NCBI RefSeq assembly: GCF_008016535.1 | Contig: NZ_SAXY01000044.1 | Location: 1 to 56,982, forward strand | Direction of reading: 5' to 3' | DNA: 56,982 nt | Source: Brachyspira pilosicoli | GTDB lineage: Bacteria > Spirochaetota > Brachyspiria > Brachyspirales > Brachyspiraceae | Shown here: positions 1 to 56,982 of the stretch, in pieces | Layout: every line of letters begins with the position of its first letter | Position numbering within the stretch: the first letter of the stretch is position 1 | Made by a program: the position numbers and the translations under genes | The notes under the pieces: generated by a model | What the model saw: only the letters and a program-made list of their open reading frames with translations | Told to the model about the DNA's origin: nothing | The model's database searches: none

Positions 1-477
1 CTAAGTAAATTGATAAACTGTTTTTCTGCCTAATTTGATATATTTAGTGTCTATTTGAACTATTTTGCCTTCTTTTTGTATTTTAGAGACAAATTTTCGT
101 TTATCATATCGCTTCTTTTTCTTTTTTGTTTTATATCTCCAAAGATTATTTCTTTTTAGTACATTCTCTATAGCTGTAACACCTATCTTAATGCCTTCAC
201 GATTTAAATATGCTTTAATATAATGCTTACCTCGATATTCTTTAGTATAGAGTTTAATAATTAAATTAATAGCTTCTTGATTATTAAAGATATTTGGGGA
301 AGTTTTTGGTCTAGTGCTAAAATTGGCGACAGTTCCAGTGTCTTTATATTTTTTAAGCCAAGCATAAAAAGTAGATTTGGGTATTTCTTCTATCTTTAAA
401 AATCTTTTAATATTTTTAGTTTCTAATGCTTCATCCACTATAAATAATTTAAATTCTGTGCTATAATCTTTTTTCAT
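1..477 (-). pseudogene. IS481-like transposase, N-terminal part ending early
   Basis: The 158 residues contain an N-terminal helix-turn-helix (IPKSTFYAWLKKY, about residues 33-45), a second HTH-like segment (YRGKHYIKAYLNREGIK) and the start of a DDE integrase core (IVQIDTKYI, about 140-148). Members of this family usually run to about 300 residues. Here a TAG stop sits at bases 3-1, directly after YQFT, where relatives usually continue with a residue and then Asp into the catalytic core. A one-base loss would explain the stop, but the DNA beyond it is outside the window. An AAGGA ribosome site precedes the ATG. Most likely an inactive or frameshifted copy. Confidence 0.7.
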
Positions 478-563
478 AGTAGCATCCTTTTTATTTGTTT
501 TATGTTCAAAATATTATAACAAGGATACTGCTTTTTTTATACTAAAAAATGTCCAATATCTCA
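1..563 (-). mobile_element. IS481/IS3-like insertion sequence, partial at window edge
   Basis: The transposase gene on the minus strand is preceded by about 85 bases without coding content. Read on the minus strand, a possible outer end starts TGAGATATTGGACA (complement of 550-563), which resembles the TG-starting, GGACA-containing termini of IS3/IS481-type elements. The other end lies outside the window, so the inverted repeat could not be verified and the boundary near 563 is a guess. Confidence 0.6.
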
Positions 564-645
564 TACTCCTAAACAATTTATGTATATAATATATTGATTT
601 TATGTTATTAATATAATATTATATTTGGAGTAGGAAAATTGAATT

Positions 646-1926
646 ATGATGAAAAATAATGTATTAATAATAGATGATGAAGAAGATATTTTAAATGCAT
701 GCAAAAATGTATTAGAAGATGAAGGATATGATGTTGATATTGCCAAGAGCTATGATGAGGCTTTAAAAACATTTAATGACAAAAAAGTAGATTTAGTATT
801 TTTAGATGTATGGCTTCCTAATGTAGATGGTTTGGATATATTATCAAATATAAAAAATAAATATCCTAATACTAATGTCATTATGATGAGCGGGCATGCT
901 GGGGTGGAAACTGCGGTAAGGGCTACAAAAATGGGTGCTTATGACTTTTTAGAGAAACCTATCAGCATTAGTAAATTATTATCTTCCTGCGATGAAGTAT
1001 TTAAAAAAGAAAATGCTCAAACTAATAATAATGCTTCAAACAATATAAATACTCATCATCATAAATCTAATAACAAATATAAAGTAAAGCAAAAAACTAT
1101 TGCTAAAAGTATAGTAATAAGCGGTTTTGCATTAATGGAAGGAAGAAAAACAGCACTTACTTTAGTGCCTGCAGAAGTAAATACCGGCATAGTTTTTGTG
1201 GATATTAATACAAACACTCAAATAAAACTAGACCACACCAACATACTTTCAAAAGATAAATCAGGTGCGGTAAACTCTACAGCATTAGTTGCAGGAAACA
1301 GATATATAAAAACAACCGAGCATTTCTTGGCAGCACTTCATATGATGGGCATAACAAATTTAATAGTAAAATGCGACGGAGAAGTTCCTAATGTTGATGG
1401 TTCTGCTTTGGTATTTTGCGATGCTTTGAAAGAGGCGGGTTTTGTTGAGCAGGATGATTATATAGAGCCTATAGTGATAGATGAAACTCTCACTTATGGA
1501 AATGTGAATGATAATGAAACTTATATAATACTTTCTCCATACAATGGTCTTGAGGTGAGTTTGCGTATAGACTTTGCTGGCAGCATTGGAGTTCAGGAGT
1601 ATACATACAAGTTTGATAATTTTAAGCAGTTTACTGATGAAGTGGGAAGGGCGAGGTCTTTTAACACTATAGATAATATTGATTATGCTCAAAAGATGGG
1701 TATGGCTGGAAGCGGAATGATAGGAAGCCATATACTTCTTTGTGATGGAAAGGTAATTAATACAAAACTTCATTTCGATAATGAGTTTGTAAGACATAAG
1801 ATTTTGGATATAATAGGAGACTTGTATATATTAGGAAGACCTATAATAGGAAAGGTGCAAGCTAATAAATCTTCACATTCATTTAACCATTCTGTTGTAC
1901 ATGATCTTGCTAAGAGATATTTATAA
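646..1926 (+). CDS. lpxC: Receiver domain fused to UDP-3-O-acyl-N-acetylglucosamine deacetylase (LpxC)
   Basis: Residues 1-120 form a CheY/NtrX-type receiver: acidic pair D10-D11, phosphoacceptor D54 (FLDVWLP), switch S82 and K104 (LEKP). A His/Asn-rich linker (about 121-145) leads into a complete LpxC (about 150-426), the zinc deacetylase that commits to lipid A synthesis. LpxC landmarks are TTEHFLAAL (E225, H226), VPNVDGSA, FVRHKILD (H384, D388, zinc ligands) and H411 in SSHSFNH. LpxC normally stands alone at about 300 residues, so the receiver is an addition. Two Met codons open the frame; the first is used here, with AGGA 10 bases upstream. It is followed by a sigma factor 17 bases on, suggesting one transcript. 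Family assignment is firm; phosphorylation control of deacetylation is inference. Confidence 0.92.
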   Translation: MMKNNVLIIDDEEDILNACKNVLEDEGYDVDIAKSYDEALKTFNDKKVDLVFLDVWLPNVDGLDILSNIKNKYPNTNVIMMSGHAGVETAVRATKMGAYDFLEKPISISKLLSSCDEVFKKENAQTNNNASNNINTHHHKSNNKYKVKQKTIAKSIVISGFALMEGRKTALTLVPAEVNTGIVFVDINTNTQIKLDHTNILSKDKSGAVNSTALVAGNRYIKTTEHFLAALHMMGITNLIVKCDGEVPNVDGSALVFCDALKEAGFVEQDDYIEPIVIDETLTYGNVNDNETYIILSPYNGLEVSLRIDFAGSIGVQEYTYKFDNFKQFTDEVGRARSFNTIDNIDYAQKMGMAGSGMIGSHILLCDGKVINTKLHFDNEFVRHKILDIIGDLYILGRPIIGKVQANKSSHSFNHSVVHDLAKRYL

Positions 1927-1942
1927 AGGACAGCTAAAATTA

Positions 1943-2797
1943 ATGCCAAATAGTAGAACAAGGACTAATTTAGAAGAAAATAATAATATATCCTTATATT
2001 TTGCAGACGCTAAAAGAGAAAAACTTCTCACAAGGGAAGAGGAAATAGAATTAACTCAAAGGCTAAAAAAAGGCGATTCTCAGGCTAGGGCTAAACTTAT
2101 AAGAAGCAATTTGAGGTTTGTAATAAGCATTGCTAAGCAGTATAAAAACAGCGGTTTGCTTTTAGAAGATTTAATAGGCGAAGGAAATTTAGGGCTTATA
2201 ATAGCAACTGATAGGTTTGACCCTGATAAAGGATATCATTTTATTTCTTATGCGGTTTATTGGATTAGGCAGAGCATACTAAGGGCTATTAATGAAAAAT
2301 CAAGACTTATAAGGCTTCCTTTAAATAAGGCTATGGATTTGGTGGATTTGGAGAGGGCTGTTCATCAATGCTGCTATAAAACTGGTCATATGCCTGATGT
2401 TGATGATTTGGCTTCTATATTAAAAAAAGAGCCTAGAGAAATTAGAAATATTATGGCTATGAATAATGAATATGTGTCGCTTGAAAAAGATTTTAATATG
2501 GACGGCGTTAAAGACAGATTAGTTGATGTAGTTGAAGATAAAAACAGCAAAACTGTAGAAGACATATTATCTGATAAAGAGCTTACTGAAGAGTTAAAAA
2601 TCGCTATGGAAGAGCTTTCTGATATAGAAAAAGAGATAATCAATGCAAGATACGGTCTTGACCAAGAGAAAAAGACATTAAAAGAGGTTGGAGAGAAGTA
2701 TTCATTCACCAAAGAACGCATAAGACAGATAGAAAAAAAGGCTCTTAAAAAAATGCACTCCAAAAGATATAACTCTCTTAAAGATTTCTTAAACTAA
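1943..2797 (+). CDS. Group-2 RNA polymerase sigma-70 factor
   Basis: A 284-residue sigma-70 family protein. Region 2 is complete: SNLRFVISIAKQYKNSG, LIGEGNLGLIIATDRFDPDKG and the -10-recognition segment FISYAVYWIRQSIL. Region 3 follows, and region 4 has a helix-turn-helix (TLKEVGEKYSFTKERIRQIEKKALKKM). The long N-terminal region 1.1 and spacer of a housekeeping RpoD are absent, so an alternative (RpoS-like or group 2) factor is more likely. The frame is open further upstream, into lpxC. I chose the ATG at 1943 because AAAGGA precedes it outside lpxC. The stop overlaps the next start (TAATG). Confidence 0.88.
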   Translation: MPNSRTRTNLEENNNISLYFADAKREKLLTREEEIELTQRLKKGDSQARAKLIRSNLRFVISIAKQYKNSGLLLEDLIGEGNLGLIIATDRFDPDKGYHFISYAVYWIRQSILRAINEKSRLIRLPLNKAMDLVDLERAVHQCCYKTGHMPDVDDLASILKKEPREIRNIMAMNNEYVSLEKDFNMDGVKDRLVDVVEDKNSKTVEDILSDKELTEELKIAMEELSDIEKEIINARYGLDQEKKTLKEVGEKYSFTKERIRQIEKKALKKMHSKRYNSLKDFLN

Positions 2798-3924
2798 TGT
2801 CAGGTCTTTATATACATATACCCTTTTGCACATACAAATGTAGTTACTGTAATTTTTATTCTGTCGTTAATATGAATAATATAGAAATATATAAAAACTA
2901 CATAGAAGCACTTATATTAGAATTAAAACTAAGAATAAAAGATTATAATGAAGAAATAAATACAATATACTTTGGAGGAGGCACTCCTTCAGTATTTAAC
3001 GCTAATTTACTAAAATATTTGCTAGACAACATATTAAATATTCTCAAAAATTATCAAGACATAAAACTAATAAAAGAAATAACAATAGAGTCAAACATTA
3101 ATGATATAAACAGTGAATATATTAATTTTTTAGAAAGTGTAGAGAATATAAGAATATCCCTAGGCCTTCAAACATTCAATGAAAAATCTTTGTCTATTAT
3201 AAACAGACGCACAGAATTAGGCGAGATAGTTAATGCCCTAACACTCTTAAACGCATCTGCTATAAATAACATTTCTCTTGACTTTATATCGGGACTTCCC
3301 CTAAATGATAAGCTTCAAACAAAAAAAGACATTCTAAAAGCATTAGAAATACTCCCCAAAACAAAACATATATCGCTTTACTATTTGGAGCTTACAAAAT
3401 CATTAGAAGAGAAATGGAGGGATTATCTGCCAAAAGAAGAGGAAAGTGTAGAATATTACAAAATAGCCTCAGACACATTAAGAGATTTGGGCTTTATAAG
3501 ATACGAAATATCAAATTATGCTATTAATAATTATGAGTCAATACATAATTCAAACTACTGGAAACTAAAAAATTATTTAGGTCTAGGTGCTTCTGCTGTA
3601 GGATACTACAACAGCGAAAGATATGAAAATATAAAAAACATAAAAGACTATATTGAATATATTAAACAAAATAAAAAACCTATTAAAGAAACAGAATATA
3701 TAGATAAAGAAACACAAAAAAAAGAGTTTATATTTCTTTCTTTGAGAACTGTAAAGGGCATAGATATAAATAATTATAATAATATATTTAAAGAAAATTT
3801 TATAGACAAATATTCATCAATTATAAAAGACAATAAAATTTATTTCCTTATAACAGATGAATATTTATCTATAAAAGAAAATTATTTTAATTATGCAGAT
3901 GAGATTAGTTTATTATTTTTATGA
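2797..3924 (+). CDS. hemW: HemW-like radical SAM protein (coproporphyrinogen III oxidase-like)
   Basis: 375 residues. The N-terminus IHIPFCTYKCSYCNF holds the radical SAM cluster motif CxxxCxxC (C11, C15, C18) followed by NF, as in HemW. GGGTPS (SAM-binding glycine motif) and LGLQTFNEKSL follow. HemW proteins bind heme and act as heme chaperones, whereas HemN oxidises coproporphyrinogen; the short N-terminus and CNF motif favour HemW. Translationally coupled to the sigma factor by a TAATG overlap. Its 3' end overlaps the convergent trpR-like gene by 6 bases. Confidence 0.87.
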   Translation: MSGLYIHIPFCTYKCSYCNFYSVVNMNNIEIYKNYIEALILELKLRIKDYNEEINTIYFGGGTPSVFNANLLKYLLDNILNILKNYQDIKLIKEITIESNINDINSEYINFLESVENIRISLGLQTFNEKSLSIINRRTELGEIVNALTLLNASAINNISLDFISGLPLNDKLQTKKDILKALEILPKTKHISLYYLELTKSLEEKWRDYLPKEEESVEYYKIASDTLRDLGFIRYEISNYAINNYESIHNSNYWKLKNYLGLGASAVGYYNSERYENIKNIKDYIEYIKQNKKPIKETEYIDKETQKKEFIFLSLRTVKGIDINNYNNIFKENFIDKYSSIIKDNKIYFLITDEYLSIKENYFNYADEISLLFL

Positions 3925-4215
3925 TTTGTTTAATGATTCTTGAAACTCTTTATTATTCATTAGGTATTTATCAACTATAACCGCCAAAGCACTATCTTGT
4001 TTTTTTAACTCCTTAGCTCCTCTTGTAATGGAACAAAGGCTTGCATTTAAGCTTTTTGCTATTTCATATTGAGGCATCTTCCTCCTGATCAGGGTGACTA
4101 TCCTAAGCCTTTGCTGAATCATATCTTGCTCGTCCTTGGTAAAAAGCTCTGAAAGCAGGCTTTTAATAAACTTCTCATCGTTTTCTGTTGCTAAAATATG
4201 TGCTAATAAGTCCAT
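3919..4215 (-). CDS. Trp repressor (TrpR) family regulator
   Basis: 98 residues align over their length with the TrpR fold: LLSELFTKDEQDMIQQRLRI corresponds to the LMLTPDEREALGTRVRI helix region of E. coli TrpR. The helix-turn-helix MPQYEIAKSLNASLCSITRG ends in the family's ITRG signature. TrpR binds operator DNA with L-tryptophan as corepressor; related Firmicutes proteins (YerC type) have unknown ligands. No trp biosynthesis gene is nearby, so the target cannot be read from context. It stands alone, convergent with the HemW-like gene. Confidence 0.85.
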   Translation of the reverse strand: MDLLAHILATENDEKFIKSLLSELFTKDEQDMIQQRLRIVTLIRRKMPQYEIAKSLNASLCSITRGAKELKKQDSALAVIVDKYLMNNKEFQESLNKS

Positions 4216-4336
4216 TGATACTCCTATATATTATTAAATATAATATTACTTTTTATGATATTTATATATAGTTAAGTATAGAACAAATATAATTTTTTGC
4301 AAGTGTAATTATGTTTTTATCTTAAAAATATGCTTT

Positions 4337-7300
4337 TTATTTTGGTATGCCAGGAAGTATGTAGTCAAATAAAGTATAGCTTCCCTTAAATAAAGTATTC
4401 ATATCTGAAGCATTAATAATATTAGGTCTTACAGCATTATTTTTTATATATCTATAAGAATCTATAACGCCATTATTAAAGTTCATATATAAATACTTCA
4501 TAGCAGTATAATAATCTCCCGATAAATCTGTGCTGTATGTAAACATTAATTTATTATTATTTCTATCTCTTAAATATCTGAATATATCAGCATTTTTAGC
4601 AGGAGATAAGAATATATCTTCTTTATTATAAGGCTTATTGTAGTTGGTGTCTATTCCTATATAGTGAGTAAGAGGCACTTTTCTTTTTCCATTAGCATAA
4701 CCAACAGCTAAACTCTCTAATGATGTGTAAAAATTAGTTTGAGTATTTAATTTAATATTAGCCCTGCCTATATTAATAACGTCCATAGGCACGTACTTTA
4801 ACTCTCTTATCTTAATAACATCAGCATTCTTAAAGTCATTAAAATAAGCAAAAGGTATAGTAAATAAATTAGGATAAGAGCCTGTAATATAAACAGTCTT
4901 CACCCTTGAAGCATTTTTAGAAACACTAGAAGATAGCATTTGAGATTCTAATGTTCTTAATGCTTTTAGTCTTTCATTGGCATTAGGAGCATTCGTAAAT
5001 GCGGTTAAACTACTTCTCAATTTGTCAATAGATACAAGGGAAGATTTTTTTACTTCATTATCACCCACAACATAGCTGTAAGAAGTGTATTTATCATCTT
5101 CATAAGAATAGAATATAAACATAGTATTAGTGTTTTCATTACTAAATATGTTATATGCATTATAAATATTCTTTCTAAAATCGCTCTCAGGCACTCTTAT
5201 TTTATTTAGAAGTCCGTATATATAGCTTGGCTTATCTTTATAAAGCGAATAAAACAAATTGGCAAATGATGAAATAGTATTAGCTTCAAATATATACTGA
5301 TTGCCGTAAATATAATCCATAGTTAAGAATATATTAGCTTCATTTGTAGTTTTATTATCTAATATGGTATTTGCAACTGTGAGTATTTGATTTGTATTTG
5401 TCATTAGAGTAAGCAAGTTTGTTACTTTATCTAAAGGAGTTTTAGCATATATCAAATCATAAAGCACTGCTATTTCTAATATTTTATTTTTGTTTGTGCC
5501 TTTAGTTCTCTGTGCTATATAATTTACATACCTTACATTATTTTCTACAGTCTCCCCTGACTTTAAGAATCTTGACAATGTACGAGGTGTAAAATATTCA
5601 TCTACTAAATGATAATTTTCATTTGTGTATAGATACATAAAATGCAAAGCTCTTCTAGCACCTTTAACTGCCCCCTCATCTCCGAGTCTTCTATAAACAG
5701 GAAGCATCGCCTTCATAAAATAGTAGGCATTAGAATCGCTTATATTACTGTAGGAGGAAGCAAAATATTTATATCCGTCTTCAGATAGATTGTATGCAGT
5801 GTTAGTGTCTTTTGCATTATATCTATCTTCTATAAAATAAGCATAATTGTCCATAACCTCATTAGGAGATTGTGAGTAGCTTATAATATTAGAAATCATG
5901 CTAACAGAAGACGTTTTTTTGTATGATGAGAGTAAACGGCTTTTGAAATTATAAGTTTCATTTGAAAGAGTGGTCATGCTATTATCTGGCTTTCCGTATA
6001 CTGTAAATAAATTGTTGTCATAGCCTTTCATGCTCTCTTCCAAAGAATTAGTTACAAGTCTTTGGAAATAATTAGTATAAAACATTATTCTTGAATATGT
6101 ATTAGAATTGCCTACCACTAATGCTATATTATTAACTTCTTTTAATACTTCTTTATTTTCATCAAAAGTTTTCTTGTCTGCATAAAGTATGTAGAAATTC
6201 TTTTTCATCAAGTTTGATATATCAGAAGCTTTAGTGTCTGTAATATCCACAACCAAAGGCACATAGGAGTTAGTTAATAAATCCTCAAAAGGTATAAATC
6301 TAAACTTTCTTACTCTGTTAGCAGAGCGGGTGGTGTTATTAGTATATAGATTAGTGCTTTCTTCATTATTATTATTTTCTACATAATTAACCTGCATCAC
6401 TCTTACATTATTTGAAGAATAGTTGGCATTAACATTATTTGTAAGAAGAGAATTGCTCGCAGAAGAAGATGATGCTGTCATATCTATGTTTTTTCTGTCG
6501 CTTCTATTAACTCTGTAAAAAGAAATTAATCTGTTATCAACATAAGCAACCTTTGGAGGAAGCATATATTCGGTAGAATCATAAAGCTCTCGCACAAATG
6601 CGTCATTACTAACCATAACAATAGGACTCTCACCAATATGAGTAACATAATTTTTTGTTTTTATTAAGTCATTAGTTTGATAATAGAAATAAGTCTTTTT
6701 ATTCTCCCTCACAAATCTATAACCCAAATAGGTATCCCATATTAAAGTTTCATCACTACGCATTGATTTATCTATATCACTAGCCTTCACATCGCAAATT
6801 ACTATATGTTTTATAGGTGTATTTTCAAAAGTTTTAATAGCCTCTTTTTCATACTCTGTAATTTCTTTTAGAGATGATGCTTCTAGCTTTTTGTCATAAT
6901 TAGCTGTTACTGCAGACAAATATTTTTGATAAGCATAGAGAGCTTTTTCATATAGTTTATAATAATCTCTAAGATAATAGTTATTCTCTCCGAGTGTATA
7001 GAGTCTTTTATCTAAAAAATCCTTACGCATGTCTATTGCATCAAACATAGCAAGTATATTAATGCTCGCATCAGGATAATTGCCTTCCAAAAACTCTATT
7101 ACTTTATACCTCGCCTCTTCAAGTATAGGGTTATTTTCTTCTGCAAAGGTAATCATAAACACGCTTTCTCTTAATCTCTGCAATATCCTAAACACATACA
7201 TTACAGGCTCATCAAGACTGTCCGGATAAATATCTCTATACTTCTCACTAAAATCTATTAAAGTAGTAAGTATAGCAATCTCCTCAACTGCAAAAGCATT

Positions 7301-10300
7301 AACCTTAGCCTTAGAAAAAGCAGATATATATTCCCTCGCCGCCTCTTCAATATTGCCCGCAAGCTCATAGGCCTTAGCCAAATTGTATAGAATAATTATT
7401 TCAGTTTTTAAGTCCACAGGGAAGTTTGAGTTTGATGAAAGAATATATTTATATCTGTCTATAGCATTTTTAAGCATATAAAGTCTTTGAACATTAACAT
7501 CATGCATGCTCATATCCAAAGAGCCGTCATTTTTCTTTCTGTTAAGCATTAAATCATTAGCTTCAGCAGTAAGTTTCAAAGCCATTATATATTGAAAAGC
7601 TGCTATATGCGAATATAATAGTAATCTGTCTTTAGAGCTTACGCTGTTATTTGTAGAAAGTTCTTGAAGAGTTTTTACAGTAGTAAATAATTCCATAAAA
7701 AAATCTCTTCTCATAGCAGTTAAATCATTTTGAGATAAATATCTTAAATAAAGCGAAGATAAGCTCAAATAGTTTTTAGCATCGTTTTGAGCATTTTCGT
7801 ATATTAAACTAGGGTTATTGTTTATAGCATTAGAGTTTAGAGTTTTTCTGTATTCTTCTATAGACTTTCTAAAAGAGATAACAGAATTAGAAACAGAGCC
7901 TTGCCTATAATATAAATAACCTTCATTGTTGTAGTAGGTAGAAAGCATTAGAGGCTGTATTGATTTTTTAGGCTTATCTTTAATAATATAATTTCTATAA
8001 GAAAATAAAGCCTCTCTTGCCTCAGAATATCTACCCATCTTCTCATAAAGCTCTTGATATATAGAATAGAGCATCTGCTGTTTATCGACATTAAGAGGCT
8101 CACCAGGTATATATCCTCCAAAAGAAGCAAGCCCTAAGTTTACAACATTAATATTAGCACCATATAAAGTAATACTTACATAATTAGGATTATATGAAGA
8201 AGAATCTAAACTGTCTATTTTTGCCTTCACATTATCGCAGTATTTTAAAGCATTATTATAATCTTCAAGTTTTAAGTAGCAAGCAGCTATAAGAAGTTCA
8301 TTAAGTTCATTTTGCTCTACATTGTTTGTAATTATAGTATTTCTTTCTAATAATGATTCAATAGCTTTAGTGTAGTCTTTTTGTTCAATAGCTGCAACTG
8401 AAGTGTAGCCTACTATTTTGTATACTGCTTCACTGTCTCCAAGTCTTTCAAAAATCTCTCTTGCTTTATTATATTCTCTATAAGCTCCATTAATATCATT
8501 GTTCATCCACAAAGAATACCCGTAAAAGAAATGATACCAAGCCTTGCTTTTTTCACTTCCAACACTGTTTAATAAAGTTTCTGCTTCTTTATATTCATTA
8601 GCCGCATCAGAGTATCTGCCGTTTATTAAGTAAGAGTTTGCAAGCATTATAGATACAACATTAGGTTTAGTTTTTATCTTGCTTTTAGCCATTATAAGGG
8701 CGTCAATTATTTCACTTTCCAAATTTGGCGTTTGAAGAGTTAATTGATTGTAGCCTATATATTTATCATTATTTACATTATTGTCTTTATAGCTTGGCAC
8801 TAATTCCATTATGCTTTTATATGTTTTATCGCTTTGAAGAACCTGCATCTTTAAGGCTTCTGCAAATGTAAGCATTTCAGCCTTTTTTATATAATAATTC
8901 TCTTCATCAGGATAAAGGAATATAGCAAAATCCATATAAGAAACTGCTTTATCTACTATAGTATTAAAAGACTTATTCAAATACAAATAAAATCCGTCTT
9001 CTCTTTTTTTCTCGCTAAGCACATACCTTTCGCTGTCATATTGTTTAGACATAGCTATGCCGTAATATCTATTAGCCAAATAATAATAAGCGTTAGCAAG
9101 CTCTGCATGTGCTGCATGCTCTGAATATCTTGTAGATAAAAGAGTTCTCTCCCTCTCTGCTATGGTCTGTTCAAGTGATTCTATAGTGCTATATGCTCTA
9201 AGCCCGCTTTCAATAATTCTCGAAGAAGCATTAGCATCGTTAGGATTATAAACTAAAACCTCTTGATAATTATCATAAGCAATATTATATCTACTTTCAT
9301 TATAAGCATTGTCTGCTAAAGTTCTATAATAGTTGGCAAGTATTCTTTTGGATTCTTTTGCTTCATAAGTAGGCTCAAAGTTTTTGCCTCCGCTTTTTAC
9401 AGCATTCACTAATAATTGATAAGCTGCATCATCTTTTTTGTCTAATAATATTTTAGCATTAGCATAATAACCCAAAGCAAGCATTATATCATTTTTTGAT
9501 TCCATGTACGGCTGAAATAAATTTGTAGCTGCATCATAATTTTTGGCAAGTATAAGTCCGTCTAAATATATAAGCCTGCTTGCTACAGATAATGGTGCAT
9601 AGGGGTGTGCATTATCTATTATTGTTTGATAAGGAATCTTTGAATCTTTTATAAAATCTTTTGCTATTTCAAGTCTGTCTGCAAATATTAAATCTTTTCT
9701 TCTGTAAGGTTTATTATACAAATCCTCATCTGCCGGATATTTATAATTATTATCTTCAAGTGAATGAGAATATAATTTTGATATTAATACATATAAATCT
9801 TTGCTGCTGTCATAGTCTATTATACTATTTAGAATTTCTAATGTTGAAGCATTTGTGTTATTTCTATTATATTTTTCATTAGCAGATATATAGCCCGCCC
9901 AAGATAAAGCATTTACTATGTTTTCATTGCTTGTGATAATTGATTCATTTGTAGTATAATATGAAGCATTAAGCCAATTATCATTAGTGTCAAAATTTTC
10001 ATCTATCTTTAAAGCCAAAAATCCGTAAAAAGTATTGGTATATTCCGTTGTTAGAACATTTTTTGAAGTATTATAAATATCTATATTTTTATTTGTATAA
10101 GCCTGACACATTACATCGAAATATGCCTTTGATACATTACCCCTATCTTCATCTGAAGGGAAATACTCTGAAAACTTCTTTATTACTTCAACTTTCCTAT
10201 CATACGGCAAAGCAACAAAGGTATTATACATATCATTGGCATTAGCATCTTTAATGAAATATTCTTTGGTAGAGCCCATAGTTACTATACTAGTGCCTGA

Positions 10301-11266
10301 AGTACTTAATACATAGCTTCCCACCAAAGCAGATTCATAAGCTACATTGAATGTGCTTAAACTTGTATTTTCTTCTAACACATAATATTGTCCTGTAGAC
10401 AAAGAATAAGACATTAATCTTCTTTTATCATTATATGTTAAATTACCGTCTTTATCAGTATCGTTTATTATTTCAAAATAAATTATAGTATCATTGTTGT
10501 AGAATGACGGATTAAACTTAAAGGTTTTAGTATCAGTTAAAATCATCAAATTGGTTTGAATATCATTTGTGATGTAGGAGTTAGCTTGCAAGTCTATTAC
10601 TGCTAATTGTGAATAAGGCTCTCCTATTTTTGAAGTAATAAAAGCAATATGCCTATCATTAAAAGAGAATGTAGGAGAAGAGGCTTCTATATCTGCTCTT
10701 TTAATTATTTCTTTACCATTTGGCTTAACTGTAAAGAGTTTTTTAATATTATTTTCTCTGTCTGAAACGAATGCTATCATATCGGCATTATGAGAGATTT
10801 CTGGGTCTGTATCATAGCCTTTATAATCTGTTATTCTCACTATACTTTGCTCTAAGTTCTCTAAATTATTTTTTGAAGTTCTAATACCAAGATTAACTAA
10901 CTTGTATAAATAAATATCAGCAAAAGCATCATCTCTGGTAGAAGAAAATACCAAATATTTTGATTTACTGTCCACTGATACAGAAGAGTCTATTCCCGGG
11001 CTTCTTGTGAGTCTAAAAGTCTCAAGCGTATAAGAATCTACAGCAAATATATCTGTGTTTCCTGCATTTTCCCTAGAATAATATACCCAAGTTCCTTCCC
11101 TATCTATAACTGAATCTAAAACAGGATTACCCTCTCCGGAAGTTAGAGAATATCTTTTATACTCTCTTAGGAAAGATCTGCTGTTAAAAATGGAATCTGC
11201 ACTCTTTTGACTGGATGCACAGGATAATAAAATAAATAATGGTAATAATAATAACCTTAATTTCAT
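4337..11266 (-). CDS. Giant lipoprotein with TolB-like propeller and TPR arrays
   Basis: 2309 residues, the largest gene here. The signal peptide ends in the lipobox LLSC (Cys16), so it should be membrane-anchored outside the cytoplasm. Residues about 45-300 hold PD40/TolB-type propeller repeats (GTWVYYSRENAGNTDIFAVD, KYLVFSSTRDDAFADIYLYK, DMIAFVSDRENNIKKLF, HIAFITSK). From about 370 to 1450 the protein is mostly helical with TPR-like pairs such as YNIAYDNYQEVLVYNPNDA and GRYSDAANEYKEAETLL. The last 250 residues contain VKTVYITGSYPNLFTIPFAYF, faintly like the start of a CHAT peptidase domain, but no catalytic His/Cys pair is evident. An envelope scaffold is likely; function unknown. Confidence 0.8.
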   Translation of the reverse strand: MKLRLLLLPLFILLSCASSQKSADSIFNSRSFLREYKRYSLTSGEGNPVLDSVIDREGTWVYYSRENAGNTDIFAVDSYTLETFRLTRSPGIDSSVSVDSKSKYLVFSSTRDDAFADIYLYKLVNLGIRTSKNNLENLEQSIVRITDYKGYDTDPEISHNADMIAFVSDRENNIKKLFTVKPNGKEIIKRADIEASSPTFSFNDRHIAFITSKIGEPYSQLAVIDLQANSYITNDIQTNLMILTDTKTFKFNPSFYNNDTIIYFEIINDTDKDGNLTYNDKRRLMSYSLSTGQYYVLEENTSLSTFNVAYESALVGSYVLSTSGTSIVTMGSTKEYFIKDANANDMYNTFVALPYDRKVEVIKKFSEYFPSDEDRGNVSKAYFDVMCQAYTNKNIDIYNTSKNVLTTEYTNTFYGFLALKIDENFDTNDNWLNASYYTTNESIITSNENIVNALSWAGYISANEKYNRNNTNASTLEILNSIIDYDSSKDLYVLISKLYSHSLEDNNYKYPADEDLYNKPYRRKDLIFADRLEIAKDFIKDSKIPYQTIIDNAHPYAPLSVASRLIYLDGLILAKNYDAATNLFQPYMESKNDIMLALGYYANAKILLDKKDDAAYQLLVNAVKSGGKNFEPTYEAKESKRILANYYRTLADNAYNESRYNIAYDNYQEVLVYNPNDANASSRIIESGLRAYSTIESLEQTIAERERTLLSTRYSEHAAHAELANAYYYLANRYYGIAMSKQYDSERYVLSEKKREDGFYLYLNKSFNTIVDKAVSYMDFAIFLYPDEENYYIKKAEMLTFAEALKMQVLQSDKTYKSIMELVPSYKDNNVNNDKYIGYNQLTLQTPNLESEIIDALIMAKSKIKTKPNVVSIMLANSYLINGRYSDAANEYKEAETLLNSVGSEKSKAWYHFFYGYSLWMNNDINGAYREYNKAREIFERLGDSEAVYKIVGYTSVAAIEQKDYTKAIESLLERNTIITNNVEQNELNELLIAACYLKLEDYNNALKYCDNVKAKIDSLDSSSYNPNYVSITLYGANINVVNLGLASFGGYIPGEPLNVDKQQMLYSIYQELYEKMGRYSEAREALFSYRNYIIKDKPKKSIQPLMLSTYYNNEGYLYYRQGSVSNSVISFRKSIEEYRKTLNSNAINNNPSLIYENAQNDAKNYLSLSSLYLRYLSQNDLTAMRRDFFMELFTTVKTLQELSTNNSVSSKDRLLLYSHIAAFQYIMALKLTAEANDLMLNRKKNDGSLDMSMHDVNVQRLYMLKNAIDRYKYILSSNSNFPVDLKTEIIILYNLAKAYELAGNIEEAAREYISAFSKAKVNAFAVEEIAILTTLIDFSEKYRDIYPDSLDEPVMYVFRILQRLRESVFMITFAEENNPILEEARYKVIEFLEGNYPDASINILAMFDAIDMRKDFLDKRLYTLGENNYYLRDYYKLYEKALYAYQKYLSAVTANYDKKLEASSLKEITEYEKEAIKTFENTPIKHIVICDVKASDIDKSMRSDETLIWDTYLGYRFVRENKKTYFYYQTNDLIKTKNYVTHIGESPIVMVSNDAFVRELYDSTEYMLPPKVAYVDNRLISFYRVNRSDRKNIDMTASSSSASNSLLTNNVNANYSSNNVRVMQVNYVENNNNEESTNLYTNNTTRSANRVRKFRFIPFEDLLTNSYVPLVVDITDTKASDISNLMKKNFYILYADKKTFDENKEVLKEVNNIALVVGNSNTYSRIMFYTNYFQRLVTNSLEESMKGYDNNLFTVYGKPDNSMTTLSNETYNFKSRLLSSYKKTSSVSMISNIISYSQSPNEVMDNYAYFIEDRYNAKDTNTAYNLSEDGYKYFASSYSNISDSNAYYFMKAMLPVYRRLGDEGAVKGARRALHFMYLYTNENYHLVDEYFTPRTLSRFLKSGETVENNVRYVNYIAQRTKGTNKNKILEIAVLYDLIYAKTPLDKVTNLLTLMTNTNQILTVANTILDNKTTNEANIFLTMDYIYGNQYIFEANTISSFANLFYSLYKDKPSYIYGLLNKIRVPESDFRKNIYNAYNIFSNENTNTMFIFYSYEDDKYTSYSYVVGDNEVKKSSLVSIDKLRSSLTAFTNAPNANERLKALRTLESQMLSSSVSKNASRVKTVYITGSYPNLFTIPFAYFNDFKNADVIKIRELKYVPMDVINIGRANIKLNTQTNFYTSLESLAVGYANGKRKVPLTHYIGIDTNYNKPYNKEDIFLSPAKNADIFRYLRDRNNNKLMFTYSTDLSGDYYTAMKYLYMNFNNGVIDSYRYIKNNAVRPNIINASDMNTLFKGSYTLFDYILPGIPK

Positions 11267-11321
11267 AAACCTTTTATAATAATAATTAAAAAATCATTAT
11301 TCTTAAAACATTCAAAATATT

Positions 11322-11654
11322 TTAGAATGAAGCTAAAGCATCATCAACGCTGTCAAAAACTTCAAATAAATCTTCTAAATCTACAGTTTTTAATATTTTC
11401 TTTATTACATCAGGTACTGAAGCTAAAACAAGTCTTCCGTTTTTATCTTTTACTTTTCTCATCATATTAATAAATACTCTAATTCCGCTTGAGCTTAAAT
11501 ATTCAACTTTAGAAATCTCTAAAATTAAATTAATATTTCCAGACTCTATAAGAGCATCTAATTCGCTTTCTATAGATACAGATAAATTAACATCTAATTT
11601 ACCTTCTAATTTTACAACTTTTGCTTTACCTTTATCTTCTATATTTAAACTCAT
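11322..11654 (-). CDS. STAS-domain anti-sigma factor antagonist
   Basis: 110 residues forming a single STAS domain of the SpoIIAA/RsbV type. The phosphorylatable serine site is YLSSSGIRVF (about residues 68-77) after the strand LILEISKVE. Such proteins bind and release anti-sigma kinases or act in other partner switches. No RsbW-like kinase is adjacent. Its own promoter is visible upstream, and AAGGAG sits 11 bases before the ATG. It lies upstream of the giant lipoprotein gene on the same strand (55-base gap), so the two may be cotranscribed. Confidence 0.9.
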   Translation of the reverse strand: MSLNIEDKGKAKVVKLEGKLDVNLSVSIESELDALIESGNINLILEISKVEYLSSSGIRVFINMMRKVKDKNGRLVLASVPDVIKKILKTVDLEDLFEVFDSVDDALASF

Positions 11655-11689
11655 AATATATTATTCTCCTTAAAGACTTATTTTAGAAT

Positions 11690-11717
11690 ATTATAACAAA
11701 CATAATATTAAAGTCAA
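11690..11717 (-). promoter_or_regulatory. Sigma-70 promoter of the STAS gene
   Basis: On the minus strand TTGACT (complement of 11712-11717) is followed 16 bases later by a perfect TATAAT (complement of 11690-11695), about 36 bases before the STAS start. Confidence 0.7.
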
Positions 11718-12389
11718 TAATTAAGTAAAATGATAGAGCAGTTAAAATACTCACACCGCACGCACGGTGGAAAGATTTTTAAATATAATAAAAACTGCAT
11801 TATTAATTTGTTTAGAAACCTTGTTTAGCTTAGCGTGCGTTGTATGATTCTAAATTTAAAAAAATCTTGGGCGGGCGGCTAACATAACAGCGAAAACAAA
11901 AAAAAGAAAAAACAATACATAAACAAAAGAAAACAGAAAGCCTAGAGGGCGGGAAAATGTAATTAAATTTTTATGTTTTTTATTATCTGCGGTGACTAGC
12001 CCCACACCCCCAGTTCTTTTACGACCAAAGGGAGTCCTTCAGGACGACCGAAGGAAGTGCCTGTGGTATTGGATAAAAGAACCAAAAGAACTGCATTTAA
12101 TTAAGTATAGCTTTTTATGTATAAACAAAAATATAAACATTATTTTAGCTTTATATATTCCAAAATATAAAGTTAAAAACACTCGCACTTTCGCGAAGCG
12201 TATCCGAAGGATATAAGGTTCTTTTGACGAAGTCCGCACCGCGACCGAAGGAAGTGCCTGCGACCGTAGGAAGTCCTTCAGGGCGACCGAAGGAAGTACC
12301 TTTAGGTATGGGTGCGAGCTGCGGGAAAAAGAACAACAAAAAATTGACAAACTTAAAAATTTTTAGTATATATTCATTAAAACTATAAA
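11718..12389. repeat. Gene-free repeat region (hairpin repeats and GACCGAAGGAAGT units)
   Basis: About 670 bases without a convincing gene. The first part (11740-11950) is GC-richer, with short inverted segments (CACCGCACGCACGGTG near 11753). From 11955 to 12116 lies one copy of the dispersed hairpin repeat described in the findings, with outer arms AGTTCTTTT and AAAAGAACT. Units close to CGACCGAAGGAAGT occur at about 12022, 12044, 12241, 12259 (variant) and 12283, interspersed with CCTTCAGG. The right end (12344-12372) has a promoter-like TTGACA-17-TATATA on the plus strand. The short open frames here are repeat-derived and are not proposed as genes. Confidence 0.7.
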
Positions 12390-13274
12390 TTACTCTTTTA
12401 ACGAATAGCACTTTCTCTCTGTAACAATATACAAATCGCTTAATTGCTTATACTGCTCCAAAAATACAGAAGAGTTTTTGATGTTATTTTTATTATTCGC
12501 ATAACAGTAAATACAATCAGATAAGCAAGTGTTGTAAGCCCCTATGTCAATACTTTCAACGCACCCGCAATTAAGCCTTTGATTTTTGTCTTTCTTTGCT
12601 TTTATATTATATCCTACTATCTTTGATATAAGACTCTCATCAATGCATTTACTTTTACCAATATTAGGCAAATCCTCACAACAACTTTCTACAGTTATAT
12701 TATAATGTTTGGCAATATCGCTAATAAAAGAAGCTAACTCAAAAATAGAGTCATCATCTTTTTTAATATTTATATCTTTTATTTTGTTTTCTATCTTTTT
12801 GTAAATATCAACAAAACTTATTATGCATTTTTGGGTATAGTTATGAAGCTCTTTTATTAAATATTCAAAATGTTTTTTATGATAATCAAGGCTATATTTA
12901 TCGCTTAAAATAATAGGGTCATAACGCCACAAAACTTTTTCTTTTCCTATCTTTTCTGAAAGTTTTTTAAACGAATATATTATCTTCTCTTTTCTCTTTG
13001 AAATAACATTTTCTATATCTTCGCCGTATGAGTTAATTGTAAATTGAAAATAATATTTATAGTCTTTAATTAAATATAATTTATCAATCATAGGAGAAAC
13101 ATCTTTAGTCCAAAACACTATGCAATCAACCACATCAGCCGACAAATCTATCTTACTTACCTGATGACTATTAAAAGGATTTCTTACTAAACAATACCCC
13201 TCTTTTATTCTATCAAAAAACCAATCACAGTAATAACAAGGAATATCCGTTCTTCTGCTTGCACTTATTATCAT
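12390..13274 (-). CDS. DUF1848 family protein
   Basis: 294 residues matching my memory of DUF1848: the opening MIISASRRTDIPCYY, then VRNPFN, VVDCIVFWTKD and WRYDPI. The C-terminus has a cysteine cluster, CGCVESIDIGAYNTCLSDCIYCYAN, with spacing suited to an Fe-S or zinc site; the final CxxC-YAN resembles radical SAM-associated motifs. Biochemical function is not established. It ends a three-gene minus-strand group, 5 bases from the Nudix gene. The 3' end borders the repeat region. Confidence 0.82.
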   Translation of the reverse strand: MIISASRRTDIPCYYCDWFFDRIKEGYCLVRNPFNSHQVSKIDLSADVVDCIVFWTKDVSPMIDKLYLIKDYKYYFQFTINSYGEDIENVISKRKEKIIYSFKKLSEKIGKEKVLWRYDPIILSDKYSLDYHKKHFEYLIKELHNYTQKCIISFVDIYKKIENKIKDINIKKDDDSIFELASFISDIAKHYNITVESCCEDLPNIGKSKCIDESLISKIVGYNIKAKKDKNQRLNCGCVESIDIGAYNTCLSDCIYCYANNKNNIKNSSVFLEQYKQLSDLYIVTERKCYSLKE

Positions 13275-13279
13275 AATAA

Positions 13280-13807
13280 TTATTGAGTTATTTTAATATA
13301 TTCTCTTAAAGCTTCTTCTGATGATTTGAAAGCTAATCTCTCAAAATCAATATTCTCTTTTTTTATAAACACCACTTCAGATGCATCATCAGAAGGCTTT
13401 ACATCCGGCACATAATCTATTTTAGCATAAAAAAACATATCGGTAGTAACATACATCATACCCTCATAAATATACTCATTACTTCCGCTTATAAGAAAAT
13501 GTATATTATCTATTTTTATGTTAGTCTCTTCAAAAAGCTCCCTTCTAACAGCATCTTCTATTTTTTCATAAGGCTCGCAAAATCCGCCCGGCAAATCAAT
13601 ATAGCCCTTCTTAGGCTCAAACTTTCTTTCAACAAATACAATGCCTTTAGGTGTTTCAACAACCATTCCGCCCGCAGAAGCGGGATTGACAAAATATCTC
13701 CTCCCGCACTTTGAACAGTTAAATATTTTCACGCCGTTATATATAAAAGAATCTTTCTCTCCGCAATAGGGACAGTATTTAAATTGATTTTTAATATGCT
13801 CTTTCAT
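13280..13807 (-). CDS. Nudix hydrolase with N-terminal zinc ribbon
   Basis: 175 residues. The N-terminal zinc ribbon has CPYCG (about 12-16) and CSKCG (about 31-35). The Nudix box follows as GGFCEPYEKIEDAVRRELFE and ETNI (about residues 75-98). The catalytic glutamates of REL-x-EE are intact, while the usual late Gly is replaced. Zinc-ribbon Nudix proteins include NAD pyrophosphatases (NudC) and many uncharacterised nucleotide hydrolases; the NudC SQPWPFPxS motif is absent, so the substrate is open. It overlaps the upstream unknown gene by 17 bases, implying cotranscription. Confidence 0.88.
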   Translation of the reverse strand: MKEHIKNQFKYCPYCGEKDSFIYNGVKIFNCSKCGRRYFVNPASAGGMVVETPKGIVFVERKFEPKKGYIDLPGGFCEPYEKIEDAVRRELFEETNIKIDNIHFLISGSNEYIYEGMMYVTTDMFFYAKIDYVPDVKPSDDASEVVFIKKENIDFERLAFKSSEEALREYIKITQ

Positions 13808-14834
13808 AACTTCTATTTATGTAAAATAAACTAATATCTCTTACCTTGCTTATAAATATGTCAGACTCTGCCCATATTCCAAAAGGTGCTTTCTTAAAAA
13901 ATAAATTATCTTTGTTTGATAAGTTTACGCTTTTATGATGATAATTATTAGGGTCAACATTATAATAGTCGTATATATAATAATACTCTATATCCAGCTC
14001 TTTCATCTTTTCATCTATCACAGTTTCCATTTCTTCTATTGTGTTGGCAACTATATAATATGTAGAAACAAAAGATACAGTCTTACACTTTCCAAGACAG
14101 CGAACAGTAACATTCCACCATTTAGGCTCTTTATCTATTTTCTCATCATCATTAATTATAGCAAAACCAAAACTATGCTTTAAATTGTTAATAATATCAT
14201 AATAATCAAATATATATTCATAAGTCTCACTATAACTCTCATAAGACACTATAGAAGATAAAGAATAATGCCAGTGAATATCAGAACTAATAAAAACAGG
14301 AGTCTCATCTAAAAGATTAAAAGAGTCTAATATTCTATTGATTTTCTTAATATTTTTAAAAGGAGTGTTTATAATTATTTCTTTATCTAAATTAATAAAA
14401 ATCTCAAAATCATTATACTCATCAATAACCCCAAAGCCAACAAACCCGCATTCCACCCAAAGCTCATTATATTTTTTAAACACCCTTCTAATCTCGCTTA
14501 AAGATATATCAGGGTCGCTCATAAGCACATCAAACTCTCTGTTTATATCCTCGCTCTTTCTCTCTATCACCATAGTAGCGTAATATGGGAATAATTTTAT
14601 TAATTTAAGAAACAAATCTGAAAGTCTATTTGCTGATATAGAAATGCTGTAAGAATACATATCAGCGCTATCCTCAGAAGTTTTTAATTCTATACTTACG
14701 CCCTCTTTAGGTTTAGAAAACTCTGTAGGAACTATACCCAAAGGCACATAAAAATCATTTATAATTATTCTTTTTTCTTTAATTTTATTTAATATACTTT
14801 TTCTTTTCTTGTTCTTTTGAAAATAGCTAATCAC
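13791..14834 (-). CDS. Hypothetical protein
   Basis: 347 residues that I do not recognise. It is soluble, without signal peptide or transmembrane segment, and rich in Tyr, Asp and Glu, with a basic N-terminus (KKRKSILNKIKEKR). It starts at a GTG codon supported by GGAGAG 6 bases upstream. It has its own promoter and overlaps the Nudix gene, so it heads an operon with the Nudix and DUF1848 genes. Its promoter is back-to-back with the cobalamin riboswitch promoter. Confidence 0.72.
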   Translation of the reverse strand: MISYFQKNKKRKSILNKIKEKRIIINDFYVPLGIVPTEFSKPKEGVSIELKTSEDSADMYSYSISISANRLSDLFLKLIKLFPYYATMVIERKSEDINREFDVLMSDPDISLSEIRRVFKKYNELWVECGFVGFGVIDEYNDFEIFINLDKEIIINTPFKNIKKINRILDSFNLLDETPVFISSDIHWHYSLSSIVSYESYSETYEYIFDYYDIINNLKHSFGFAIINDDEKIDKEPKWWNVTVRCLGKCKTVSFVSTYYIVANTIEEMETVIDEKMKELDIEYYYIYDYYNVDPNNYHHKSVNLSNKDNLFFKKAPFGIWAESDIFISKVRDISLFYINRSYERAY

Positions 14835-14879
14835 AATAGTCTCTCCATAAAACTAATAGGCATAAAAAATATTTGTGAT

Positions 14880-14908
14880 ATAATAATAAAAAAACGGCTC
14901 TATGTCAA
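14880..14908 (-). promoter_or_regulatory. Promoter of the unknown/Nudix/DUF1848 operon
   Basis: Minus strand TTGACA (complement of 14903-14908), 17-base spacer, TATTAT (complement of 14880-14885), about 45 bases upstream of the GTG start. It diverges from the riboswitch promoter about 40 bases away. Confidence 0.6.
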
Positions 14909-14949
14909 GCATAATATTAATATTAAAGAAGATAAAAAAACAGTATTCC

Positions 14950-14977
14950 TTGACATAGATTTTTTTTGCTGTATACT
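14950..14977 (+). promoter_or_regulatory. Strong sigma-70 promoter of the cobalamin riboswitch operon
   Basis: TTGACA at 14950-14955, 16-base spacer, TATACT at 14972-14977. Transcription would begin near 14984, exactly where the aptamer P1 stem starts. The same TTGACA-16-TATACT arrangement recurs at 32616-32643. Confidence 0.82.
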
Positions 14978-14984
14978 ATTTGTG

Positions 14985-15074
14985 CGATAAGGGAAATGAG
15001 GGTGAAAATCCCACGCTGGCCCGCAGCCGTAAAGCTTAGTTATTTTTTACTAACGAAGTCGGAATGCCTTATTG
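14985..15074 (+). promoter_or_regulatory. Cobalamin riboswitch aptamer
   Basis: The conserved core is visible: GGGAA (14991), GGTGAAAATCCC (15001), GCTGGCCCGCAGCCGT (15015) and the B12 box GAAGTCGGAATGCC (15055-15068). The P1 stem closes with CGATAAGG (14985-14992) pairing with CCTTATTG (15067-15074, one G-U pair). An internal stem TTAGT/ACTAA surrounds a T-rich loop near 15036-15054. The class is sure from the core; AdoCbl versus aquo/methyl-cobalamin preference cannot be read. It lies about 100 bases upstream of the first lipoprotein start. Confidence 0.93.
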
Positions 15075-15144
15075 TAATAATAATCGAGTCGAGTGCACTA
15101 TATTATGGGTTTTATCTAAAAACTTATAAACTTTTTATGTATTC

Positions 15145-15170
15145 GCTCCTAATTTTAAAGGAGTTTTTTT
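15145..15170 (+). promoter_or_regulatory. Riboswitch expression platform: SD-sequestering / terminator-like hairpin
   Basis: CTCCT (15146-15150) can pair with AGGAG (15159-15163), with a further G-U pair outside; the loop is AATTTTAA. The 3' arm is the Shine-Dalgarno of the first lipoprotein gene and is followed by seven T residues and then ATG. The element could therefore block translation, terminate transcription, or both, under control of the aptamer. Known cobalamin riboswitches use either mechanism; which one applies is inference. Confidence 0.7.
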
Positions 15171-16100
15171 ATGCAAAAACAAATCAAAATTTTTTCAACA
15201 CTTTTAACTGTATTGGTTTTAGCCGTATCCTGTGCCAACACAAACCCAAACGACCCAATAAATACTGCTTGGAAAGATAATCCTAATCATAATTTATTAA
15301 AAAAAAGCTGGTATGATACAGCATCTACAGATTCTACATACAATTATGATGGAACAACATTTTCTTCTTCTTTGAAAGGAACAGTTAGTTATTCTTTTAC
15401 AGTAGAAGAAATAGTTTGGGGTTCGGACAATACTTCAGGCATAATATACGGAAAATATACTGCTAATACAACTTCCCCAGAATTAGTAGGAAAATATTAT
15501 GCAGTTTCATTTAAAAGTTTAACCGCTGAAAGTGTTTCTATAGCTGGTGCTTATAAACAAGATGGAGTTTCATCAACTGATACATTAGAAGAGGCAAAAA
15601 CAACATTTACAGAAGCGAATGGATATTTTAGTCAATATTCAGATTGTAAAGTATATACTGGTGCTACTATCAAAACAGTGTCTTATGGAAATAAATCATA
15701 TACAGGTGAAATAACTCAGGCAAAAATTGAACAATTATATAAAGAATCAGTAGCTAATAAAACAGTTTATTCTACATCTGCCTATACTACAGTAACAGGC
15801 GAGTTTAAAGCAGATGCTAACTATTATGAAACTAAATGGCAAAACGGAGCAAGTGCCAGAACTGTTTTTAAAAGATGTATAATTTATAAATGGAATGGAA
15901 AAGATTATATAGCAGGAATATATTGGGATAATAAAACAGGTGTTGGAATGCAAATAAGATATAGACTTATCATAATAGATGAAAAAGGTACTGAGCATGC
16001 TTGGTATGGCGGCGGAAGCGATGCTGGTGTAATACCAGATGAAAATACCAGTGATTGGGTTAAATATAATTTTGTTTTCGGATATTTAAAACTTAATTAA
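15171..16100 (+). CDS. Riboswitch-controlled lipoprotein 1 (two-domain)
   Basis: 309 residues. Signal peptide with lipobox AVSC (Cys21). The mature part has two domains. Domain N (about 35-165) has NLLKKSWYDTAS, VEEIVWGSDNTSGIIYGKY, KYYAVSFKSL and TLEEAKTTFTEANGYF. Domain C (about 170-309) has YTGEITQAKIEQLY, YYETKWQNGASARTVFKRC, DYIAGIYWDNKTGVG and AWYGGGSDAG. Domain N recurs alone in the next two genes and domain C alone in the fourth, so this is the fused form. It is the first gene behind the cobalamin riboswitch. A role in cobalamin binding at the surface is inferred; no known family was recognised. Confidence 0.85.
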   Translation: MQKQIKIFSTLLTVLVLAVSCANTNPNDPINTAWKDNPNHNLLKKSWYDTASTDSTYNYDGTTFSSSLKGTVSYSFTVEEIVWGSDNTSGIIYGKYTANTTSPELVGKYYAVSFKSLTAESVSIAGAYKQDGVSSTDTLEEAKTTFTEANGYFSQYSDCKVYTGATIKTVSYGNKSYTGEITQAKIEQLYKESVANKTVYSTSAYTTVTGEFKADANYYETKWQNGASARTVFKRCIIYKWNGKDYIAGIYWDNKTGVGMQIRYRLIIIDEKGTEHAWYGGGSDAGVIPDENTSDWVKYNFVFGYLKLN

Positions 16101-16116
16101 AAAAATAGTAAATATA

Positions 16117-16145
16117 TAAAGGAGCGGTTGATAGCCGTTTCTTTA
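16117..16145 (+). terminator. Hairpin between lipoproteins 1 and 2
   Basis: TAAAGGAGCGGT (16117-16128) pairs with GCCGTTTCTTTA (16134-16145) over 12 positions, including three G-U pairs, with a 5-base loop and a short A/T-rich tail. It looks like an intrinsic terminator or processing hairpin that would uncouple gene 1 from the rest. Confidence 0.55.
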
Positions 16146-16183
16146 TTATTAAATAGTTTTTATTTATATAAAGGAGCATTGTT

Positions 16184-16768
16184 ATGCAAAAGCAAATTAA
16201 ATTTTTATTAACACTTTTAACTGTATTGATATTAGCAATATCTTGCACTAATCCAAGCGACCCAAATAACGATAGCAACAATAACAACAATAATAACAAC
16301 AACAACAATAATAATAATGGCATAACTATTGATACTACAAACTGGAAAGATAAGACTAATTATCAATGGTTACAAAAAACTTGGGAAACATCAGCAACAT
16401 CAGCAAGCTCAAAGGTATTACAATATACAGATAATAAGAATAATGATACTGGTTCTCTTAACTCATATCATACATATCCAGATGTAAATGGTATGAATTA
16501 TAATATGGTTATAGAATCAATAACTTGGATATCTGACACTGAAGGTATTATGTATGGTAAATTTGGATATATCTCTGATTACAATTTACTTGGAAAATAT
16601 TATGCGATAGCATTTAAAAATTTAACTGAAAATAGTGTAGATTTTTCTGAAGCTTCATTAAGTAGTAAACAATACACTGAAACTTTAGAAGAAGCACAAA
16701 CTACTTTCACAGTAGAAAGCGGAGCATTTGCTACTTATAATAGTTATACAGTAAAAACAGTACAATAA
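16184..16768 (+). CDS. Riboswitch-operon lipoprotein 2 (domain N only, poly-Asn linker)
   Basis: 194 residues. Lipobox AISC (Cys21), then an Asn-rich linker of about 20 residues encoded by AAC/AAT triplets (16264-16317), then domain N: YQWLQKTWETSAT, IESITWISDTEGIMYGKF, GKYYAIAFKNL and TLEEAQTTFTVESGAF. Compared with lipoprotein 1, domain C is missing. The ribosome site and first ~60 coding bases are almost identical to those of lipoproteins 1, 3 and 5, showing recent tandem duplication with diversified mature parts. Confidence 0.83.
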   Translation: MQKQIKFLLTLLTVLILAISCTNPSDPNNDSNNNNNNNNNNNNNNGITIDTTNWKDKTNYQWLQKTWETSATSASSKVLQYTDNKNNDTGSLNSYHTYPDVNGMNYNMVIESITWISDTEGIMYGKFGYISDYNLLGKYYAIAFKNLTENSVDFSEASLSSKQYTETLEEAQTTFTVESGAFATYNSYTVKTVQ

Positions 16769-16842
16769 AAGAGGATAATATATAAAAAACTTATTCATTT
16801 ATTAAAATAGCTTTTAATTAATTTAAATAAAGGAGCATTGTT

Positions 16843-17415
16843 ATGCAAAAACAAATCAAAATTTTATTAACACTTTTAACAGTATTAATATTAGCAATAT
16901 CTTGTGCTAATAACAACCCAAACGACCCAAATAATAACAATAATAACAATAATAATAATCAAACAGTAAAACCTGCTTGGAAACAAAATGTAAATTATTC
17001 ACTACTTATCAAAGATTGGTATAATGAAAGACAACCAGAACTTAAAGAAGTATATCAAATTAGAGAAAACGGAAATGATAAAGTAGACTTTATTGTACCT
17101 GATCCTAGTGGAAATGTTAGCTATTCTATTGTTGTAACAGAAATTGTTTGGAACAGTGATAATAAATCAGGAATTATGTATGGTACATATAGCGTAGCTC
17201 CATCTTGGACTTCTGATGCATTAAATAAATGGTATGCTATCTTATTTAGTGATTTAACAGAAAATACTTTGTATATTTCTCAAGCTTATGTAACACCTTC
17301 AGCTGACGCTCCTAAAGGTAATTATACTGAAACTCTAGAAAAAGCAAAAGAGGTCTTCACTGAAGCAAATGATGCATTTACTCTTGGAACATATTTAGTA
17401 CCGCAGACAAAATAA
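16843..17415 (+). CDS. Riboswitch-operon lipoprotein 3 (domain N only)
   Basis: 190 residues. Lipobox AISC (Cys21), an Asn tract, then domain N: NYSLLIKDWYNERQ, VTEIVWNSDNKSGIMYGTY, NKWYAILFSDL and TLEKAKEVFTEANDAF. Closest in plan to lipoprotein 2. The ribosome site AAAGGAG precedes ATG by 7 bases, within a leader shared with the other members. No domain C. Confidence 0.83.
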   Translation: MQKQIKILLTLLTVLILAISCANNNPNDPNNNNNNNNNNQTVKPAWKQNVNYSLLIKDWYNERQPELKEVYQIRENGNDKVDFIVPDPSGNVSYSIVVTEIVWNSDNKSGIMYGTYSVAPSWTSDALNKWYAILFSDLTENTLYISQAYVTPSADAPKGNYTETLEKAKEVFTEANDAFTLGTYLVPQTK

Positions 17416-17439
17416 AATTATAACTAAAAAATAAATAAC

Positions 17440-17473
17440 TGTATTGCATATTGTTTATTCAATATGCAATACA
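17440..17473 (+). terminator. Perfect 14-bp hairpin between lipoproteins 3 and 4
   Basis: TGTATTGCATATTG (17440-17453) pairs perfectly with CAATATGCAATACA (17460-17473) around the loop TTTATT. The stem is A/T-rich and the following sequence is only weakly T-rich, so it may be an attenuator, an RNA-processing site or a protein-binding palindrome rather than a strong terminator. Confidence 0.6.
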
Positions 17474-17529
17474 TAAATTTTATAGATAAAATTTAATTAT
17501 ATGATATAATAAAAATTAAGGTAATTGTT

Positions 17530-18099
17530 ATGAAAAATAAACTCAAATTTCTAACAACTATATTCATAATATTAATAATCTCTATTTCATGTGCTCAAAA
17601 GTCAGCAACAGACCCCAGACAAGAAGCAGACAAAGAAAACGTATCAGGCATAGAAATTGGAAATGGATACAAAGGAACTATATATTATGGTAATCAGTCT
17701 TTTTCAGGAGAAATAACTCAGACAAAAATTGAAGAACTATGGAAGAACATGGTTGCAAATAAAATCATATATGAAACTTCATCATATACTACAATAACAG
17801 GTGAATTTAGAGAAGATGCAAGCTATTATGAAACTAAATGGGAAAGCGGAACAAGTGCCAGAACTGTTTTTAAAAGATGTATGTTATGCAAATATAATGG
17901 CAAAAACTATATAGCTGGGGTATATTGGGATAATAAAACAGGCGTTGGAATGCTAATACGATACAGACTTATTATAATAGATGAAGAAGGTGTTGAACAG
18001 GCTTGGTATGGCGGCGGAAGTGATGCTAATGTAATACCCGATGAAAAAACTAGCGATTGGGTTAAGTATTGGTGGCCTTTTGGTTATATAAAACTTTAA
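17530..18099 (+). CDS. Riboswitch-operon lipoprotein 4 (domain C only)
   Basis: 189 residues. Lipobox SISC (Cys21), short linker, then domain C: FSGEITQTKIEELWKNMVAN, YYETKWESGTSARTVFKRC, NYIAGVYWDNKTGVGMLIRY, AWYGGGSDANVIPDEKTSDW. It is nearly colinear with residues 170-309 of lipoprotein 1, with long identical stretches. Its signal peptide and 5' leader differ from those of genes 1, 2, 3 and 5. A TATAAT at about 17503 and AAGG 9 bases before ATG suggest it may also be transcribed separately. Confidence 0.83.
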   Translation: MKNKLKFLTTIFIILIISISCAQKSATDPRQEADKENVSGIEIGNGYKGTIYYGNQSFSGEITQTKIEELWKNMVANKIIYETSSYTTITGEFREDASYYETKWESGTSARTVFKRCMLCKYNGKNYIAGVYWDNKTGVGMLIRYRLIIIDEEGVEQAWYGGGSDANVIPDEKTSDWVKYWWPFGYIKL

Positions 18100-18134
18100 A
18101 ATAAATAATTAAATTAAAATAAAGGAGCATTATT

Positions 18135-18698
18135 ATGCAAAAACAAATCAAAATCTTATTAACTCTATTAATGTCTTTAGCTTTAGCAGTATCATGTGCT
18201 GACCCAACTACTGATCCAAATAATAAAAATACAGGAACAGGTGATGGCACAACAGGTAATGGCACAGATATAGAAATAAGCACTGGTGTTGGAAATCGCA
18301 ACTATAGATTTTTAGCAGATAAAAAGATTTTAGATTTAAGCTGGCAAGACCAAAGAAAAAAAGACTATTTCCATAGCAACTGGATGAATATTTTTACAAA
18401 TCAAACTCTTAAAGCTGCGGGCGAAACAGTAAGTACAAGAACAACAGATAAAGAAGCAACTTATTTTGAAAACAATAGTGCTGTTTTAGGTAAATTTGTA
18501 TATGCTACAAATATAGAATTTAAAGGTACAAACTATATAGGGGCATTGTATAATAACCCTAACCAAATATCTATGCCATGGATGTTGTTGCATGTAGATG
18601 CAGATGGAAAATTGATGATGGCTACTGCTGGGGTAAAGAGCCTCCTACAGAAGAAGATTGGAAGTCTAATGAACATGTTCTTCATAATGCTACTATAG
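18135..18698 (+). CDS. Riboswitch-operon lipoprotein 5 (divergent domain C, frameshifted end)
   Basis: 187 residues as read. Lipobox AVSC (Cys21), a Gly/Thr/Asn linker, then a divergent domain C: ATYFENNSAVLGKFVYATNIEF, GTNYIGALYNNPNQ and MLLHVDADGKLM align with the same region of lipoprotein 4. The last ~25 residues (VKSLLQKKIGSLMNMFFIMLL) fit no relative. Switching frame near 18629 gives WGKEPPTEEDWKSNEH and a stop at 18713-18715, matching the AWYGGGSD...DEKTSDW end of its paralogues. A single-base loss near 18629 is likely. The leader matches those of genes 1-3. Confidence 0.78.
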   Translation: MQKQIKILLTLLMSLALAVSCADPTTDPNNKNTGTGDGTTGNGTDIEISTGVGNRNYRFLADKKILDLSWQDQRKKDYFHSNWMNIFTNQTLKAAGETVSTRTTDKEATYFENNSAVLGKFVYATNIEFKGTNYIGALYNNPNQISMPWMLLHVDADGKLMMATAGVKSLLQKKIGSLMNMFFIMLL

Positions 18699-18749
18699 AA
18701 AATTTTAAAAAATAATTTAATTAATAAAAAATAAATAGGCTGAGAAATT

Positions 18750-20693
18750 ATGAGATATCTAATTATATTCCTTCTTGCTGTAAATATATTGTATTCGCAA
18801 AGCTATTTAATAAGAGAGTTAAAGGGAGGCATTTGGGTTACTTCTCAGGTAGAGATAACAAATAATACTCAAACAAATCAAAATAAGCAATCCTCTCTTC
18901 CTAAAAGTCCTATCAAATCAAACAGCCGTATTATAACTTCAGAAGAAATTGATAGAATGGGTTATAAAAATGCTCAGGAAGTTTTAGCAAATCAGCCCGG
19001 ATTTGTTAATAAGGGCACATATATGGGTAATGAAGTAGTTGATCCTGCTGGAGCTAATGGAGATAATATAAAGATATATGTTAATGGCGTACTTATGAAC
19101 ACTGCTAAGGGAAATGCTGATGCAGGTGTCGACTTAAGAAGGATACCCTCAAACTTAATAGAAAAAATAGAGATAATAGGTAATTCTATTTATATAACAA
19201 CAAAAACCCCTGCTCAGGATATACTTTTGGTATCATTAGGTTATGGCGCATATAATACTGTAAGACCTTCTATACTATTTTCCAGAAACATTGACGATAA
19301 TCAAGTGTTTACTTTTACAGCAGATTCTTATTATAGTGACGGAAATTATTATTATGATTTTAGTAATTCATCAGGAAACAGAGTACAAGGAAATTTTAGA
19401 GATAATAGACAGTTTATTGCTAATTCATCTGCCAATTATAAATACACATTTAATAATAAAGACTTTATAAATGTATTTGCTAATGTATCATATTCAAGCT
19501 CTGCAGCACAATATGAAATTCCGCCTGTTAATAAAACAGATTCTTGGTTTACTTTTACTACTCTTACATCTGCAGTTTCATATAATGGTTTTTCTGATAT
19601 TTTAGATTATAATATTACATTATCATATTTATTTGATTCATTTGTAGATAGACCATATTTTCAAGATGGTAAATATGTATCAGATTATAAATCACATGCT
19701 GCAGCTTTAACTACTTCCCTATCAAGAATGGACGAATTTATACCAAACACCATCACAATGTATAACAAATTAACTCCAGAATATAGATATGACATTCTCA
19801 CAGAAGATACAAATGCAATAGAAACTAATTTCTATTATTATCCTCAAAGGCATTCAGTTTCATTAAAATATGAAATGCAGCTTTCCTTCGGATATTGGGA
19901 CAATGCTACTCCTATATTTACATTTCTTCCAAGCATAAAATATGAGTATCAAAATGAAATATTTACAAACCAAAGAAATAAAAATTATTTGGCATATAAT
20001 GCCGGATTTAATTTAAATTTTTATAAAGGATATGCATTATACTTTGGTTATATGAGTGATTATACAGCTCCTACTTTTAATGATCTTTATTATGGAGTAT
20101 TTAGCAATCCTCAGCTGCTTCCAGAAAGCTATAATCAATTACTCACCAAATTAACATTAGAACCTGTAACCAATCTAAAAATAGAGGCTTCTTATGCATA
20201 TACTATCTATACAAATAAAATAATTTGGTTTAGTAATGTACCTGAAAATGTGGATACAGCAACTTCTCATATAGTCAGCTCAAGCATAGGTTATGATATA
20301 CCTTTTGCTGAGTATCATAAAATAAAAACAAAAATAGGATATTCTTATCAGTTAGCATATATGGGAAAAGATAAACTGCCAAAAATAGGTCTGCCTGAAC
20401 ATGTAGCAACAGCATTATTAGGATATGATTTTATACCTAAAAATGATGTATTAAGTTCATTATCTTTAAATATTTACTATACCTACTCCACTCCAAGGCC
20501 TTTATCAGATTACAGACCTATACGTTATTCTCAAGTATTCCATGATTTTAATATATCATTTTATTCTATATGGTTTAATCATTTGATATTCTCTATGCAT
20601 TTTAAAAATATTTTTAATAAGACCCCAATACTTTCAACATATTCTGTTGCTAAGCCATTTACTTTTGAATTTGAAGTTGGGTATAATTTTTAG
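18750..20693 (+). CDS. TonB-dependent outer-membrane receptor, BtuB-like
   Basis: 647 residues. Signal peptide of about 18 residues. A plug domain follows: SEEIDRMGYKNAQEVLANQPG, IKIYVNGVLMNTAKG, DLRRIPSNLIEKIEII. After it come beta-strand-rich segments and a C-terminus ending in Phe (FEFEVGYNF), as expected for a barrel. The length is close to BtuB (about 600). The usual plug end (GAINI.TK) is shortened to NSIYITTKTP. It lies 51 bases after the read end of lipoprotein 5, and the riboswitch at the operon head points to cobalamin as ligand. TonB, ExbB and ExbD are not in the window. Confidence 0.86.
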   Translation: MRYLIIFLLAVNILYSQSYLIRELKGGIWVTSQVEITNNTQTNQNKQSSLPKSPIKSNSRIITSEEIDRMGYKNAQEVLANQPGFVNKGTYMGNEVVDPAGANGDNIKIYVNGVLMNTAKGNADAGVDLRRIPSNLIEKIEIIGNSIYITTKTPAQDILLVSLGYGAYNTVRPSILFSRNIDDNQVFTFTADSYYSDGNYYYDFSNSSGNRVQGNFRDNRQFIANSSANYKYTFNNKDFINVFANVSYSSSAAQYEIPPVNKTDSWFTFTTLTSAVSYNGFSDILDYNITLSYLFDSFVDRPYFQDGKYVSDYKSHAAALTTSLSRMDEFIPNTITMYNKLTPEYRYDILTEDTNAIETNFYYYPQRHSVSLKYEMQLSFGYWDNATPIFTFLPSIKYEYQNEIFTNQRNKNYLAYNAGFNLNFYKGYALYFGYMSDYTAPTFNDLYYGVFSNPQLLPESYNQLLTKLTLEPVTNLKIEASYAYTIYTNKIIWFSNVPENVDTATSHIVSSSIGYDIPFAEYHKIKTKIGYSYQLAYMGKDKLPKIGLPEHVATALLGYDFIPKNDVLSSLSLNIYYTYSTPRPLSDYRPIRYSQVFHDFNISFYSIWFNHLIFSMHFKNIFNKTPILSTYSVAKPFTFEFEVGYNF

Positions 20694-20699
20694 TATATG

Positions 20700-21243
20700 T
20701 TTGAAAAATTATATTTTTTGTGTTTTGTTTTATTCAAGTTTTATCGTAACAAAGTTTTTGCCTTCTTGGTACGCTTTGCGAAAGTGCAAGTACTATAGCT
20801 TTATATTTTGGAATATATAAAACAATGGCTATATTTTGATATACATAAAAAGCTATAATCTATTAAATGCAGTTCTTTTGGTTCTTTTATACCAATAAAA
20901 GAACTGGGGGTGTGGGGGCTAGTCCCCACAAACAAAAAACTTAAATTTTTTTAGTATATATTAAATAACTATAATTTATGTTTTTATTTTTATTCAACTT
21001 TTTCCCGCCTTCGCGGTGCGGACTTCGTCAAAGTTGCAAAAAGTGCAAGTAAAAGAATCATAACAAATCATATTAATTGTATTTTATATATAATATAAAT
21101 AATATATTTAGCTAAAATGCAGTCCTTTTGCTTCTTTGGGTCACCACCGAGTAGGTGTCTAATCGGCAAAAGAAGTGGGGTGCTACCCTACGGGCACGCT
21201 TCGCAGGGGGCAAAGCCCTGCAAATAATAAAAATATAAAAATT
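20700..21243. repeat. Gene-free repeat cluster after the receptor gene
   Basis: No credible gene. One repeat copy at 20860-20935 has hairpin A (AGTTCTTTT at 20871-20879 with AAAAGAACT at 20897-20905) followed by hairpin B (TGTGGGG at 20911 with CCCCACA at 20924). A second copy at 21115-21230 has CTTCTTT/AAAGAAG arms and hairpin B as GCAGGG/CCCTGC (21203-21222). Between them (20995-21055) is another shared segment, with TTCAACTTTTTCCCGCC and GACTTCGTCAAAGTTGCAAA. All recur elsewhere in the window. Confidence 0.75.
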
Positions 21244-21897
21244 TTATTTCTTGTTCTTGAAATAGTCGCAATACTGTGAAACCGTACATTCACTGCATAA
21301 AGGGCTAATGGGCTTACATAGGTTCTGTCCATAAATAACTAATGTGTCATTATAAACTCGCCAATATTCTTTTGGAAGCTTTTCTCTCAATGCAAACTCT
21401 GTTTCTTCCGGTGTCTTTGTGTGAACATAACCAAATCTATTTGATATTCTATGTACATGCGTGTCAACACATATTCCGTCTTTATCAAAAGCCTCTGTAA
21501 CTACTAAATTAGCAACTTTTCTGCCTACCCCTTTGAGTTTTAAAAGCTCATCTATCTCATCAGGAACTTCCCCATTATAATCATCAATAATCATATGAGA
21601 AACTTCAAGTATATTTTTTGCCTTCACATTATAAAAACCTACAGGGTAAATAAGCTTAGCAATCTCTTCTTCTGTAAGCTTTATCATCTCTTTTGCATTT
21701 CCTGCCTTTTCAAACAGCCTCATAGAAGCATCTCTTGTTGTAGGGTCTTTTGTTCTAAGAGAAAGCATAGTAGAAATTAATATTTTATAAGCATCTCTGT
21801 TTGTAATTATTTTTATTTCTGTTACTACAGGCATAGGCATAGATTTGGTAACTTTTGTAAGTTCTTTCATTATAGGGTGTATATCTTTATCATTCAT
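21244..21897 (-). CDS. nth: Endonuclease III (DNA glycosylase/AP lyase)
   Basis: 217 residues, the normal length. Helix-hairpin-helix [15 protein letters not shown] carries the catalytic Lys, and [13 protein letters not shown] the catalytic Asp. The C-terminal 4Fe-4S cluster is complete ([18 protein letters not shown]-x6-C-x2-C-x5-C). It removes oxidised pyrimidines in base-excision repair. It lies 11 bases after the RsiV-like gene on the same strand, so it is probably cotranscribed. Its 3' end abuts a repeat cluster. Confidence 0.95.
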
Positions 21898-21908
21898 AAA
21901 AAACTCAC

Positions 21909-22946
21909 CTATTCAAATAAATACATAAATACAGAATCTTGTTTTACAAATGGTTTTAATTCAGAATATCTAAACTCTATTTCAATAATACCATGTGCAT
22001 AATCTGATATCTTATAGGCAGGCCATATAAACTTTATACCCGTTGGAGTAATATCGAATGTATCGCTTAATGTAATACTATTAAAATCAAAGAAATCAGA
22101 TTCTGACATATTCTGAGTAAGTTTTATACGCATTAAATTAATTAAGTCAATATCAGCAACATCATCTATAAGCTCTGATATGCTTAAACCAATTCTCTTT
22201 CCTGTGGATATTAAATATATATTAGGCTGAAAATTATATATGCCATGAGCACCGCCTGCATAAGAATAATTGTATAAAGAAAATGATATTATTTTCTCAT
22301 CTATAAATGATACCTCAATATTCCTTTGCATATTAAACTTATCATTTTCTGATGCAGTTTCTTTCCAAGTATTATATTGCGATGAAATTAAATTATTGAG
22401 CGTTGTTATTATATTTTCTTCATCTATAGATTTAGTATCATCAATGTCTAGAGATATTCTGTTTATTGCTTTTATGTTTTTGTTATTTTCTATAACAACA
22501 GCATCTCTGCTCGATTCAAAACTTCCATTATCATCTTTGATATTTAATTTTGCATTTATAAAGCTAATTTTATTTATAGGATAATTATTGTTTATAGAAA
22601 AAGAAAAATTGAAAGTATTATTTTTGTCAGCCGAAACCCAATTACCAGTAAAAACCATTTCACTGCTAATTTCACCATCTAAAGAACCTATTATTCTATC
22701 ATTAATATTCTCATCAAGATGAAAGGTGTTTCCATTAATACCGCCCTTTATATCAGTAATCTGTTTTATAGTATCATAATAATATTTACCTGTAAGATTA
22801 TTATTATTATCTATATATAAATACATACTTATAGGAGTATTGCCAATATTACCTTTAAGAAAATAAAAATCCTTTTTTGATATATCTATATTTTGACAAA
22901 AGAGTAAAGAAGAAAATAACAAAAAAACATAAACAACTTTTTTCAT
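21909..22946 (-). CDS. Exported RsiV-like protein (DUF4163/DUF3298)
   Basis: 345 residues. The hydrophobic N-terminus ends in SSLLFCQN, either a relaxed spirochaetal lipobox (Cys17) or a signal-peptidase I site. The C-terminal half has the DUF3298 signature: [13 protein letters not shown], then [12 protein letters not shown] and a late [23 protein letters not shown] preceding segment ([16 protein letters not shown]) matches DUF4163. These domains occur in RsiV (a lysozyme-binding anti-sigma factor) and in PdaC, but no cytoplasmic anti-sigma part is present here. Likely a periplasmic binding protein; ligand unknown. Confidence 0.75.
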
Positions 22947-23003
22947 TTATAAACCCATTAAATTGTAATCTAAATATAATAATATAAATGAAAAAATAAA
23001 ACA

Positions 23004-23023
23004 AGGGGGACTAATATCCCCCT
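23004..23023 (-). terminator. Intrinsic terminator of tpiA
   Basis: AGGGGGA (23004-23010) pairs with TCCCCCT (23017-23023). On the minus strand it is followed by TGTTTTATTTTTT. It sits about 25 bases past the tpiA stop and separates tpiA from the RsiV-like gene. Confidence 0.85.
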
Positions 23024-23046
23024 AACAAATAAAATTATTTAATAAT

Positions 23047-23805
23047 TTACTTAGCTATATAGTTAACTATTCTAGAAAACTTATCAGCAACTAGTGAAGC
23101 ACCGCCAACCAAAGCACCGTCTATATTAGGCATATTAAGTAAATCATCAGCATTCTTTTCATTAACGCTTCCGCCGTAAAGTATAATCATACCCTCAGCA
23201 ACACTCTCATTATAAATTGACTTTAATGTATCTCTTATAGTTTTATGCACATCATCAGCATCTTGAGGAGTAGCAGTTTTACCAGTACCAATAGCCCAAA
23301 CAGGTTCATAAGCTATAACTACCTTTTTAGCCTCAGCTTCACTTAACCCCTTAAAAGCCTCCTTTACTTGACTGCTTACTATATTAGAAGTAATACCCTT
23401 TTCTCTCTCTTCTAAATGCTCCCCCACACATAAAACAGGCACTAAATTTTTATCTAAAGCTCTTTTTACTTTTTTGTTTATAAGCTCATCTTTTTCACCG
23501 AATATATCACGGCATTCAGAGTGTCCAATTATAACATATTCACATCCTACAGCCAAAAGCATATCAGCAGAAATCTGTCCAGTAAAAGCACCCTTCTCTT
23601 CAAAATATAAATTCTGTGCTCCTAATTTTATATTGCTTCCCTTAATAGCATTACAAACATCACTCAAACAAGTAAAAGTAGGTGCTATCATAATATCTCT
23701 ATCTTTAACATCTTTTACTAAATCCTTTAATTGTTTAACTAACTCTAAAGCCTCTTTATTAGTATTATTCATTTTCCAGTTGCCAGCTATAAGTTTTCTT
23801 CTCAT
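23047..23805 (-). CDS. tpiA: Triosephosphate isomerase
   Basis: 252 residues, full length. GNWKMN (Asn/Lys of the active site), IIGHSECR (catalytic His) and AYEPVWAIGTGKTATPQ (catalytic Glu) are all present, as is the phosphate-binding YGGSVNEKNA. It interconverts dihydroxyacetone phosphate and glyceraldehyde 3-phosphate in glycolysis. AAGGAG lies 11 bases before the ATG, in a leader identical over about 24 bases to that of the STAS gene. It is followed by a clear terminator. Confidence 0.97.
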   Translation of the reverse strand: MRRKLIAGNWKMNNTNKEALELVKQLKDLVKDVKDRDIMIAPTFTCLSDVCNAIKGSNIKLGAQNLYFEEKGAFTGQISADMLLAVGCEYVIIGHSECRDIFGEKDELINKKVKRALDKNLVPVLCVGEHLEEREKGITSNIVSSQVKEAFKGLSEAEAKKVVIAYEPVWAIGTGKTATPQDADDVHKTIRDTLKSIYNESVAEGMIILYGGSVNEKNADDLLNMPNIDGALVGGASLVADKFSRIVNYIAK

Positions 23806-23849
23806 AATATATTATTCTCCTTAATTATTATAAAATATTATTAACTTAA

Positions 23850-24407
23850 TTATTTTAATAAATTACTTAAATCTTTAAAATTATGTGCTGTTGAACCTTC
23901 TATAAATCCAAAAAGAACCATCTCTGTACTTATAATATTAGCCCCCAATTTTCTCATCTGCTCTAAACCAATTTGCTTATCATTATTAGTTCTAGAACCG
24001 CAAGCATCAGCAGCCACATAAACATTATATCCATTTTGAATCAAATGATAAACACTATAATATACGCATACATGTGTCTCAGTTCCAAATACTATAATAT
24101 TTTTTTTATTTAAACTATTAAACTCCTCAACAAAATCTTCAGTAGCAAAAACACTAAAATTAGTCTTAGAAAATAATTTATGATGTTTAGGAAGTATCAC
24201 TCTCTCATCAGTAGGTCCTAACCCTTTAGGATACTGCTCAGTAACTAAAACAGGTATATTATATATTTCAGAAGTTTTTAATAATATATTAGATTTTTTT
24301 ATAACAGTATCTGCATTATCTATAGCTGCTAATAATTTACCCTGCAAATCTATACAAATATATAAAGAATTATTTTTATCTAATATAGGTTCATTCATTA
24401 ATTTCAT
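23850..24407 (-). CDS. Isochorismatase-family cysteine hydrolase
   Basis: 185 residues from the chosen ATG (24407), supported by AAGGAT 6 bases upstream; the frame is open a little further. The fold's catalytic triad is visible: Asp in YICIDLQGKLL, a Lys in the PKHHKLFSK region, and Cys in GTETHVCVYYSV. Relatives such as YcaC hydrolyse unknown amide or ester substrates; a siderophore role is unlikely without ent/dhb genes nearby. A TATAAT lies just upstream (complement of about 24426-24431), so it may have its own promoter. Confidence 0.85.
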   Translation of the reverse strand: MKLMNEPILDKNNSLYICIDLQGKLLAAIDNADTVIKKSNILLKTSEIYNIPVLVTEQYPKGLGPTDERVILPKHHKLFSKTNFSVFATEDFVEEFNSLNKKNIIVFGTETHVCVYYSVYHLIQNGYNVYVAADACGSRTNNDKQIGLEQMRKLGANIISTEMVLFGFIEGSTAHNFKDLSNLLK

Positions 24408-24451
24408 AAATAAATCCTTAAAAATATTATACAAACATTAAAAATACAAAT

Positions 24452-24484
24452 AAGGGGAAACAACATAAACATTTGCTTCCCCTT
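24452..24484 (-). terminator. Intrinsic terminator of flaA
   Basis: AAGGGGAA (24452-24459) pairs with TTCCCCTT (24477-24484). On the minus strand the hairpin is followed by ATTTGTATTTTT. It lies about 30 bases past the flaA stop. Confidence 0.85.
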
Positions 24485-24512
24485 AAAAAACTTTCAAAAA
24501 CTCGCTTAATTA

Positions 24513-25439
24513 TTATTGAGCAGCAGCAGCATCTTGTTGTTGCTGAGCATCGCCGCCATTAATACGTCTTTGTTCTAATTGTTGTAATTCAAAAGCTTCA
24601 CGAACTCTAGCATTTTCAATAGCTTGTTTTCTTTCGTTCTCAGTTTTTAATAACTGCCAAGTAGCTTCATCATCTATATCTTCTTCGAAGTCAACAACTA
24701 CTACATCATATTCCATAGTTATATCTTTAACATAAGTGATGAAATCTCCGCCTTGAGTATCTTTAGTTCTATAGAAACCTAAAGAGTCTAATCTTACAGA
24801 AGGAATCATTCTAGGATAAAGAGGTCTTCTTACTAATACTCTGTCGCGAACATTAGCTAAATACTCTCTGTTTTCCCATCTTAATTGTCTCCAACCGCTG
24901 AAGTAAAGAGCACCCATAGGATAAGATTTTAATTCACCTAATTCATTTTGTAAGTTTACAAAATAGCTAACTAAATAATTACGTCCATATACCCAAGAAC
25001 TAATAGATTTAATTTCGCCAACATTTTTTACTATACCTTTACCACCTGTATATTTTGTACCATCAGTTCCGCCGTACATTTCAAGCTGAAAAGCAGGTTT
25101 TACTAAAGCATAACTATTCCAAGCTTGTAGAGGGAAATGTACTCTTATACCAAGAACTTTACCAGCTTCCCAAGCTCCGTTATTACCTTTACTATCTACG
25201 TTAGTAACATATGAATTCCTGCGATTTTCTGCTAATCTAGCAGATTCATTTAACCATACTACCCAGTTATCATTGTAAAGATTTTGCTGAACAGAAACTA
25301 CTTCATTTGTATCATCTCCTGCTGGCTGCAAGTTATCAGCATTACCTGTTATAGCAAAATCAATTAAAGTTGAATTTGTTACACCGTAAGCAGATGCAGC
25401 AACAAAAATAGAAGCTAATACTGCGAATAACTTTTTCAT
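24513..25439 (-). CDS. flaA: Flagellar filament outer-layer (sheath) protein FlaA
   Basis: 308 residues. The signal peptide [19 protein letters not shown] and the mature sequence are characteristic of the Brachyspira FlaA sheath protein, which coats the FlaB core of periplasmic flagella. Typical segments are [44 protein letters not shown] and [11 protein letters not shown]. The C-terminus is rich in Gln and Ala ([12 protein letters not shown]). A sigma-70 type promoter and a terminator bracket it, so it is monocistronic; spirochaetal flaA is indeed known to use sigma-70 rather than sigma-28 promoters. Confidence 0.94.
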
Positions 25440-25485
25440 AATTTATTGCACTCCTTGTACTAATTAATAAGCATAATAATAATAT

Positions 25486-25514
25486 TTTATACACTAAATC
25501 ACTTAATTTGTCAA
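25486..25514 (-). promoter_or_regulatory. Sigma-70 promoter of flaA
   Basis: Minus strand TTGACA (complement of 25509-25514), 17-base spacer, TATAAA (complement of 25486-25491). The start of transcription would give a leader of about 40 bases with AAGGAG 12 bases before ATG. Confidence 0.8.
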
Positions 25515-25654
25515 GTAGATTTAATAAAAATAATTAAATCTATAAAAATAATATGTAATTTTAGTTGACATAATCTTTAAATTAAAATACAAAATATAAC
25601 TTATTTATTAAGCATATTTTTTATTATAATTTTATTAAAAATATTTTTTTTATA

Positions 25655-26905
25655 TTATTTAAAAAACTCCATTAATGATTTCTTTATATTAAACTTAAAC
25701 TTTTTCTTTTCTCCTGTTTTTTTAGCATTAGGTATATTAACTTTTGTAGCCTCATCTAAACTCATCATAAGTATGCCAATAACAGCAGAATAAGCAGGAT
25801 TATTAGCAATATCTGTAATACCGTAAATATTATTAGGAACTCCTATTCTCGCTGTAATAGGCATAGAACCTTTCACTGTGCTTTGATACGCTTTAGCCAA
25901 TTCAACCAAACCGGGAAGCAAAGAACCTCCCCCTGTAAAAACCATACCAGCAGATAAAGAATCTATATACTTCATCTTTGATAATTCTTTGCCGCATAAA
26001 CTAAGTATCTCTTCTACCCTAGCCTGTATAATTTCTGTTAAAAACTTTTTAGGTATAGCCTTAGTTTTTCCGTTTGTAGTAGGAACTTCAACTATTTCTC
26101 TGTCGCCTACCATATCTATAAAAGCACAGCCATATTCGCATTTTAATTTTTCTGCTGTAGGAATAGTTACTCTTAAACATTCAGCTATGTCATTAGTGAT
26201 ATGCTGACTTCCTATAGGTATAACAGCAGTATGCCAAACAGAGCCTTCCAAAAATACCATAAGCGATGTAGTAGAATGTCCTATATCAAATACAACCACT
26301 CCAAGCTCTTTTTCATCTTCTGTAAGACAAGCCTCAGCACTTCCGCGTACGCTTACTATAAAATCTTTACCGCTGAACTTCATTTTATTTAAAGTTCTTC
26401 TTAAGTTTTCGCTCACATATTTAAGCCCAGTAATTAGATGGACTTTAGTTTCTAATCTTGTTCCAGACATCCCTATAGGGTTTTTTATCTCATCTTGTCC
26501 GTCTAAAGAATATTCCTGTTCTATTGTTTCTATAATCTCTATATCTGAAGGCAAACGAACATTTTTAGCACTTTCTAATACTCTCTCTATTTCTAATTGA
26601 GTTATCTCTTTATCTTTTGTATTAACACCTATAACCCCTTTACTATTCATGCCTTTTATATGGTCGCCGCCTATAGTAGCTATCACATCAGGAGCCTGAA
26701 GCCCTGCCATATCTTCTGCTTTGTTGATAGATTTCTCTATAGCATCAGCAGCAGCATCTATATTTACTATAATACCCTTTCTAATGCCGTCACTCTCACT
26801 CTCCCCTATTCCTATAATATCAAGTTTATCCTCATTAACCCTTGCTATTACAGTTTTTATTGATGAAGTGCCGATATCTACACCAGCTATTATTGGCTCT
26901 TTCAA
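25655..26905 (-). CDS. ftsA: Cell division protein FtsA
   Basis: 416 residues. Actin/Hsp70-fold ATPase: phosphate-1 motif VDIGTSSIK (about 9-17), SHS2/1C domain (about 85-160), phosphate-2 VFDIGHSTTSLMV and adenosine motif VFTGGGSLLPGL. The C-terminus FKFNIKKSLMEFF is an amphipathic helix of the kind that tethers FtsA to the membrane. FtsA anchors the FtsZ ring. The start is TTG with AGGAG 7 bases upstream. ftsZ and ftsQ are not adjacent; flaA lies downstream instead. Confidence 0.94.
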   Translation of the reverse strand: MKEPIIAGVDIGTSSIKTVIARVNEDKLDIIGIGESESDGIRKGIIVNIDAAADAIEKSINKAEDMAGLQAPDVIATIGGDHIKGMNSKGVIGVNTKDKEITQLEIERVLESAKNVRLPSDIEIIETIEQEYSLDGQDEIKNPIGMSGTRLETKVHLITGLKYVSENLRRTLNKMKFSGKDFIVSVRGSAEACLTEDEKELGVVVFDIGHSTTSLMVFLEGSVWHTAVIPIGSQHITNDIAECLRVTIPTAEKLKCEYGCAFIDMVGDREIVEVPTTNGKTKAIPKKFLTEIIQARVEEILSLCGKELSKMKYIDSLSAGMVFTGGGSLLPGLVELAKAYQSTVKGSMPITARIGVPNNIYGITDIANNPAYSAVIGILMMSLDEATKVNIPNAKKTGEKKKFKFNIKKSLMEFFK

Positions 26906-27020
26906 GGTTAAACTCCTAAATAATATTATGTTAATATTGTCGGTATATTATTATTTTCATTAATATTTTTTTAAATTAACGCTTTTTTATATAGACTAAA
27001 TAGTTTTATACTGATAAGAC

Positions 27021-27527
27021 TTAATCAATAACCCACTTACTTCCTTCTTGCTCCATAATAAATGTCTGCCTCATATTAGCAGTAGATTTATTTACCCTAT
27101 CATAAACCGAAGTGCTAACATCTATATAAGCATTCTTGCCTTCAAGCTTTATGCTGTAAACCTTATCTATCTTCGTTTCAAACTCAAAATCTAATGAAGG
27201 GCTAGATGCAGCATATTCATCTGCATTTTTTACATTGCGTGTCTTAGATAAAACCTCTTTATAATTAGATGAATAAAAATTATTATAAGCTAACTTCACG
27301 CTCTCTTCATCATAAGGTAAAGATAAAAACTCTTCTAAAGATTTTAAAGCGGACGTTTTTAAAGCATCCTCATCATAATTTTTTATCTCAACAGCCTCTT
27401 TGTTTTCAACATTGCTTAAAATAATTTCTACTTTCTCGCTGCCACTCCCGCAAGAAACAAATAAACCAAATAAGCCAAATAAACTAAATAAAACAAATAA
27501 AAAAATTGTTAAAATATTATTATTCAT
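27021..27527 (-). CDS. Putative lipoprotein
   Basis: 168 residues. Signal peptide with lipobox LFVSC (Cys about 26) followed by GSGSEK. The mature part is small and acidic, with a final beta-rich section (TKIDKVYSIKLEGKNAYIDVS, MRQTFIMEQEGSKWVID) of the kind seen in SnoaL/NTF2-like or DUF4878-type periplasmic domains. No family is certain. It lies 5 bases after the next gene upstream and precedes ftsA by 115 bases. Confidence 0.72.
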   Translation of the reverse strand: MNNNILTIFLFVLFSLFGLFGLFVSCGSGSEKVEIILSNVENKEAVEIKNYDEDALKTSALKSLEEFLSLPYDEESVKLAYNNFYSSNYKEVLSKTRNVKNADEYAASSPSLDFEFETKIDKVYSIKLEGKNAYIDVSTSVYDRVNKSTANMRQTFIMEQEGSKWVID

Positions 27528-27532
27528 AAAAA

Positions 27533-28186
27533 TTAAAGCCCTTCCAATATCTCTTTTCTATTGTTTTGAGGAGGTATAGATTCTTTCTCATCTATTCTAG
27601 TTTGAGAAGTAGTTGTAATATTATTCATATTGATATATTTAACTATGCTAGGACGCTCTAATATAATTCTGTTGTCCCCATTCTGCCAAGAAACAGTTTC
27701 TGCATCCAAAAAAGCTCCTTTGCCGTATTTTGCCGACATAGAAGATAATAATTCTAAAAAATCTACCTGATCAGGCTGAAAATATATAGTAATAGAATAT
27801 AATGAATCATCTTTAAAAATAAAATATCCGCTCTTATAAAACTTATTCTCTTCTAAAGATAAAAAATCAGCACTCTCTTCTGAAGCTAAATCCACTCCAT
27901 TAGTGTTAAGCATATATTCTTTAGGAAGCATCATAGTATTATCTTCCAATATAGCTCTAATTGTATCTTCTCTACTAGAGCCTAATCTTATATTTTTAAA
28001 TCCTGTAATAGGAACATTAATTACTGCAGGTTTTCTTCCTACTATGGCATCATTAGTTATATAACTTTCTTCTGTTGTTGTATTGTCGTTATTATTGTTT
28101 TGAGGAGGAGTATAAGCATCATTAGTCGCATATTGACTAAATAAATTGACACAAAACAAAAACATCATTATTAATATATATCTCAT
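27533..28186 (-). CDS. Exported protein of unknown function
   Basis: 217 residues. Signal peptide (MRYILIMMFLFCVNLFSQ) then a Pro/Asn/Thr-rich low-complexity stretch (PPQNNNNDNTTTEES). The central domain GFKNIRLGSSREDTIRAILEDN resembles small periplasmic domains that begin 'F..IrlGss...v', and YKSGYFIFKDDSLYSITIYF continues it. No enzyme motif. Probably cotranscribed with the lipoprotein downstream (5-base gap). Confidence 0.68.
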   Translation of the reverse strand: MRYILIMMFLFCVNLFSQYATNDAYTPPQNNNNDNTTTEESYITNDAIVGRKPAVINVPITGFKNIRLGSSREDTIRAILEDNTMMLPKEYMLNTNGVDLASEESADFLSLEENKFYKSGYFIFKDDSLYSITIYFQPDQVDFLELLSSMSAKYGKGAFLDAETVSWQNGDNRIILERPSIVKYINMNNITTTSQTRIDEKESIPPQNNRKEILEGL

Positions 28187-28457
28187 AATATTCTACCTAC
28201 TTTAAACTATAATATAGTATCGACTATATTTTTAATTTAATTATTTTTTTTACATATACTTAAAATATATATTTATAACCTACATATAATATATAAAACT
28301 TATAAAATTATTTATTATAAAATTATTTTATTTACAAAAACAATAGTATTATAATAATTACATAAGAATTATGTATACTAAAATTTGAAAATATTCTAAA
28401 ATATATTATATTATAATATGAAATATTCTATAAAAAAGTTTTTTAATGTAGGTGGTT
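28187..28457. other. Divergent intergenic region
   Basis: Very A/T-rich gap between divergent genes. Candidate -35/-10 elements (TTGAAA near 28385 and TATATT/TATAAT nearby) exist for the ATPase gene, but the composition makes them weak evidence. Nothing else recognisable. Confidence 0.4.
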
Positions 28458-29138
28458 ATGAATATAAAAAATAATAGAGTAACAATAATATGCGGGCATT
28501 ATGGAGTGGGGAAAACAACATTCTCCATCAATTATGCCATCTATTTAAAAAACAAAACAGACAAACAAATATATATAGCAGACTTGGATGTTGTTAATCC
28601 TTATTTTCGCTCAAGAGAACATGCTCAAAACCTAAAAGATAAAAATATAAAAATAATAGGAAGCTACCTGCCTCAATCTGGTTCAGATTTACCTGCTGTG
28701 TCTGCTGAAGTTTATTCTATATTTAATAACAAAGATATTATAGGAATAATAGATATGGGAGGAAACTCTGTTGGAAGCTTATCTTTTGCAACTTTTAGAG
28801 AGTGCGTTCAAACTGATGAAACTGATATATTTTTTGTTTTAAACGCTAACAGAAAAGAAAACTCCACATTTGAACTTGCTTTAGGTCATCTTATTTCTAT
28901 AGAAGCAACTCTTGCATTAAATGTTACAGGAATAGTAAACAACACTCATCTTATGAATGATACTACTTTGGAAGATATTATAAAAGGTGAAGAGATAGCA
29001 GAAAAAATCTCTAAAGAAAAAAATATAGATGTAGTATGCAGTTGTGTTAATAGTAATTTTATTAAACAAAATATAAAAACAAGATATCAATTATTTAATA
29101 TAGAATATGATATAAAAAATATAGGGAACGTTGTATAA
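28458..29138 (+). CDS. MinD/ParA-like P-loop ATPase
   Basis: About 226 residues. Walker A CGHYGVGKTTFS at the N-terminus, then YIADLDVVNPYFRSRE (switch Asp) and GIIDMGGNSVGSLSF (Walker B-like). The arrangement is that of SIMIBI-class NTPases (MinD/CobQ/ArsA relatives) but with a non-canonical GHYGVGKT loop rather than KGGVGKT. A GTG two codons earlier is possible; I prefer the ATG at 28458 because AGGTGG precedes it. Next gene starts 6 bases after the stop. Role unknown; no partition partner nearby. Confidence 0.75.
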   Translation: MNIKNNRVTIICGHYGVGKTTFSINYAIYLKNKTDKQIYIADLDVVNPYFRSREHAQNLKDKNIKIIGSYLPQSGSDLPAVSAEVYSIFNNKDIIGIIDMGGNSVGSLSFATFRECVQTDETDIFFVLNANRKENSTFELALGHLISIEATLALNVTGIVNNTHLMNDTTLEDIIKGEEIAEKISKEKNIDVVCSCVNSNFIKQNIKTRYQLFNIEYDIKNIGNVV

Positions 29139-29144
29139 CTTAGT

Positions 29145-29903
29145 ATGGATTATAGTAATAAAAAATTATATGAGTTAGCACCTTTGCTTTCTCCTAGCAT
29201 ATACGAAACTATATTTTATAATCAATACGAAATAAGAGCTGATAAAAATGCTATTATATTAGATGATAAAGTATTTGATGATGTTTATATAGAAGAAAAA
29301 ATATATAGAAACTTTATATTGTCAAATTCAAATAGACTTGGAAAATCTTTAAACTATTTGGGGCTTAATCAGATGCATGGGGGAATTATTAATAATTTGG
29401 AAACAGATGGTAATAATAAACTTATATTGACTCTTATTGATACAGGAGTAGATAAATTAGCTAAAACTTTAATAGAAACAAAAGCTATTAATTTGGATAT
29501 AAAACCATTTATAGTAAAAATAATATTTGAAAATGTTTACTGCTATTCTAATAATGATATAGATAAAGAAGAGTTTATCATAAAAAATAATGATACTATA
29601 ATAGAAAAAACATACATACAAGATCAAATAACTTTAATAAATGATAACGAAATAGAAATTGTTATATCTATTCAAGATAAAGAAGAGAAATTAAGTTATT
29701 ATATAATAAAATCTAAAAATACTTCTATTGTAGATGAAGCAAGAGATACTTGGCTTAGTACTTTTTATGGAAATGATTTTGCTATGCTTTATGATTATTT
29801 TATTAATGCTAGAAAAACTAATAAACTTGTTATGAATAGAAATGTATGCATTAGCATTATTGCAAAATATGAAGAGTTTATTTCTCAGCTGGATATATCT
29901 TAA
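29145..29903 (+). CDS. Hypothetical protein
   Basis: 252 residues with no family I recognise. Soluble, acidic, beta-rich in the middle (NKLILTLIDTGVDKLAK, EIEIVISIQDKEEKLSYYII) and helical at the end. Its position, 6 bases after the MinD-like ATPase and sharing TAATG with the heptosyltransferase gene, indicates a translationally coupled four-gene set. It may work with the ATPase, but nothing in the sequence proves it. Confidence 0.7.
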   Translation: MDYSNKKLYELAPLLSPSIYETIFYNQYEIRADKNAIILDDKVFDDVYIEEKIYRNFILSNSNRLGKSLNYLGLNQMHGGIINNLETDGNNKLILTLIDTGVDKLAKTLIETKAINLDIKPFIVKIIFENVYCYSNNDIDKEEFIIKNNDTIIEKTYIQDQITLINDNEIEIVISIQDKEEKLSYYIIKSKNTSIVDEARDTWLSTFYGNDFAMLYDYFINARKTNKLVMNRNVCISIIAKYEEFISQLDIS

Positions 29904-30892
29904 TGAAGAAAATAAAAAACTTATTAATACATGCTCCAAACTGGCTTGGTGATATAGTAATGTCTTTGCCTGCTATACATTTAATAAAAGAAGAATATAA
30001 AGACATAAAAATAACTGTATTAGCAAAGAAATCAATGTTTGGAATACTTACTGTAAGCGGTTTAGTTGACGATGTAATAGAGTTAAAAATATTTCCTTCT
30101 TTAAGAAAATATCATTTTGATGCTGCTTTACTTTTCCCTAATTCTTTTGAAAGTGCTTTTAGAATATTTGCTCATGGCATAAAAACACGTATAGGATATA
30201 AGGCTAATTATAGAAGTTTTATGCTTACAGAGAGTATTGAAAGAGAGAGTGTTAGGTGGATTCATACTGCTGATTATTATGTTAATTTACTTAAAGCTAT
30301 TAATATAAATAAGCCTAGACCTATTATAAAACTGAACATAAAAGAAGATGTTTTAAACAATGCCAAAGAATATATTAAAACTATAAACCCACAAAACAAA
30401 AAAATATTTGCCTATGGTATAGGGGCTACTAATAGTTTTGGTAAAATCTGGAAAGAAGAATATTTTGCAGAAGTTATAAATTACTTATCAAATAAATATA
30501 ATGCCATAACTTTATTTATAACTACTCCAAATGAAAAAGAGATATCTGATAAAATAAAATCTATGCTAAATCAAGAACCTATTATAAAATATACTTCATT
30601 AGATAATATAGCAGCTATGCTTAGCTTATGTGATGGATTTATAGGAAATGATTCTGGAGCTATGCATGTTGCTTCTATAGTTGGGATACCTACTTTAGCT
30701 CTATATTTTGCCACACCCGCCGGTATGAACGCCCCAATAGGTATTAATAGCCATATAATAGAAAAAAAACCAGATAATAAGGCCTGTATCTGCGGCGGCA
30801 GAAAATGCTCACTTAACACTTTTGAATGCAGAGAAGTAATAAAACCAGAAGAAGTTATAAATAAATTTGAAGGAATTATTAATGGATTATGA
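29903..30892 (+). CDS. waaF: Glycosyltransferase family 9, heptosyltransferase II-like (WaaF)
   Basis: 329 residues. The N-terminus HAPNWLGDIVMSLPAIHLI is the hallmark of WaaF-type ADP-heptose:LPS transferases. GIGATNSFGKIWKEEYF begins the C-terminal Rossmann half, and the nucleotide-binding region FIGNDSGAMHVASIVGIPTLALY is complete. It would add heptose (or another sugar) to the lipooligosaccharide core at the inner membrane, consistent with lpxC and waaA in this window. Coupled to the preceding gene (TAATG). Confidence 0.88.
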   Translation: MKKIKNLLIHAPNWLGDIVMSLPAIHLIKEEYKDIKITVLAKKSMFGILTVSGLVDDVIELKIFPSLRKYHFDAALLFPNSFESAFRIFAHGIKTRIGYKANYRSFMLTESIERESVRWIHTADYYVNLLKAININKPRPIIKLNIKEDVLNNAKEYIKTINPQNKKIFAYGIGATNSFGKIWKEEYFAEVINYLSNKYNAITLFITTPNEKEISDKIKSMLNQEPIIKYTSLDNIAAMLSLCDGFIGNDSGAMHVASIVGIPTLALYFATPAGMNAPIGINSHIIEKKPDNKACICGGRKCSLNTFECREVIKPEEVINKFEGIINGL

Positions 30893-31709
30893 TGTTACTC
30901 TTTCTATAACTACATACAATGAAGAAAAATATTTGCCCATACTTTTAGATTCCATAAAATCACAAAAGGCTAATTTAAAAATGGATATACTTGTTATAGA
31001 TGATTCTTCTACAGACAAAACATTAGAAATAGCGAAGTCTTATGATGATGTAAGAATTATACATAATGATAAAAAGTCTGATGTTCAGTATATGAGAAAT
31101 ACAGGACTTAAAGAAGCATTTGGAAAGGTGATAATATTTTTTGATGCTGATGTTGCTATATCTGATAATTTTGTAGAGAATATGGTTCGTCCTATAATAG
31201 ACGGAAAAACTGATACTACATTATGCAAAACTTATGCGGTATTAGAGGCTTTTTATGATGTGCTTCCCGAAAAGTATTCTCAAAGTTATGTTAATTTTAT
31301 AAAGCATTGCCCAAGATTTATGATGAAGCGTTTTCCTGTGCAATTTGTTCTTTGGGTTGCAAGATGGTTTAAAATGATGAAAAATAAAAAATGTTTTGTA
31401 AGCATTTGGAATGTCCCAAATAGAACACATACTACAGGTATAGCTACAAAAACAGAAATTGCAAGAAAAACAGGCGGCTGGAAAGTGAGAATAGGAGATG
31501 GAGATGATGCTCAGTATTCAAATGATATATGCGATGCCAGCTCTAAAGTATTGTGGGTTGGAAAATGCTTGCTGTTTATTTCAAGAAGAAGAGTTTTTCC
31601 TACCGATAATGGCTGGATAACAGATATATTATTTAAGCCAATAAAAAAATGGTATAAAAACAAAATTAAAAAGAAAAATGATAATGATTATACAGAAAGT
31701 ATAAGATAA
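30882..31709 (+). CDS. Glycosyltransferase family 2
   Basis: 275 residues from ATG 30882, which has GAAGGA upstream and overlaps the waaF stop by 11 bases. GT-A fold: TLSITTYNEEKYLPILLDSI, VIDDSSTDKTLEIA and the metal-binding FFDADVAISDNFV (DxD-like DAD). A later GWKVRIGDGDDAQ is consistent with the acceptor/catalytic region. No transmembrane anchor is evident beyond mild hydrophobic patches. Probably part of lipooligosaccharide or surface glycan assembly with the upstream transferase. Confidence 0.87.
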   Translation: MDYDVTLSITTYNEEKYLPILLDSIKSQKANLKMDILVIDDSSTDKTLEIAKSYDDVRIIHNDKKSDVQYMRNTGLKEAFGKVIIFFDADVAISDNFVENMVRPIIDGKTDTTLCKTYAVLEAFYDVLPEKYSQSYVNFIKHCPRFMMKRFPVQFVLWVARWFKMMKNKKCFVSIWNVPNRTHTTGIATKTEIARKTGGWKVRIGDGDDAQYSNDICDASSKVLWVGKCLLFISRRRVFPTDNGWITDILFKPIKKWYKNKIKKKNDNDYTESIR

Positions 31710-31776
31710 GAAATAATTGATAAAAACATAATTATATTATATATTATATATAATAAATAATAATAAGGGAGTATAA

Positions 31777-32139
31777 ATGATAACTTTTAAAACTATAGAT
31801 GATAATGAAATGAAATATATTATGGAAAATAAAGAAGTAAGCGATAATATAAAAAATGTTTCAGAAAAAGTGCTTGCTATATTCACGCAAGATTGGTGCG
31901 GAGATTGGAAAGGATTAAAAAGAGAATTAAATACAAATGAACAAAATAAAGATATAGATTTAACTGTGTTTATATGTATATATAATGAAAGCAGCCTCTA
32001 TGAAGAGTTTATGAATTTCAAAGAAAAAGAATGGAAAAATGAACTTATTCCTTATTTGAGATATTATAAAAACGGTAATTTTATTAAAGACACTAATCAT
32101 TTGCCGTTTCAAAGAATTGTGAATGTGTTTAATCAATAA
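31777..32139 (+). CDS. Thioredoxin-like protein with WCGDW motif
   Basis: 120 residues. Strand-turn VLAIFTQDWCGDWKGLKREL places a single Cys at the thioredoxin active-site position; the second Cys is replaced (C-G-D-W), so it would be monothiol. The later LIPYLRYYKNGNFIKD matches the thioredoxin cis-Pro/strand region. Cytoplasmic, no signal peptide. Ribosome site AAGGGAG upstream. The 3' end overlaps the GNAT gene by 17 bases. Confidence 0.72.
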   Translation: MITFKTIDDNEMKYIMENKEVSDNIKNVSEKVLAIFTQDWCGDWKGLKRELNTNEQNKDIDLTVFICIYNESSLYEEFMNFKEKEWKNELIPYLRYYKNGNFIKDTNHLPFQRIVNVFNQ

Positions 32140-32596
32140 TAATAATTTTGAAATAAAAAAAGCCAAATTAGAAGATTTAGAAGAGATTAGTAATTTAGCT
32201 AAAAGAATATACCTTAAATATAACTCATCATTAGATACAGATGAAGGAATAAATAATATATTAGCTTTTATTAATTATGATAATATATTAATGAGAACAT
32301 ATATTGACGGCTCTCTAATTCTTAAAGCAAAAGACATTAAAAAAAATATTATTATAGGCTTTATAGAAATAAGAAATTATAATCATATATCGCTTTTATT
32401 TATTGATGATGAGTATTTTAGACTAGGCGTAGCTAAAAAACTTTTTGAACAAGTTAAAGATATGATGCCAAGCGATAAGTACTCGGTTAACTCTAGCGAT
32501 TATGCTATAGAGTTCTATAAAAAATTGGGCTTTGTTGCTATTTATGATGATATAAAAATAGAAAACGGCGTTCATTTTCACCCAATGATTTTTTAA
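32123..32596 (+). CDS. GNAT-family acetyltransferase
   Basis: 157 residues. IKKAKLEDLEEISNLAKRIYLKY is the usual GNAT start, SLLFIDDEYFRLGVAKKLF holds the acetyl-CoA pyrophosphate loop in variant form (R-L-G-V-A), and SDYAIEFYKKLGFV is the canonical motif B. The substrate is not predictable. It starts inside the thioredoxin-like gene. Confidence 0.85.
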   Translation: MCLINNNNFEIKKAKLEDLEEISNLAKRIYLKYNSSLDTDEGINNILAFINYDNILMRTYIDGSLILKAKDIKKNIIIGFIEIRNYNHISLLFIDDEYFRLGVAKKLFEQVKDMMPSDKYSVNSSDYAIEFYKKLGFVAIYDDIKIENGVHFHPMIF

Positions 32597-32615
32597 AATA
32601 CCTGATATATGTATA

Positions 32616-32643
32616 TTGACAAATAACTTTTTTTGTATATACT
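32616..32643 (+). promoter_or_regulatory. Strong orphan sigma-70 promoter
   Basis: TTGACA at 32616-32621, 16-base spacer, TATACT at 32638-32643, the same arrangement as the riboswitch promoter. No annotated gene follows on this strand for over 1 kb. Confidence 0.72.
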
Positions 32644-32649
32644 ATTACT

Positions 32650-32789
32650 ATAAAAGGCATGCATATGTGAATATTAATAGATTTAATTGGTTCAATTATA
32701 AATTTTATAAAAAAGAAATTTTCAAAAATAGGCAAACATTAACCTAAATATTATTGCACAAGGGCTACTCCTCCCATGTGCAATAATAC
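32650..32789 (+). ncRNA. Candidate small RNA or micro-ORF transcript
   Basis: From a start about 7 bases past the -10 to the hairpin at 32749-32788, about 140 bases would be transcribed. Inside is a possible GTG-started frame of 26 codons (from 32667; VNINRFNWFNYKFYKKEIFK and six more) preceded by AAAAGG. Either a small RNA or a short basic peptide is possible. No known RNA family recognised. Confidence 0.4.
32749..32788. terminator. Bidirectional terminator hairpin
   Basis: TATTATTGCACA (32749-32760) pairs perfectly with TGTGCAATAATA (32777-32788), with an inner GGG/CCC. It sits just past the stop of the convergent YjbQ-like gene and at the end of the candidate small transcript, so it can serve both strands. 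Confidence 0.75.
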
Positions 32790-32792
32790 TAT

Positions 32793-33188
32793 TTATTGTT
32801 TCATTACCTGCACATACACCTTTCTATTTCTTGCCCCATCAAACTCAAAGAAATATATATCCTGCCAAACACCTAATACTATATCTTTATTTTCTATTAT
32901 GACTGTCAAACTAGGCGAAACTAAAGACGACAAAACATGTGCCTGTGAATTGCCTTCAGCATGCCTATAATTATCATGCTGAGCAACCACTTTATTGAAA
33001 GCATTCTTCATATCAAATAAAACATTACTGTCTGCATTTTCATTAATACCAACCCCCGCAGTAGTATGAGGCGTAAATATAACCGCTATACCAGATTCCG
33101 CATTCTCCTCAAAAACACATTTCCTAACCTCTTCAGTGATATCTATAATGTCAAATCTTGAATTAGTTTTTACATTGATAGTATGCAT
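32793..33188 (-). CDS. YjbQ/UPF0047 family protein
   Basis: 131 residues from the ATG at 33188, chosen because AAGGAG lies 8 bases upstream. The family signature is clear: FTPHTTAGVGINENAD, HDNYRHAEGNSQAHVLSSLV and LGVWQDIYFFEFDGARNRKV. Members have weak thiamine-phosphate synthase activity in some reports; physiological role uncertain. 15 bases after the upstream barrel gene. Confidence 0.92.
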   Translation of the reverse strand: MHTINVKTNSRFDIIDITEEVRKCVFEENAESGIAVIFTPHTTAGVGINENADSNVLFDMKNAFNKVVAQHDNYRHAEGNSQAHVLSSLVSPSLTVIIENKDIVLGVWQDIYFFEFDGARNRKVYVQVMKQ

Positions 33189-33211
33189 ATAATACACTCC
33201 TTAATTTTTTA

Positions 33212-33880
33212 TTATATAACAAATCTTAAAGCTAATTGCATTCCCACACTAAGAGTACTTATATTATGATACTGATAATGAGGATTATTAACACGTACAA
33301 AAACATCATAAAGAATATAGCTTCCCAAATTAATATTAATATATCTATTAACAGCAAATGAATAATCAAAGGCTAATTTAATAAAAGTAATGGGAGCTGC
33401 TTCACTGTAATATAAGCTAGTATTATAAATATTTTTATTATCAACTTTTTCTATATAATTTACTGTAGTAGGCATCTTTACGCCAATTCCAAAACCAATA
33501 GAAAAATTATCAATACTAAACTTTGGCAAAACACCAACAAGAATATTTTCAAAATAGTAGGAATAAGTAGTTTTTAAATCTTTAGACCTATAAGAATAAC
33601 TATCATGACTATATCCAAACTCAGCTAATATGCTCAAAGCCATTCTATCAGATATTAAATACATATATCCAAATTGTAAAGAAGCCCCAATCTCAAAATC
33701 CACAAAACTCTTCATGCTTAAAACTGTAGGATTATTAATAAGCTTAGAATCTGAAAAACCAATGCTCATTCCAAAAGGTATATTTAATAATACTTCAAAT
33801 CTGTTTTTCTGTGCAAATGCATTAAAACTTAAAATAAAAACAAAAATTATTATAAAAAATAGCCTCTTAAAAAAATACAT
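33212..33880 (-). CDS. Small outer-membrane beta-barrel protein
   Basis: 222 residues. Signal peptide ending FNAFAQ, then alternating beta-strands with aromatic girdles (GASLQFGYMYLISDRMALSILAEFGYS, FSIGFGIGVKMP, YININLGSYILYDVFVRV) and a terminal strand VGMQLALRFVI. This pattern fits an 8-10 strand barrel of the OmpA/OmpW type. Ligand or function unknown. Confidence 0.75.
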   Translation of the reverse strand: MYFFKRLFFIIIFVFILSFNAFAQKNRFEVLLNIPFGMSIGFSDSKLINNPTVLSMKSFVDFEIGASLQFGYMYLISDRMALSILAEFGYSHDSYSYRSKDLKTTYSYYFENILVGVLPKFSIDNFSIGFGIGVKMPTTVNYIEKVDNKNIYNTSLYYSEAAPITFIKLAFDYSFAVNRYININLGSYILYDVFVRVNNPHYQYHNISTLSVGMQLALRFVI

Positions 33881-33923
33881 TAAAAAAATACCTCAGTTTT
33901 AATATTATAATATTTTTTATTAT

Positions 33924-33951
33924 TTGCAAATATACATATATATGATATAAT
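33924..33951 (+). promoter_or_regulatory. Promoter of cdaA, predicted leaderless
   Basis: TTGCAA at 33924-33929, 16-base spacer, perfect TATAAT at 33946-33951. Only 6 bases separate the -10 from the cdaA ATG, so transcription should start at or next to the A of ATG. No ribosome site precedes the ATG. Confidence 0.65.
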
Positions 33952-33957
33952 AAACAT

Positions 33958-34743
33958 ATGCTTTATAATATCAATAATTTTATATCAACTTCAAATTGGC
34001 GTTATCTCTTTTATAGTCTTGATATAATCTTAGTAGCAATATTATTCTACATTTTTTATATGCTTATGTATAATACAAGAGCATATAGCATAGCCCTTGG
34101 TTTTATAATACTTTTTTTCATCACATTAATAGCCAAAATATTCGGACTCACTACCCTCTCATGGTTATTTGACAAATTTTTCCAAGTAGGTCTTATTGCA
34201 ATAGTGGTGCTTTTTCAGGCAGAAATTAAACATGGTCTAATAATATTAGGCGGAAGAGCGTTATTTAAAAAATCTTTCGGATATGATGAAGATCAAATAC
34301 AAAAAATTATGAGTGCAACTTTTAATCTGTCCTACAAAGGTTATGGTGCTTTAATAGTATTTCAAAGAAATATATCTCTGCATTCTCTTGTAGACAAAGC
34401 AGTAAAAATTAATGCAGACATCTCTATAGAATTATTAGAATCTATATTTTTTAAAAATAACCCCATACATGATGGTGCTGCTATCATAATGGAAAATAGA
34501 ATAGCTGCAGCAAGTGCATATTTACCCCTCACAGAAACAGAGCCTCAAATAAAAAATAGAAGACTAGGCACTAGGCATAGGGCAGCAATTGGTATATCAG
34601 AGCAAACTGATGCTGTTGTGGTAGTTGTTTCAGAAGAAACTCAATGCGTTTCTATTGTTCATGGGGGAATATTAGAATATAATTTAAGCAGAGATGAATT
34701 ATATAAAAGGCTTGGTGAACTTTTAGAGGTAAAAGTAGATTAA
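33958..34743 (+). CDS. cdaA: Diadenylate cyclase CdaA
   Basis: 261 residues. About three N-terminal transmembrane helices (residues 15-90), then a DAC/DisA_N domain with the catalytic motifs IHDGAAIIMENRI (DGA) and RRLGTRHRAAIGISE (RHR). It makes c-di-AMP from ATP at the membrane. The adjoining YbbR protein (next gene, 1 base apart) is its usual partner; glmM, often third in the operon, is absent here. Confidence 0.95.
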   Translation: MLYNINNFISTSNWRYLFYSLDIILVAILFYIFYMLMYNTRAYSIALGFIILFFITLIAKIFGLTTLSWLFDKFFQVGLIAIVVLFQAEIKHGLIILGGRALFKKSFGYDEDQIQKIMSATFNLSYKGYGALIVFQRNISLHSLVDKAVKINADISIELLESIFFKNNPIHDGAAIIMENRIAAASAYLPLTETEPQIKNRRLGTRHRAAIGISEQTDAVVVVVSEETQCVSIVHGGILEYNLSRDELYKRLGELLEVKVD

Positions 34744-34744
34744 A

Positions 34745-35713
34745 ATGAAAGATATTATAATAAAAAAATTTAAACAAAAAAAATTGTTATCCTATATAAC
34801 AAACAGATTTTGGATTAAAGCTTTATGTTTAGTAATGTCTTTTATGCTTTTCTTGTATGTAAGATATCAGCAGGAATATAATAAAGAATATACCACAAAA
34901 TTAAATATAAAAAATCTTCCTGCAAAACTATTAATTGCTAACGACATCAAAGAAACTATAACTATAGGCGTAAAAGGATTTAAAGATAATATATATGAGC
35001 TTCCAAGAGATTTTTCTGCTTATATAGATTTAACCAATGCACAAATTGGAAGTAATATGTATAGGGTATATTTAGAAGACGATGCGGATTATTCATCACT
35101 TAACATCAGTATAAATCCAAACAAAATACCAGTAGTGTTAGACCAATTAGCATACAAAACTGTTCCTATAGAAGTACAAACAGTAGGAAAAGCATCATTA
35201 GGGCTTGAAATTGAAAATATTATAATTAATCCTTCAAACACAATAATATCAGGTCCTAAAACTTTAATATCTCAAATAGATAAATTATATACTAGAACTA
35301 TAGATCTTGATGATAAATATTTAGATTATAACACTAAACTTAATTTAAATATACCTCCAAATATTAAATCTGATACTTCCAGAGTAGATGCTAGTATAAT
35401 TTTTAATAAAGATATAGAAATAGTAACATTTGAAAATATAGAATTAAATATAAACAATTTAAATAGCAGATTTAATATAAAATACAGTGAACCTTTAATT
35501 GTTAAAAAAATTGTATTAGAAATGAATAAAAACTTAATAGAAAACTTAAAAAAAGAGGATATACTACTTTCATTAAATTTAATAAACATCACAAATGAAG
35601 GTATATATTCTAATATTTCAATAGAAGCAAATATTCCAGATTATGCTAAATTATCATATATAGAACCTTCATTTTTCAATATAGAAGTAGAAAAAATATG
35701 GACAAATCAATAA
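34745..35713 (+). CDS. cdaR: YbbR-domain protein, CdaR-like regulator
   Basis: 322 residues. One N-terminal membrane helix (LCLVMSFMLFLYVRYQ, about 27-42), then extracytoplasmic YbbR repeats: TTKLNIKNLPAKLLIAN, VGKASLGLEIENIIINPSNTIISGPKTLI and a third divergent unit. CdaR tunes the activity of CdaA, and the adjacent cyclase supports that role. Its 3' end overlaps the NusG-II gene by 16 bases. Confidence 0.85.
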   Translation: MKDIIIKKFKQKKLLSYITNRFWIKALCLVMSFMLFLYVRYQQEYNKEYTTKLNIKNLPAKLLIANDIKETITIGVKGFKDNIYELPRDFSAYIDLTNAQIGSNMYRVYLEDDADYSSLNISINPNKIPVVLDQLAYKTVPIEVQTVGKASLGLEIENIIINPSNTIISGPKTLISQIDKLYTRTIDLDDKYLDYNTKLNLNIPPNIKSDTSRVDASIIFNKDIEIVTFENIELNINNLNSRFNIKYSEPLIVKKIVLEMNKNLIENLKKEDILLSLNLINITNEGIYSNISIEANIPDYAKLSYIEPSFFNIEVEKIWTNQ

Positions 35714-36075
35714 TAAAAAATATTAGGTTTGGGGATATTATTATTATTTTGATTATAGTAATATCCATTATTTATTATGGAAAAAACTTGATAGAAAACA
35801 ATAGCAGTAAAATTATAATAGATACTCCTTCAAAATCTTTAAGATATGATTTGAATACAGACAGAGAAATAAAAGCAGAAGGGCTTATTGGAGAGACTAC
35901 TATTATTATAAAAGACAAAAAAGTAAAATTTGAATATTCTCCATGCAGGGATAAACTTTGCATAAAAGCAGGCGAATTAAAAAATGCCCCTATAATATGC
36001 ATGCCAAATGGAGTGTTAATAAGATTTGAAAAAAATACTGAAAATGATATAACAATAGATTCTGTTGTACAATAA
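35698..36075 (+). CDS. NusG domain II membrane-anchored protein
   Basis: 125 residues. One N-terminal membrane helix (IIIILIIVISIIYYG) followed by a NusG-II fold: GLIGETTIIIKDKKVKFEYS, then CRDKLCIKAGELKNAPIICMPN, whose Cys pattern (C..C.....C) is typical of these small proteins. They commonly sit beside Gx-type transporter genes, as here. Function is not established. Confidence 0.83.
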   Translation: MDKSIIKNIRFGDIIIILIIVISIIYYGKNLIENNSSKIIIDTPSKSLRYDLNTDREIKAEGLIGETTIIIKDKKVKFEYSPCRDKLCIKAGELKNAPIICMPNGVLIRFEKNTENDITIDSVVQ

Positions 36076-36107
36076 ATGTTATACAATAAATAAAGGTTTT
36101 TTAATAT

Positions 36108-36617
36108 ATGACACTTTTTGAAGAAATTAAAACACATACTGGCAAAAGAAGAGTTTATGATATAATATTTTTTGCTTTTTTATCTTCATTTATTGCCGCA
36201 ATAGAAAATATGTTTCCAAGGCCCATACCATATTTTAGGATAGGGTTTTCTTTTATTATTATATTAATGGTTTTAGATTCATTTAATTTGAAAGAACTCC
36301 TTCTTATGATAGCAATAAAAAATATATCGGTTGCTATAGTATTTGCATATATTCTTACCCCTCCATTTTATCTTGGAATAACTGGCGGGATTATGTCTGT
36401 TATAGTAATGAAGGCAATGAGAAATTTTAAAAACATTTTTTCGCTTTTGGGTGTAAGCATTACCGGAGCATTAGTAAGCAATTTATCACAAGCAATACTT
36501 TCTCAATATCTTTTTAATTTGCCGGATATAAAATTTTTAATACTTCCTGTGTTAATAATATCATTAATAACAGGAAGCATAATAGGAATATTCACTATTA
36601 TTTTTAACAGAGAATAA
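36108..36617 (+). CDS. Gx transporter / heptaprenyl diphosphate synthase component I-like membrane protein
   Basis: 169 residues with about five membrane helices. AAIENMFPRPIPYFRIGFSFIIILM and YLGITGGIMSVIVMKAMRNF match the Gx family, with Gly-rich helix turns. The name 'heptaprenyl synthase component I' is historical; a substrate-binding ECF-like role has been suggested for the family. Probably last gene of the c-di-AMP operon. Confidence 0.8.
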   Translation: MTLFEEIKTHTGKRRVYDIIFFAFLSSFIAAIENMFPRPIPYFRIGFSFIIILMVLDSFNLKELLLMIAIKNISVAIVFAYILTPPFYLGITGGIMSVIVMKAMRNFKNIFSLLGVSITGALVSNLSQAILSQYLFNLPDIKFLILPVLIISLITGSIIGIFTIIFNRE

Positions 36618-36977
36618 AAAATATTAGAAGTGTTTCAAAACTTAGAGGGATAATTAATTATAATAAAAATTTTATAGTTTATTAAAAATTTTTTATTTAA
36701 AAAATATATATAATGACACTATATGCTTATGTCTATACTTCATAAAAATGCAGTTCTTTTGGTTCTTTTATACCAATAAAAGAACTGGGGTGCTGCACGG
36801 TGTGTACTTCGTTAAGGGCAAAGCCCTGCAAATATATTAATTTAAGTGCAAATATTGAAGTTTTCCCTTACATTTAGCTAAAGTGTAAGTTAAGAAAACA
36901 ATACTATTTTATATGTAATATAAATTATTAAATTAAAAAATATAAATATTTACTAATTTAGTTATAAAACAAATCCA
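36618..36977. repeat. Gap with one dispersed hairpin repeat
   Basis: The repeat spans about 36745-36842. Hairpin A uses AGTTCTTTT (36752-36760) and AAAAGAACT (36778-36786). It is followed by GGGGTGC and AGGGCAAAGCCCTGC. The flanks are plain A/T-rich DNA; no gene seen. Confidence 0.75.
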
Positions 36978-37976
36978 TTACAAAGTAGCAAACTTATAAA
37001 TAGTTCTATGCTTAAACTCTCTATCTGGATAAAGTATTATACTTGGAAAATGATTATAATTTAGTGCTAAAGTAAAATACTGTGTCTCCAAGCAAAAAGC
37101 CTCATGTTTGTTTAATACTTGTCCTCTCACCTGTAAATTGTTTAGAGAATTAGCAGTGTAAAACAAAACAGAAGGCATATCTGTAAACACTTCTAAAGAT
37201 ATTAAACTCTCCTCAGAAACAACTTTCACTCTAGATTTTTTTATATCATTATCATCAAATACAAAACAATTATCGCATCCGCCTTTAGCTTTTATTATAG
37301 TGTCAATATCTTTCATATTTCTAAAATCATAAGGAGTATTATCAACTTTTAAAATCTCTCCGGAACTATCCCCATTTTCATTTTCAGGTAAATAATAATT
37401 AGCATCTATTGATATTTTATGATTGTTAATCTTACCCTTTCCATTCAAATTAAAATAAGAATGATTCATTATGTTTACTGGAGTTGGTTTATCAGTTATT
37501 GCTCTATAATCTATTATAACTTCATTATCTTCTGTAAGTGTGTATGTAACAGTTAAATCTAAATTACCAGGGTATCCTTCTTCACCGTCTTTTGATAAAT
37601 AATGAAACTCTATTTTTTTATCAGCAATTTGTTTTGAAGTAAAAAACACATAAGACATCCCATCTGCTCCGCCATGCGTATGATGAGGTGCCTTGTTTGG
37701 ATTTAATTTATATTCTTTATCTCCTATTTTAAAACTAGAGTTCAAAGTTTTACCAGCCACCCTTCCAACGGTACCTCCCATATGACCATTTTTTGCCTTG
37801 GCACTGTAAAAGCTAACATCATCAGAACCAAAAGCCACTTCAATATTTTCACCTTTTTTGTTTTTGAAAAATATACCCGTTATAGAAGCTCCAACATCTG
37901 CTAACTTTAGTTTTAAACCGTTACCATTTTCTAATGTATATAAAAATCCGTTTTCTCCAAACTTTTCTTTTATCAT
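36978..37976 (-). CDS. galM: Galactose mutarotase (aldose 1-epimerase)
   Basis: 332 residues. APHHTHGGADG (substrate His), IMNHSYFNLNGKG (second His) and CLETQYF (catalytic Glu near the C-terminus) are all present. It interconverts alpha and beta anomers of hexoses. AGGAG precedes the ATG. It stands alone; no gal operon is in view. Confidence 0.94.
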   Translation of the reverse strand: MIKEKFGENGFLYTLENGNGLKLKLADVGASITGIFFKNKKGENIEVAFGSDDVSFYSAKAKNGHMGGTVGRVAGKTLNSSFKIGDKEYKLNPNKAPHHTHGGADGMSYVFFTSKQIADKKIEFHYLSKDGEEGYPGNLDLTVTYTLTEDNEVIIDYRAITDKPTPVNIMNHSYFNLNGKGKINNHKISIDANYYLPENENGDSSGEILKVDNTPYDFRNMKDIDTIIKAKGGCDNCFVFDDNDIKKSRVKVVSEESLISLEVFTDMPSVLFYTANSLNNLQVRGQVLNKHEAFCLETQYFTLALNYNHFPSIILYPDREFKHRTIYKFATL

Positions 37977-38138
37977 ATAAATTTCTCCTAATTAAATATA
38001 ATCTTACAAAAATTAAACATATAAATTTTAATATTCCAAAACTTATATAGCCTTATTATACATTAATAAAATAAAACTGCAAAAATAGTTATTGATTATT
38101 TATATATATTATGTTAATATAATTATGTTAATATAATT

Positions 38139-39830
38139 ATGATAACTAAAGACAGCTACCTAAAAAATAACCTGATAGCCTATATCGGTAATAAAAGAAG
38201 ACTTCTGCCCTTTATAGAAAATGCATTTCTAAATATTTTGCAAGAAGATAAAAATATAAAAACTGCATTAGATTTGTTTGCTGGAAGCGGAAGCGTGTCA
38301 AGACTTTTAAAAACTCTTAATTTAAAAGTATATTCAAATGATTGGGAGTATTATTCATATATATTAAACTACGCACATATATGCATAAACGAAAAAGATG
38401 TAAATAATATGTTTAAGCATACAGGAGGCGTTGAAAACACTATTAACATAATAAACAGCATAAAAAATATTGATGATAAAGATAGATACATTTCAAAATA
38501 TTATGCCCCCTTAGATGACAATAATCCAGATTTAAAAAATGAAAGATTATTCTACACTCAATATAATGCCACAAGAATAGATATAATAAGACACAACATA
38601 GAAGAACTTTACAAAAATAAAGCAATAAATAAAAAAGAATATTATTATCTATTAGCTTCTATAATATATGAAGGGGCAACGCATACAAACACATCGGGCG
38701 TATTTAAAGCTTTTCACTCTGGTTTTGGAGGAAGAAACAAAGACGCTTTAAAAAGAATACTTTCGCCAATATCATTAAAAGAGCTTTCTTTATATGACGG
38801 AATAAAAGGTGAAGTAAGTATGCTTGATGCAAATGAATATGTATTAAAAAATAAAGATAAGCATTTTGATTTGGTGTATTTAGATCCTCCTTATAATCAG
38901 CATCAATATGGAAGTAATTATCATTTATTAAACACAATAGCACTATGGGACAAACCTGCAATAAATAGAGAAATATATATAAACGGCAAAAAAACAGATA
39001 AAGGCGGTATAAGAAAAGATTGGGTTAAAACAAAATCTGACTACTGCTATAAAAAAACGGCAAAAGATGCATTTAAAAACTTAATAGATAATATAAATGC
39101 AAGTCATATAGTATTGAGTTATTCTACAGACGGTATAATAGATTATGATGATTTGATTTCAATATTAGAAAGCAAAGGCAAATTAAAAATAGTAACTTCA
39201 GAGTATACAAAATATAGAGGAGCAAAACGCTCTGTAATAAATAAAACCAAAAATGTAGAATATTTATTTATAGTTGACACTAAAAAAAATAATACAAGCA
39301 GCAAAAATAATAATATAAAGTACATTGAAAATATAAGATTAAAATTAAATAACCCTGTAGATACCATAAAAGATAATTTGGTATTTGAAAACAAAAAAGA
39401 AGGAAATATCATATTAAAATTAGAATATACAACACATATAATAAATCAAGAAGAAATATGCCAAACATTAAAAAATAAATCATTAGAATATATAAAATTG
39501 TTTTCAGAGTTTTTAAATAAGCATATAAAAGAAAATAATATAGAAGCTTTAAAAATATATTTATCACACTTAAAAAACGCCATATTAATAAACGACAAAA
39601 AACTAATAAAATATTTTTCAAATCATATACTAACAATATATACAAGACTATGCTCAAAGAGGTCTAATGAATATATAGTTGATATCACAAATGAAATATT
39701 AAACATCATATCCTACTATAAACTTGATGATATAATATATATAGATAAAATAAAAAAGAGAATAGTTTATAATATATCACATTCAGAGATATCAGAAGAG
39801 AATAAAAAGAATATATTAGTAAAATTATAA
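38139..39830 (+). CDS. Adenine-specific DNA methyltransferase (D12-like) with C-terminal extension
   Basis: 563 residues. AYIGNKRRLLPFI, motif I LDLFAGSGSVSR (about 44-55) and motif IV YLDPPYNQHQYGSNYHLLN (about 247-265) place it with Dam/D12-type N6-adenine methyltransferases. After about residue 370 a helical, Lys/Asn-rich 190-residue tail has no family I know. No restriction enzyme gene adjoins, so it is a solitary methylase or one with a distant partner. There is no obvious ribosome site, and a 14-base tandem repeat (TATGTTAATATAAT) immediately precedes the ATG. Confidence 0.86.
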   Translation: MITKDSYLKNNLIAYIGNKRRLLPFIENAFLNILQEDKNIKTALDLFAGSGSVSRLLKTLNLKVYSNDWEYYSYILNYAHICINEKDVNNMFKHTGGVENTINIINSIKNIDDKDRYISKYYAPLDDNNPDLKNERLFYTQYNATRIDIIRHNIEELYKNKAINKKEYYYLLASIIYEGATHTNTSGVFKAFHSGFGGRNKDALKRILSPISLKELSLYDGIKGEVSMLDANEYVLKNKDKHFDLVYLDPPYNQHQYGSNYHLLNTIALWDKPAINREIYINGKKTDKGGIRKDWVKTKSDYCYKKTAKDAFKNLIDNINASHIVLSYSTDGIIDYDDLISILESKGKLKIVTSEYTKYRGAKRSVINKTKNVEYLFIVDTKKNNTSSKNNNIKYIENIRLKLNNPVDTIKDNLVFENKKEGNIILKLEYTTHIINQEEICQTLKNKSLEYIKLFSEFLNKHIKENNIEALKIYLSHLKNAILINDKKLIKYFSNHILTIYTRLCSKRSNEYIVDITNEILNIISYYKLDDIIYIDKIKKRIVYNISHSEISEENKKNILVKL

Positions 39831-40296
39831 TTATAGTGAAATTTTTAATTTTTGTGTGGACTATCCCCATGCGAAGCGTTGCCGAAGGGCGAAAACTTTG
39901 ACGAAGTCCACACCGTGTAAGGCGGGAAAAAGTTGAATAAAAATAAGAACATAAATTATAGTTGTTTAATATATACTAAAAAATTTTTATGTTTTTTAGT
40001 ATTTGCGGGGACTAGCCACCGCACCCCTAGTTCTTTTGCGACCGAAGGAAGTGTCCTTGTGGCGTGGCACAAAGAACAAAAAAGACTATATTTTTAATCT
40101 CAAATTTAGGTTTCATAATATATTTAATATATATTACTAAAATATTAGCTATAGTATGTGCGTTTTTTGCAACTTTTTTGAGCGACAAAAAAGTTGATAA
40201 TATTTTTTCACAAATATAAAAATTGACAAAATATAGTTGTTTAGGTATATATAACACTTAGACAATTATATTTTGCCAATATAGTAAATTACAGTT
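39831..40296. repeat. Gap with dispersed hairpin repeats and promoter-like edge
   Basis: 39895-39955 repeats (inverted) the GACGAAGTCC...GGCGGGAAAAAGTTGAATAA segment seen near 21000 and 51130. 39985-40090 is a hairpin repeat with TAGTTCTTTTGCGACCGAAG and a distal AAAGAAC. 40160-40200 has CAACTTTTTTGAGCGACAAA and AAAGTTG arms. 40223-40251 is TTGACA-17-TATATA, identical over 29 bases to 51058-51086. No gene. Confidence 0.75.
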
Positions 40297-40839
40297 TTAA
40301 TTTCTTATGCTAAACTCGCATCCGCAGTAATGCTGTCTATAAAGCCCTGCCTCATTAGCTATTATATTAGTCTTTTTAAATCCGTCTTTTTTCTTAAAAT
40401 CTATATGCAAATATTCTATATTATCATATTTAGAAGCAATACTGTTTCCTATCATCTCTATAGCCTTGCTGTTTTTATGCGGACTCACACTCATAACAGT
40501 AGTAACATATTTTGCATTAATACTATGAGCATATTCAAAAGCCTTAGATATTCTATGCTTAAAACAAATATTGCACCTAGCACCCTTTTCAGGCTCATTC
40601 TCAAAACCCTTTATATCATTATACCAATCTTTTATATACGCTTCATTTTCTTCTATATATATGTCTATATTGTTATCTTTAGTAAACTTTATAAACTCAT
40701 CTCTTCGTCTGTTATACTCTTCTATAGGATAAATATTAGGGTTATAAAAATAAAAAATAGTGTCATAATCTTCAAGTAAAGTTCTAGGATAACACATACA
40801 AACAGCACAGCATGTATGAACGACTAATTTCTCTCTCAT
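40297..40839 (-). CDS. queH: Epoxyqueuosine reductase QueH
   Basis: 180 residues. The QueH cysteine pattern is complete: HTCCAVC near the N-terminus, GARCNICFKHR in the middle and YRQHYCGCEFS at the end, along with YNPNIYPIEEYNRR and TTVMSVSPHKN. QueH performs the last step of queuosine synthesis in tRNA with an Fe-S cluster, replacing QueG. Other que genes are not nearby. Confidence 0.95.
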   Translation of the reverse strand: MREKLVVHTCCAVCMCYPRTLLEDYDTIFYFYNPNIYPIEEYNRRRDEFIKFTKDNNIDIYIEENEAYIKDWYNDIKGFENEPEKGARCNICFKHRISKAFEYAHSINAKYVTTVMSVSPHKNSKAIEMIGNSIASKYDNIEYLHIDFKKKDGFKKTNIIANEAGLYRQHYCGCEFSIRN

Positions 40840-40899
40840 TTTTTAATTGCACCAATTATTGTTTTATTATTTTTTGGTTCATTATTTTACTTATAATCT

Positions 40900-42132
40900 T
40901 TATCTCTTATTAGCTTTTAAATTAATTGTCTTATCATCGAAACTGTTTATAATTATTTGATAGCCCATATTTTTCGCCTTAGCATTAATATCAACGGCTA
41001 AATCTCTGCTGCTTCCAACATACTGCACAACATATCTTGATGAATCTCCGCTTATTCCTCTATTATAAACGCTTTTAAGATTTTCTATATTTTTCTTAAG
41101 AGCCTCTTCAAAACCTATAGAATCATTAAAATCAAGCCCTGTAACATATATAGTATATTCCGTACCATTTTGAACTTCATTTTGCCACTTATTTACTATT
41201 TGATTAATAAAATCTTCAGAAATAGAATCAGCCGATTTTACTAAAGCAATAGAATGAGCATCTTTTTCGCTTCCGCCTACCCCTCCAGCTTGATGAGTAG
41301 CACGAGCTATAGTACTATAATCAGATACATTCACAGCAGTAATGGCAACATCGCTTCTATAACTTTTTAAAGCAGTACCTTGTATAGTGGTAAAATATGC
41401 AGCATCAGCCTTGCCAAGTATAGCAATCTGAGCACCTGTGGCTTCTGCTATTTTTTTTACGGTAGAAGATGAATTGTCAGAATAGCTAATATTTTCACTT
41501 CTTACAACATTTCTTAAAGAACTAGCACTTACAAATTTAAAACCCTTATCGCTCATATTTTTTTCAAGTTCCACATTAAATGCATCACTTAATTCGCCAT
41601 TATCATCAGTAACAAGCACAACTATTAAAGGCATATTTTTTCTATCTAACAATATACCCATAGCCTGCAAATTGTCCTGAAGCATATCTACTCCCACAAC
41701 TGCCTCTATTTTGGCATACCATACAGATGAGCTTTTTGTAATAGAAAGCACTTTATAAGAAGAAATATATCCAGTAGTGTTATCATATATTTTAGAGCTT
41801 ATGAGTTTATTATTTTCAACCAAAGTAGTACCATTAACTATAGAGCCAACCGCCTGTTCAACAGCATTTCTTTTAGCACTTTCTAAAGCCCTGTCTATAG
41901 CATTAGCCTCTCCTCTATTATCAGAAGAAGCAAACCCTTCGGCTACTATCTTTGTAGTTTTACCGCCTTTGAAATCTGGATTCTTCCAATTATTAATAAC
42001 TCCTATCTCTCCTGTATCCTCTCCTATAAGAACTCCGCTTTGCGTACTCTTTGAAGTGGTTGCACATGATATAAAAAATATCATTAAAAACATTGCTAAA
42101 AATAATTTATATAATCTCTTCATAAAACTCAT
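40900..42132 (-). CDS. Lipoprotein with FlgT/LPP20-like domain
   Basis: 410 residues; a start three codons later (42123) is equally possible. Lipobox FISC (Cys about 23). Residues about 55-155 resemble the FlgT N-terminal/LPP20 fold: IVAEGFASSDNRGEANAIDRA, AVEQAVGSIVNGTTLVENN, GYISSYKVLSITKSSSVWYA. The middle (LIVVLVTDDN..., AEATGAQIAILGKADAAYF) looks like the CsgG/TolB-like nucleotide-free fold found in FlgT. In Vibrio FlgT belongs to the flagellar H-ring; a flagellar role in a spirochaete is only a suggestion. Confidence 0.72.
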   Translation of the reverse strand: MSFMKRLYKLFLAMFLMIFFISCATTSKSTQSGVLIGEDTGEIGVINNWKNPDFKGGKTTKIVAEGFASSDNRGEANAIDRALESAKRNAVEQAVGSIVNGTTLVENNKLISSKIYDNTTGYISSYKVLSITKSSSVWYAKIEAVVGVDMLQDNLQAMGILLDRKNMPLIVVLVTDDNGELSDAFNVELEKNMSDKGFKFVSASSLRNVVRSENISYSDNSSSTVKKIAEATGAQIAILGKADAAYFTTIQGTALKSYRSDVAITAVNVSDYSTIARATHQAGGVGGSEKDAHSIALVKSADSISEDFINQIVNKWQNEVQNGTEYTIYVTGLDFNDSIGFEEALKKNIENLKSVYNRGISGDSSRYVVQYVGSSRDLAVDINAKAKNMGYQIIINSFDDKTINLKANKR

Positions 42133-42281
42133 AAACCTAAAAAATATTTTCTAATAAATATATATTATAATCAAAGCCTTATTTTTTCAAGCGATAATAT
42201 TTTTTAAGATTTAAACATTATAATTATTAAAAAATAAAAAATATACATATCTATAACTCATAAAAAAATTTATTATAAATA

Positions 42282-42334
42282 TTGACATCATAATGAAAAT
42301 ATGTTATATATTGTTGTAACAGTAATTATTACAA
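42282..42334 (+). promoter_or_regulatory. Promoter and operator-like palindrome upstream of nhaC
   Basis: TTGACA at 42282-42287, 17-base spacer, TATATA at 42305-42310. Straight after the -10 comes the inverted repeat TTGTAA (42314-42319)/TTACAA (42329-42334) with 9 bases between the arms, covering the expected start of transcription, as for a repressor operator or a 5' RNA hairpin. Confidence 0.55.
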
Positions 42335-42368
42335 TATTCAAAGAATATATTTAATTATGGAGCCATTT

Positions 42369-43784
42369 ATGCATACAAAAAAAATAAATACATTCTTCAA
42401 ACTATTTCCTCTTATTTTTATACTCATCACTGTTTTAATATTCACTGTACAATATGGAGTTCCAATAGAGTTTTTACTTACAATAGGAACATTAATAGCA
42501 TGCATAATAGCATATTTTGCAGGATATAAATGGAAAGATATGGAAAATGCCTTCATAAAAAAAATTGTTGATACTTGGCTTGGTGTTTTAATATTTATAT
42601 TAATAGGTATAGTAGTAGGCTCTTGGGTATATTCTGGAACAGTGCCTATGTTAATATATTACGGCATAAAATTTATTCACCCTTCTTTTATACCTGTAAT
42701 GGCTTTTATTGTAACATCATTTCTTTCTATATTTACTGGTACTTCTTGGGGCTCTGCTTCCACTGCTGGCGTTGCATTCATTGGTATTGCTCAGGCTACA
42801 AATACTCCACTTCCATTGGTTGCTGGTGCTGTTATAAGCGGGGCGTATCTTGGCGATAAAAACTCTCCTATATCGGACACTACTGTTTTAGCAGCTCTCG
42901 GTGCTGGCACTACCCTACAAAATCACATAAAAACTATGCTTGTAAATACTATTCCTTCTGCAATACTTGCCGCTGTAGTTTTTACAATATTAGGTTTTAA
43001 TGCCGCTCCAATTAATTCTGATATTCTAAACCTAAAAGAAGCTAGCGAAATATTAACTTCATTAGAAAATATTTATAATTTCAATATATTATTACTCATT
43101 CCTCCTATATTTGTGCTTGCTGCAAGTGTAAAAGGTGTTAATCCTGTAATAACAATGTTTATAGGAAGTTTGCTTGCAATAATATTAGGGGCATTTATTC
43201 AAAACTTTGGTTTTATTAATTCTATGAAATCTTTTGTAACAGGGTTTAATATATCAATGTCTCCTACCGTTAATCCTGATACTGTGCCTCAAAACCTCCA
43301 TATCCTATTAAACCGAGGCGGTATGATTAGCACTATGCCTAGTGTATTGTTTTTAATATTAGCACTAACATACGGAGCTATGCTTGAACTTTTGGGTACT
43401 TTTCAAACCTTAATAACATTATTAATAAAAATAACCAAAGGAAGAAGAAGCTTAATATTTATAACATGGCTTACAACATTCACTATAAACTCAGCATTAA
43501 GCAGTTTACAATTTACTTTCTTAACTTTGGGAAATGTGCTTCAAACAGTATACGATAAATACAACATCAATAGAGGCGTATTATCAAGAACTATGGAAGA
43601 AGGAGGAACACTTACTGAGGTTTTACTTCCATGGACAATCACAGGTGTTTATATGACTACTATACTTGGAGTACACACTTTAGAATATATGCCTTATTCG
43701 TTTTTTAATTTAATAAGCATATGTATATCATTTATCTATATGCTCACGCTCCCGAAATTCGCTGTGGGTATTAGTAAAATTTAA
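42369..43784 (+). CDS. nhaC: NhaC-family Na+/H+ antiporter
   Basis: 471 residues from ATG 42369, chosen for GGAG 6 bases upstream (the frame opens 12 bases earlier). About eleven membrane helices. The NhaC signature FTGTSWGSASTAGVAFIGIA and AYLGDKNSPISDTTVLAA is intact, and a C-terminal RTMEEGGTLTEVLLPWT matches the family. It exchanges Na+ and H+ (or malate/lactate in MleN relatives). Possible repressor operator upstream. Confidence 0.9.
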   Translation: MHTKKINTFFKLFPLIFILITVLIFTVQYGVPIEFLLTIGTLIACIIAYFAGYKWKDMENAFIKKIVDTWLGVLIFILIGIVVGSWVYSGTVPMLIYYGIKFIHPSFIPVMAFIVTSFLSIFTGTSWGSASTAGVAFIGIAQATNTPLPLVAGAVISGAYLGDKNSPISDTTVLAALGAGTTLQNHIKTMLVNTIPSAILAAVVFTILGFNAAPINSDILNLKEASEILTSLENIYNFNILLLIPPIFVLAASVKGVNPVITMFIGSLLAIILGAFIQNFGFINSMKSFVTGFNISMSPTVNPDTVPQNLHILLNRGGMISTMPSVLFLILALTYGAMLELLGTFQTLITLLIKITKGRRSLIFITWLTTFTINSALSSLQFTFLTLGNVLQTVYDKYNINRGVLSRTMEEGGTLTEVLLPWTITGVYMTTILGVHTLEYMPYSFFNLISICISFIYMLTLPKFAVGISKI

Positions 43785-44018
43785 TTCTATTATAGTATTA
43801 TATACTAAAATTTTACGTTTTGTCAAAATTATGCTTTTATGTTTTTTATTTGTGGTGGCTTTGCCCCCACACCCCCAGTTCTTTTGCTGCCGCAAAGAAC
43901 CAAAAAGGCTGCATTTTTAGCCCAAACATAGTTGTTTAGATATAAACAATAAAAATAATTGATTTATATCAAATATACTGTAATATAGTTATAAATACAT
44001 ATCGGAGTTTAATGCCTA
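43785..44018. repeat. Gap with one dispersed hairpin repeat
   Basis: The repeat copy at 43838-43925 has hairpin GTTCTTTTGC (43878-43887)/GCAAAGAAC (43892-43900) with a 4-base loop, and hairpin B around GTGGTGGCTTTGCCCCCAC. A promoter-like TTGACA (complement of 43821-43826), 16 bases, TATATA (complement of 43799-43804) points left on the minus strand. Confidence 0.7.
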
Positions 44019-47000
44019 ATGTCTATAGCCTCAATAGAAAATTATTATAAACAAATAGAAGAAGCAAAATTATCTGGAAGCAGTAACGAGCAGAATATAA
44101 GAGAGTTTTTTTATGAACTTTTAAAAATTTATGCAGGTGAAAAAGGCTTAAAAATAGAGAGAGAAATAAAAGAATATGCACAAAATAATAAAAAAGTATA
44201 CCCAGACGGAAGAATAAAAAAAGACAGTATGGTTATAGGCTGGATAGAAAATAAAGATGAAAAAGATGACTTTGAAAAAGAAATAGACAGCAAAATAAAA
44301 AAAGGATATCCTCTAGATAATACTATATTTGAAAACTCTAAGACATTAGCATTATATCAAGAAGGCAGAAGAATAGAAACTATTGATATGAAAGACAGTA
44401 ATGCCCTTCATGAAACTCTTGAAAAATTTGTCAGCTTTGTGCCTAATGCCTACAGAGAATTTTATGATGCATTCAGCAATTTGAAAAAAATACTCCCAGA
44501 TTTGGCAGATGATTTGAGAGAGTTTTTTAAAAATGAAAGAAAAAATAATAAAGGCTTTAGAGATGATTTAACAGACTTTACAGAAATGTGCGTTAGAAGT
44601 ATAAATGCAGAAATAACTGAAGAGATAGCAATAGAAATGATAATTCAGCATATGCTTACAAGAGATATATTTGCAATGCTGTTTCATAATCAAAACTTCC
44701 ATAGAAATAATATTATATCCAATTCAATAGAAAATATTTTAACTCATATAAATAAAAAAAGTGCAGAGATAAGCATAAAAATAAGCTCTTATATGGAATC
44801 ACTTGTAAAATATATAGCTTTGATGAGTAAGGACGATAAACAGGATATATTAAAAACTTTTTACTCTGACTTTTATAAGGCATTGAATCAAAAAAAAGCA
44901 GATATACAGGGAATAGAATATACACCTATAGAAGTAGTAAAATTTATGGTGAGGGCTTCTGATGAACTTCTATATAAACATTTTAATAAAAAACTTCACA
45001 GCAAAGATGTTAATATATTAGACCCTTGTTCAGGCACTGGAATATTTATGGCTGATATAATTAACAATATAAATAGTAAAGATTTGGAATATAAATACAA
45101 AAATGAATTATTCTCTAATGAAATTGATATAATGCCATATTATATTTCAAACCTTAATATAGAAAATGCATATTTTGAAAAGATGAATAGCTATGAAATA
45201 TTTGAGAATATGTGTTTTTTGGATACTTTGGAGTTTCAGATAAAAAGCCAAAAGTCGGGCGGACTCTTTGAAATGGAGCAGTTCAGCAGCGAGAATGTGG
45301 AGAGGGCTATAAAACAGTATAAGAAAAAAATTAATTTAATAATAGGAAATCCTCCGTATAATGCCAATCAAAAAAGCGAGAATGATAATAATAAAAATAA
45401 AATTTATAAAGAGCTTGATAAAAGAATACAATTAACATATATAGCCAACAGCAAAGCCCAAAAAACTAAACAATATGACATGTATAAAAGATTTATAAGA
45501 TGGGCAAGCGACAGAATAAAAAGCGATGACAACGGCATAATAGCATTTATCACAAATAACGCCTATTTAGATTCAAAGCAAGATGACGGATTTAGAATAA
45601 GCGTGCAGAAAGATTTTGATTATATTTATATAGTAGATTTAAAAGGCAACTTAAGAAAAAAAGATAAAAGAGAAGGCGAAAACATTTTTAATATACAAAC
45701 AGGTGTTGCTATAATGTTTTTGATAAAAGACGCCAAAATAGAAGCAGCAGATAAAAAGGCGGACATTAAATATTATAACATAGGCGGCAGCTTGGGCAGA
45801 TATGAAAAACTTTTGAATTTGTCTGAAATAAAAAAACTTTCAGAAATAGATTTTGAAGACATAGTACCAACAGATAAAGGACAATGGCTAAACCAAACAG
45901 ATAACGACTTTTATGAACATATAGCATTGATAGACAAAAACGTGAAAAATCAAAAGGTTGGTAAAGCCATAGAACAAAAAGCAATCTTTAAAATGTTTAG
46001 TTTAGGGGCATTAACTGCAAGAGATGACTGGGCTTATGATTTTGATAAAAAACAGCTTGAAAAGAAAATAAAATATTTTTTAAAAGTTTATAATAAAGAA
46101 AGAAAAAAATGGGCTGACAGAGAATTGAATGATGCCGATATGAATAATAACTTAGATTATTCTATAAAATGGGTTGGCGATACAAAAGACTATATGATAA
46201 AAAATAAGGAAATAGATTTTAACATAGAATATATTAGAAAATGTTTCTATAGACCATTTATAAAAAATTATACTTATTTTGATTATCCTATAATGCAGAG
46301 ACCTTATCAGAATAAAAAAATATTTCCAAATGAAAATTCTGAAAATATATCTATTATATGGCATAATTGGGAAGGTAAAGACGGTTATGTTTACACATCT
46401 AAAAAAATTGTTGATTTTGCTGTAAATGGAGGAGTTGTATCAGTACCTCTCCATGTATACAATACCGAAGAGCCTACACTCAATATCACTGATTATGCTC
46501 TAAAAATATTCGAACAAAAATACAAAGAATTAGCTACCCCTGAAAACATTTTTGCTTATTGTCATGCTGTGCTATCATCTCCTACCTACCAACAAAAATA
46601 CGAAGATAATCTTAAAACAGACTACCCTAGAATACCGCTTTACAGCAATTTTAAAGAGTTCGCTGCTCTCGGAAAAAGGCTCATTGAACTTCAGACTAAT
46701 TTTGAAAATATAGAACCGTACGGTAATTTACAAATAGAAAGCGATTTAAACTACATTCCTGAAAAGATAGATAACCCTAATAAAAATGATTTCTTCAACT
46801 TCCTAAAACTAAATAAAGAAACAGCTGCAATAACACTAGACTCAAAAAACATTATAAAAAATATACCGCCAAAAGCGTTTGAGTATAAAATAGGAAGCAG
46901 GTCGGCTTTAGATTGGATATGCGATTATTATAAGCCTAAAAAGTTAAAGCCTGAAAAGAAACTTCATCATAAAACATTAATAGACAATGACCTTACAAAT

Positions 47001-47108
47001 TATGATTGGGTTTCTATTCGTTCATATCTTCTTGACATTATACCGAGAATAGTTGCCATAAGTATAGAGAGCGTTGATATTTTTGAGAGGCTTAAAAAGT
47101 TAAAATAA
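44019..47108 (+). CDS. Single-polypeptide restriction-modification enzyme (type IIG / ISP-like)
   Basis: 1029 residues. N-terminal nuclease candidate: YPDGRIKKDSMVIGWIENK fits PD-(D/E)xK with D63, E77 and K79. A helical linker follows, then an N6-adenine methylase with motif I ILDPCSGTGIFMADI (about 335) and motif IV IIGNPPYNANQ (about 444). The C-terminal ~450 residues (FYRPFIKNYTYFDYPIMQRP, YALKIFEQKYKELATPENIFAY, RSALDWICDYYK) match the specificity region of type ISP enzymes. The SNF2-like helicase of true ISP enzymes is absent. Recognition site unknown. No separate specificity or methylase subunit adjoins. Confidence 0.85.
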   Translation: MSIASIENYYKQIEEAKLSGSSNEQNIREFFYELLKIYAGEKGLKIEREIKEYAQNNKKVYPDGRIKKDSMVIGWIENKDEKDDFEKEIDSKIKKGYPLDNTIFENSKTLALYQEGRRIETIDMKDSNALHETLEKFVSFVPNAYREFYDAFSNLKKILPDLADDLREFFKNERKNNKGFRDDLTDFTEMCVRSINAEITEEIAIEMIIQHMLTRDIFAMLFHNQNFHRNNIISNSIENILTHINKKSAEISIKISSYMESLVKYIALMSKDDKQDILKTFYSDFYKALNQKKADIQGIEYTPIEVVKFMVRASDELLYKHFNKKLHSKDVNILDPCSGTGIFMADIINNINSKDLEYKYKNELFSNEIDIMPYYISNLNIENAYFEKMNSYEIFENMCFLDTLEFQIKSQKSGGLFEMEQFSSENVERAIKQYKKKINLIIGNPPYNANQKSENDNNKNKIYKELDKRIQLTYIANSKAQKTKQYDMYKRFIRWASDRIKSDDNGIIAFITNNAYLDSKQDDGFRISVQKDFDYIYIVDLKGNLRKKDKREGENIFNIQTGVAIMFLIKDAKIEAADKKADIKYYNIGGSLGRYEKLLNLSEIKKLSEIDFEDIVPTDKGQWLNQTDNDFYEHIALIDKNVKNQKVGKAIEQKAIFKMFSLGALTARDDWAYDFDKKQLEKKIKYFLKVYNKERKKWADRELNDADMNNNLDYSIKWVGDTKDYMIKNKEIDFNIEYIRKCFYRPFIKNYTYFDYPIMQRPYQNKKIFPNENSENISIIWHNWEGKDGYVYTSKKIVDFAVNGGVVSVPLHVYNTEEPTLNITDYALKIFEQKYKELATPENIFAYCHAVLSSPTYQQKYEDNLKTDYPRIPLYSNFKEFAALGKRLIELQTNFENIEPYGNLQIESDLNYIPEKIDNPNKNDFFNFLKLNKETAAITLDSKNIIKNIPPKAFEYKIGSRSALDWICDYYKPKKLKPEKKLHHKTLIDNDLTNYDWVSIRSYLLDIIPRIVAISIESVDIFERLKKLK

Positions 47109-47179
47109 TTAAAAACTTTGATTGATAAGGCTAAAACTATTTTGAAATAATTGAATGTCTTTTTATAGAATATTCATTA

Positions 47180-47208
47180 TTGAAAAATACGCCCAATTAG
47201 TATATAAT
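47180..47208 (+). promoter_or_regulatory. Promoter of the HMA/ruvA genes
   Basis: TTGAAA at 47180-47185, 17-base spacer, perfect TATAAT at 47203-47208, about 43 bases before the HMA gene start with its AAGGAG. Confidence 0.68.
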
Positions 47209-47251
47209 TATTTGTTATAATACTAAAACATTTTTTATTAAGGAGATATAA

Positions 47252-47461
47252 ATGAAAAATATTACTATCAAAATTAAAGGAATGGGCTGTCAAAATTGCG
47301 TTAAGGCTGTTACTGAAGGGCTTACTGCTTTAGAGGGTATAAGCAAAGTAAATGTAAGTTTAGAAAATGCTTGTGCTGAAGTGGAATATGATGAAAGCAA
47401 AGTTACTACAGATAAAATGCTTGAAGTAATTAAAGAATTAGAATACGAGCCTAGTTTATAA
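47252..47461 (+). CDS. Heavy-metal-associated (CopZ-like) metallochaperone
   Basis: 69 residues, one HMA domain. The metal site is GMGCQNCVKAV (CxxC at residues 13-16), followed by the usual beta-alpha-beta order (VNVSLENACAEVEYDESKV). It would carry copper(I) or a similar soft metal to a P-type ATPase, which is not in this window. Strong ribosome site AAGGAG. ruvA starts 1 base after its stop, an odd but clear operon pairing. Confidence 0.9.
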   Translation: MKNITIKIKGMGCQNCVKAVTEGLTALEGISKVNVSLENACAEVEYDESKVTTDKMLEVIKELEYEPSL

Positions 47462-47462
47462 T

Positions 47463-48047
47463 ATGTTTGCTTTTATAGAAGGTAAAGTTTGCATAGTATC
47501 AGAGGGAATCATTGCTCTTTTATGTTCTAATGGAGTGGCTTACGAGATTATAGTATCAAAAAAGTTAAATGTTAACAACGATGATAATATAAGGCTATAC
47601 ACTCAATTAATACATAAAGAAGATTCTATGACGCTTTATGGTTTTAGAACAAGAGAAGAGAAAAAAATGTTTAACACTTTAATGTCTGCCTCTGGTGTTG
47701 GGGCAAAACTTGCAATGGAGATTCTCTCTACATATTCAATAGATGAAATAATGCATATACTCTTTAATAAAGATATTAATATGCTTAAAAAAGTTCAGGG
47801 AATGGGAGTAAAAAAGGCTGAAAAACTTTTGTTTGAAATTAGAGATAAAATAGAAAAGATAGACATAAATATTTCTTCTTCTAAGATATCATATAATGAA
47901 AATGAAAGCGATGTAATAAAGGCTCTTATATCATTAGGCTTTTCAAATAATGAAGCATTAAAAGCATTATCAAATATAGAAAACAAAGAAAATAAAACAA
48001 CAGAAGATTTAATTAGCTTAGCATTAAGAAACTTAAGCAGCATATAA
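47463..48047 (+). CDS. ruvA: Holliday junction DNA helicase subunit RuvA
   Basis: 194 residues. OB-fold N-terminus MFAFIEGKVCIV and LYGFRTREEKKMFNTLMSASGVG, then HhH motifs SGVGAKLAMEIL and VQGMGVKKAEKLLFEI, and a C-terminal UBA-like domain III (VIKALISLGFSNNEALKAL) that regulates RuvB. It binds the four-way junction during branch migration. ruvB and ruvC are elsewhere. Confidence 0.95.
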   Translation: MFAFIEGKVCIVSEGIIALLCSNGVAYEIIVSKKLNVNNDDNIRLYTQLIHKEDSMTLYGFRTREEKKMFNTLMSASGVGAKLAMEILSTYSIDEIMHILFNKDINMLKKVQGMGVKKAEKLLFEIRDKIEKIDINISSSKISYNENESDVIKALISLGFSNNEALKALSNIENKENKTTEDLISLALRNLSSI

Positions 48048-48062
48048 AAAGGATAATAAAAA

Positions 48063-49199
48063 ATGCCTAATACTCTTTTTATAATAATGATACTATACTG
48101 GTTTTCTTTATACACTTACATACCTTTTCAAGTGCCGTATTTATACGCTTTAAATGTAACGCCTTCTATAGTTGGTATAATACTTGGGCTTTACGGTGCT
48201 TCACAGATGATACTTAGATTTCCTTTCGGTATAATAAGCGATTATTTTGGCAAGTATAAAATTTTTATAGTACTCGGTTCATTACTATCTGCTATCTCTT
48301 GTGTTATAAAAATGGTTTATCCTAGTGCTAATGGTTTTTTGGTTGGCAATATATTAACAGGTGTTGCTGCTTCTACTTGGCTTATGTATATGGTTTTATA
48401 TTATTCTTATTTCGACAGAAGTAAAGAACATATGGCTGCTAGTAAATGTTTGGTTGCTAATGTTATAGGAATGTTTTTAGGATTTTTATTTGCTGCTATA
48501 TTTTATGAAAAATTTGGAATGAACCTTATGCTTATTGCTGCTGCTTTCGCTGGTTTTGCGGCAACTATATTGGCATTATTCTTAAAAGAAGAGAAAAGAG
48601 AGAAAAAAGGTAATATAAAAGATTTAATATTAGTTATAAAAAACAAAAGATTATTATTTTTCTCAGTGTTAAGCATAATAGAGCAAGGCATACATATGGC
48701 AGCATCGGTGTCATTTACTCTAAACAGAATAAAAGAACTTGGAGGAGCATCATACCTTGTTGGAATAGCATCACTCATTAATATGTTTTTTGCAATAGTG
48801 AGTGCATATATAGCAAGCACTTCATTTGCAAGCAAGAGAGGCTCTAAATTTTATGTACCATTTTCTTTTGTGCTTTTAGGTTTATATTGTGTATCTGTAA
48901 TACTCACAAAAAATATATTTGTAATAGTAGCCTCTCAAATACTCTCAGGACTATCAATAGGAATGCTCGCATCATATCTTACAAGCGAGGCTCTTATAGA
49001 AATAGACAGAGATAAAAAATCTTCTGCTATGGGTTTTTATCAAACAGCTTATTCAATCGGAATATTTATTTACCCTATCATAACAGGTAAAATAGTGGAA
49101 ATGTATTCTATAGAGATAGCATATATATTTTTAACTGCCAGTGCTGTAATATGTGCATTTATAGCTTTATTATATTATAGAAAAATAAAAACAAATTAA
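48063..49199 (+). CDS. Major facilitator superfamily transporter
   Basis: 378 residues with about twelve membrane helices. The loop 2-3 motif is present as RFPFGIISDYFGKYKIFIV (G-x-x-x-D-x-x-G-[KR]). Substrate cannot be told. Small size and lack of cytoplasmic domains suggest a simple efflux or sugar/nucleoside-type carrier. It starts 15 bases after ruvA and its 3' end overlaps the convergent waaA gene by 4 bases. Confidence 0.85.
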   Translation: MPNTLFIIMILYWFSLYTYIPFQVPYLYALNVTPSIVGIILGLYGASQMILRFPFGIISDYFGKYKIFIVLGSLLSAISCVIKMVYPSANGFLVGNILTGVAASTWLMYMVLYYSYFDRSKEHMAASKCLVANVIGMFLGFLFAAIFYEKFGMNLMLIAAAFAGFAATILALFLKEEKREKKGNIKDLILVIKNKRLLFFSVLSIIEQGIHMAASVSFTLNRIKELGGASYLVGIASLINMFFAIVSAYIASTSFASKRGSKFYVPFSFVLLGLYCVSVILTKNIFVIVASQILSGLSIGMLASYLTSEALIEIDRDKKSSAMGFYQTAYSIGIFIYPIITGKIVEMYSIEIAYIFLTASAVICAFIALLYYRKIKTN

Positions 49200-50461
49200 T
49201 AAACTATGCCGTTATATTTATCTATAAACTCCATAGTTTTTTTACTAGCACCATTATTTTGTATAAGAAGTTCATAAGAATTATTGGCTAATTTTTCTCT
49301 AAGCTCTTTATTTTCGTACGCAAGTTTTATAATTTCTGGAAGATTCTCTTTTTCTTTGCAATTAAAAACACTCTCTTTCATATATTCGTAAATCTCTATA
49401 AAGTTATACATATACTTTCCAACTATCACAGCCTTTTTAAAATAAATAGCCTCAAGTATATTATGTCCGCCCATATTGCCAATAAAAGTACCCCCCATTA
49501 TAACAAGGTCAGAGAGTTTATACCAATTAAGAAGCTCCCCTATTGTGTTTATAATAATACCATCTTCAGAACTTCTATCATAATCAGTGTAAAGAGGCAA
49601 ATTATATCCCAACTTTGAAGCTGTATTTTTAATATCTTCTCCTCTTTCTATATTTCTTGGCACTATTACAATATATACATCATCTTTTATGCCTATTTTA
49701 TCTATGGCTTTTAATATAATTTCTTCTTCGTTACTATGAGTACTTCCTGCAACTATCACAAATTTATTTACAGGTATCATACTCTCTAAACTATCTATCT
49801 TTTTTTCATCTACACTATAATTAATATCATACTTTAAATTTCCTGTAACAGCTATAAGTTTTTTAGGCATACCTATAGTAATCATATTCTCCTTATCAAT
49901 ATTGCTTTGTGCAAGTATTTTTGCATACATATTAAAATAAGGTTTAAAGAAAAATTGAAAGTTTTTATAACCTTTAAGTTCTTTTTTGCCAATTCTTCCA
50001 TTGATTAAAAATATAGGTATAAGTCTTTTATGAAGCATATATATCATAGTAGGCCATATCTCAATTTCAGCTATCATCACATATTCAGGAGATATTAAAT
50101 TGATAAGTTTATTAATCATATGAGGATAATCTAAAGTTAAATAAAAAAGCTCTACTTTGTCGCCATAATTTTTTTTGGCAATATCATATCCACCAACAGT
50201 AGTTGTAGATAAATAAACAGTATATCCCCTCTCAATTAAAGTAAACACCATTTCCCTAACAGCAACTATTTCCCCCACACTCACAGCATGAATCCATACA
50301 GCATTCTTTTTATTTTCTTTAGGGTAAATAAAACCTAATCTCGATAAAGCACCTTTTCTTATAGGCTTATTAAAAAACATCATAATAGAAAAAGCTATAA
50401 AAATAAAAGGATAAGCAATATATCCAAAAAGAAAATATATATAAAGAAGAAATAACTGCAT
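49196..50461 (-). CDS. waaA: 3-deoxy-D-manno-octulosonic acid (Kdo) transferase WaaA
   Basis: 421 residues from ATG 50461 (GGAA 7 bases upstream; a TTG is in frame earlier). One N-terminal membrane helix, then the Kdo-transferase N-domain (AVWIHAVSVGEIVAVREMV, STTTVGGYDIAKK, AEIEIWPTMIYML) and GT-B C-domain (VIVAGSTHSNEEEIIL, DLVIMGGTFIGNMGGHNILE). It attaches Kdo to lipid A, complementing lpxC in this window. It follows a small membrane protein gene on the same transcript. Confidence 0.93.
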   Translation of the reverse strand: MQLFLLYIYFLFGYIAYPFIFIAFSIMMFFNKPIRKGALSRLGFIYPKENKKNAVWIHAVSVGEIVAVREMVFTLIERGYTVYLSTTTVGGYDIAKKNYGDKVELFYLTLDYPHMINKLINLISPEYVMIAEIEIWPTMIYMLHKRLIPIFLINGRIGKKELKGYKNFQFFFKPYFNMYAKILAQSNIDKENMITIGMPKKLIAVTGNLKYDINYSVDEKKIDSLESMIPVNKFVIVAGSTHSNEEEIILKAIDKIGIKDDVYIVIVPRNIERGEDIKNTASKLGYNLPLYTDYDRSSEDGIIINTIGELLNWYKLSDLVIMGGTFIGNMGGHNILEAIYFKKAVIVGKYMYNFIEIYEYMKESVFNCKEKENLPEIIKLAYENKELREKLANNSYELLIQNNGASKKTMEFIDKYNGIVY

Positions 50462-50479
50462 TATAAAACTTTCCAACAA

Positions 50480-50767
50480 TTAGAAAATAATGATTATTAA
50501 TGTAAATAATATTATTAAAACATATATAGATAAAGAAATTAAAGCCTTTACTATGGCATGCTGCTTTCTAGTACCCCAATCACATCTTGCAGATACAGCT
50601 ATAAAAGAAATAAAAATGCCTATCTGTATAAGATTTAATAAAATTAACATTACTAAATTAAATCCAGAAGTAATGTTTTTATGTGCCATTATTATAAATG
50701 CTACTATAGGAAAAAGCATAAAAATAGAAGCATTAATTATCTTATGTATAACAATATATTTACTCAT
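50480..50767 (-). CDS. Small membrane protein
   Basis: 95 residues from ATG 50767; the frame is open 31 codons further, but a perfect promoter ends 7 bases before this ATG, so I take it as the start. Three membrane helices (ASIFMLFPIVAFIIMAH, FNLVMLILLNLIQIGIFISFI, ALISLSIYVLIILFTLIIII) with a charged loop CDWGTRKQHAIVK. Family not recognised. It lies directly upstream of waaA, so a role in the envelope is plausible. Confidence 0.65.
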   Translation of the reverse strand: MSKYIVIHKIINASIFMLFPIVAFIIMAHKNITSGFNLVMLILLNLIQIGIFISFIAVSARCDWGTRKQHAIVKALISLSIYVLIILFTLIIIIF

Positions 50768-50774
50768 AGCTAAA

Positions 50775-50802
50775 ATTATAATATATATATGTATTATGTC
50801 AA
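50775..50802 (-). promoter_or_regulatory. Consensus promoter, predicted leaderless transcript
   Basis: Minus strand TTGACA (complement of 50797-50802), 16-base spacer, TATAAT (complement of 50775-50780). The ATG at 50767 begins 7 bases beyond the -10, and no ribosome site intervenes. Confidence 0.7.
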
Positions 50803-50867
50803 ATATTTTATATGGTTGTATTTTTATAGAGATGTTATCAATTTTTTTGCATACATGCACGCTTTAA

Positions 50868-51351
50868 GAAAGTGAAATATTTTAGTTTTATATCTATGAA
50901 ATATATATAAAGTAATACCATATGTTTTTGGCTATACTTGATAGAAATGCAGTTGTTTTGGTTCTTTTATACCAATAAAAGAACTGGGGTGCTACCCTAC
51001 GGGCACGCTTCGCAGGGGGCAAAGCCCTGCAAATATTTCAATTTTAAAAATTCATTTTTGACAAAATATAGTTGTTTAGGTATATAGTAAAAATTTTAAA
51101 ATCTATAAGAAATTAGTTTTTTATTCAACTTTTTCCCGCCGCAAAAAGTTGCAAAAAGTGCAAACAAAAGAATAATAATATTGATTATATATTTAGCCAA
51201 AATGTAGTTATTTTGATTCTTTAGGTCACACCGAAAGGATACTTCCTTTGGTCATAAAAGAATTAGCTCATAACATATCAAGTATTTTATATAATTGTGT
51301 TTTTTTTATTATAATGTAATATTAACATAATATATAAAAAGGATATTAATT
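50868..51351. repeat. Gap with dispersed hairpin repeats
   Basis: A hairpin repeat at 50945-51035 has AGTTGTTTT and AAAAGAACT arms (one mismatch), then GGGTGCTACCCTACGGGCAC and GCAGGGGGCAAAGCCCTGC, close to the copy at 21170-21230. TTGACA-17-TATATA is at 51058-51086. 51120-51165 carries TTCAACTTTTTCCCGCC and GTTGCAAAAAGTGCAA. A degraded copy lies at 51195-51265. The dgt ribosome site is at 51336-51343. Confidence 0.75.
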
Positions 51352-52386
51352 TTGAGAACAATAAGATTAGATATAGAAACAAGAGAAAAAAGCTTTTTGT
51401 CTCCAGCAGCATCATTTTCTTCAAATAGTAAAGGCTGCCAACACCCAAGAGAAGAAGATGATATAAGAACTCTTTATATGCAAGACAGAGATAGAATAAT
51501 ACATAGCGAATATTTTAGAAGATTAAAAGACAAAGCACAAGTAATTATGCTCTCTGTTGGAGATTTTAGAACAAGGCTCACACATACATTAGAAGTAATG
51601 CAAATAGCAAGAAGCATAGCAAGAGTATTAAGACTTAATGAAGATTTAACAGAAGCGATAGCATTAGGTCATGATTTAGGGCATTCACCATTTGGACATG
51701 CCGGAGAGAGAGCTATATCAAAATATTTCAAAGGATTTCATCATTCTGTGCAATCTTTAAGGGTGGTGGAACATTTAGAAAAAGGTAAAGGATTAAACCT
51801 CACATTTGAAGTAAGAGATGGAATATTAAAACATACTAAAGGCAAAACAGGAAAATTACTTACAGATTCGTCAGGACCTTCAACTAATGAGGGTATGATT
51901 GTGAGAATTGCTGATACTATAGCTTATGCTAATCATGATGTTGATGATGCTATAAGATACGGACTTTTAGATTATCATGATATACCAAAAGATATAATAA
52001 ATGTTCTTGGTAAGAGTTACGGCGAGAGGGCTGATACTATGATAATGGGGGTAATTAATGCTAGTATAGAAAAAATGTATATAGATATAGATGCAAAAGT
52101 TTTAAATGCTATTAATGATTTAAGGGCTTTTATGTTTAAAAAGGTTTATGAAAGTAAAGAAATATTGGAAGATGTTGATAGTGTAAACAGAATAATATCT
52201 ACTATATTTGAATATTTATTAAAACATTTAGAAATTATAGAAGAAGATAAATTATTTAAAAAAGCAGATATAGCCTATAGCAGCGATGAAGAATTAGTAA
52301 AAGATTATGTAGCACATCTTACAGACTCTGAAGCTATTAAACTTCATAAGTCTATTACCTACGGCAAACTTAATTCTATTTATTAA
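51352..52386 (+). CDS. dgt: dGTP triphosphohydrolase-like HD protein
   Basis: 344 residues. HD-domain phosphohydrolase: RRLKDKAQVIM, RTRLTHTLEVMQIARSIAR (first His), IALGHDLGHSPFGHAGERA (HD pair), and later IADTIAYANHDVDDAI (last Asp). The GHSPFGHAGE signature marks the bacterial dNTPase/Dgt group that converts dNTPs to nucleosides plus triphosphate. The start is a TTG codon with AAAAAGGA 8 bases upstream. No partners nearby. Confidence 0.93.
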   Translation: MRTIRLDIETREKSFLSPAASFSSNSKGCQHPREEDDIRTLYMQDRDRIIHSEYFRRLKDKAQVIMLSVGDFRTRLTHTLEVMQIARSIARVLRLNEDLTEAIALGHDLGHSPFGHAGERAISKYFKGFHHSVQSLRVVEHLEKGKGLNLTFEVRDGILKHTKGKTGKLLTDSSGPSTNEGMIVRIADTIAYANHDVDDAIRYGLLDYHDIPKDIINVLGKSYGERADTMIMGVINASIEKMYIDIDAKVLNAINDLRAFMFKKVYESKEILEDVDSVNRIISTIFEYLLKHLEIIEEDKLFKKADIAYSSDEELVKDYVAHLTDSEAIKLHKSITYGKLNSIY

Positions 52387-52644
52387 AAATAGTTATGCTA
52401 AATAAATGCTTTTTTTAATTTTTATTATTTGCAGGGCTTTGCCCCGCACCCCACTTCTTTTGTCGCCACAAAGAAGCAAAAAGGCTATTTTTTAGCTAAA
52501 ATATACTTTTTATTTTATATATAAAATATAACTAGGTAGACTTCAATACTAATTTAGTATTTGCACTTTTTGGTTCTTTTTGCTGCGGGAAAAAGAACAA
52601 CAAAAAATTGCTAAACTAAAATTTTTTAGTATATAAATCAACAA
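52387..52644. repeat. Gap with one dispersed hairpin repeat
   Basis: The copy at 52420-52500 has hairpin CTTCTTTTGT (52454-52463)/ACAAAGAAG (52468-52476) and hairpin B GCAGGGCTTTGCCCCGC. 52560-52636 carries a second shared segment, TTTTTGCTGCGGGAAAAAGA, then CAACAAAAAATTG and TTTTTTAGTATATA, close to 12315-12372. No gene. Confidence 0.7.
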
Positions 52645-53046
52645 CTATATTACAGAAGTTTTGAACTCGCTAACAAAAATGGAGTCTTGATTGTCTTTTA
52701 AAATAACTTTTGAAGTGTATATTGAAGAAGGCAAATAATTACCATTTTTGTCTATATCAGACCATATTGCAGTAGCTTCTTTTTTGTCTGCAGATATAAT
52801 CATAGTTTTTTCATCTACCAAACTACCCTCTTGAGAATAAATATAAAGCTTAGCTTCTATTATCTCTCCTGTATCAATAGAAACTTTAAAAGTAGTATAT
52901 GTTTCTTTAGGATTAAAAGGATTAGGATAATTAAAAAACTCTTTAATGTTAGAGCTAGGTTTATTTGCGGAACAAGATATATAAAGAATAGCTAAAGAAG
53001 TTATTAAAAATACCTTAGCTATTCTTTTAAAAATATTATTTTTCAT
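52645..53046 (-). CDS. Lipoprotein with FlgD-like Ig domain
   Basis: 133 residues. Lipobox YISC (Cys about 25). The mature domain opens with FFNYPNPFNPKETYTTFKV and continues AKLYIYSQEGSLV, ATAIWSDIDKNGNYLPSSIY, the pattern of FlgD-type Ig-like domains that also appear in surface and secretion-sorted proteins. No catalytic site. It lies 3 bases after the EIIA-fusion gene and is likely cotranscribed with it. Confidence 0.8.
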   Translation of the reverse strand: MKNNIFKRIAKVFLITSLAILYISCSANKPSSNIKEFFNYPNPFNPKETYTTFKVSIDTGEIIEAKLYIYSQEGSLVDEKTMIISADKKEATAIWSDIDKNGNYLPSSIYTSKVILKDNQDSIFVSEFKTSVI

Positions 53047-53049
53047 TAA

Positions 53050-53868
53050 TTAGTCAGTAGTGAATAATATTCTTCCGCAATGGAAGCACATAATAATCTG
53101 ATTCTGTCTTCTAACTTCATTAACAGTCATTTTAGGTATAGCTACATTACAAGCACTGCATTTATAATTTTCAATTTTTGCAAGAGCTTCACCTTTATTT
53201 TCTTTAATTCTCTTATAGTTTTCTAATACAGCAACATCAATTTTGCTTAAAATAGTATCTTTATATTTTTTGTACTCTTCTAAAACTAAATCTGATTTTT
53301 GCTGAGAGTGAGTAGAACTATAAAGTTCATAAGCTTTAATTTGTATTTCAGCTCTTTCAAGTTCTATAAGGAATTTAATTTGTTTTTCTGCTTCGAATTT
53401 TTCATCTAACTTTTTGAAAGATTCTAATACAGTTTCTAACTCTTCAAAATTCTTAGTAGCTATTATTTTGTCTAATATTTCTTTTTGGTTAACTAAAAAG
53501 AATATCTGAGAAAGATTTAAAAGATAATCTTGAGGGTTTTCAAGATCAGAAAGTATAGCAAATACGAGTTTAACAGGACTCTTTTCATCAGAATCTGAGT
53601 CATAGTTTATCTCATTTTTTAGGAAACCTACAAATATGTCAGTTTTACCATAACCCTGAATTCTACCATGCGGAACTGCAACGCCATTACCAATATTAGT
53701 TGTGTACTCATCTTCTCTCTTTTTCAAAGCATCAAATATAGAATCAGTAGAAAGTGAAGAAACAGAAGCTATTTTTTCACTTAAAGCTTTGAAAAGAGAA
53801 TCCTTATCTTTTGATTCTAAGCCTTCAAATACATGTTCTTTTTTTATTTTGTCAATTATTTTGAGCAT
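53050..53868 (-). CDS. PTS EIIA (PtsN-type) fused to a C4 zinc ribbon
   Basis: 272 residues. Residues 1-150 are an EIIA-Ntr/fructose-type domain with active-site His67 in GVAVPHGRIQ and the DALKKREDEYTTNIGNG helix region. A helical, possibly coiled-coil segment (155-230) leads to a zinc ribbon with C237, C240, C261 and C264, resembling the tail of C4-type zinc-ribbon proteins (zf-RING_7/DUF164). EIIA-Ntr proteins are phosphorylated regulators. The fusion is unusual. No EIIB/EIIC genes adjoin, pointing to regulation rather than sugar uptake. Confidence 0.85.
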   Translation of the reverse strand: MLKIIDKIKKEHVFEGLESKDKDSLFKALSEKIASVSSLSTDSIFDALKKREDEYTTNIGNGVAVPHGRIQGYGKTDIFVGFLKNEINYDSDSDEKSPVKLVFAILSDLENPQDYLLNLSQIFFLVNQKEILDKIIATKNFEELETVLESFKKLDEKFEAEKQIKFLIELERAEIQIKAYELYSSTHSQQKSDLVLEEYKKYKDTILSKIDVAVLENYKRIKENKGEALAKIENYKCSACNVAIPKMTVNEVRRQNQIIMCFHCGRILFTTD

Positions 53869-53947
53869 ACAATCTCCTAATTTATTATTAAAATATTATA
53901 TTATAGTATATAAAAAATATCAACTTATATTTATATACATTTTAACC

Positions 53948-56038
53948 CTATTCAGCATTTCCAAGTAAAGCCTTACGCTCTTCAATAACCTTATCAGCCA
54001 AAGGACCTGTAAGCTCTTGATAATGTGAATGTTCCATCTCAAAAGTACCCCTTCCAGAAGTAGAAGCCTTCATTTCTATAGAATAAGTAAGCATCTCTGA
54101 AAGCGGAACTTCTGCCTTAATCATTTGTACAGTGTTTGATGCAGCCTCCATTCCTAATATTTTGCCTCTTTTGCCTGTAAGCTCATTCATTATAGAACCA
54201 GTAAACTCTTCAGGCACATAAACTGTAACCTTCATAACAGGTTCAAGCAGCACAGGTGAAGCATTTTTAAAAGCCTCCTTCGCAGCCATAGATGCAGCTA
54301 TTCTAAATGATAATTCATTAGAATCTACATCATGGTACTTACCATCATAAACTCTAACCTTAACATCTACCATAGGATATCTTCCTAAAGGACCTTGTGA
54401 TAAAGCATCTTGTATACCCTTTTCTACACCGGGTATATATTGCTTAGGTATAGCACCTCCAAATATATCATTTACAAATTCATAACCGCCATCACGTGGA
54501 AGTGGTGAAACTTCTAAATGAACCTCTCCAAATTGTCCGCTTCCGCCTGATTGTTTTTTATGTCTATATTGTGCTTGGGATTGTTTTCTTATTGTTTCTC
54601 TATAAGCAACTCTTGGAACACTTTGTTCTATCTCTGCCTTTGTGAGGGCAATAACTCTATCTAATGCCAATTTTACTTGCAAATCTCCCATAGCTTTTAT
54701 GATAGTTTCTTTTGTTTCGCTGTCAAACTCTACGTGGAATGTTAAGTCTTCTTGGCTAATAGTGTCTAATACTTCTAATGCTTTTACATCATTTTTAAGT
54801 ATTTTAATTGCTGTAAAGTATATTGGCTGAGGAACTTTAAGAGGTAAGAATTGAAAAGGTGAAGAAGGAACACTTATAGTATCACCTGTTCTACAATCAG
54901 AAAGTTTTGCTAATACTCCAATATCGCCTGCTGTGATTGTATCTGCCTCTATTTGTTTTTTTCCTCTTGCTATATATATATGTGAAACTTTTTCTTTTTT
55001 GCCTGTTCTAGAATTATATATTTCATCGCCGCTTTTTATACTTCCAGAACGAACCTTAAAGAAAGAAATACGTCCTGCATATTGATCTATTGTTGTTTTA
55101 AATACAAAAGCTGCAAATGGATTATTTTCACCTAATATAGACCTTGTAGTAGCTTCATTAGTTAAAAGGTCAGTACCGTCTGTAACAGGTACATAAGAAG
55201 GTGAAGGCATATATCTTATTATTGTATCAAGTACAGCACCCATTCCTATATCTCTAATGGATGTACCAAAAAGAATAGGTACTACTTTGTATTGAAGAAT
55301 AGATTTTGTTAAAGCTTCTATATATTCTTCATCGGTAAACTTACCGCCATCTAAGAACTTCTCAGTTAAGCTGTCATCAACTTCACATACAAGTTCTTTT
55401 AATCTATCACGTGTAGCCCTATATTCATCATAATACTCTTCTGGTATCTCTGCCTCTACTATTTTACCTTGTTCATCTCTAAAATAAGCCTTATGATAAA
55501 TAACGTCTATAATACCCTTAAAATCTTTACCATTACCCATAGGTATTTGTATAGGCACTACAGGAGGCTCATTAAAGTTATTTTCTATCTTCTCTAATAA
55601 AACCTTATGGTCAACCATGTCTTTATCAATTTTATTAATAAATACAATTCTTGGTCTTTTGAAATTATTAGCCATCTGCCAATGTTTTTCTGTTTCTATT
55701 TGTATGCCAAACTCAGCATCTATTACAACAATGCATGATTCTGCAACTCTTAAAGCTGGGTTAATATCGCCGCTAAAATCACCCGAACCAGGAATATCCA
55801 GCAAATTAATCTTATGATCTTTCCACTCTATAAAACTTATAGAAGTACGAATAGACATTTTCTGCTTAATTTCTTCGTCTGTATAATCGCTTACTGTAGT
55901 ACCTCTTGCCACTTCTCCTTTTTTGTCAATACACTTGGCTCTAAAAAGAAGTGCTTCATTTAAAGAAGTTTTACCACTTCCAACATGCCCTAATAGGGCT
56001 ACATTACGAATACTTTCTGGGTTATAAATTTTTCCCAT
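53948..56038 (-). CDS. EF-G-like translational GTPase (FusA2 type)
   Basis: 696 residues from ATG 56038, with AAGGAGG 8 bases upstream (an ATG two codons earlier is too close to it). G domain: ALLGHVGSGKTSLNEALLF (G1), RTSISFI (G2 region), LDIPGSGDFSGDINPAL (G3) and FINKIDKD (G4). Domains II-V follow, ending KGILGMEAA-like segment as GKRGKILGMEAASN. In canonical EF-G the G1 is AHIDAGKTT and G3 DTPGHVDF; these changes match the EF-G-like FusA2 group. Distinct cellular role, possibly in stress or ribosome recycling, is inferred. Confidence 0.9.
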   Translation of the reverse strand: MGKIYNPESIRNVALLGHVGSGKTSLNEALLFRAKCIDKKGEVARGTTVSDYTDEEIKQKMSIRTSISFIEWKDHKINLLDIPGSGDFSGDINPALRVAESCIVVIDAEFGIQIETEKHWQMANNFKRPRIVFINKIDKDMVDHKVLLEKIENNFNEPPVVPIQIPMGNGKDFKGIIDVIYHKAYFRDEQGKIVEAEIPEEYYDEYRATRDRLKELVCEVDDSLTEKFLDGGKFTDEEYIEALTKSILQYKVVPILFGTSIRDIGMGAVLDTIIRYMPSPSYVPVTDGTDLLTNEATTRSILGENNPFAAFVFKTTIDQYAGRISFFKVRSGSIKSGDEIYNSRTGKKEKVSHIYIARGKKQIEADTITAGDIGVLAKLSDCRTGDTISVPSSPFQFLPLKVPQPIYFTAIKILKNDVKALEVLDTISQEDLTFHVEFDSETKETIIKAMGDLQVKLALDRVIALTKAEIEQSVPRVAYRETIRKQSQAQYRHKKQSGGSGQFGEVHLEVSPLPRDGGYEFVNDIFGGAIPKQYIPGVEKGIQDALSQGPLGRYPMVDVKVRVYDGKYHDVDSNELSFRIAASMAAKEAFKNASPVLLEPVMKVTVYVPEEFTGSIMNELTGKRGKILGMEAASNTVQMIKAEVPLSEMLTYSIEMKASTSGRGTFEMEHSHYQELTGPLADKVIEERKALLGNAE

Positions 56039-56044
56039 AAACAT

Positions 56045-56435
56045 TCCTCCTTATGATGGCGGTTATTTTTATTATTAATGTTTTTACGATTTTCTATTGA
56101 CTTGTGATTGCTTAGAAGATAAGCAGGTTCATAGAAAGCTAAATACTGCATGTTAACTCAAGTATAGTAAAAAAAATATCAAAAATCAAATTTTATTATA
56201 TATTTTTATTATTATAAAAAATAGTAAATTAATAAAAGACATAATTAAACAATAGTTTTATTTATATCTACAGTGCAACGCGTGTTTAAAATGTTTTATC
56301 AACTTTTTTGTGCCCATACTAAAGCAGACTTCGTCAAAGCTGCAAAAAAGACTAGTTGTAAATGGATTTAGTAATATTTAGAAATTTGTTTTTTATTATT
56401 AGCTTAACGCGTGATAAAATAATCTTCGTTAAAAT
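56045..56435. other. Gene-free gap with repeat remnant
   Basis: Mostly A/T-rich DNA. 56300-56350 contains CAACTTTTTTGTGCCC and GCAGACTTCGTCAAAGCTGC, a remnant of the shared intergenic segment seen near 21020 and 39900. ACGCGT occurs at 56278 and AACGCG at 56406. No open frame of note. Confidence 0.5.
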
Positions 56436-56436
56436 A

Positions 56437-56474
56437 AAAAAGCCCGCCCTAATAAATATTAAGACAGGCTTTTA
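56437..56474 (-). terminator. Terminator downstream of the disrupted barrel gene
   Basis: AAAAGCC (from about 56438) pairs with GGCTTTT (56468-56474), with an imperfect inner part (CGCCCT/AAGACA). On the minus strand the hairpin ends in TTTTTTATTTT. It lies about 40 bases past the stop of the truncated gene. Confidence 0.6.
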
Positions 56475-56511
56475 TGTTAGAATATTATTGATTTATTTAA
56501 TTTAATGAACT

Positions 56512-56740
56512 TTATTTCCAAGTATTATTTTTTAATATTAATTTAATTTTCATTCCTGTAGTTGTTATAAATGAAGAGGAACTATCTAAAGCATATCCAG
56601 TTTTTAATCCAAATTTAAAAGTTATTTCAAGATTTTTATTAAGTCCTGTAATAGAAGTAGGTATACTATCATAACCTAAAGTTAATCCTTCTAATGTTTT
56701 AAAAGATGATGATTTTTCTATCTGATCTTTTAAATTAGAC
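56512..56740 (-). pseudogene. 3' fragment of an outer-membrane-like gene cut by an insertion sequence
   Basis: Read on the minus strand from 56738 down to the TAA at 56514-56512, about 75 residues are open with no own start: LEGLTLGYDSIPTSITGLNK, NLEITFKFGLKTGYALDSS, MKIKLILKNNTWK. Alternating hydrophobic residues and the aromatic near-terminus resemble a beta-barrel end. The frame runs into the insertion sequence at about 56740, so the 5' part lies outside the window or was lost. Confidence 0.6.
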
Positions 56741-56982
56741 TTGTTTCAAAAGTACTTGACAAATCAATTTATAGTTTCAAAGAAGTAAGAATTATGTTAA
56801 TATATTCGTAAAAAAGGATTTTATAAAAATGATTGATTGTCAAAGTGTGATTGGTTTAAAAAAACATATTTATTTCTTTTAGAAGAATTAAGAAAAGTAT
56901 ATAAAGGTTTTAATAATGGCAGACCAAGAAAACTTTCTTTGGAAACTATGCTTTTTATCACTTTTATATATTTTAAACAATA
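56741..56982 (+). mobile_element. IS5-like insertion sequence, left end
   Basis: Sequence from about 56741 (TTGTTTCAAAAGTACTTGAC) interrupts the barrel-like gene. Within it a transposase start is readable. The right end is outside the window, so terminal repeats and target duplication could not be checked. Confidence 0.6.
56829..56982 (+). pseudogene. IS5-like transposase N-terminus, frameshifted
   Basis: ATG at 56829 with AAAGGA upstream gives 17 residues (MIDCQSVIGLKKHIYFF) and a TAG at 56880-56882. One frame over, LEELRKVYKGFNNGRPRKLS and LETMLFITFIYFKQ continue to the window end; GRPRKLSLETMLFI is a typical N-terminal motif of IS5-type transposases. Either a one-base loss has inactivated this copy, or expression needs frameshifting. 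Confidence 0.6.

Follow-up and report, generated by a model that had tools for sequence, protein, structure and literature searches.

The window analyzed here (a stretch of 56,982 nucleotides from Brachyspira pilosicoli; assembly GCF_008016535.1, contig NZ_SAXY01000044.1) contains a gene, rec-lpxC, that encodes a response-regulator receiver joined by a linker to LpxC (Table 1). Lipid A synthesis is controlled mainly at LpxC, which is also a drug target; rec-lpxC is the only LpxC gene in the B. pilosicoli genome. Both LOS production and the genes lpxA-D have been reported for the related B. hyodysenteriae.

Table 1. Positions of rec-lpxC, its domains and key residues, and the two downstream genes in the window.
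Feature	Position	Strand	Remarks
rec-lpxC, receiver-LpxC fusion, 426 aa	646..1926	+	start ATG 646 or 649
NtrX-type receiver domain, residues 6-113	661..984	+	Pfam, hallmark residues, structure match
Receiver phosphoacceptor D54	codon 805-807	+	
Flexible linker, residues 122-146	1009..1083	+	fast-evolving, without internal start codon
LpxC catalytic domain, residues 149-422	1090..1911	+	Pfam, zinc ligands, structure match
LpxC zinc ligands H226, H384, D388	1321-1323, 1795-1797, 1807-1809	+	
RpoD/RpoS-like sigma-70 factor, 284 aa	1943..2797	+	probable ATG 16 bp downstream of rec-lpxC
hemW, radical SAM haem chaperone	2797..3924	+	gene after sigma-70 factor

The receiver matched the Pfam Response_reg model over nearly its full length (E = 4e-32), and the C-terminal domain matched positions 1-267 of the 268 in the Pfam LpxC model (E = 3.8e-69); the protein also scored above the cut-off of the NCBIfam lpxC equivalog (200.8 vs. 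187.25 bits). The receiver contains D54, S82, and K104 as well as the acid pair D10/D11, and presents the hallmarks W56 and S82-G83-H84. The LpxC domain contains H226, H384, and D388, which, by homology with known LpxC, we take to be the zinc ligands, and E225, K385, D392, and H411, which we take to be catalytic; both sets of residues are invariant in 11 divergent fusions. An AlphaFold2 model (mean pLDDT 91.3, pTM 0.82; alignment of 49 sequences) presented pLDDT values <50 solely in a short, disordered part of the linker (residues 131-140), which follows a long final receiver helix (residues 108-131). In this model, residues 146-426 resemble LpxC crystal structures (Z about 35), while residues 5-122 resemble the receiver of Brucella NtrX (structure 4d6x; Z = 21.4, 42% identity). 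The protein thus satisfies the criteria for a receiver (fold, phosphoacceptor Asp, acid pair, Ser/Thr, and Lys), with the motifs of the NtrX type (LDxW[LM]P and SGH), and those for LpxC (catalytic domain, zinc ligands and catalytic residues, NCBIfam cut-off), although its deacetylase activity is inferred by homology. Its sequence stops directly behind the catalytic domain (...LAKRYL) and lacks the kind of C-terminal tail found in E. coli LpxC. No FabZ domain was found by Pfam, and the score against NF009667 was 164.9, compared to a cut-off of 465; because the central AAA+ domain and C-terminal Fis-type HTH are also absent from the protein (Pfam), it is not classed as an NtrX.

Receiver, variable linker, and complete LpxC form one protein in which both domains are intact. 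The alternative, that the two domains are made or act separately owing to an internal start codon, cleavage, or an annotation artefact, can be virtually ruled out. A disordered, fast-evolving linker makes cleavage conceivable, but no ATG, GTG, or TTG codon lies between the receiver and LpxC in the rec-lpxC of the window, no start codon is conserved in the linker among relatives, and rec-lpxC is a single open frame in every complete gene copy; the first ATG after the receiver is codon 164, already within LpxC, making separate translation unlikely. A preliminary description, which had claimed a complete receiver (with D54, S82, and K104) followed by a complete LpxC with its zinc ligands, therefore held by Pfam, NCBIfam, AlphaFold2, and structure comparison; separate production of the domains, which would have refuted it, found no support.

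The order rec-lpxC, sigma-70 factor gene, hemW is common to Brachyspira and its sister genus, suggesting that the three genes probably form one operon; this order is not kept in the third genus of the family, nor in the order-mates. hemW is tied to the receiver-LpxC finding only by this probable operon, with no direct link shown. Through the sigma factor, which is probably co-transcribed, the supply of lipid A may be coupled to a programme for stress or growth phase. Further downstream, positions 4337-11266 on the minus strand encode a protein of 2309 aa that carries a lipoprotein-like signal at its N-terminus along with TolB/TPR-like repeats (recognized by eye only). Near-identical transposase-like ORFs (MKKDYSTEFKLFIVDEAL...) recur in the genome (window 1-477, minus strand; L128:4499-5434, L128:7457-8392, and L138:4211-5146); one lies shortly before rec-lpxC on the other strand, and two are close to the orphan kinase described below.

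Exactly one LpxC match was found in each of the 29 Brachyspiraceae genomes (three genera), in frames of 427-452 aa, one of them truncated by a contig end; all of those read were fused. Presence of the fusion in all 29 family genomes, along with purifying selection (see below), rules out chance, misassembly, or a pseudogene as its source. Across the spirochaete phylum, LpxC was detected in 110 of 392 sampled genomes, and most of the other listed frames are about 300 aa long. A search for the architecture across spirochaetes, as proposed in the preliminary description, found it also in order-mates of the Brachyspiraceae (G162 and G150) and in two more families (G060, G050, and G038). Separately, some f31-family spirochaetes (G144, G175, G186, G192, and G198) encode a very divergent LpxC-like protein (40-68 bits), which mostly accompanies a normal LpxC in the same genome.

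The expectation that this architecture would be a spirochaete curiosity failed. In a first scan outside the phylum, the MAGs L141 (Thermoanaerobaculales) and L142 ("Deltaproteobacteria") were found to encode receiver-LpxC, and the MAGs L143 and L144 (both Nitrospinota) a receiver-AAA-LpxC form of 703-710 aa; in each of these genomes (G392-G395) the fused LpxC is the sole LpxC. LpxC was present in 65 of 77 genomes of the Nitrospinota phylum, nearly always in frames of about 460-800 aa (mostly 660-800 aa), and all 14 proteins read were receiver-AAA-LpxC. For the phyla of L142 and L141, 80 genomes picked for low LpxC scores were searched with a whole-fusion profile. The fusion was found in 54 of 58 tested genomes of the L142 phylum (Desulfobacterota/Myxococcota-like), as receiver-LpxC in 44 and receiver-AAA-LpxC in 10, and receiver-LpxC was found in 8 of 22 tested genomes of the L141 phylum (Acidobacteriota-like); since only low LpxC scorers were tested (from samples of 297 genomes per phylum), these counts are lower bounds, i.e., at least 54 and at least 8. 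The receiver-LpxC fusion is thus a deep LpxC subfamily that spans at least four bacterial phyla. The receiver-AAA-LpxC form (L143, L144, L221-L232, and L269-L272), nearly phylum-wide in Nitrospinota and sporadic in the Desulfobacterota/Myxococcota-like phylum, differs from NtrX in that LpxC occupies the place of the HTH and the AAA domain lacks GAFTGA. Three ORFs of 934-1354 aa (G562, G526, and G649) were considered as kinase-receiver-LpxC hybrids and rejected, as Pfam identified only receiver and LpxC; in two of them the kinase is encoded separately, by an ORF that overlaps in a different frame, and the extra length is likely to represent a chance open frame.

In trees built from the LpxC domain alone, with the receiver excluded, one branch (support 100) split 76 fused domains from 103 stand-alone domains, and a mixture-model tree repeated the split (30 fused vs. 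40 stand-alone rows; support 100). Despite a complete catalytic domain, zinc ligands, and fold like those of stand-alone LpxC, the fused proteins differ in their N-terminal receiver and form a clade apart, with stand-alone LpxCs from 14 other spirochaetes on the opposite side of the split. Fused LpxCs therefore share a single origin as an LpxC subfamily; repeated independent fusion was rejected, as the tree requires just one change. Within the fused clade, proteins that have the AAA domain do not group apart from those that lack it (5 changes in all). Brachyspirales form one long branch within the clade and the other two spirochaete families are placed elsewhere in it; from this tree we infer that spirochaetes likely gained the fusion at least twice.

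The fused receivers are of NtrX type. In 78 fused receivers (one per genome), D54, D11, K104, W56, G83, and H84 were invariant, with Ser or Thr at position 82 and Asp or Glu at position 10. Among NtrX receivers compared, W56 was found in 21/24 and SGH or TGH in 24/24; the other B. pilosicoli receivers compared all lack W56, and GH was found only in the NtrC-like one. An origin of the receiver from NtrC or PhoB was rejected, as the motifs of these regulators are missing from the receiver, which groups with NtrX instead (support 93 against the others). The receiver trees gave no clear answer on where the Brachyspirales receiver came from, the sequences being too short to resolve this.

The receiver of rec-lpxC is under strong purifying selection; between Brachyspira species, dN/dS was 0.06-0.16 for the receiver, 0.04-0.07 for LpxC, and 0.3-1.7 for the linker (as some synonymous distances are near saturation, these values are usable as a contrast only). 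GAFTGA, the sigma-54 motif, was found in 0/33 records (about 21 genomes) of retained AAA domains, compared to 14/20 NtrX-type controls; the DNA-activating half thus decayed and the phosphorylation site did not. A receiver serving only as a non-signalling scaffold (i.e., a fusion relic or a folding or dimerisation module) is a very improbable alternative. The absence of functional data and the retention of the fusion in several lineages in which the AAA domain decayed or was lost would be compatible with it, but the phosphorylation residues are intact in all 78 receivers, from several phyla, while GAFTGA has decayed, suggesting selection on the phosphorylation site. One possible route of origin leads from an NtrX with receiver, AAA, and HTH through a form with receiver, decayed AAA, and LpxC to receiver-LpxC; the fusion offers a plausible path from transcription factor to enzyme regulator. 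A deltaproteobacterial MAG (L205:241-6411) has a full NtrX-like regulator in an apparent lipid A cluster (fabZ-lpxA-lpxI-...-lpxB-ntrX, gene names assigned by eye), possibly a picture of the pre-fusion state.

A kinase of about 740 aa is encoded upstream of the fusion, on the same strand and at a distance of 15-110 bp, in 14 of 77 fused loci; these loci belong to other phyla and include both receiver-LpxC and receiver-AAA-LpxC architectures, and the five kinases examined are all NtrY by domains (NtrY_N-HAMP-PAS-HisKA-HATPase). The remaining 63 loci have no adjoining kinase, in some cases because the contig ends. No kinase adjoining rec-lpxC was found in the window or in other Brachyspiraceae. 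Besides CheA proteins, three ordinary histidine kinases were identified in the B. pilosicoli genome. A PhoR-like kinase adjoins a PhoB-like regulator and an NtrB/AtoS-like kinase adjoins an NtrC-like regulator, while the third kinase (590 aa; G000:C61, about 24181-25953) stands alone. The best NCBIfam match of this orphan is the Leptospira LIC_11548 kinase model (HK_LIC11548), a full-length model with which it aligns over 15-584; the orphan retains the AHEIKNPL H-box motif, and no Pfam match for NtrY_N or PAS was found in the Brachyspira orphan. In a kinase tree, the Brachyspirales orphans, the NtrYs adjacent to fusions, and the spirochaete NtrYs form one clade (support 95), with the other two B. 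pilosicoli kinases outside it. In several Brachyspiraceae, a small gene for a divergent receiver-like protein (about 120 aa) lies beside and convergent with the orphan (L285:5133-5501, L287:2173-2541, and L292:7515-7871); its product could possibly modulate this kinase.

In all 20 fusion-free spirochaete genomes examined, an NtrX-like regulator is encoded behind the orthologue of the orphan, on the same strand, one of these regulators being a 185-aa protein with a receiver only; no such regulator was found behind the orphan in Brachyspirales. A search with spirochaete NtrX gave two strong matches in each of the 29 Brachyspiraceae, i.e., the receiver of rec-lpxC and a full-length NtrC-like regulator, which is beside its own kinase in the B. 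pilosicoli genome. The sole NtrX-type receiver in B. pilosicoli is thus that of rec-lpxC, and the sole NtrY-type kinase without a neighbouring regulator is the orphan. Because the two genes are unlinked, their pairing in Brachyspirales is inferred by elimination and from relatives. A phosphate donor other than the orphan (i.e., the NtrB/AtoS-like or PhoR-like kinase, a CheA, or acetyl phosphate) is considered unlikely. Lack of linkage in Brachyspirales and possible cross-talk speak for such a donor; however, the PhoR-like and NtrB-like kinases each adjoin their own regulator, the adjacent kinase in other phyla is NtrY, and the rec-lpxC receiver has the hallmarks of NtrX rather than NtrC.

We consider it likely (probability about 0.66) that an NtrY-type kinase phosphorylates the receiver and thereby sets the activity or stability of LpxC, although no biochemical or genetic data exist. 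The preliminary description had suggested that a fused receiver would let a sensor kinase act directly on LpxC; this is supported by genomic evidence (the site conserved in 78/78, NtrY adjoining 14/77, the orphan NtrY of Brachyspirales, and strong selection on the receiver), while the effect of phosphorylation and its direction are not shown. For the cognate histidine kinase it had called for, the NtrY-like orphan is a candidate without phosphotransfer data. The protein would represent a two-component response regulator with the committing enzyme of lipid A synthesis itself as output domain; a membrane histidine kinase of the NtrY type, probably the orphan in B. pilosicoli, would sense the cell envelope and phosphorylate or dephosphorylate D54, and the state of D54 would alter the attached LpxC in its activity, oligomeric state, location, or stability. 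Lipid A flux would then be set after translation, instead of at transcription by an NtrYX pair. The signal sensed by the kinase, phosphotransfer from NtrY, and any resulting change in LpxC are all inferred from sequence alone, and whether phosphorylation activates or inhibits cannot be read from it. Receivers of the NtrX class commonly dimerise when phosphorylated; for this reason, the mechanism we prefer is an oligomeric change that would open or block the LpxC active site, with stability control or recruitment to the kinase at the membrane as alternatives.

It is improbable that the receiver governs only the amount of LpxC rather than catalysis, with phosphorylation exposing the protein to, or hiding it from, a protease or adaptor, similar to the receiver-based adaptors RssB and CpdR. 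E. coli LpxC is regulated by proteolysis (PMC12444477), and a fused enzyme without the E. coli-type tail would need another handle; however, no adaptor or degron was identified, and many non-enteric LpxCs are also tail-less and are not known to be degraded in this way.

The proposed phosphorylation of the fusion by NtrY resembles the NtrY/NtrX system, as the fused receiver has NtrX hallmarks, NtrY is found beside many fusions, and NtrYX is known to affect the envelope and the lpxC transcript. NtrYX lowers lpxC transcript levels in Rhodobacter sphaeroides and Caulobacter (PMC7240162, PMC12444477), and a 2025 review names two species in which NtrYX represses lpxC (PMC12444477); in R. sphaeroides, loss of NtrYX increased the lpxC transcript 8.8-fold and doubled LPS by an indirect route (PMC7240162). 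In contrast to NtrX, the output of the fusion is an enzyme and not a DNA-binding transcription factor, and control would be post-translational. The Desulfovibrio regulator DVU2934 also belongs to a two-component system acting on lpxC, but binds upstream of the gene (PMC3333781). The bifunctional LpxC-FabZ of Bacteroidetes, Chlorobi, and Verrucomicrobia is likewise a natural LpxC fusion, but its partner is a C-terminal enzyme and it has no signalling domain. N-terminal receivers also control attached enzymes in CheB, PP2C/SpoIIE, and GGDEF regulators; these outputs make or remove signals or modifications, whereas that of rec-lpxC is a committed biosynthetic step.

Receiver-enzyme proteins and two-component transcriptional control of lpxC were thus already known. 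No report of a response regulator with an LpxC output was found in the open-access literature searched (subscription reviews of output domains were outside the scope), and the words receiver, fused, and fusion are absent from the 2025 review of LpxC regulation (PMC12444477). Within that literature, and with public genome annotation outside the scope, LpxC as a response-regulator output appears to be new, and the statement in the preliminary description that no case has been characterised held.

To our knowledge, control of LpxC is largely unknown outside enterics and a few other proteobacteria. An enzyme bearing its own regulator makes LPS tuning testable with one protein and one kinase, and LpxC inhibitors meet a two-domain protein as their target in intestinal spirochaetes. 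If the proposed reading is true, bacteria with this fusion would switch outer-membrane synthesis through direct phosphorylation of the enzyme.

Follow-up and report, generated by a model that had tools for sequence, protein, structure and literature searches.

A cobalamin riboswitch, lipoprotein and TonB-dependent receptor locus in Brachyspira pilosicoli: a candidate system for vitamin B12 scavenging

Introduction

What is the function of a Brachyspira pilosicoli locus in which a cobalamin aptamer is followed by five lipoprotein genes and a gene for a TonB-dependent receptor? The locus lies in the window, the whole stretch of DNA that we analyzed (56,982 nucleotides). Our search, which covered the open-access literature, turned up no publication on BtuB or on the uptake of B12 in Brachyspira.

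Results and discussion

Layout of the locus

The features of the locus are:

14950..14977, plus strand: sigma-70-like promoter TTGACA-16-TATACT, 11 of 12 consensus positions, a consensus match only
14968..15089, plus strand: cobalamin riboswitch aptamer, AdoCbl-II-like (RF01689, RF00174, genus model R1)
15090..15170, plus strand: putative translational expression platform, from its folds and the same layout in relatives
15171..16100, plus strand: LP1, lipoprotein, N-C fusion, lipobox Cys21, N domain model pLDDT 91
16184..16768, plus strand: LP2, N-type lipoprotein with poly-Asn linker, N profile E 4e-42
16843..17415, plus strand: LP3, N-type lipoprotein with poly-Asn linker, N profile E 3e-45
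17440..17473, no strand: perfect 14-bp hairpin in the LP3/LP4 gap, possible internal terminator or attenuator
17483-17510: promoter-like site downstream of the LP3/LP4 hairpin
17530..18099, plus strand: LP4, C-type lipoprotein, C profile E 5e-60, model pLDDT 86
18135..18698, plus strand: LP5, C-type lipoprotein of a divergent subgroup, 3' part out of frame
18750..20693, plus strand: TonB-dependent receptor, BtuB-like, Pfam Plug and barrel, NCBIfam TonB-B12 E 1.3e-10
15180..20720, no strand: exchanged cassette (resident riboswitch kept, coding part replaced), from the identity contrast between flanks and receptor

The promoter, the five lipobox genes and the receptor, which a sequence-only reading had placed on one strand, are all present where it put them. 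Because the hairpin and the promoter-like site lie between LP3 and LP4, a single transcript for the whole locus is uncertain; the hairpin is absent from every other locus compared.

The riboswitch

At gathering level, Rfam gave zero matches in the entire window. A permissive covariance search found RF01689 (AdoCbl-II) at 14973-15077 with 34.7 bits (E 1.4e-6), just below its gathering cut-off of 36.5 bits. The covariance check that had been proposed, with RF00174, gave a match at 14953-15089 (29.1 bits, E 1.7e-5), the sole one in the genome, at a score under the gathering cut-off of 31.5 bits. Among related Brachyspira leaders, five score at or above the RF01689 cut-off, and the genus-level covariance model R1, made from 20 relatives with the window among them, gives the window aptamer 110.3 bits. 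Across these 20 relatives, compensatory changes occur at 9 of 17 aptamer pairs and the core is invariant, and the riboswitch stands at the same position in all 24 Brachyspira receptor loci. The aptamer proposed ahead of the lipoprotein genes holds. Scores just short of the gathering cut-offs are what a chance or decayed match, in a gene order without functional meaning, would also give; against the genus-wide conservation, the compensatory changes and the constant position, we regard that explanation as barely credible.

The putative expression platform comprises a GAGUGCA stem and the hairpin GCUCCU-AAUUUUAA-AGGAGU at 15145-15164, which masks the Shine-Dalgarno sequence. The anti-Shine-Dalgarno helix has a median of 10 bp across 32 leaders and 9 bp in the window alone (p 0.13). 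Judging from this structure, when B12 is plentiful the aptamer would bind it and the hairpin would conceal the Shine-Dalgarno sequence; in the direction of regulation that we infer, scarcity would let the leader admit the ribosome, and the lipoproteins and receptor would be made. Another member of the same riboswitch class precedes metE, a classic B12-repressed gene, in G001. A weak AdoCbl-II match within a receptor gene of G028 was set aside as likely chance, and for an orphan riboswitch RNA no conserved mRNA target was found.

The receptor and its genomic associations

The receptor has 647 amino acids, and its Plug (45.8 bits, E 9.5e-12) and barrel (29.2 bits, E 1.1e-6) domains both exceed the Pfam cut-off, which bears out its description as a BtuB-sized TonB-dependent receptor. 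Against the BtuB equivalog TIGR01779 (TonB-B12) it scores 40.4 bits (E 1.3e-10) versus a cut-off of 599.7, and this is its top NCBIfam family all the same; its profile found no PDB chain by sequence. The BtuFCD genes of the window genome are unlinked to the locus (G000:C81), and MetH is encoded at G000:C13. BtuC is the best profile match of the permease, yet under the cut-off. This importer is orthologous (permease 67%, SBP 55% identical) to sets in G001 and G003, where the receptor is followed by contiguous SBP-permease-ATPase genes of the BtuF-BtuC-BtuD type. Orthologous BtuFCD genes adjoin eut operons in G013 and G021, and diol-dehydratase (pdu) operons headed by RF00174 riboswitches (47-50 bits) in G006, G009, G015 and G017. 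Ethanolamine ammonia-lyase was considered as the cause of the B12 need and rejected, EutB being present in only 2 of 29 genomes.

A C-type lipoprotein adjoins the receptor in 23 of the 24 Brachyspira loci. The lipoproteins are not obligatory, since B. catarrhinii (L092) has the riboswitch and the receptor without any of them. Among the near-complete Brachyspira genomes only G019 lacks both receptor and riboswitch, and it also lacks the FecCD permease (BtuC) and a MetH-sized B12 protein.

N-type lipoproteins occur in 28 spirochaete genomes outside Brachyspira, from 13 genera. A cobalamin riboswitch was found at 22 of the 27 such loci that were scanned (20 at or above gathering level; none seen at the other 5), and most of these N loci have an adjoining TonB receptor. 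BtuFCD-type genes adjoin the N locus at L171, L173 and L175, and L177/L202 combines an N-type gene and a riboswitch with no receptor alongside. Upstream of the G027 receptor (27% identity; a further genus of the same family), RF00174 matches with 71.5 bits. Because of the linkage in 24 of 24 loci, the contiguous BtuFCD genes in two genomes, the joint loss in G019 and the association of N-type genes, riboswitch and TonB receptor in other genera, we consider the reading of the locus as a riboswitch-controlled B12 uptake locus to be strongly supported by sequence comparison.

Two families of lipoproteins

LP1 to LP5 all carry a signal peptide and lipobox Cys21, and they belong to two unrelated families, N and C, between which hhalign detected no relation. 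LP1 joins an N domain (residues 34-159) to a C domain (residues 170-307), which are separate genes in other loci; LP2 and LP3 are N-type, LP4 and LP5 C-type. The LP5 reading frame is shifted near 18630 relative to its relatives, which are intact in other species. A third domain class for LP5 was given up when it merged into C, and aligning the N and C domains together was abandoned because the two were misaligned.

The N domain model (pLDDT 91) is a predicted lipocalin-like, up-and-down beta barrel resembling those of solved lipocalins. Its nearest structure is Treponema pallidum Tp0751 (5JK2), a non-canonical lipocalin and itself a spirochaete lipoprotein (Z 10.6, rmsd 3.0 over 103 residues, 12% identity), and a similar fold is found in the Bacteroides lipocalin-like entries 4GZV, 4I95 and 4IAB (Z 8.9-9.3, about 10% identity), structural-genomics entries without assigned function; the best Foldseek match reached only E 3.4e-3. 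No Pfam lipocalin family matches N, and no Pfam family is common to its members. Conserved positions in the alignment include W27, G70-x-x-Y73 and KWYA. The C family is confined to Brachyspira, and its model (pLDDT 86) gave no confident PDB match (best Z 5.6). By sequence, neither profile matched a PDB chain, Tp0751 included for N. The earlier statement that the lipoproteins match no family is accurate for sequence libraries and has to be amended for N, whose predicted fold is lipocalin-like and whose relatives extend beyond Brachyspira.

Tp0751 has a Kd of 11.7 uM for heme, a tetrapyrrole (PMC7521688); it has been described as an adhesin/protease or a periplasmic lipocalin, with no B12 link in PMC7521688. 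Its heme binding, together with receptor and permease profiles that do not discriminate clearly within the TonB receptor and FecCD families, would suit the import of another ligand (heme, a siderophore or a cobalt complex), with B12 status acting only as regulator. We judge this very improbable in view of the links to MetH, metE, pdu and eut genes and riboswitches, the reservation of the genome's single cobalamin riboswitch for this locus, and the joint loss in G019.

Comparison with known systems

The closest parallel is with the BtuB-BtuG-BtuH-BtuJ-BtuK loci of Bacteroides thetaiotaomicron, which likewise combine a cobalamin riboswitch, several co-encoded lipoproteins and a TonB-dependent receptor (PMC10404256, PMC12751083, PMC6143338). 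Bacteroides cobamide loci also contain a two-domain fusion, BtuGH, comparable to LP1, and their accessory lipoproteins differ from locus to locus as they do here. In contrast, the Brachyspira lipoproteins come from a different phylum, are without a Pfam family and show no detected sequence relation to BtuJ (DUF4465), no N or C member having a BtuJ/DUF4465 Pfam match, and BtuFCD is unlinked in the window genome. BtuG is a propeller and BtuJ a jelly roll, whereas N is predicted to be lipocalin-like; BtuG, BtuH and BtuJ chains were not among the listed structural matches for either domain. The btuB and BtuFCD genes of Escherichia coli likewise provide a riboswitch-controlled TonB-dependent receptor supplying a FecCD-type importer, but there no lipoprotein partner is needed, and the Brachyspira receptor falls far under the BtuB equivalog cut-off.

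Our preferred reading, to which we assign a probability of roughly 0.7, is a cobalamin-repressed B12 scavenging locus. Lipid-anchored N and C lipoproteins would bind cobamides outside the receptor, at the surface, and pass them to it; the receptor would deliver them to the periplasm, from which the unlinked BtuFCD importer would carry them in for MetH. On balance we also lean towards the broader proposal that N-type proteins are an undescribed, phylum-wide group of lipoproteins with a lipocalin fold, which bind cobamides and load the BtuB-like receptors of spirochaetes. This would be a B12 capture system that arose independently of that of Bacteroides, with C as a second binder, specific to Brachyspira and possibly of new fold.

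The same B12 locus could instead have periplasmic lipoproteins that take cobalamin from the receptor and deliver it to BtuF, or that stabilize the receptor. A periplasmic location has been argued for Tp0751 and Tpp17, treponemal lipoproteins of lipocalin fold (PMC7521688), and a lipobox by itself does not put a protein on the surface. We think this arrangement unlikely, since the Bacteroides precedent is a surface one and since the very uneven copy number (0 to 6), more sequence divergence than the receptor shows, and cassette exchange are reminiscent of surface proteins.

Exchange of the cassette

The flanks of the window locus share 92-95% DNA identity with G011, G012 and G016; the receptor shares 75% amino acid identity with these genomes versus 93% with G013. 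From this contrast, the lipoprotein and receptor cassette was swapped under the resident riboswitch, and a replacement of this kind, with the riboswitch left in place, suggests that the B12 uptake surface is under strong selection. Such exchange, along with the wide variation in lipoprotein number, would also suit proteins that do not bind B12 and whose role is to shield the receptor, or to modulate it, against agents that use it (phages, bacteriocins or antibodies). We hold that to be quite improbable, because the retention of the N family with cobalamin riboswitches across many genera, and its occurrence with a riboswitch and no adjoining receptor at L177/L202, fit B12 handling better.

Conclusions

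In the literature that we found, Bacteroides is the group for which B12 uptake with the help of lipoproteins has so far been described. If our reading of B12 scavenging is true, lipoproteins linked to riboswitches form a second set across spirochaetes, unrelated to that of Bacteroides, which would represent convergent evolution of B12 scavenging; it would also name a function for a family without a Pfam entry and give the receptor directly testable binding partners.

Organization of the locus and its leader

A divergent three-gene block borders the locus on one side, and a convergent endonuclease III gene borders it on the other. Its + strand carries, in this order, a promoter-like site, a cobalamin aptamer, five lipobox open reading frames (the lipoproteins LP1 to LP5) and a 647-aa TonB-dependent receptor.

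14950-14977, + strand: promoter-like TTGACA-16-TATACT, consensus match

The cobalamin aptamer proposed by the sequence-only reading was found by covariance search with significant E values, 1.4e-6 for RF01689 (34.7 bits) and 1.7e-5 for RF00174 (29.1 bits, the sole match in the 2.76 Mb genome), but it missed the gathering scores of both Rfam families. The aptamer core is invariant across an alignment of 20 related leaders, 9 of the 17 pairs in their consensus fold are kept through changes on both sides, and a covariance model derived from them gave 41 strong matches among the loci compared; it scores 110 bits on the window, whose own leader was among the 20 used to build it. 3' of the aptamer, almost every leader has GAGTGCAC...TGCACTCC and then an anti-Shine-Dalgarno stretch, and in the window the hairpin GCUCCU-AAUUUUAA-AGGAGU masks the ribosome site. 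The best helix with the Shine-Dalgarno sequence has a median of 10 bp (n = 32 leaders) and is better than shuffles (p <= 0.05) in 16/32; the window's own helix is 9 bp, with p 0.13 against shuffles. We read the leader as a translational OFF switch, the direction of regulation being our reading of these features.

Comparison among Brachyspira genomes

The arrangement recurs in the genus: of 26 Brachyspira genomes, 24 encode the receptor, at 72-94% identity among other species, and all 24 have at least one riboswitch copy upstream of the lipoprotein/receptor genes. The number of lipoproteins varies from 0 to 6. Profile searches split the lipoproteins of these 24 loci into two families, N (LP1 first half, LP2 and LP3 in the window) and C (LP1 second half, LP4 and LP5). 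The fusion of both in one gene, LP1, occurs only in the window; in other loci an N gene often has a C gene next downstream, and some genomes have two riboswitch copies, each at the head of its own N-C or C group.

In G001 and G003 (B. catarrhinii) the receptor is followed by a substrate-binding protein, a FecCD permease and an ATPase, and the importer set of the window genome, at G000:C81, is orthologous to these (permease 67%, substrate-binding protein 55% identity). In four genomes this BtuFCD set adjoins pdu operons whose RF00174 riboswitches score over the cut-off, and in two it adjoins eut operons. A further copy of the receptor-type riboswitch lies upstream of metE in G001. The window genome encodes MetH (TIGR02082, E 1e-251), a user of the vitamin, and the near complete (99%) genome G019 lacks receptor, riboswitch, FecCD permease and MetH-sized B12 protein all together.

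A second, divergent cobalamin riboswitch that exceeds the Rfam cut-off separates btuFCD from a pdu or eut operon at L140:5626-5806(-), L141:4993-5163(-), L143:7958-8138(+), L145:8263-8445(+) and L142:9767-9902(+); an ON switch would make sense because those operons are B12-dependent. G027, of another Brachyspiraceae genus, has a strong cobalamin riboswitch (L094:1524-1731, 71.5 bits) upstream of a receptor that is only 27% identical, and no N- or C-family lipoprotein. A riboswitch-lipoprotein cluster of G005 (L072:4612-6887) has no receptor and is on a different contig from the G005 receptor, perhaps because the locus was split or duplicated. About ten Brachyspira genomes, the window genome not among them, contain orphan cobalamin riboswitches that drive no open reading frame (L096, L097, L098, L099, L100, L101, L102, L103, L104), in two different genomic settings, with a conserved ATACATAAATAAACCAAATATCTAAAA 150-200 nt 3' and mostly an intrinsic terminator. 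The orphan looks like a B12-controlled small RNA, comparable to EutX/Rli55; a search for a conserved mRNA target found none.

The lipoprotein families N and C

The sequence-only reading had placed the lipoproteins outside recognised families, and this was borne out: neither N nor C matches Pfam or NCBIfam, and hhalign finds no relation between the two. The N domain is predicted as a lipocalin-like barrel (pLDDT 91) that resembles Tp0751 (Z 10.6, rmsd 3.0, 103 residues) and Bacteroides lipocalin-like proteins (Z about 9), with a Foldseek E of only 3.4e-3; L-x-G-x-W, G-x-I-Y, G-K-W-Y-A and N-G-Y-F are conserved across the family. The predicted C domain (pLDDT 86) gave no confident match in a fold search (best Z 5.6). 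Near 18630 LP5 leaves its relatives' frame, so the gene has probably been damaged or shortened; intact relatives exist.

Directly after the lipidated Cys, LP2 and LP3 (16184-17415) carry poly-asparagine linkers of variable length, likely slippery repeats and possibly tethers. The LP3-LP4 gap has a perfect 14-bp hairpin (17440-17473), absent from every other locus compared, and LP4 has a promoter-like site of its own.

Among 393 genomes of the phylum, C is limited to Brachyspira (one marginal outside match, E 7e-4), and N reaches 28 genomes of 13 other genera (E down to 4e-27). These N-type genes nearly always have a lipobox and at most loci stand directly 5' of a 620-730-aa receptor; Pfam found Plug or barrel in nine of ten sampled receptors, and the tenth matches TonB-B12. 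BtuF-, BtuC- and BtuD-type genes come next at L171, L173 and L175. Rfam places a cobalamin riboswitch at 22 of 27 such loci, with scores that reach 79.5 bits and, in 20 cases, equal or exceed the gathering score; at one of them, L177/L202, the N-type gene has no adjacent receptor. Because such riboswitches number one to a few per genome, this association cannot reasonably be chance. N is a phylum-spanning family without a Pfam or NCBIfam entry, and a search of open-access papers found no literature on it.

Proposed function

Genetic linkage and regulation class follow directly from the loci. The reading we favour is that B12 would repress synthesis of lipid-anchored cobamide-binding proteins, that these would concentrate the vitamin at the BtuB-like receptor, and that it would then pass through BtuFCD to MetH. 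Cobalamin binding, protein location and hand-off to the receptor are proposed on the model of Bacteroides, whose riboswitch-controlled loci are served by ten cobalamin-binding proteins, most of them lipoproteins, with a two-domain fusion among them (PMC12751083; PMC10404256). Tp0751, the nearest fold relative of N, binds heme (PMC7521688), which is no more than suggestive. Loci of the same kind, with riboswitch, lipoproteins and TonB receptor for B12, are already known from Bacteroides; no sequence relation of those proteins to the Brachyspira ones was found. As rival readings, the lipoproteins could form a periplasmic relay or a receptor shield, or the system could take another ligand.

Exchange of the coding cassette

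DNA comparison with G011, G012 and G016, which form the B. pilosicoli group, gives 92-95% identity for the flanks 12378-15179 (these include the riboswitch as far as the LP1 start codon) and 21236-24000, and only about 74% for the receptor segment of 15180-20720. The receptor has 93% protein identity to that of G013, whose BtuC has only 70%. The lipoprotein/receptor cassette (15180-20720) was therefore swapped among species of Brachyspira while the resident riboswitch stayed in place, with the breakpoint immediately 3' of the leader. Such a swap points to selection for diversity, through phages, bacteriocins, immunity or cobamide choice.
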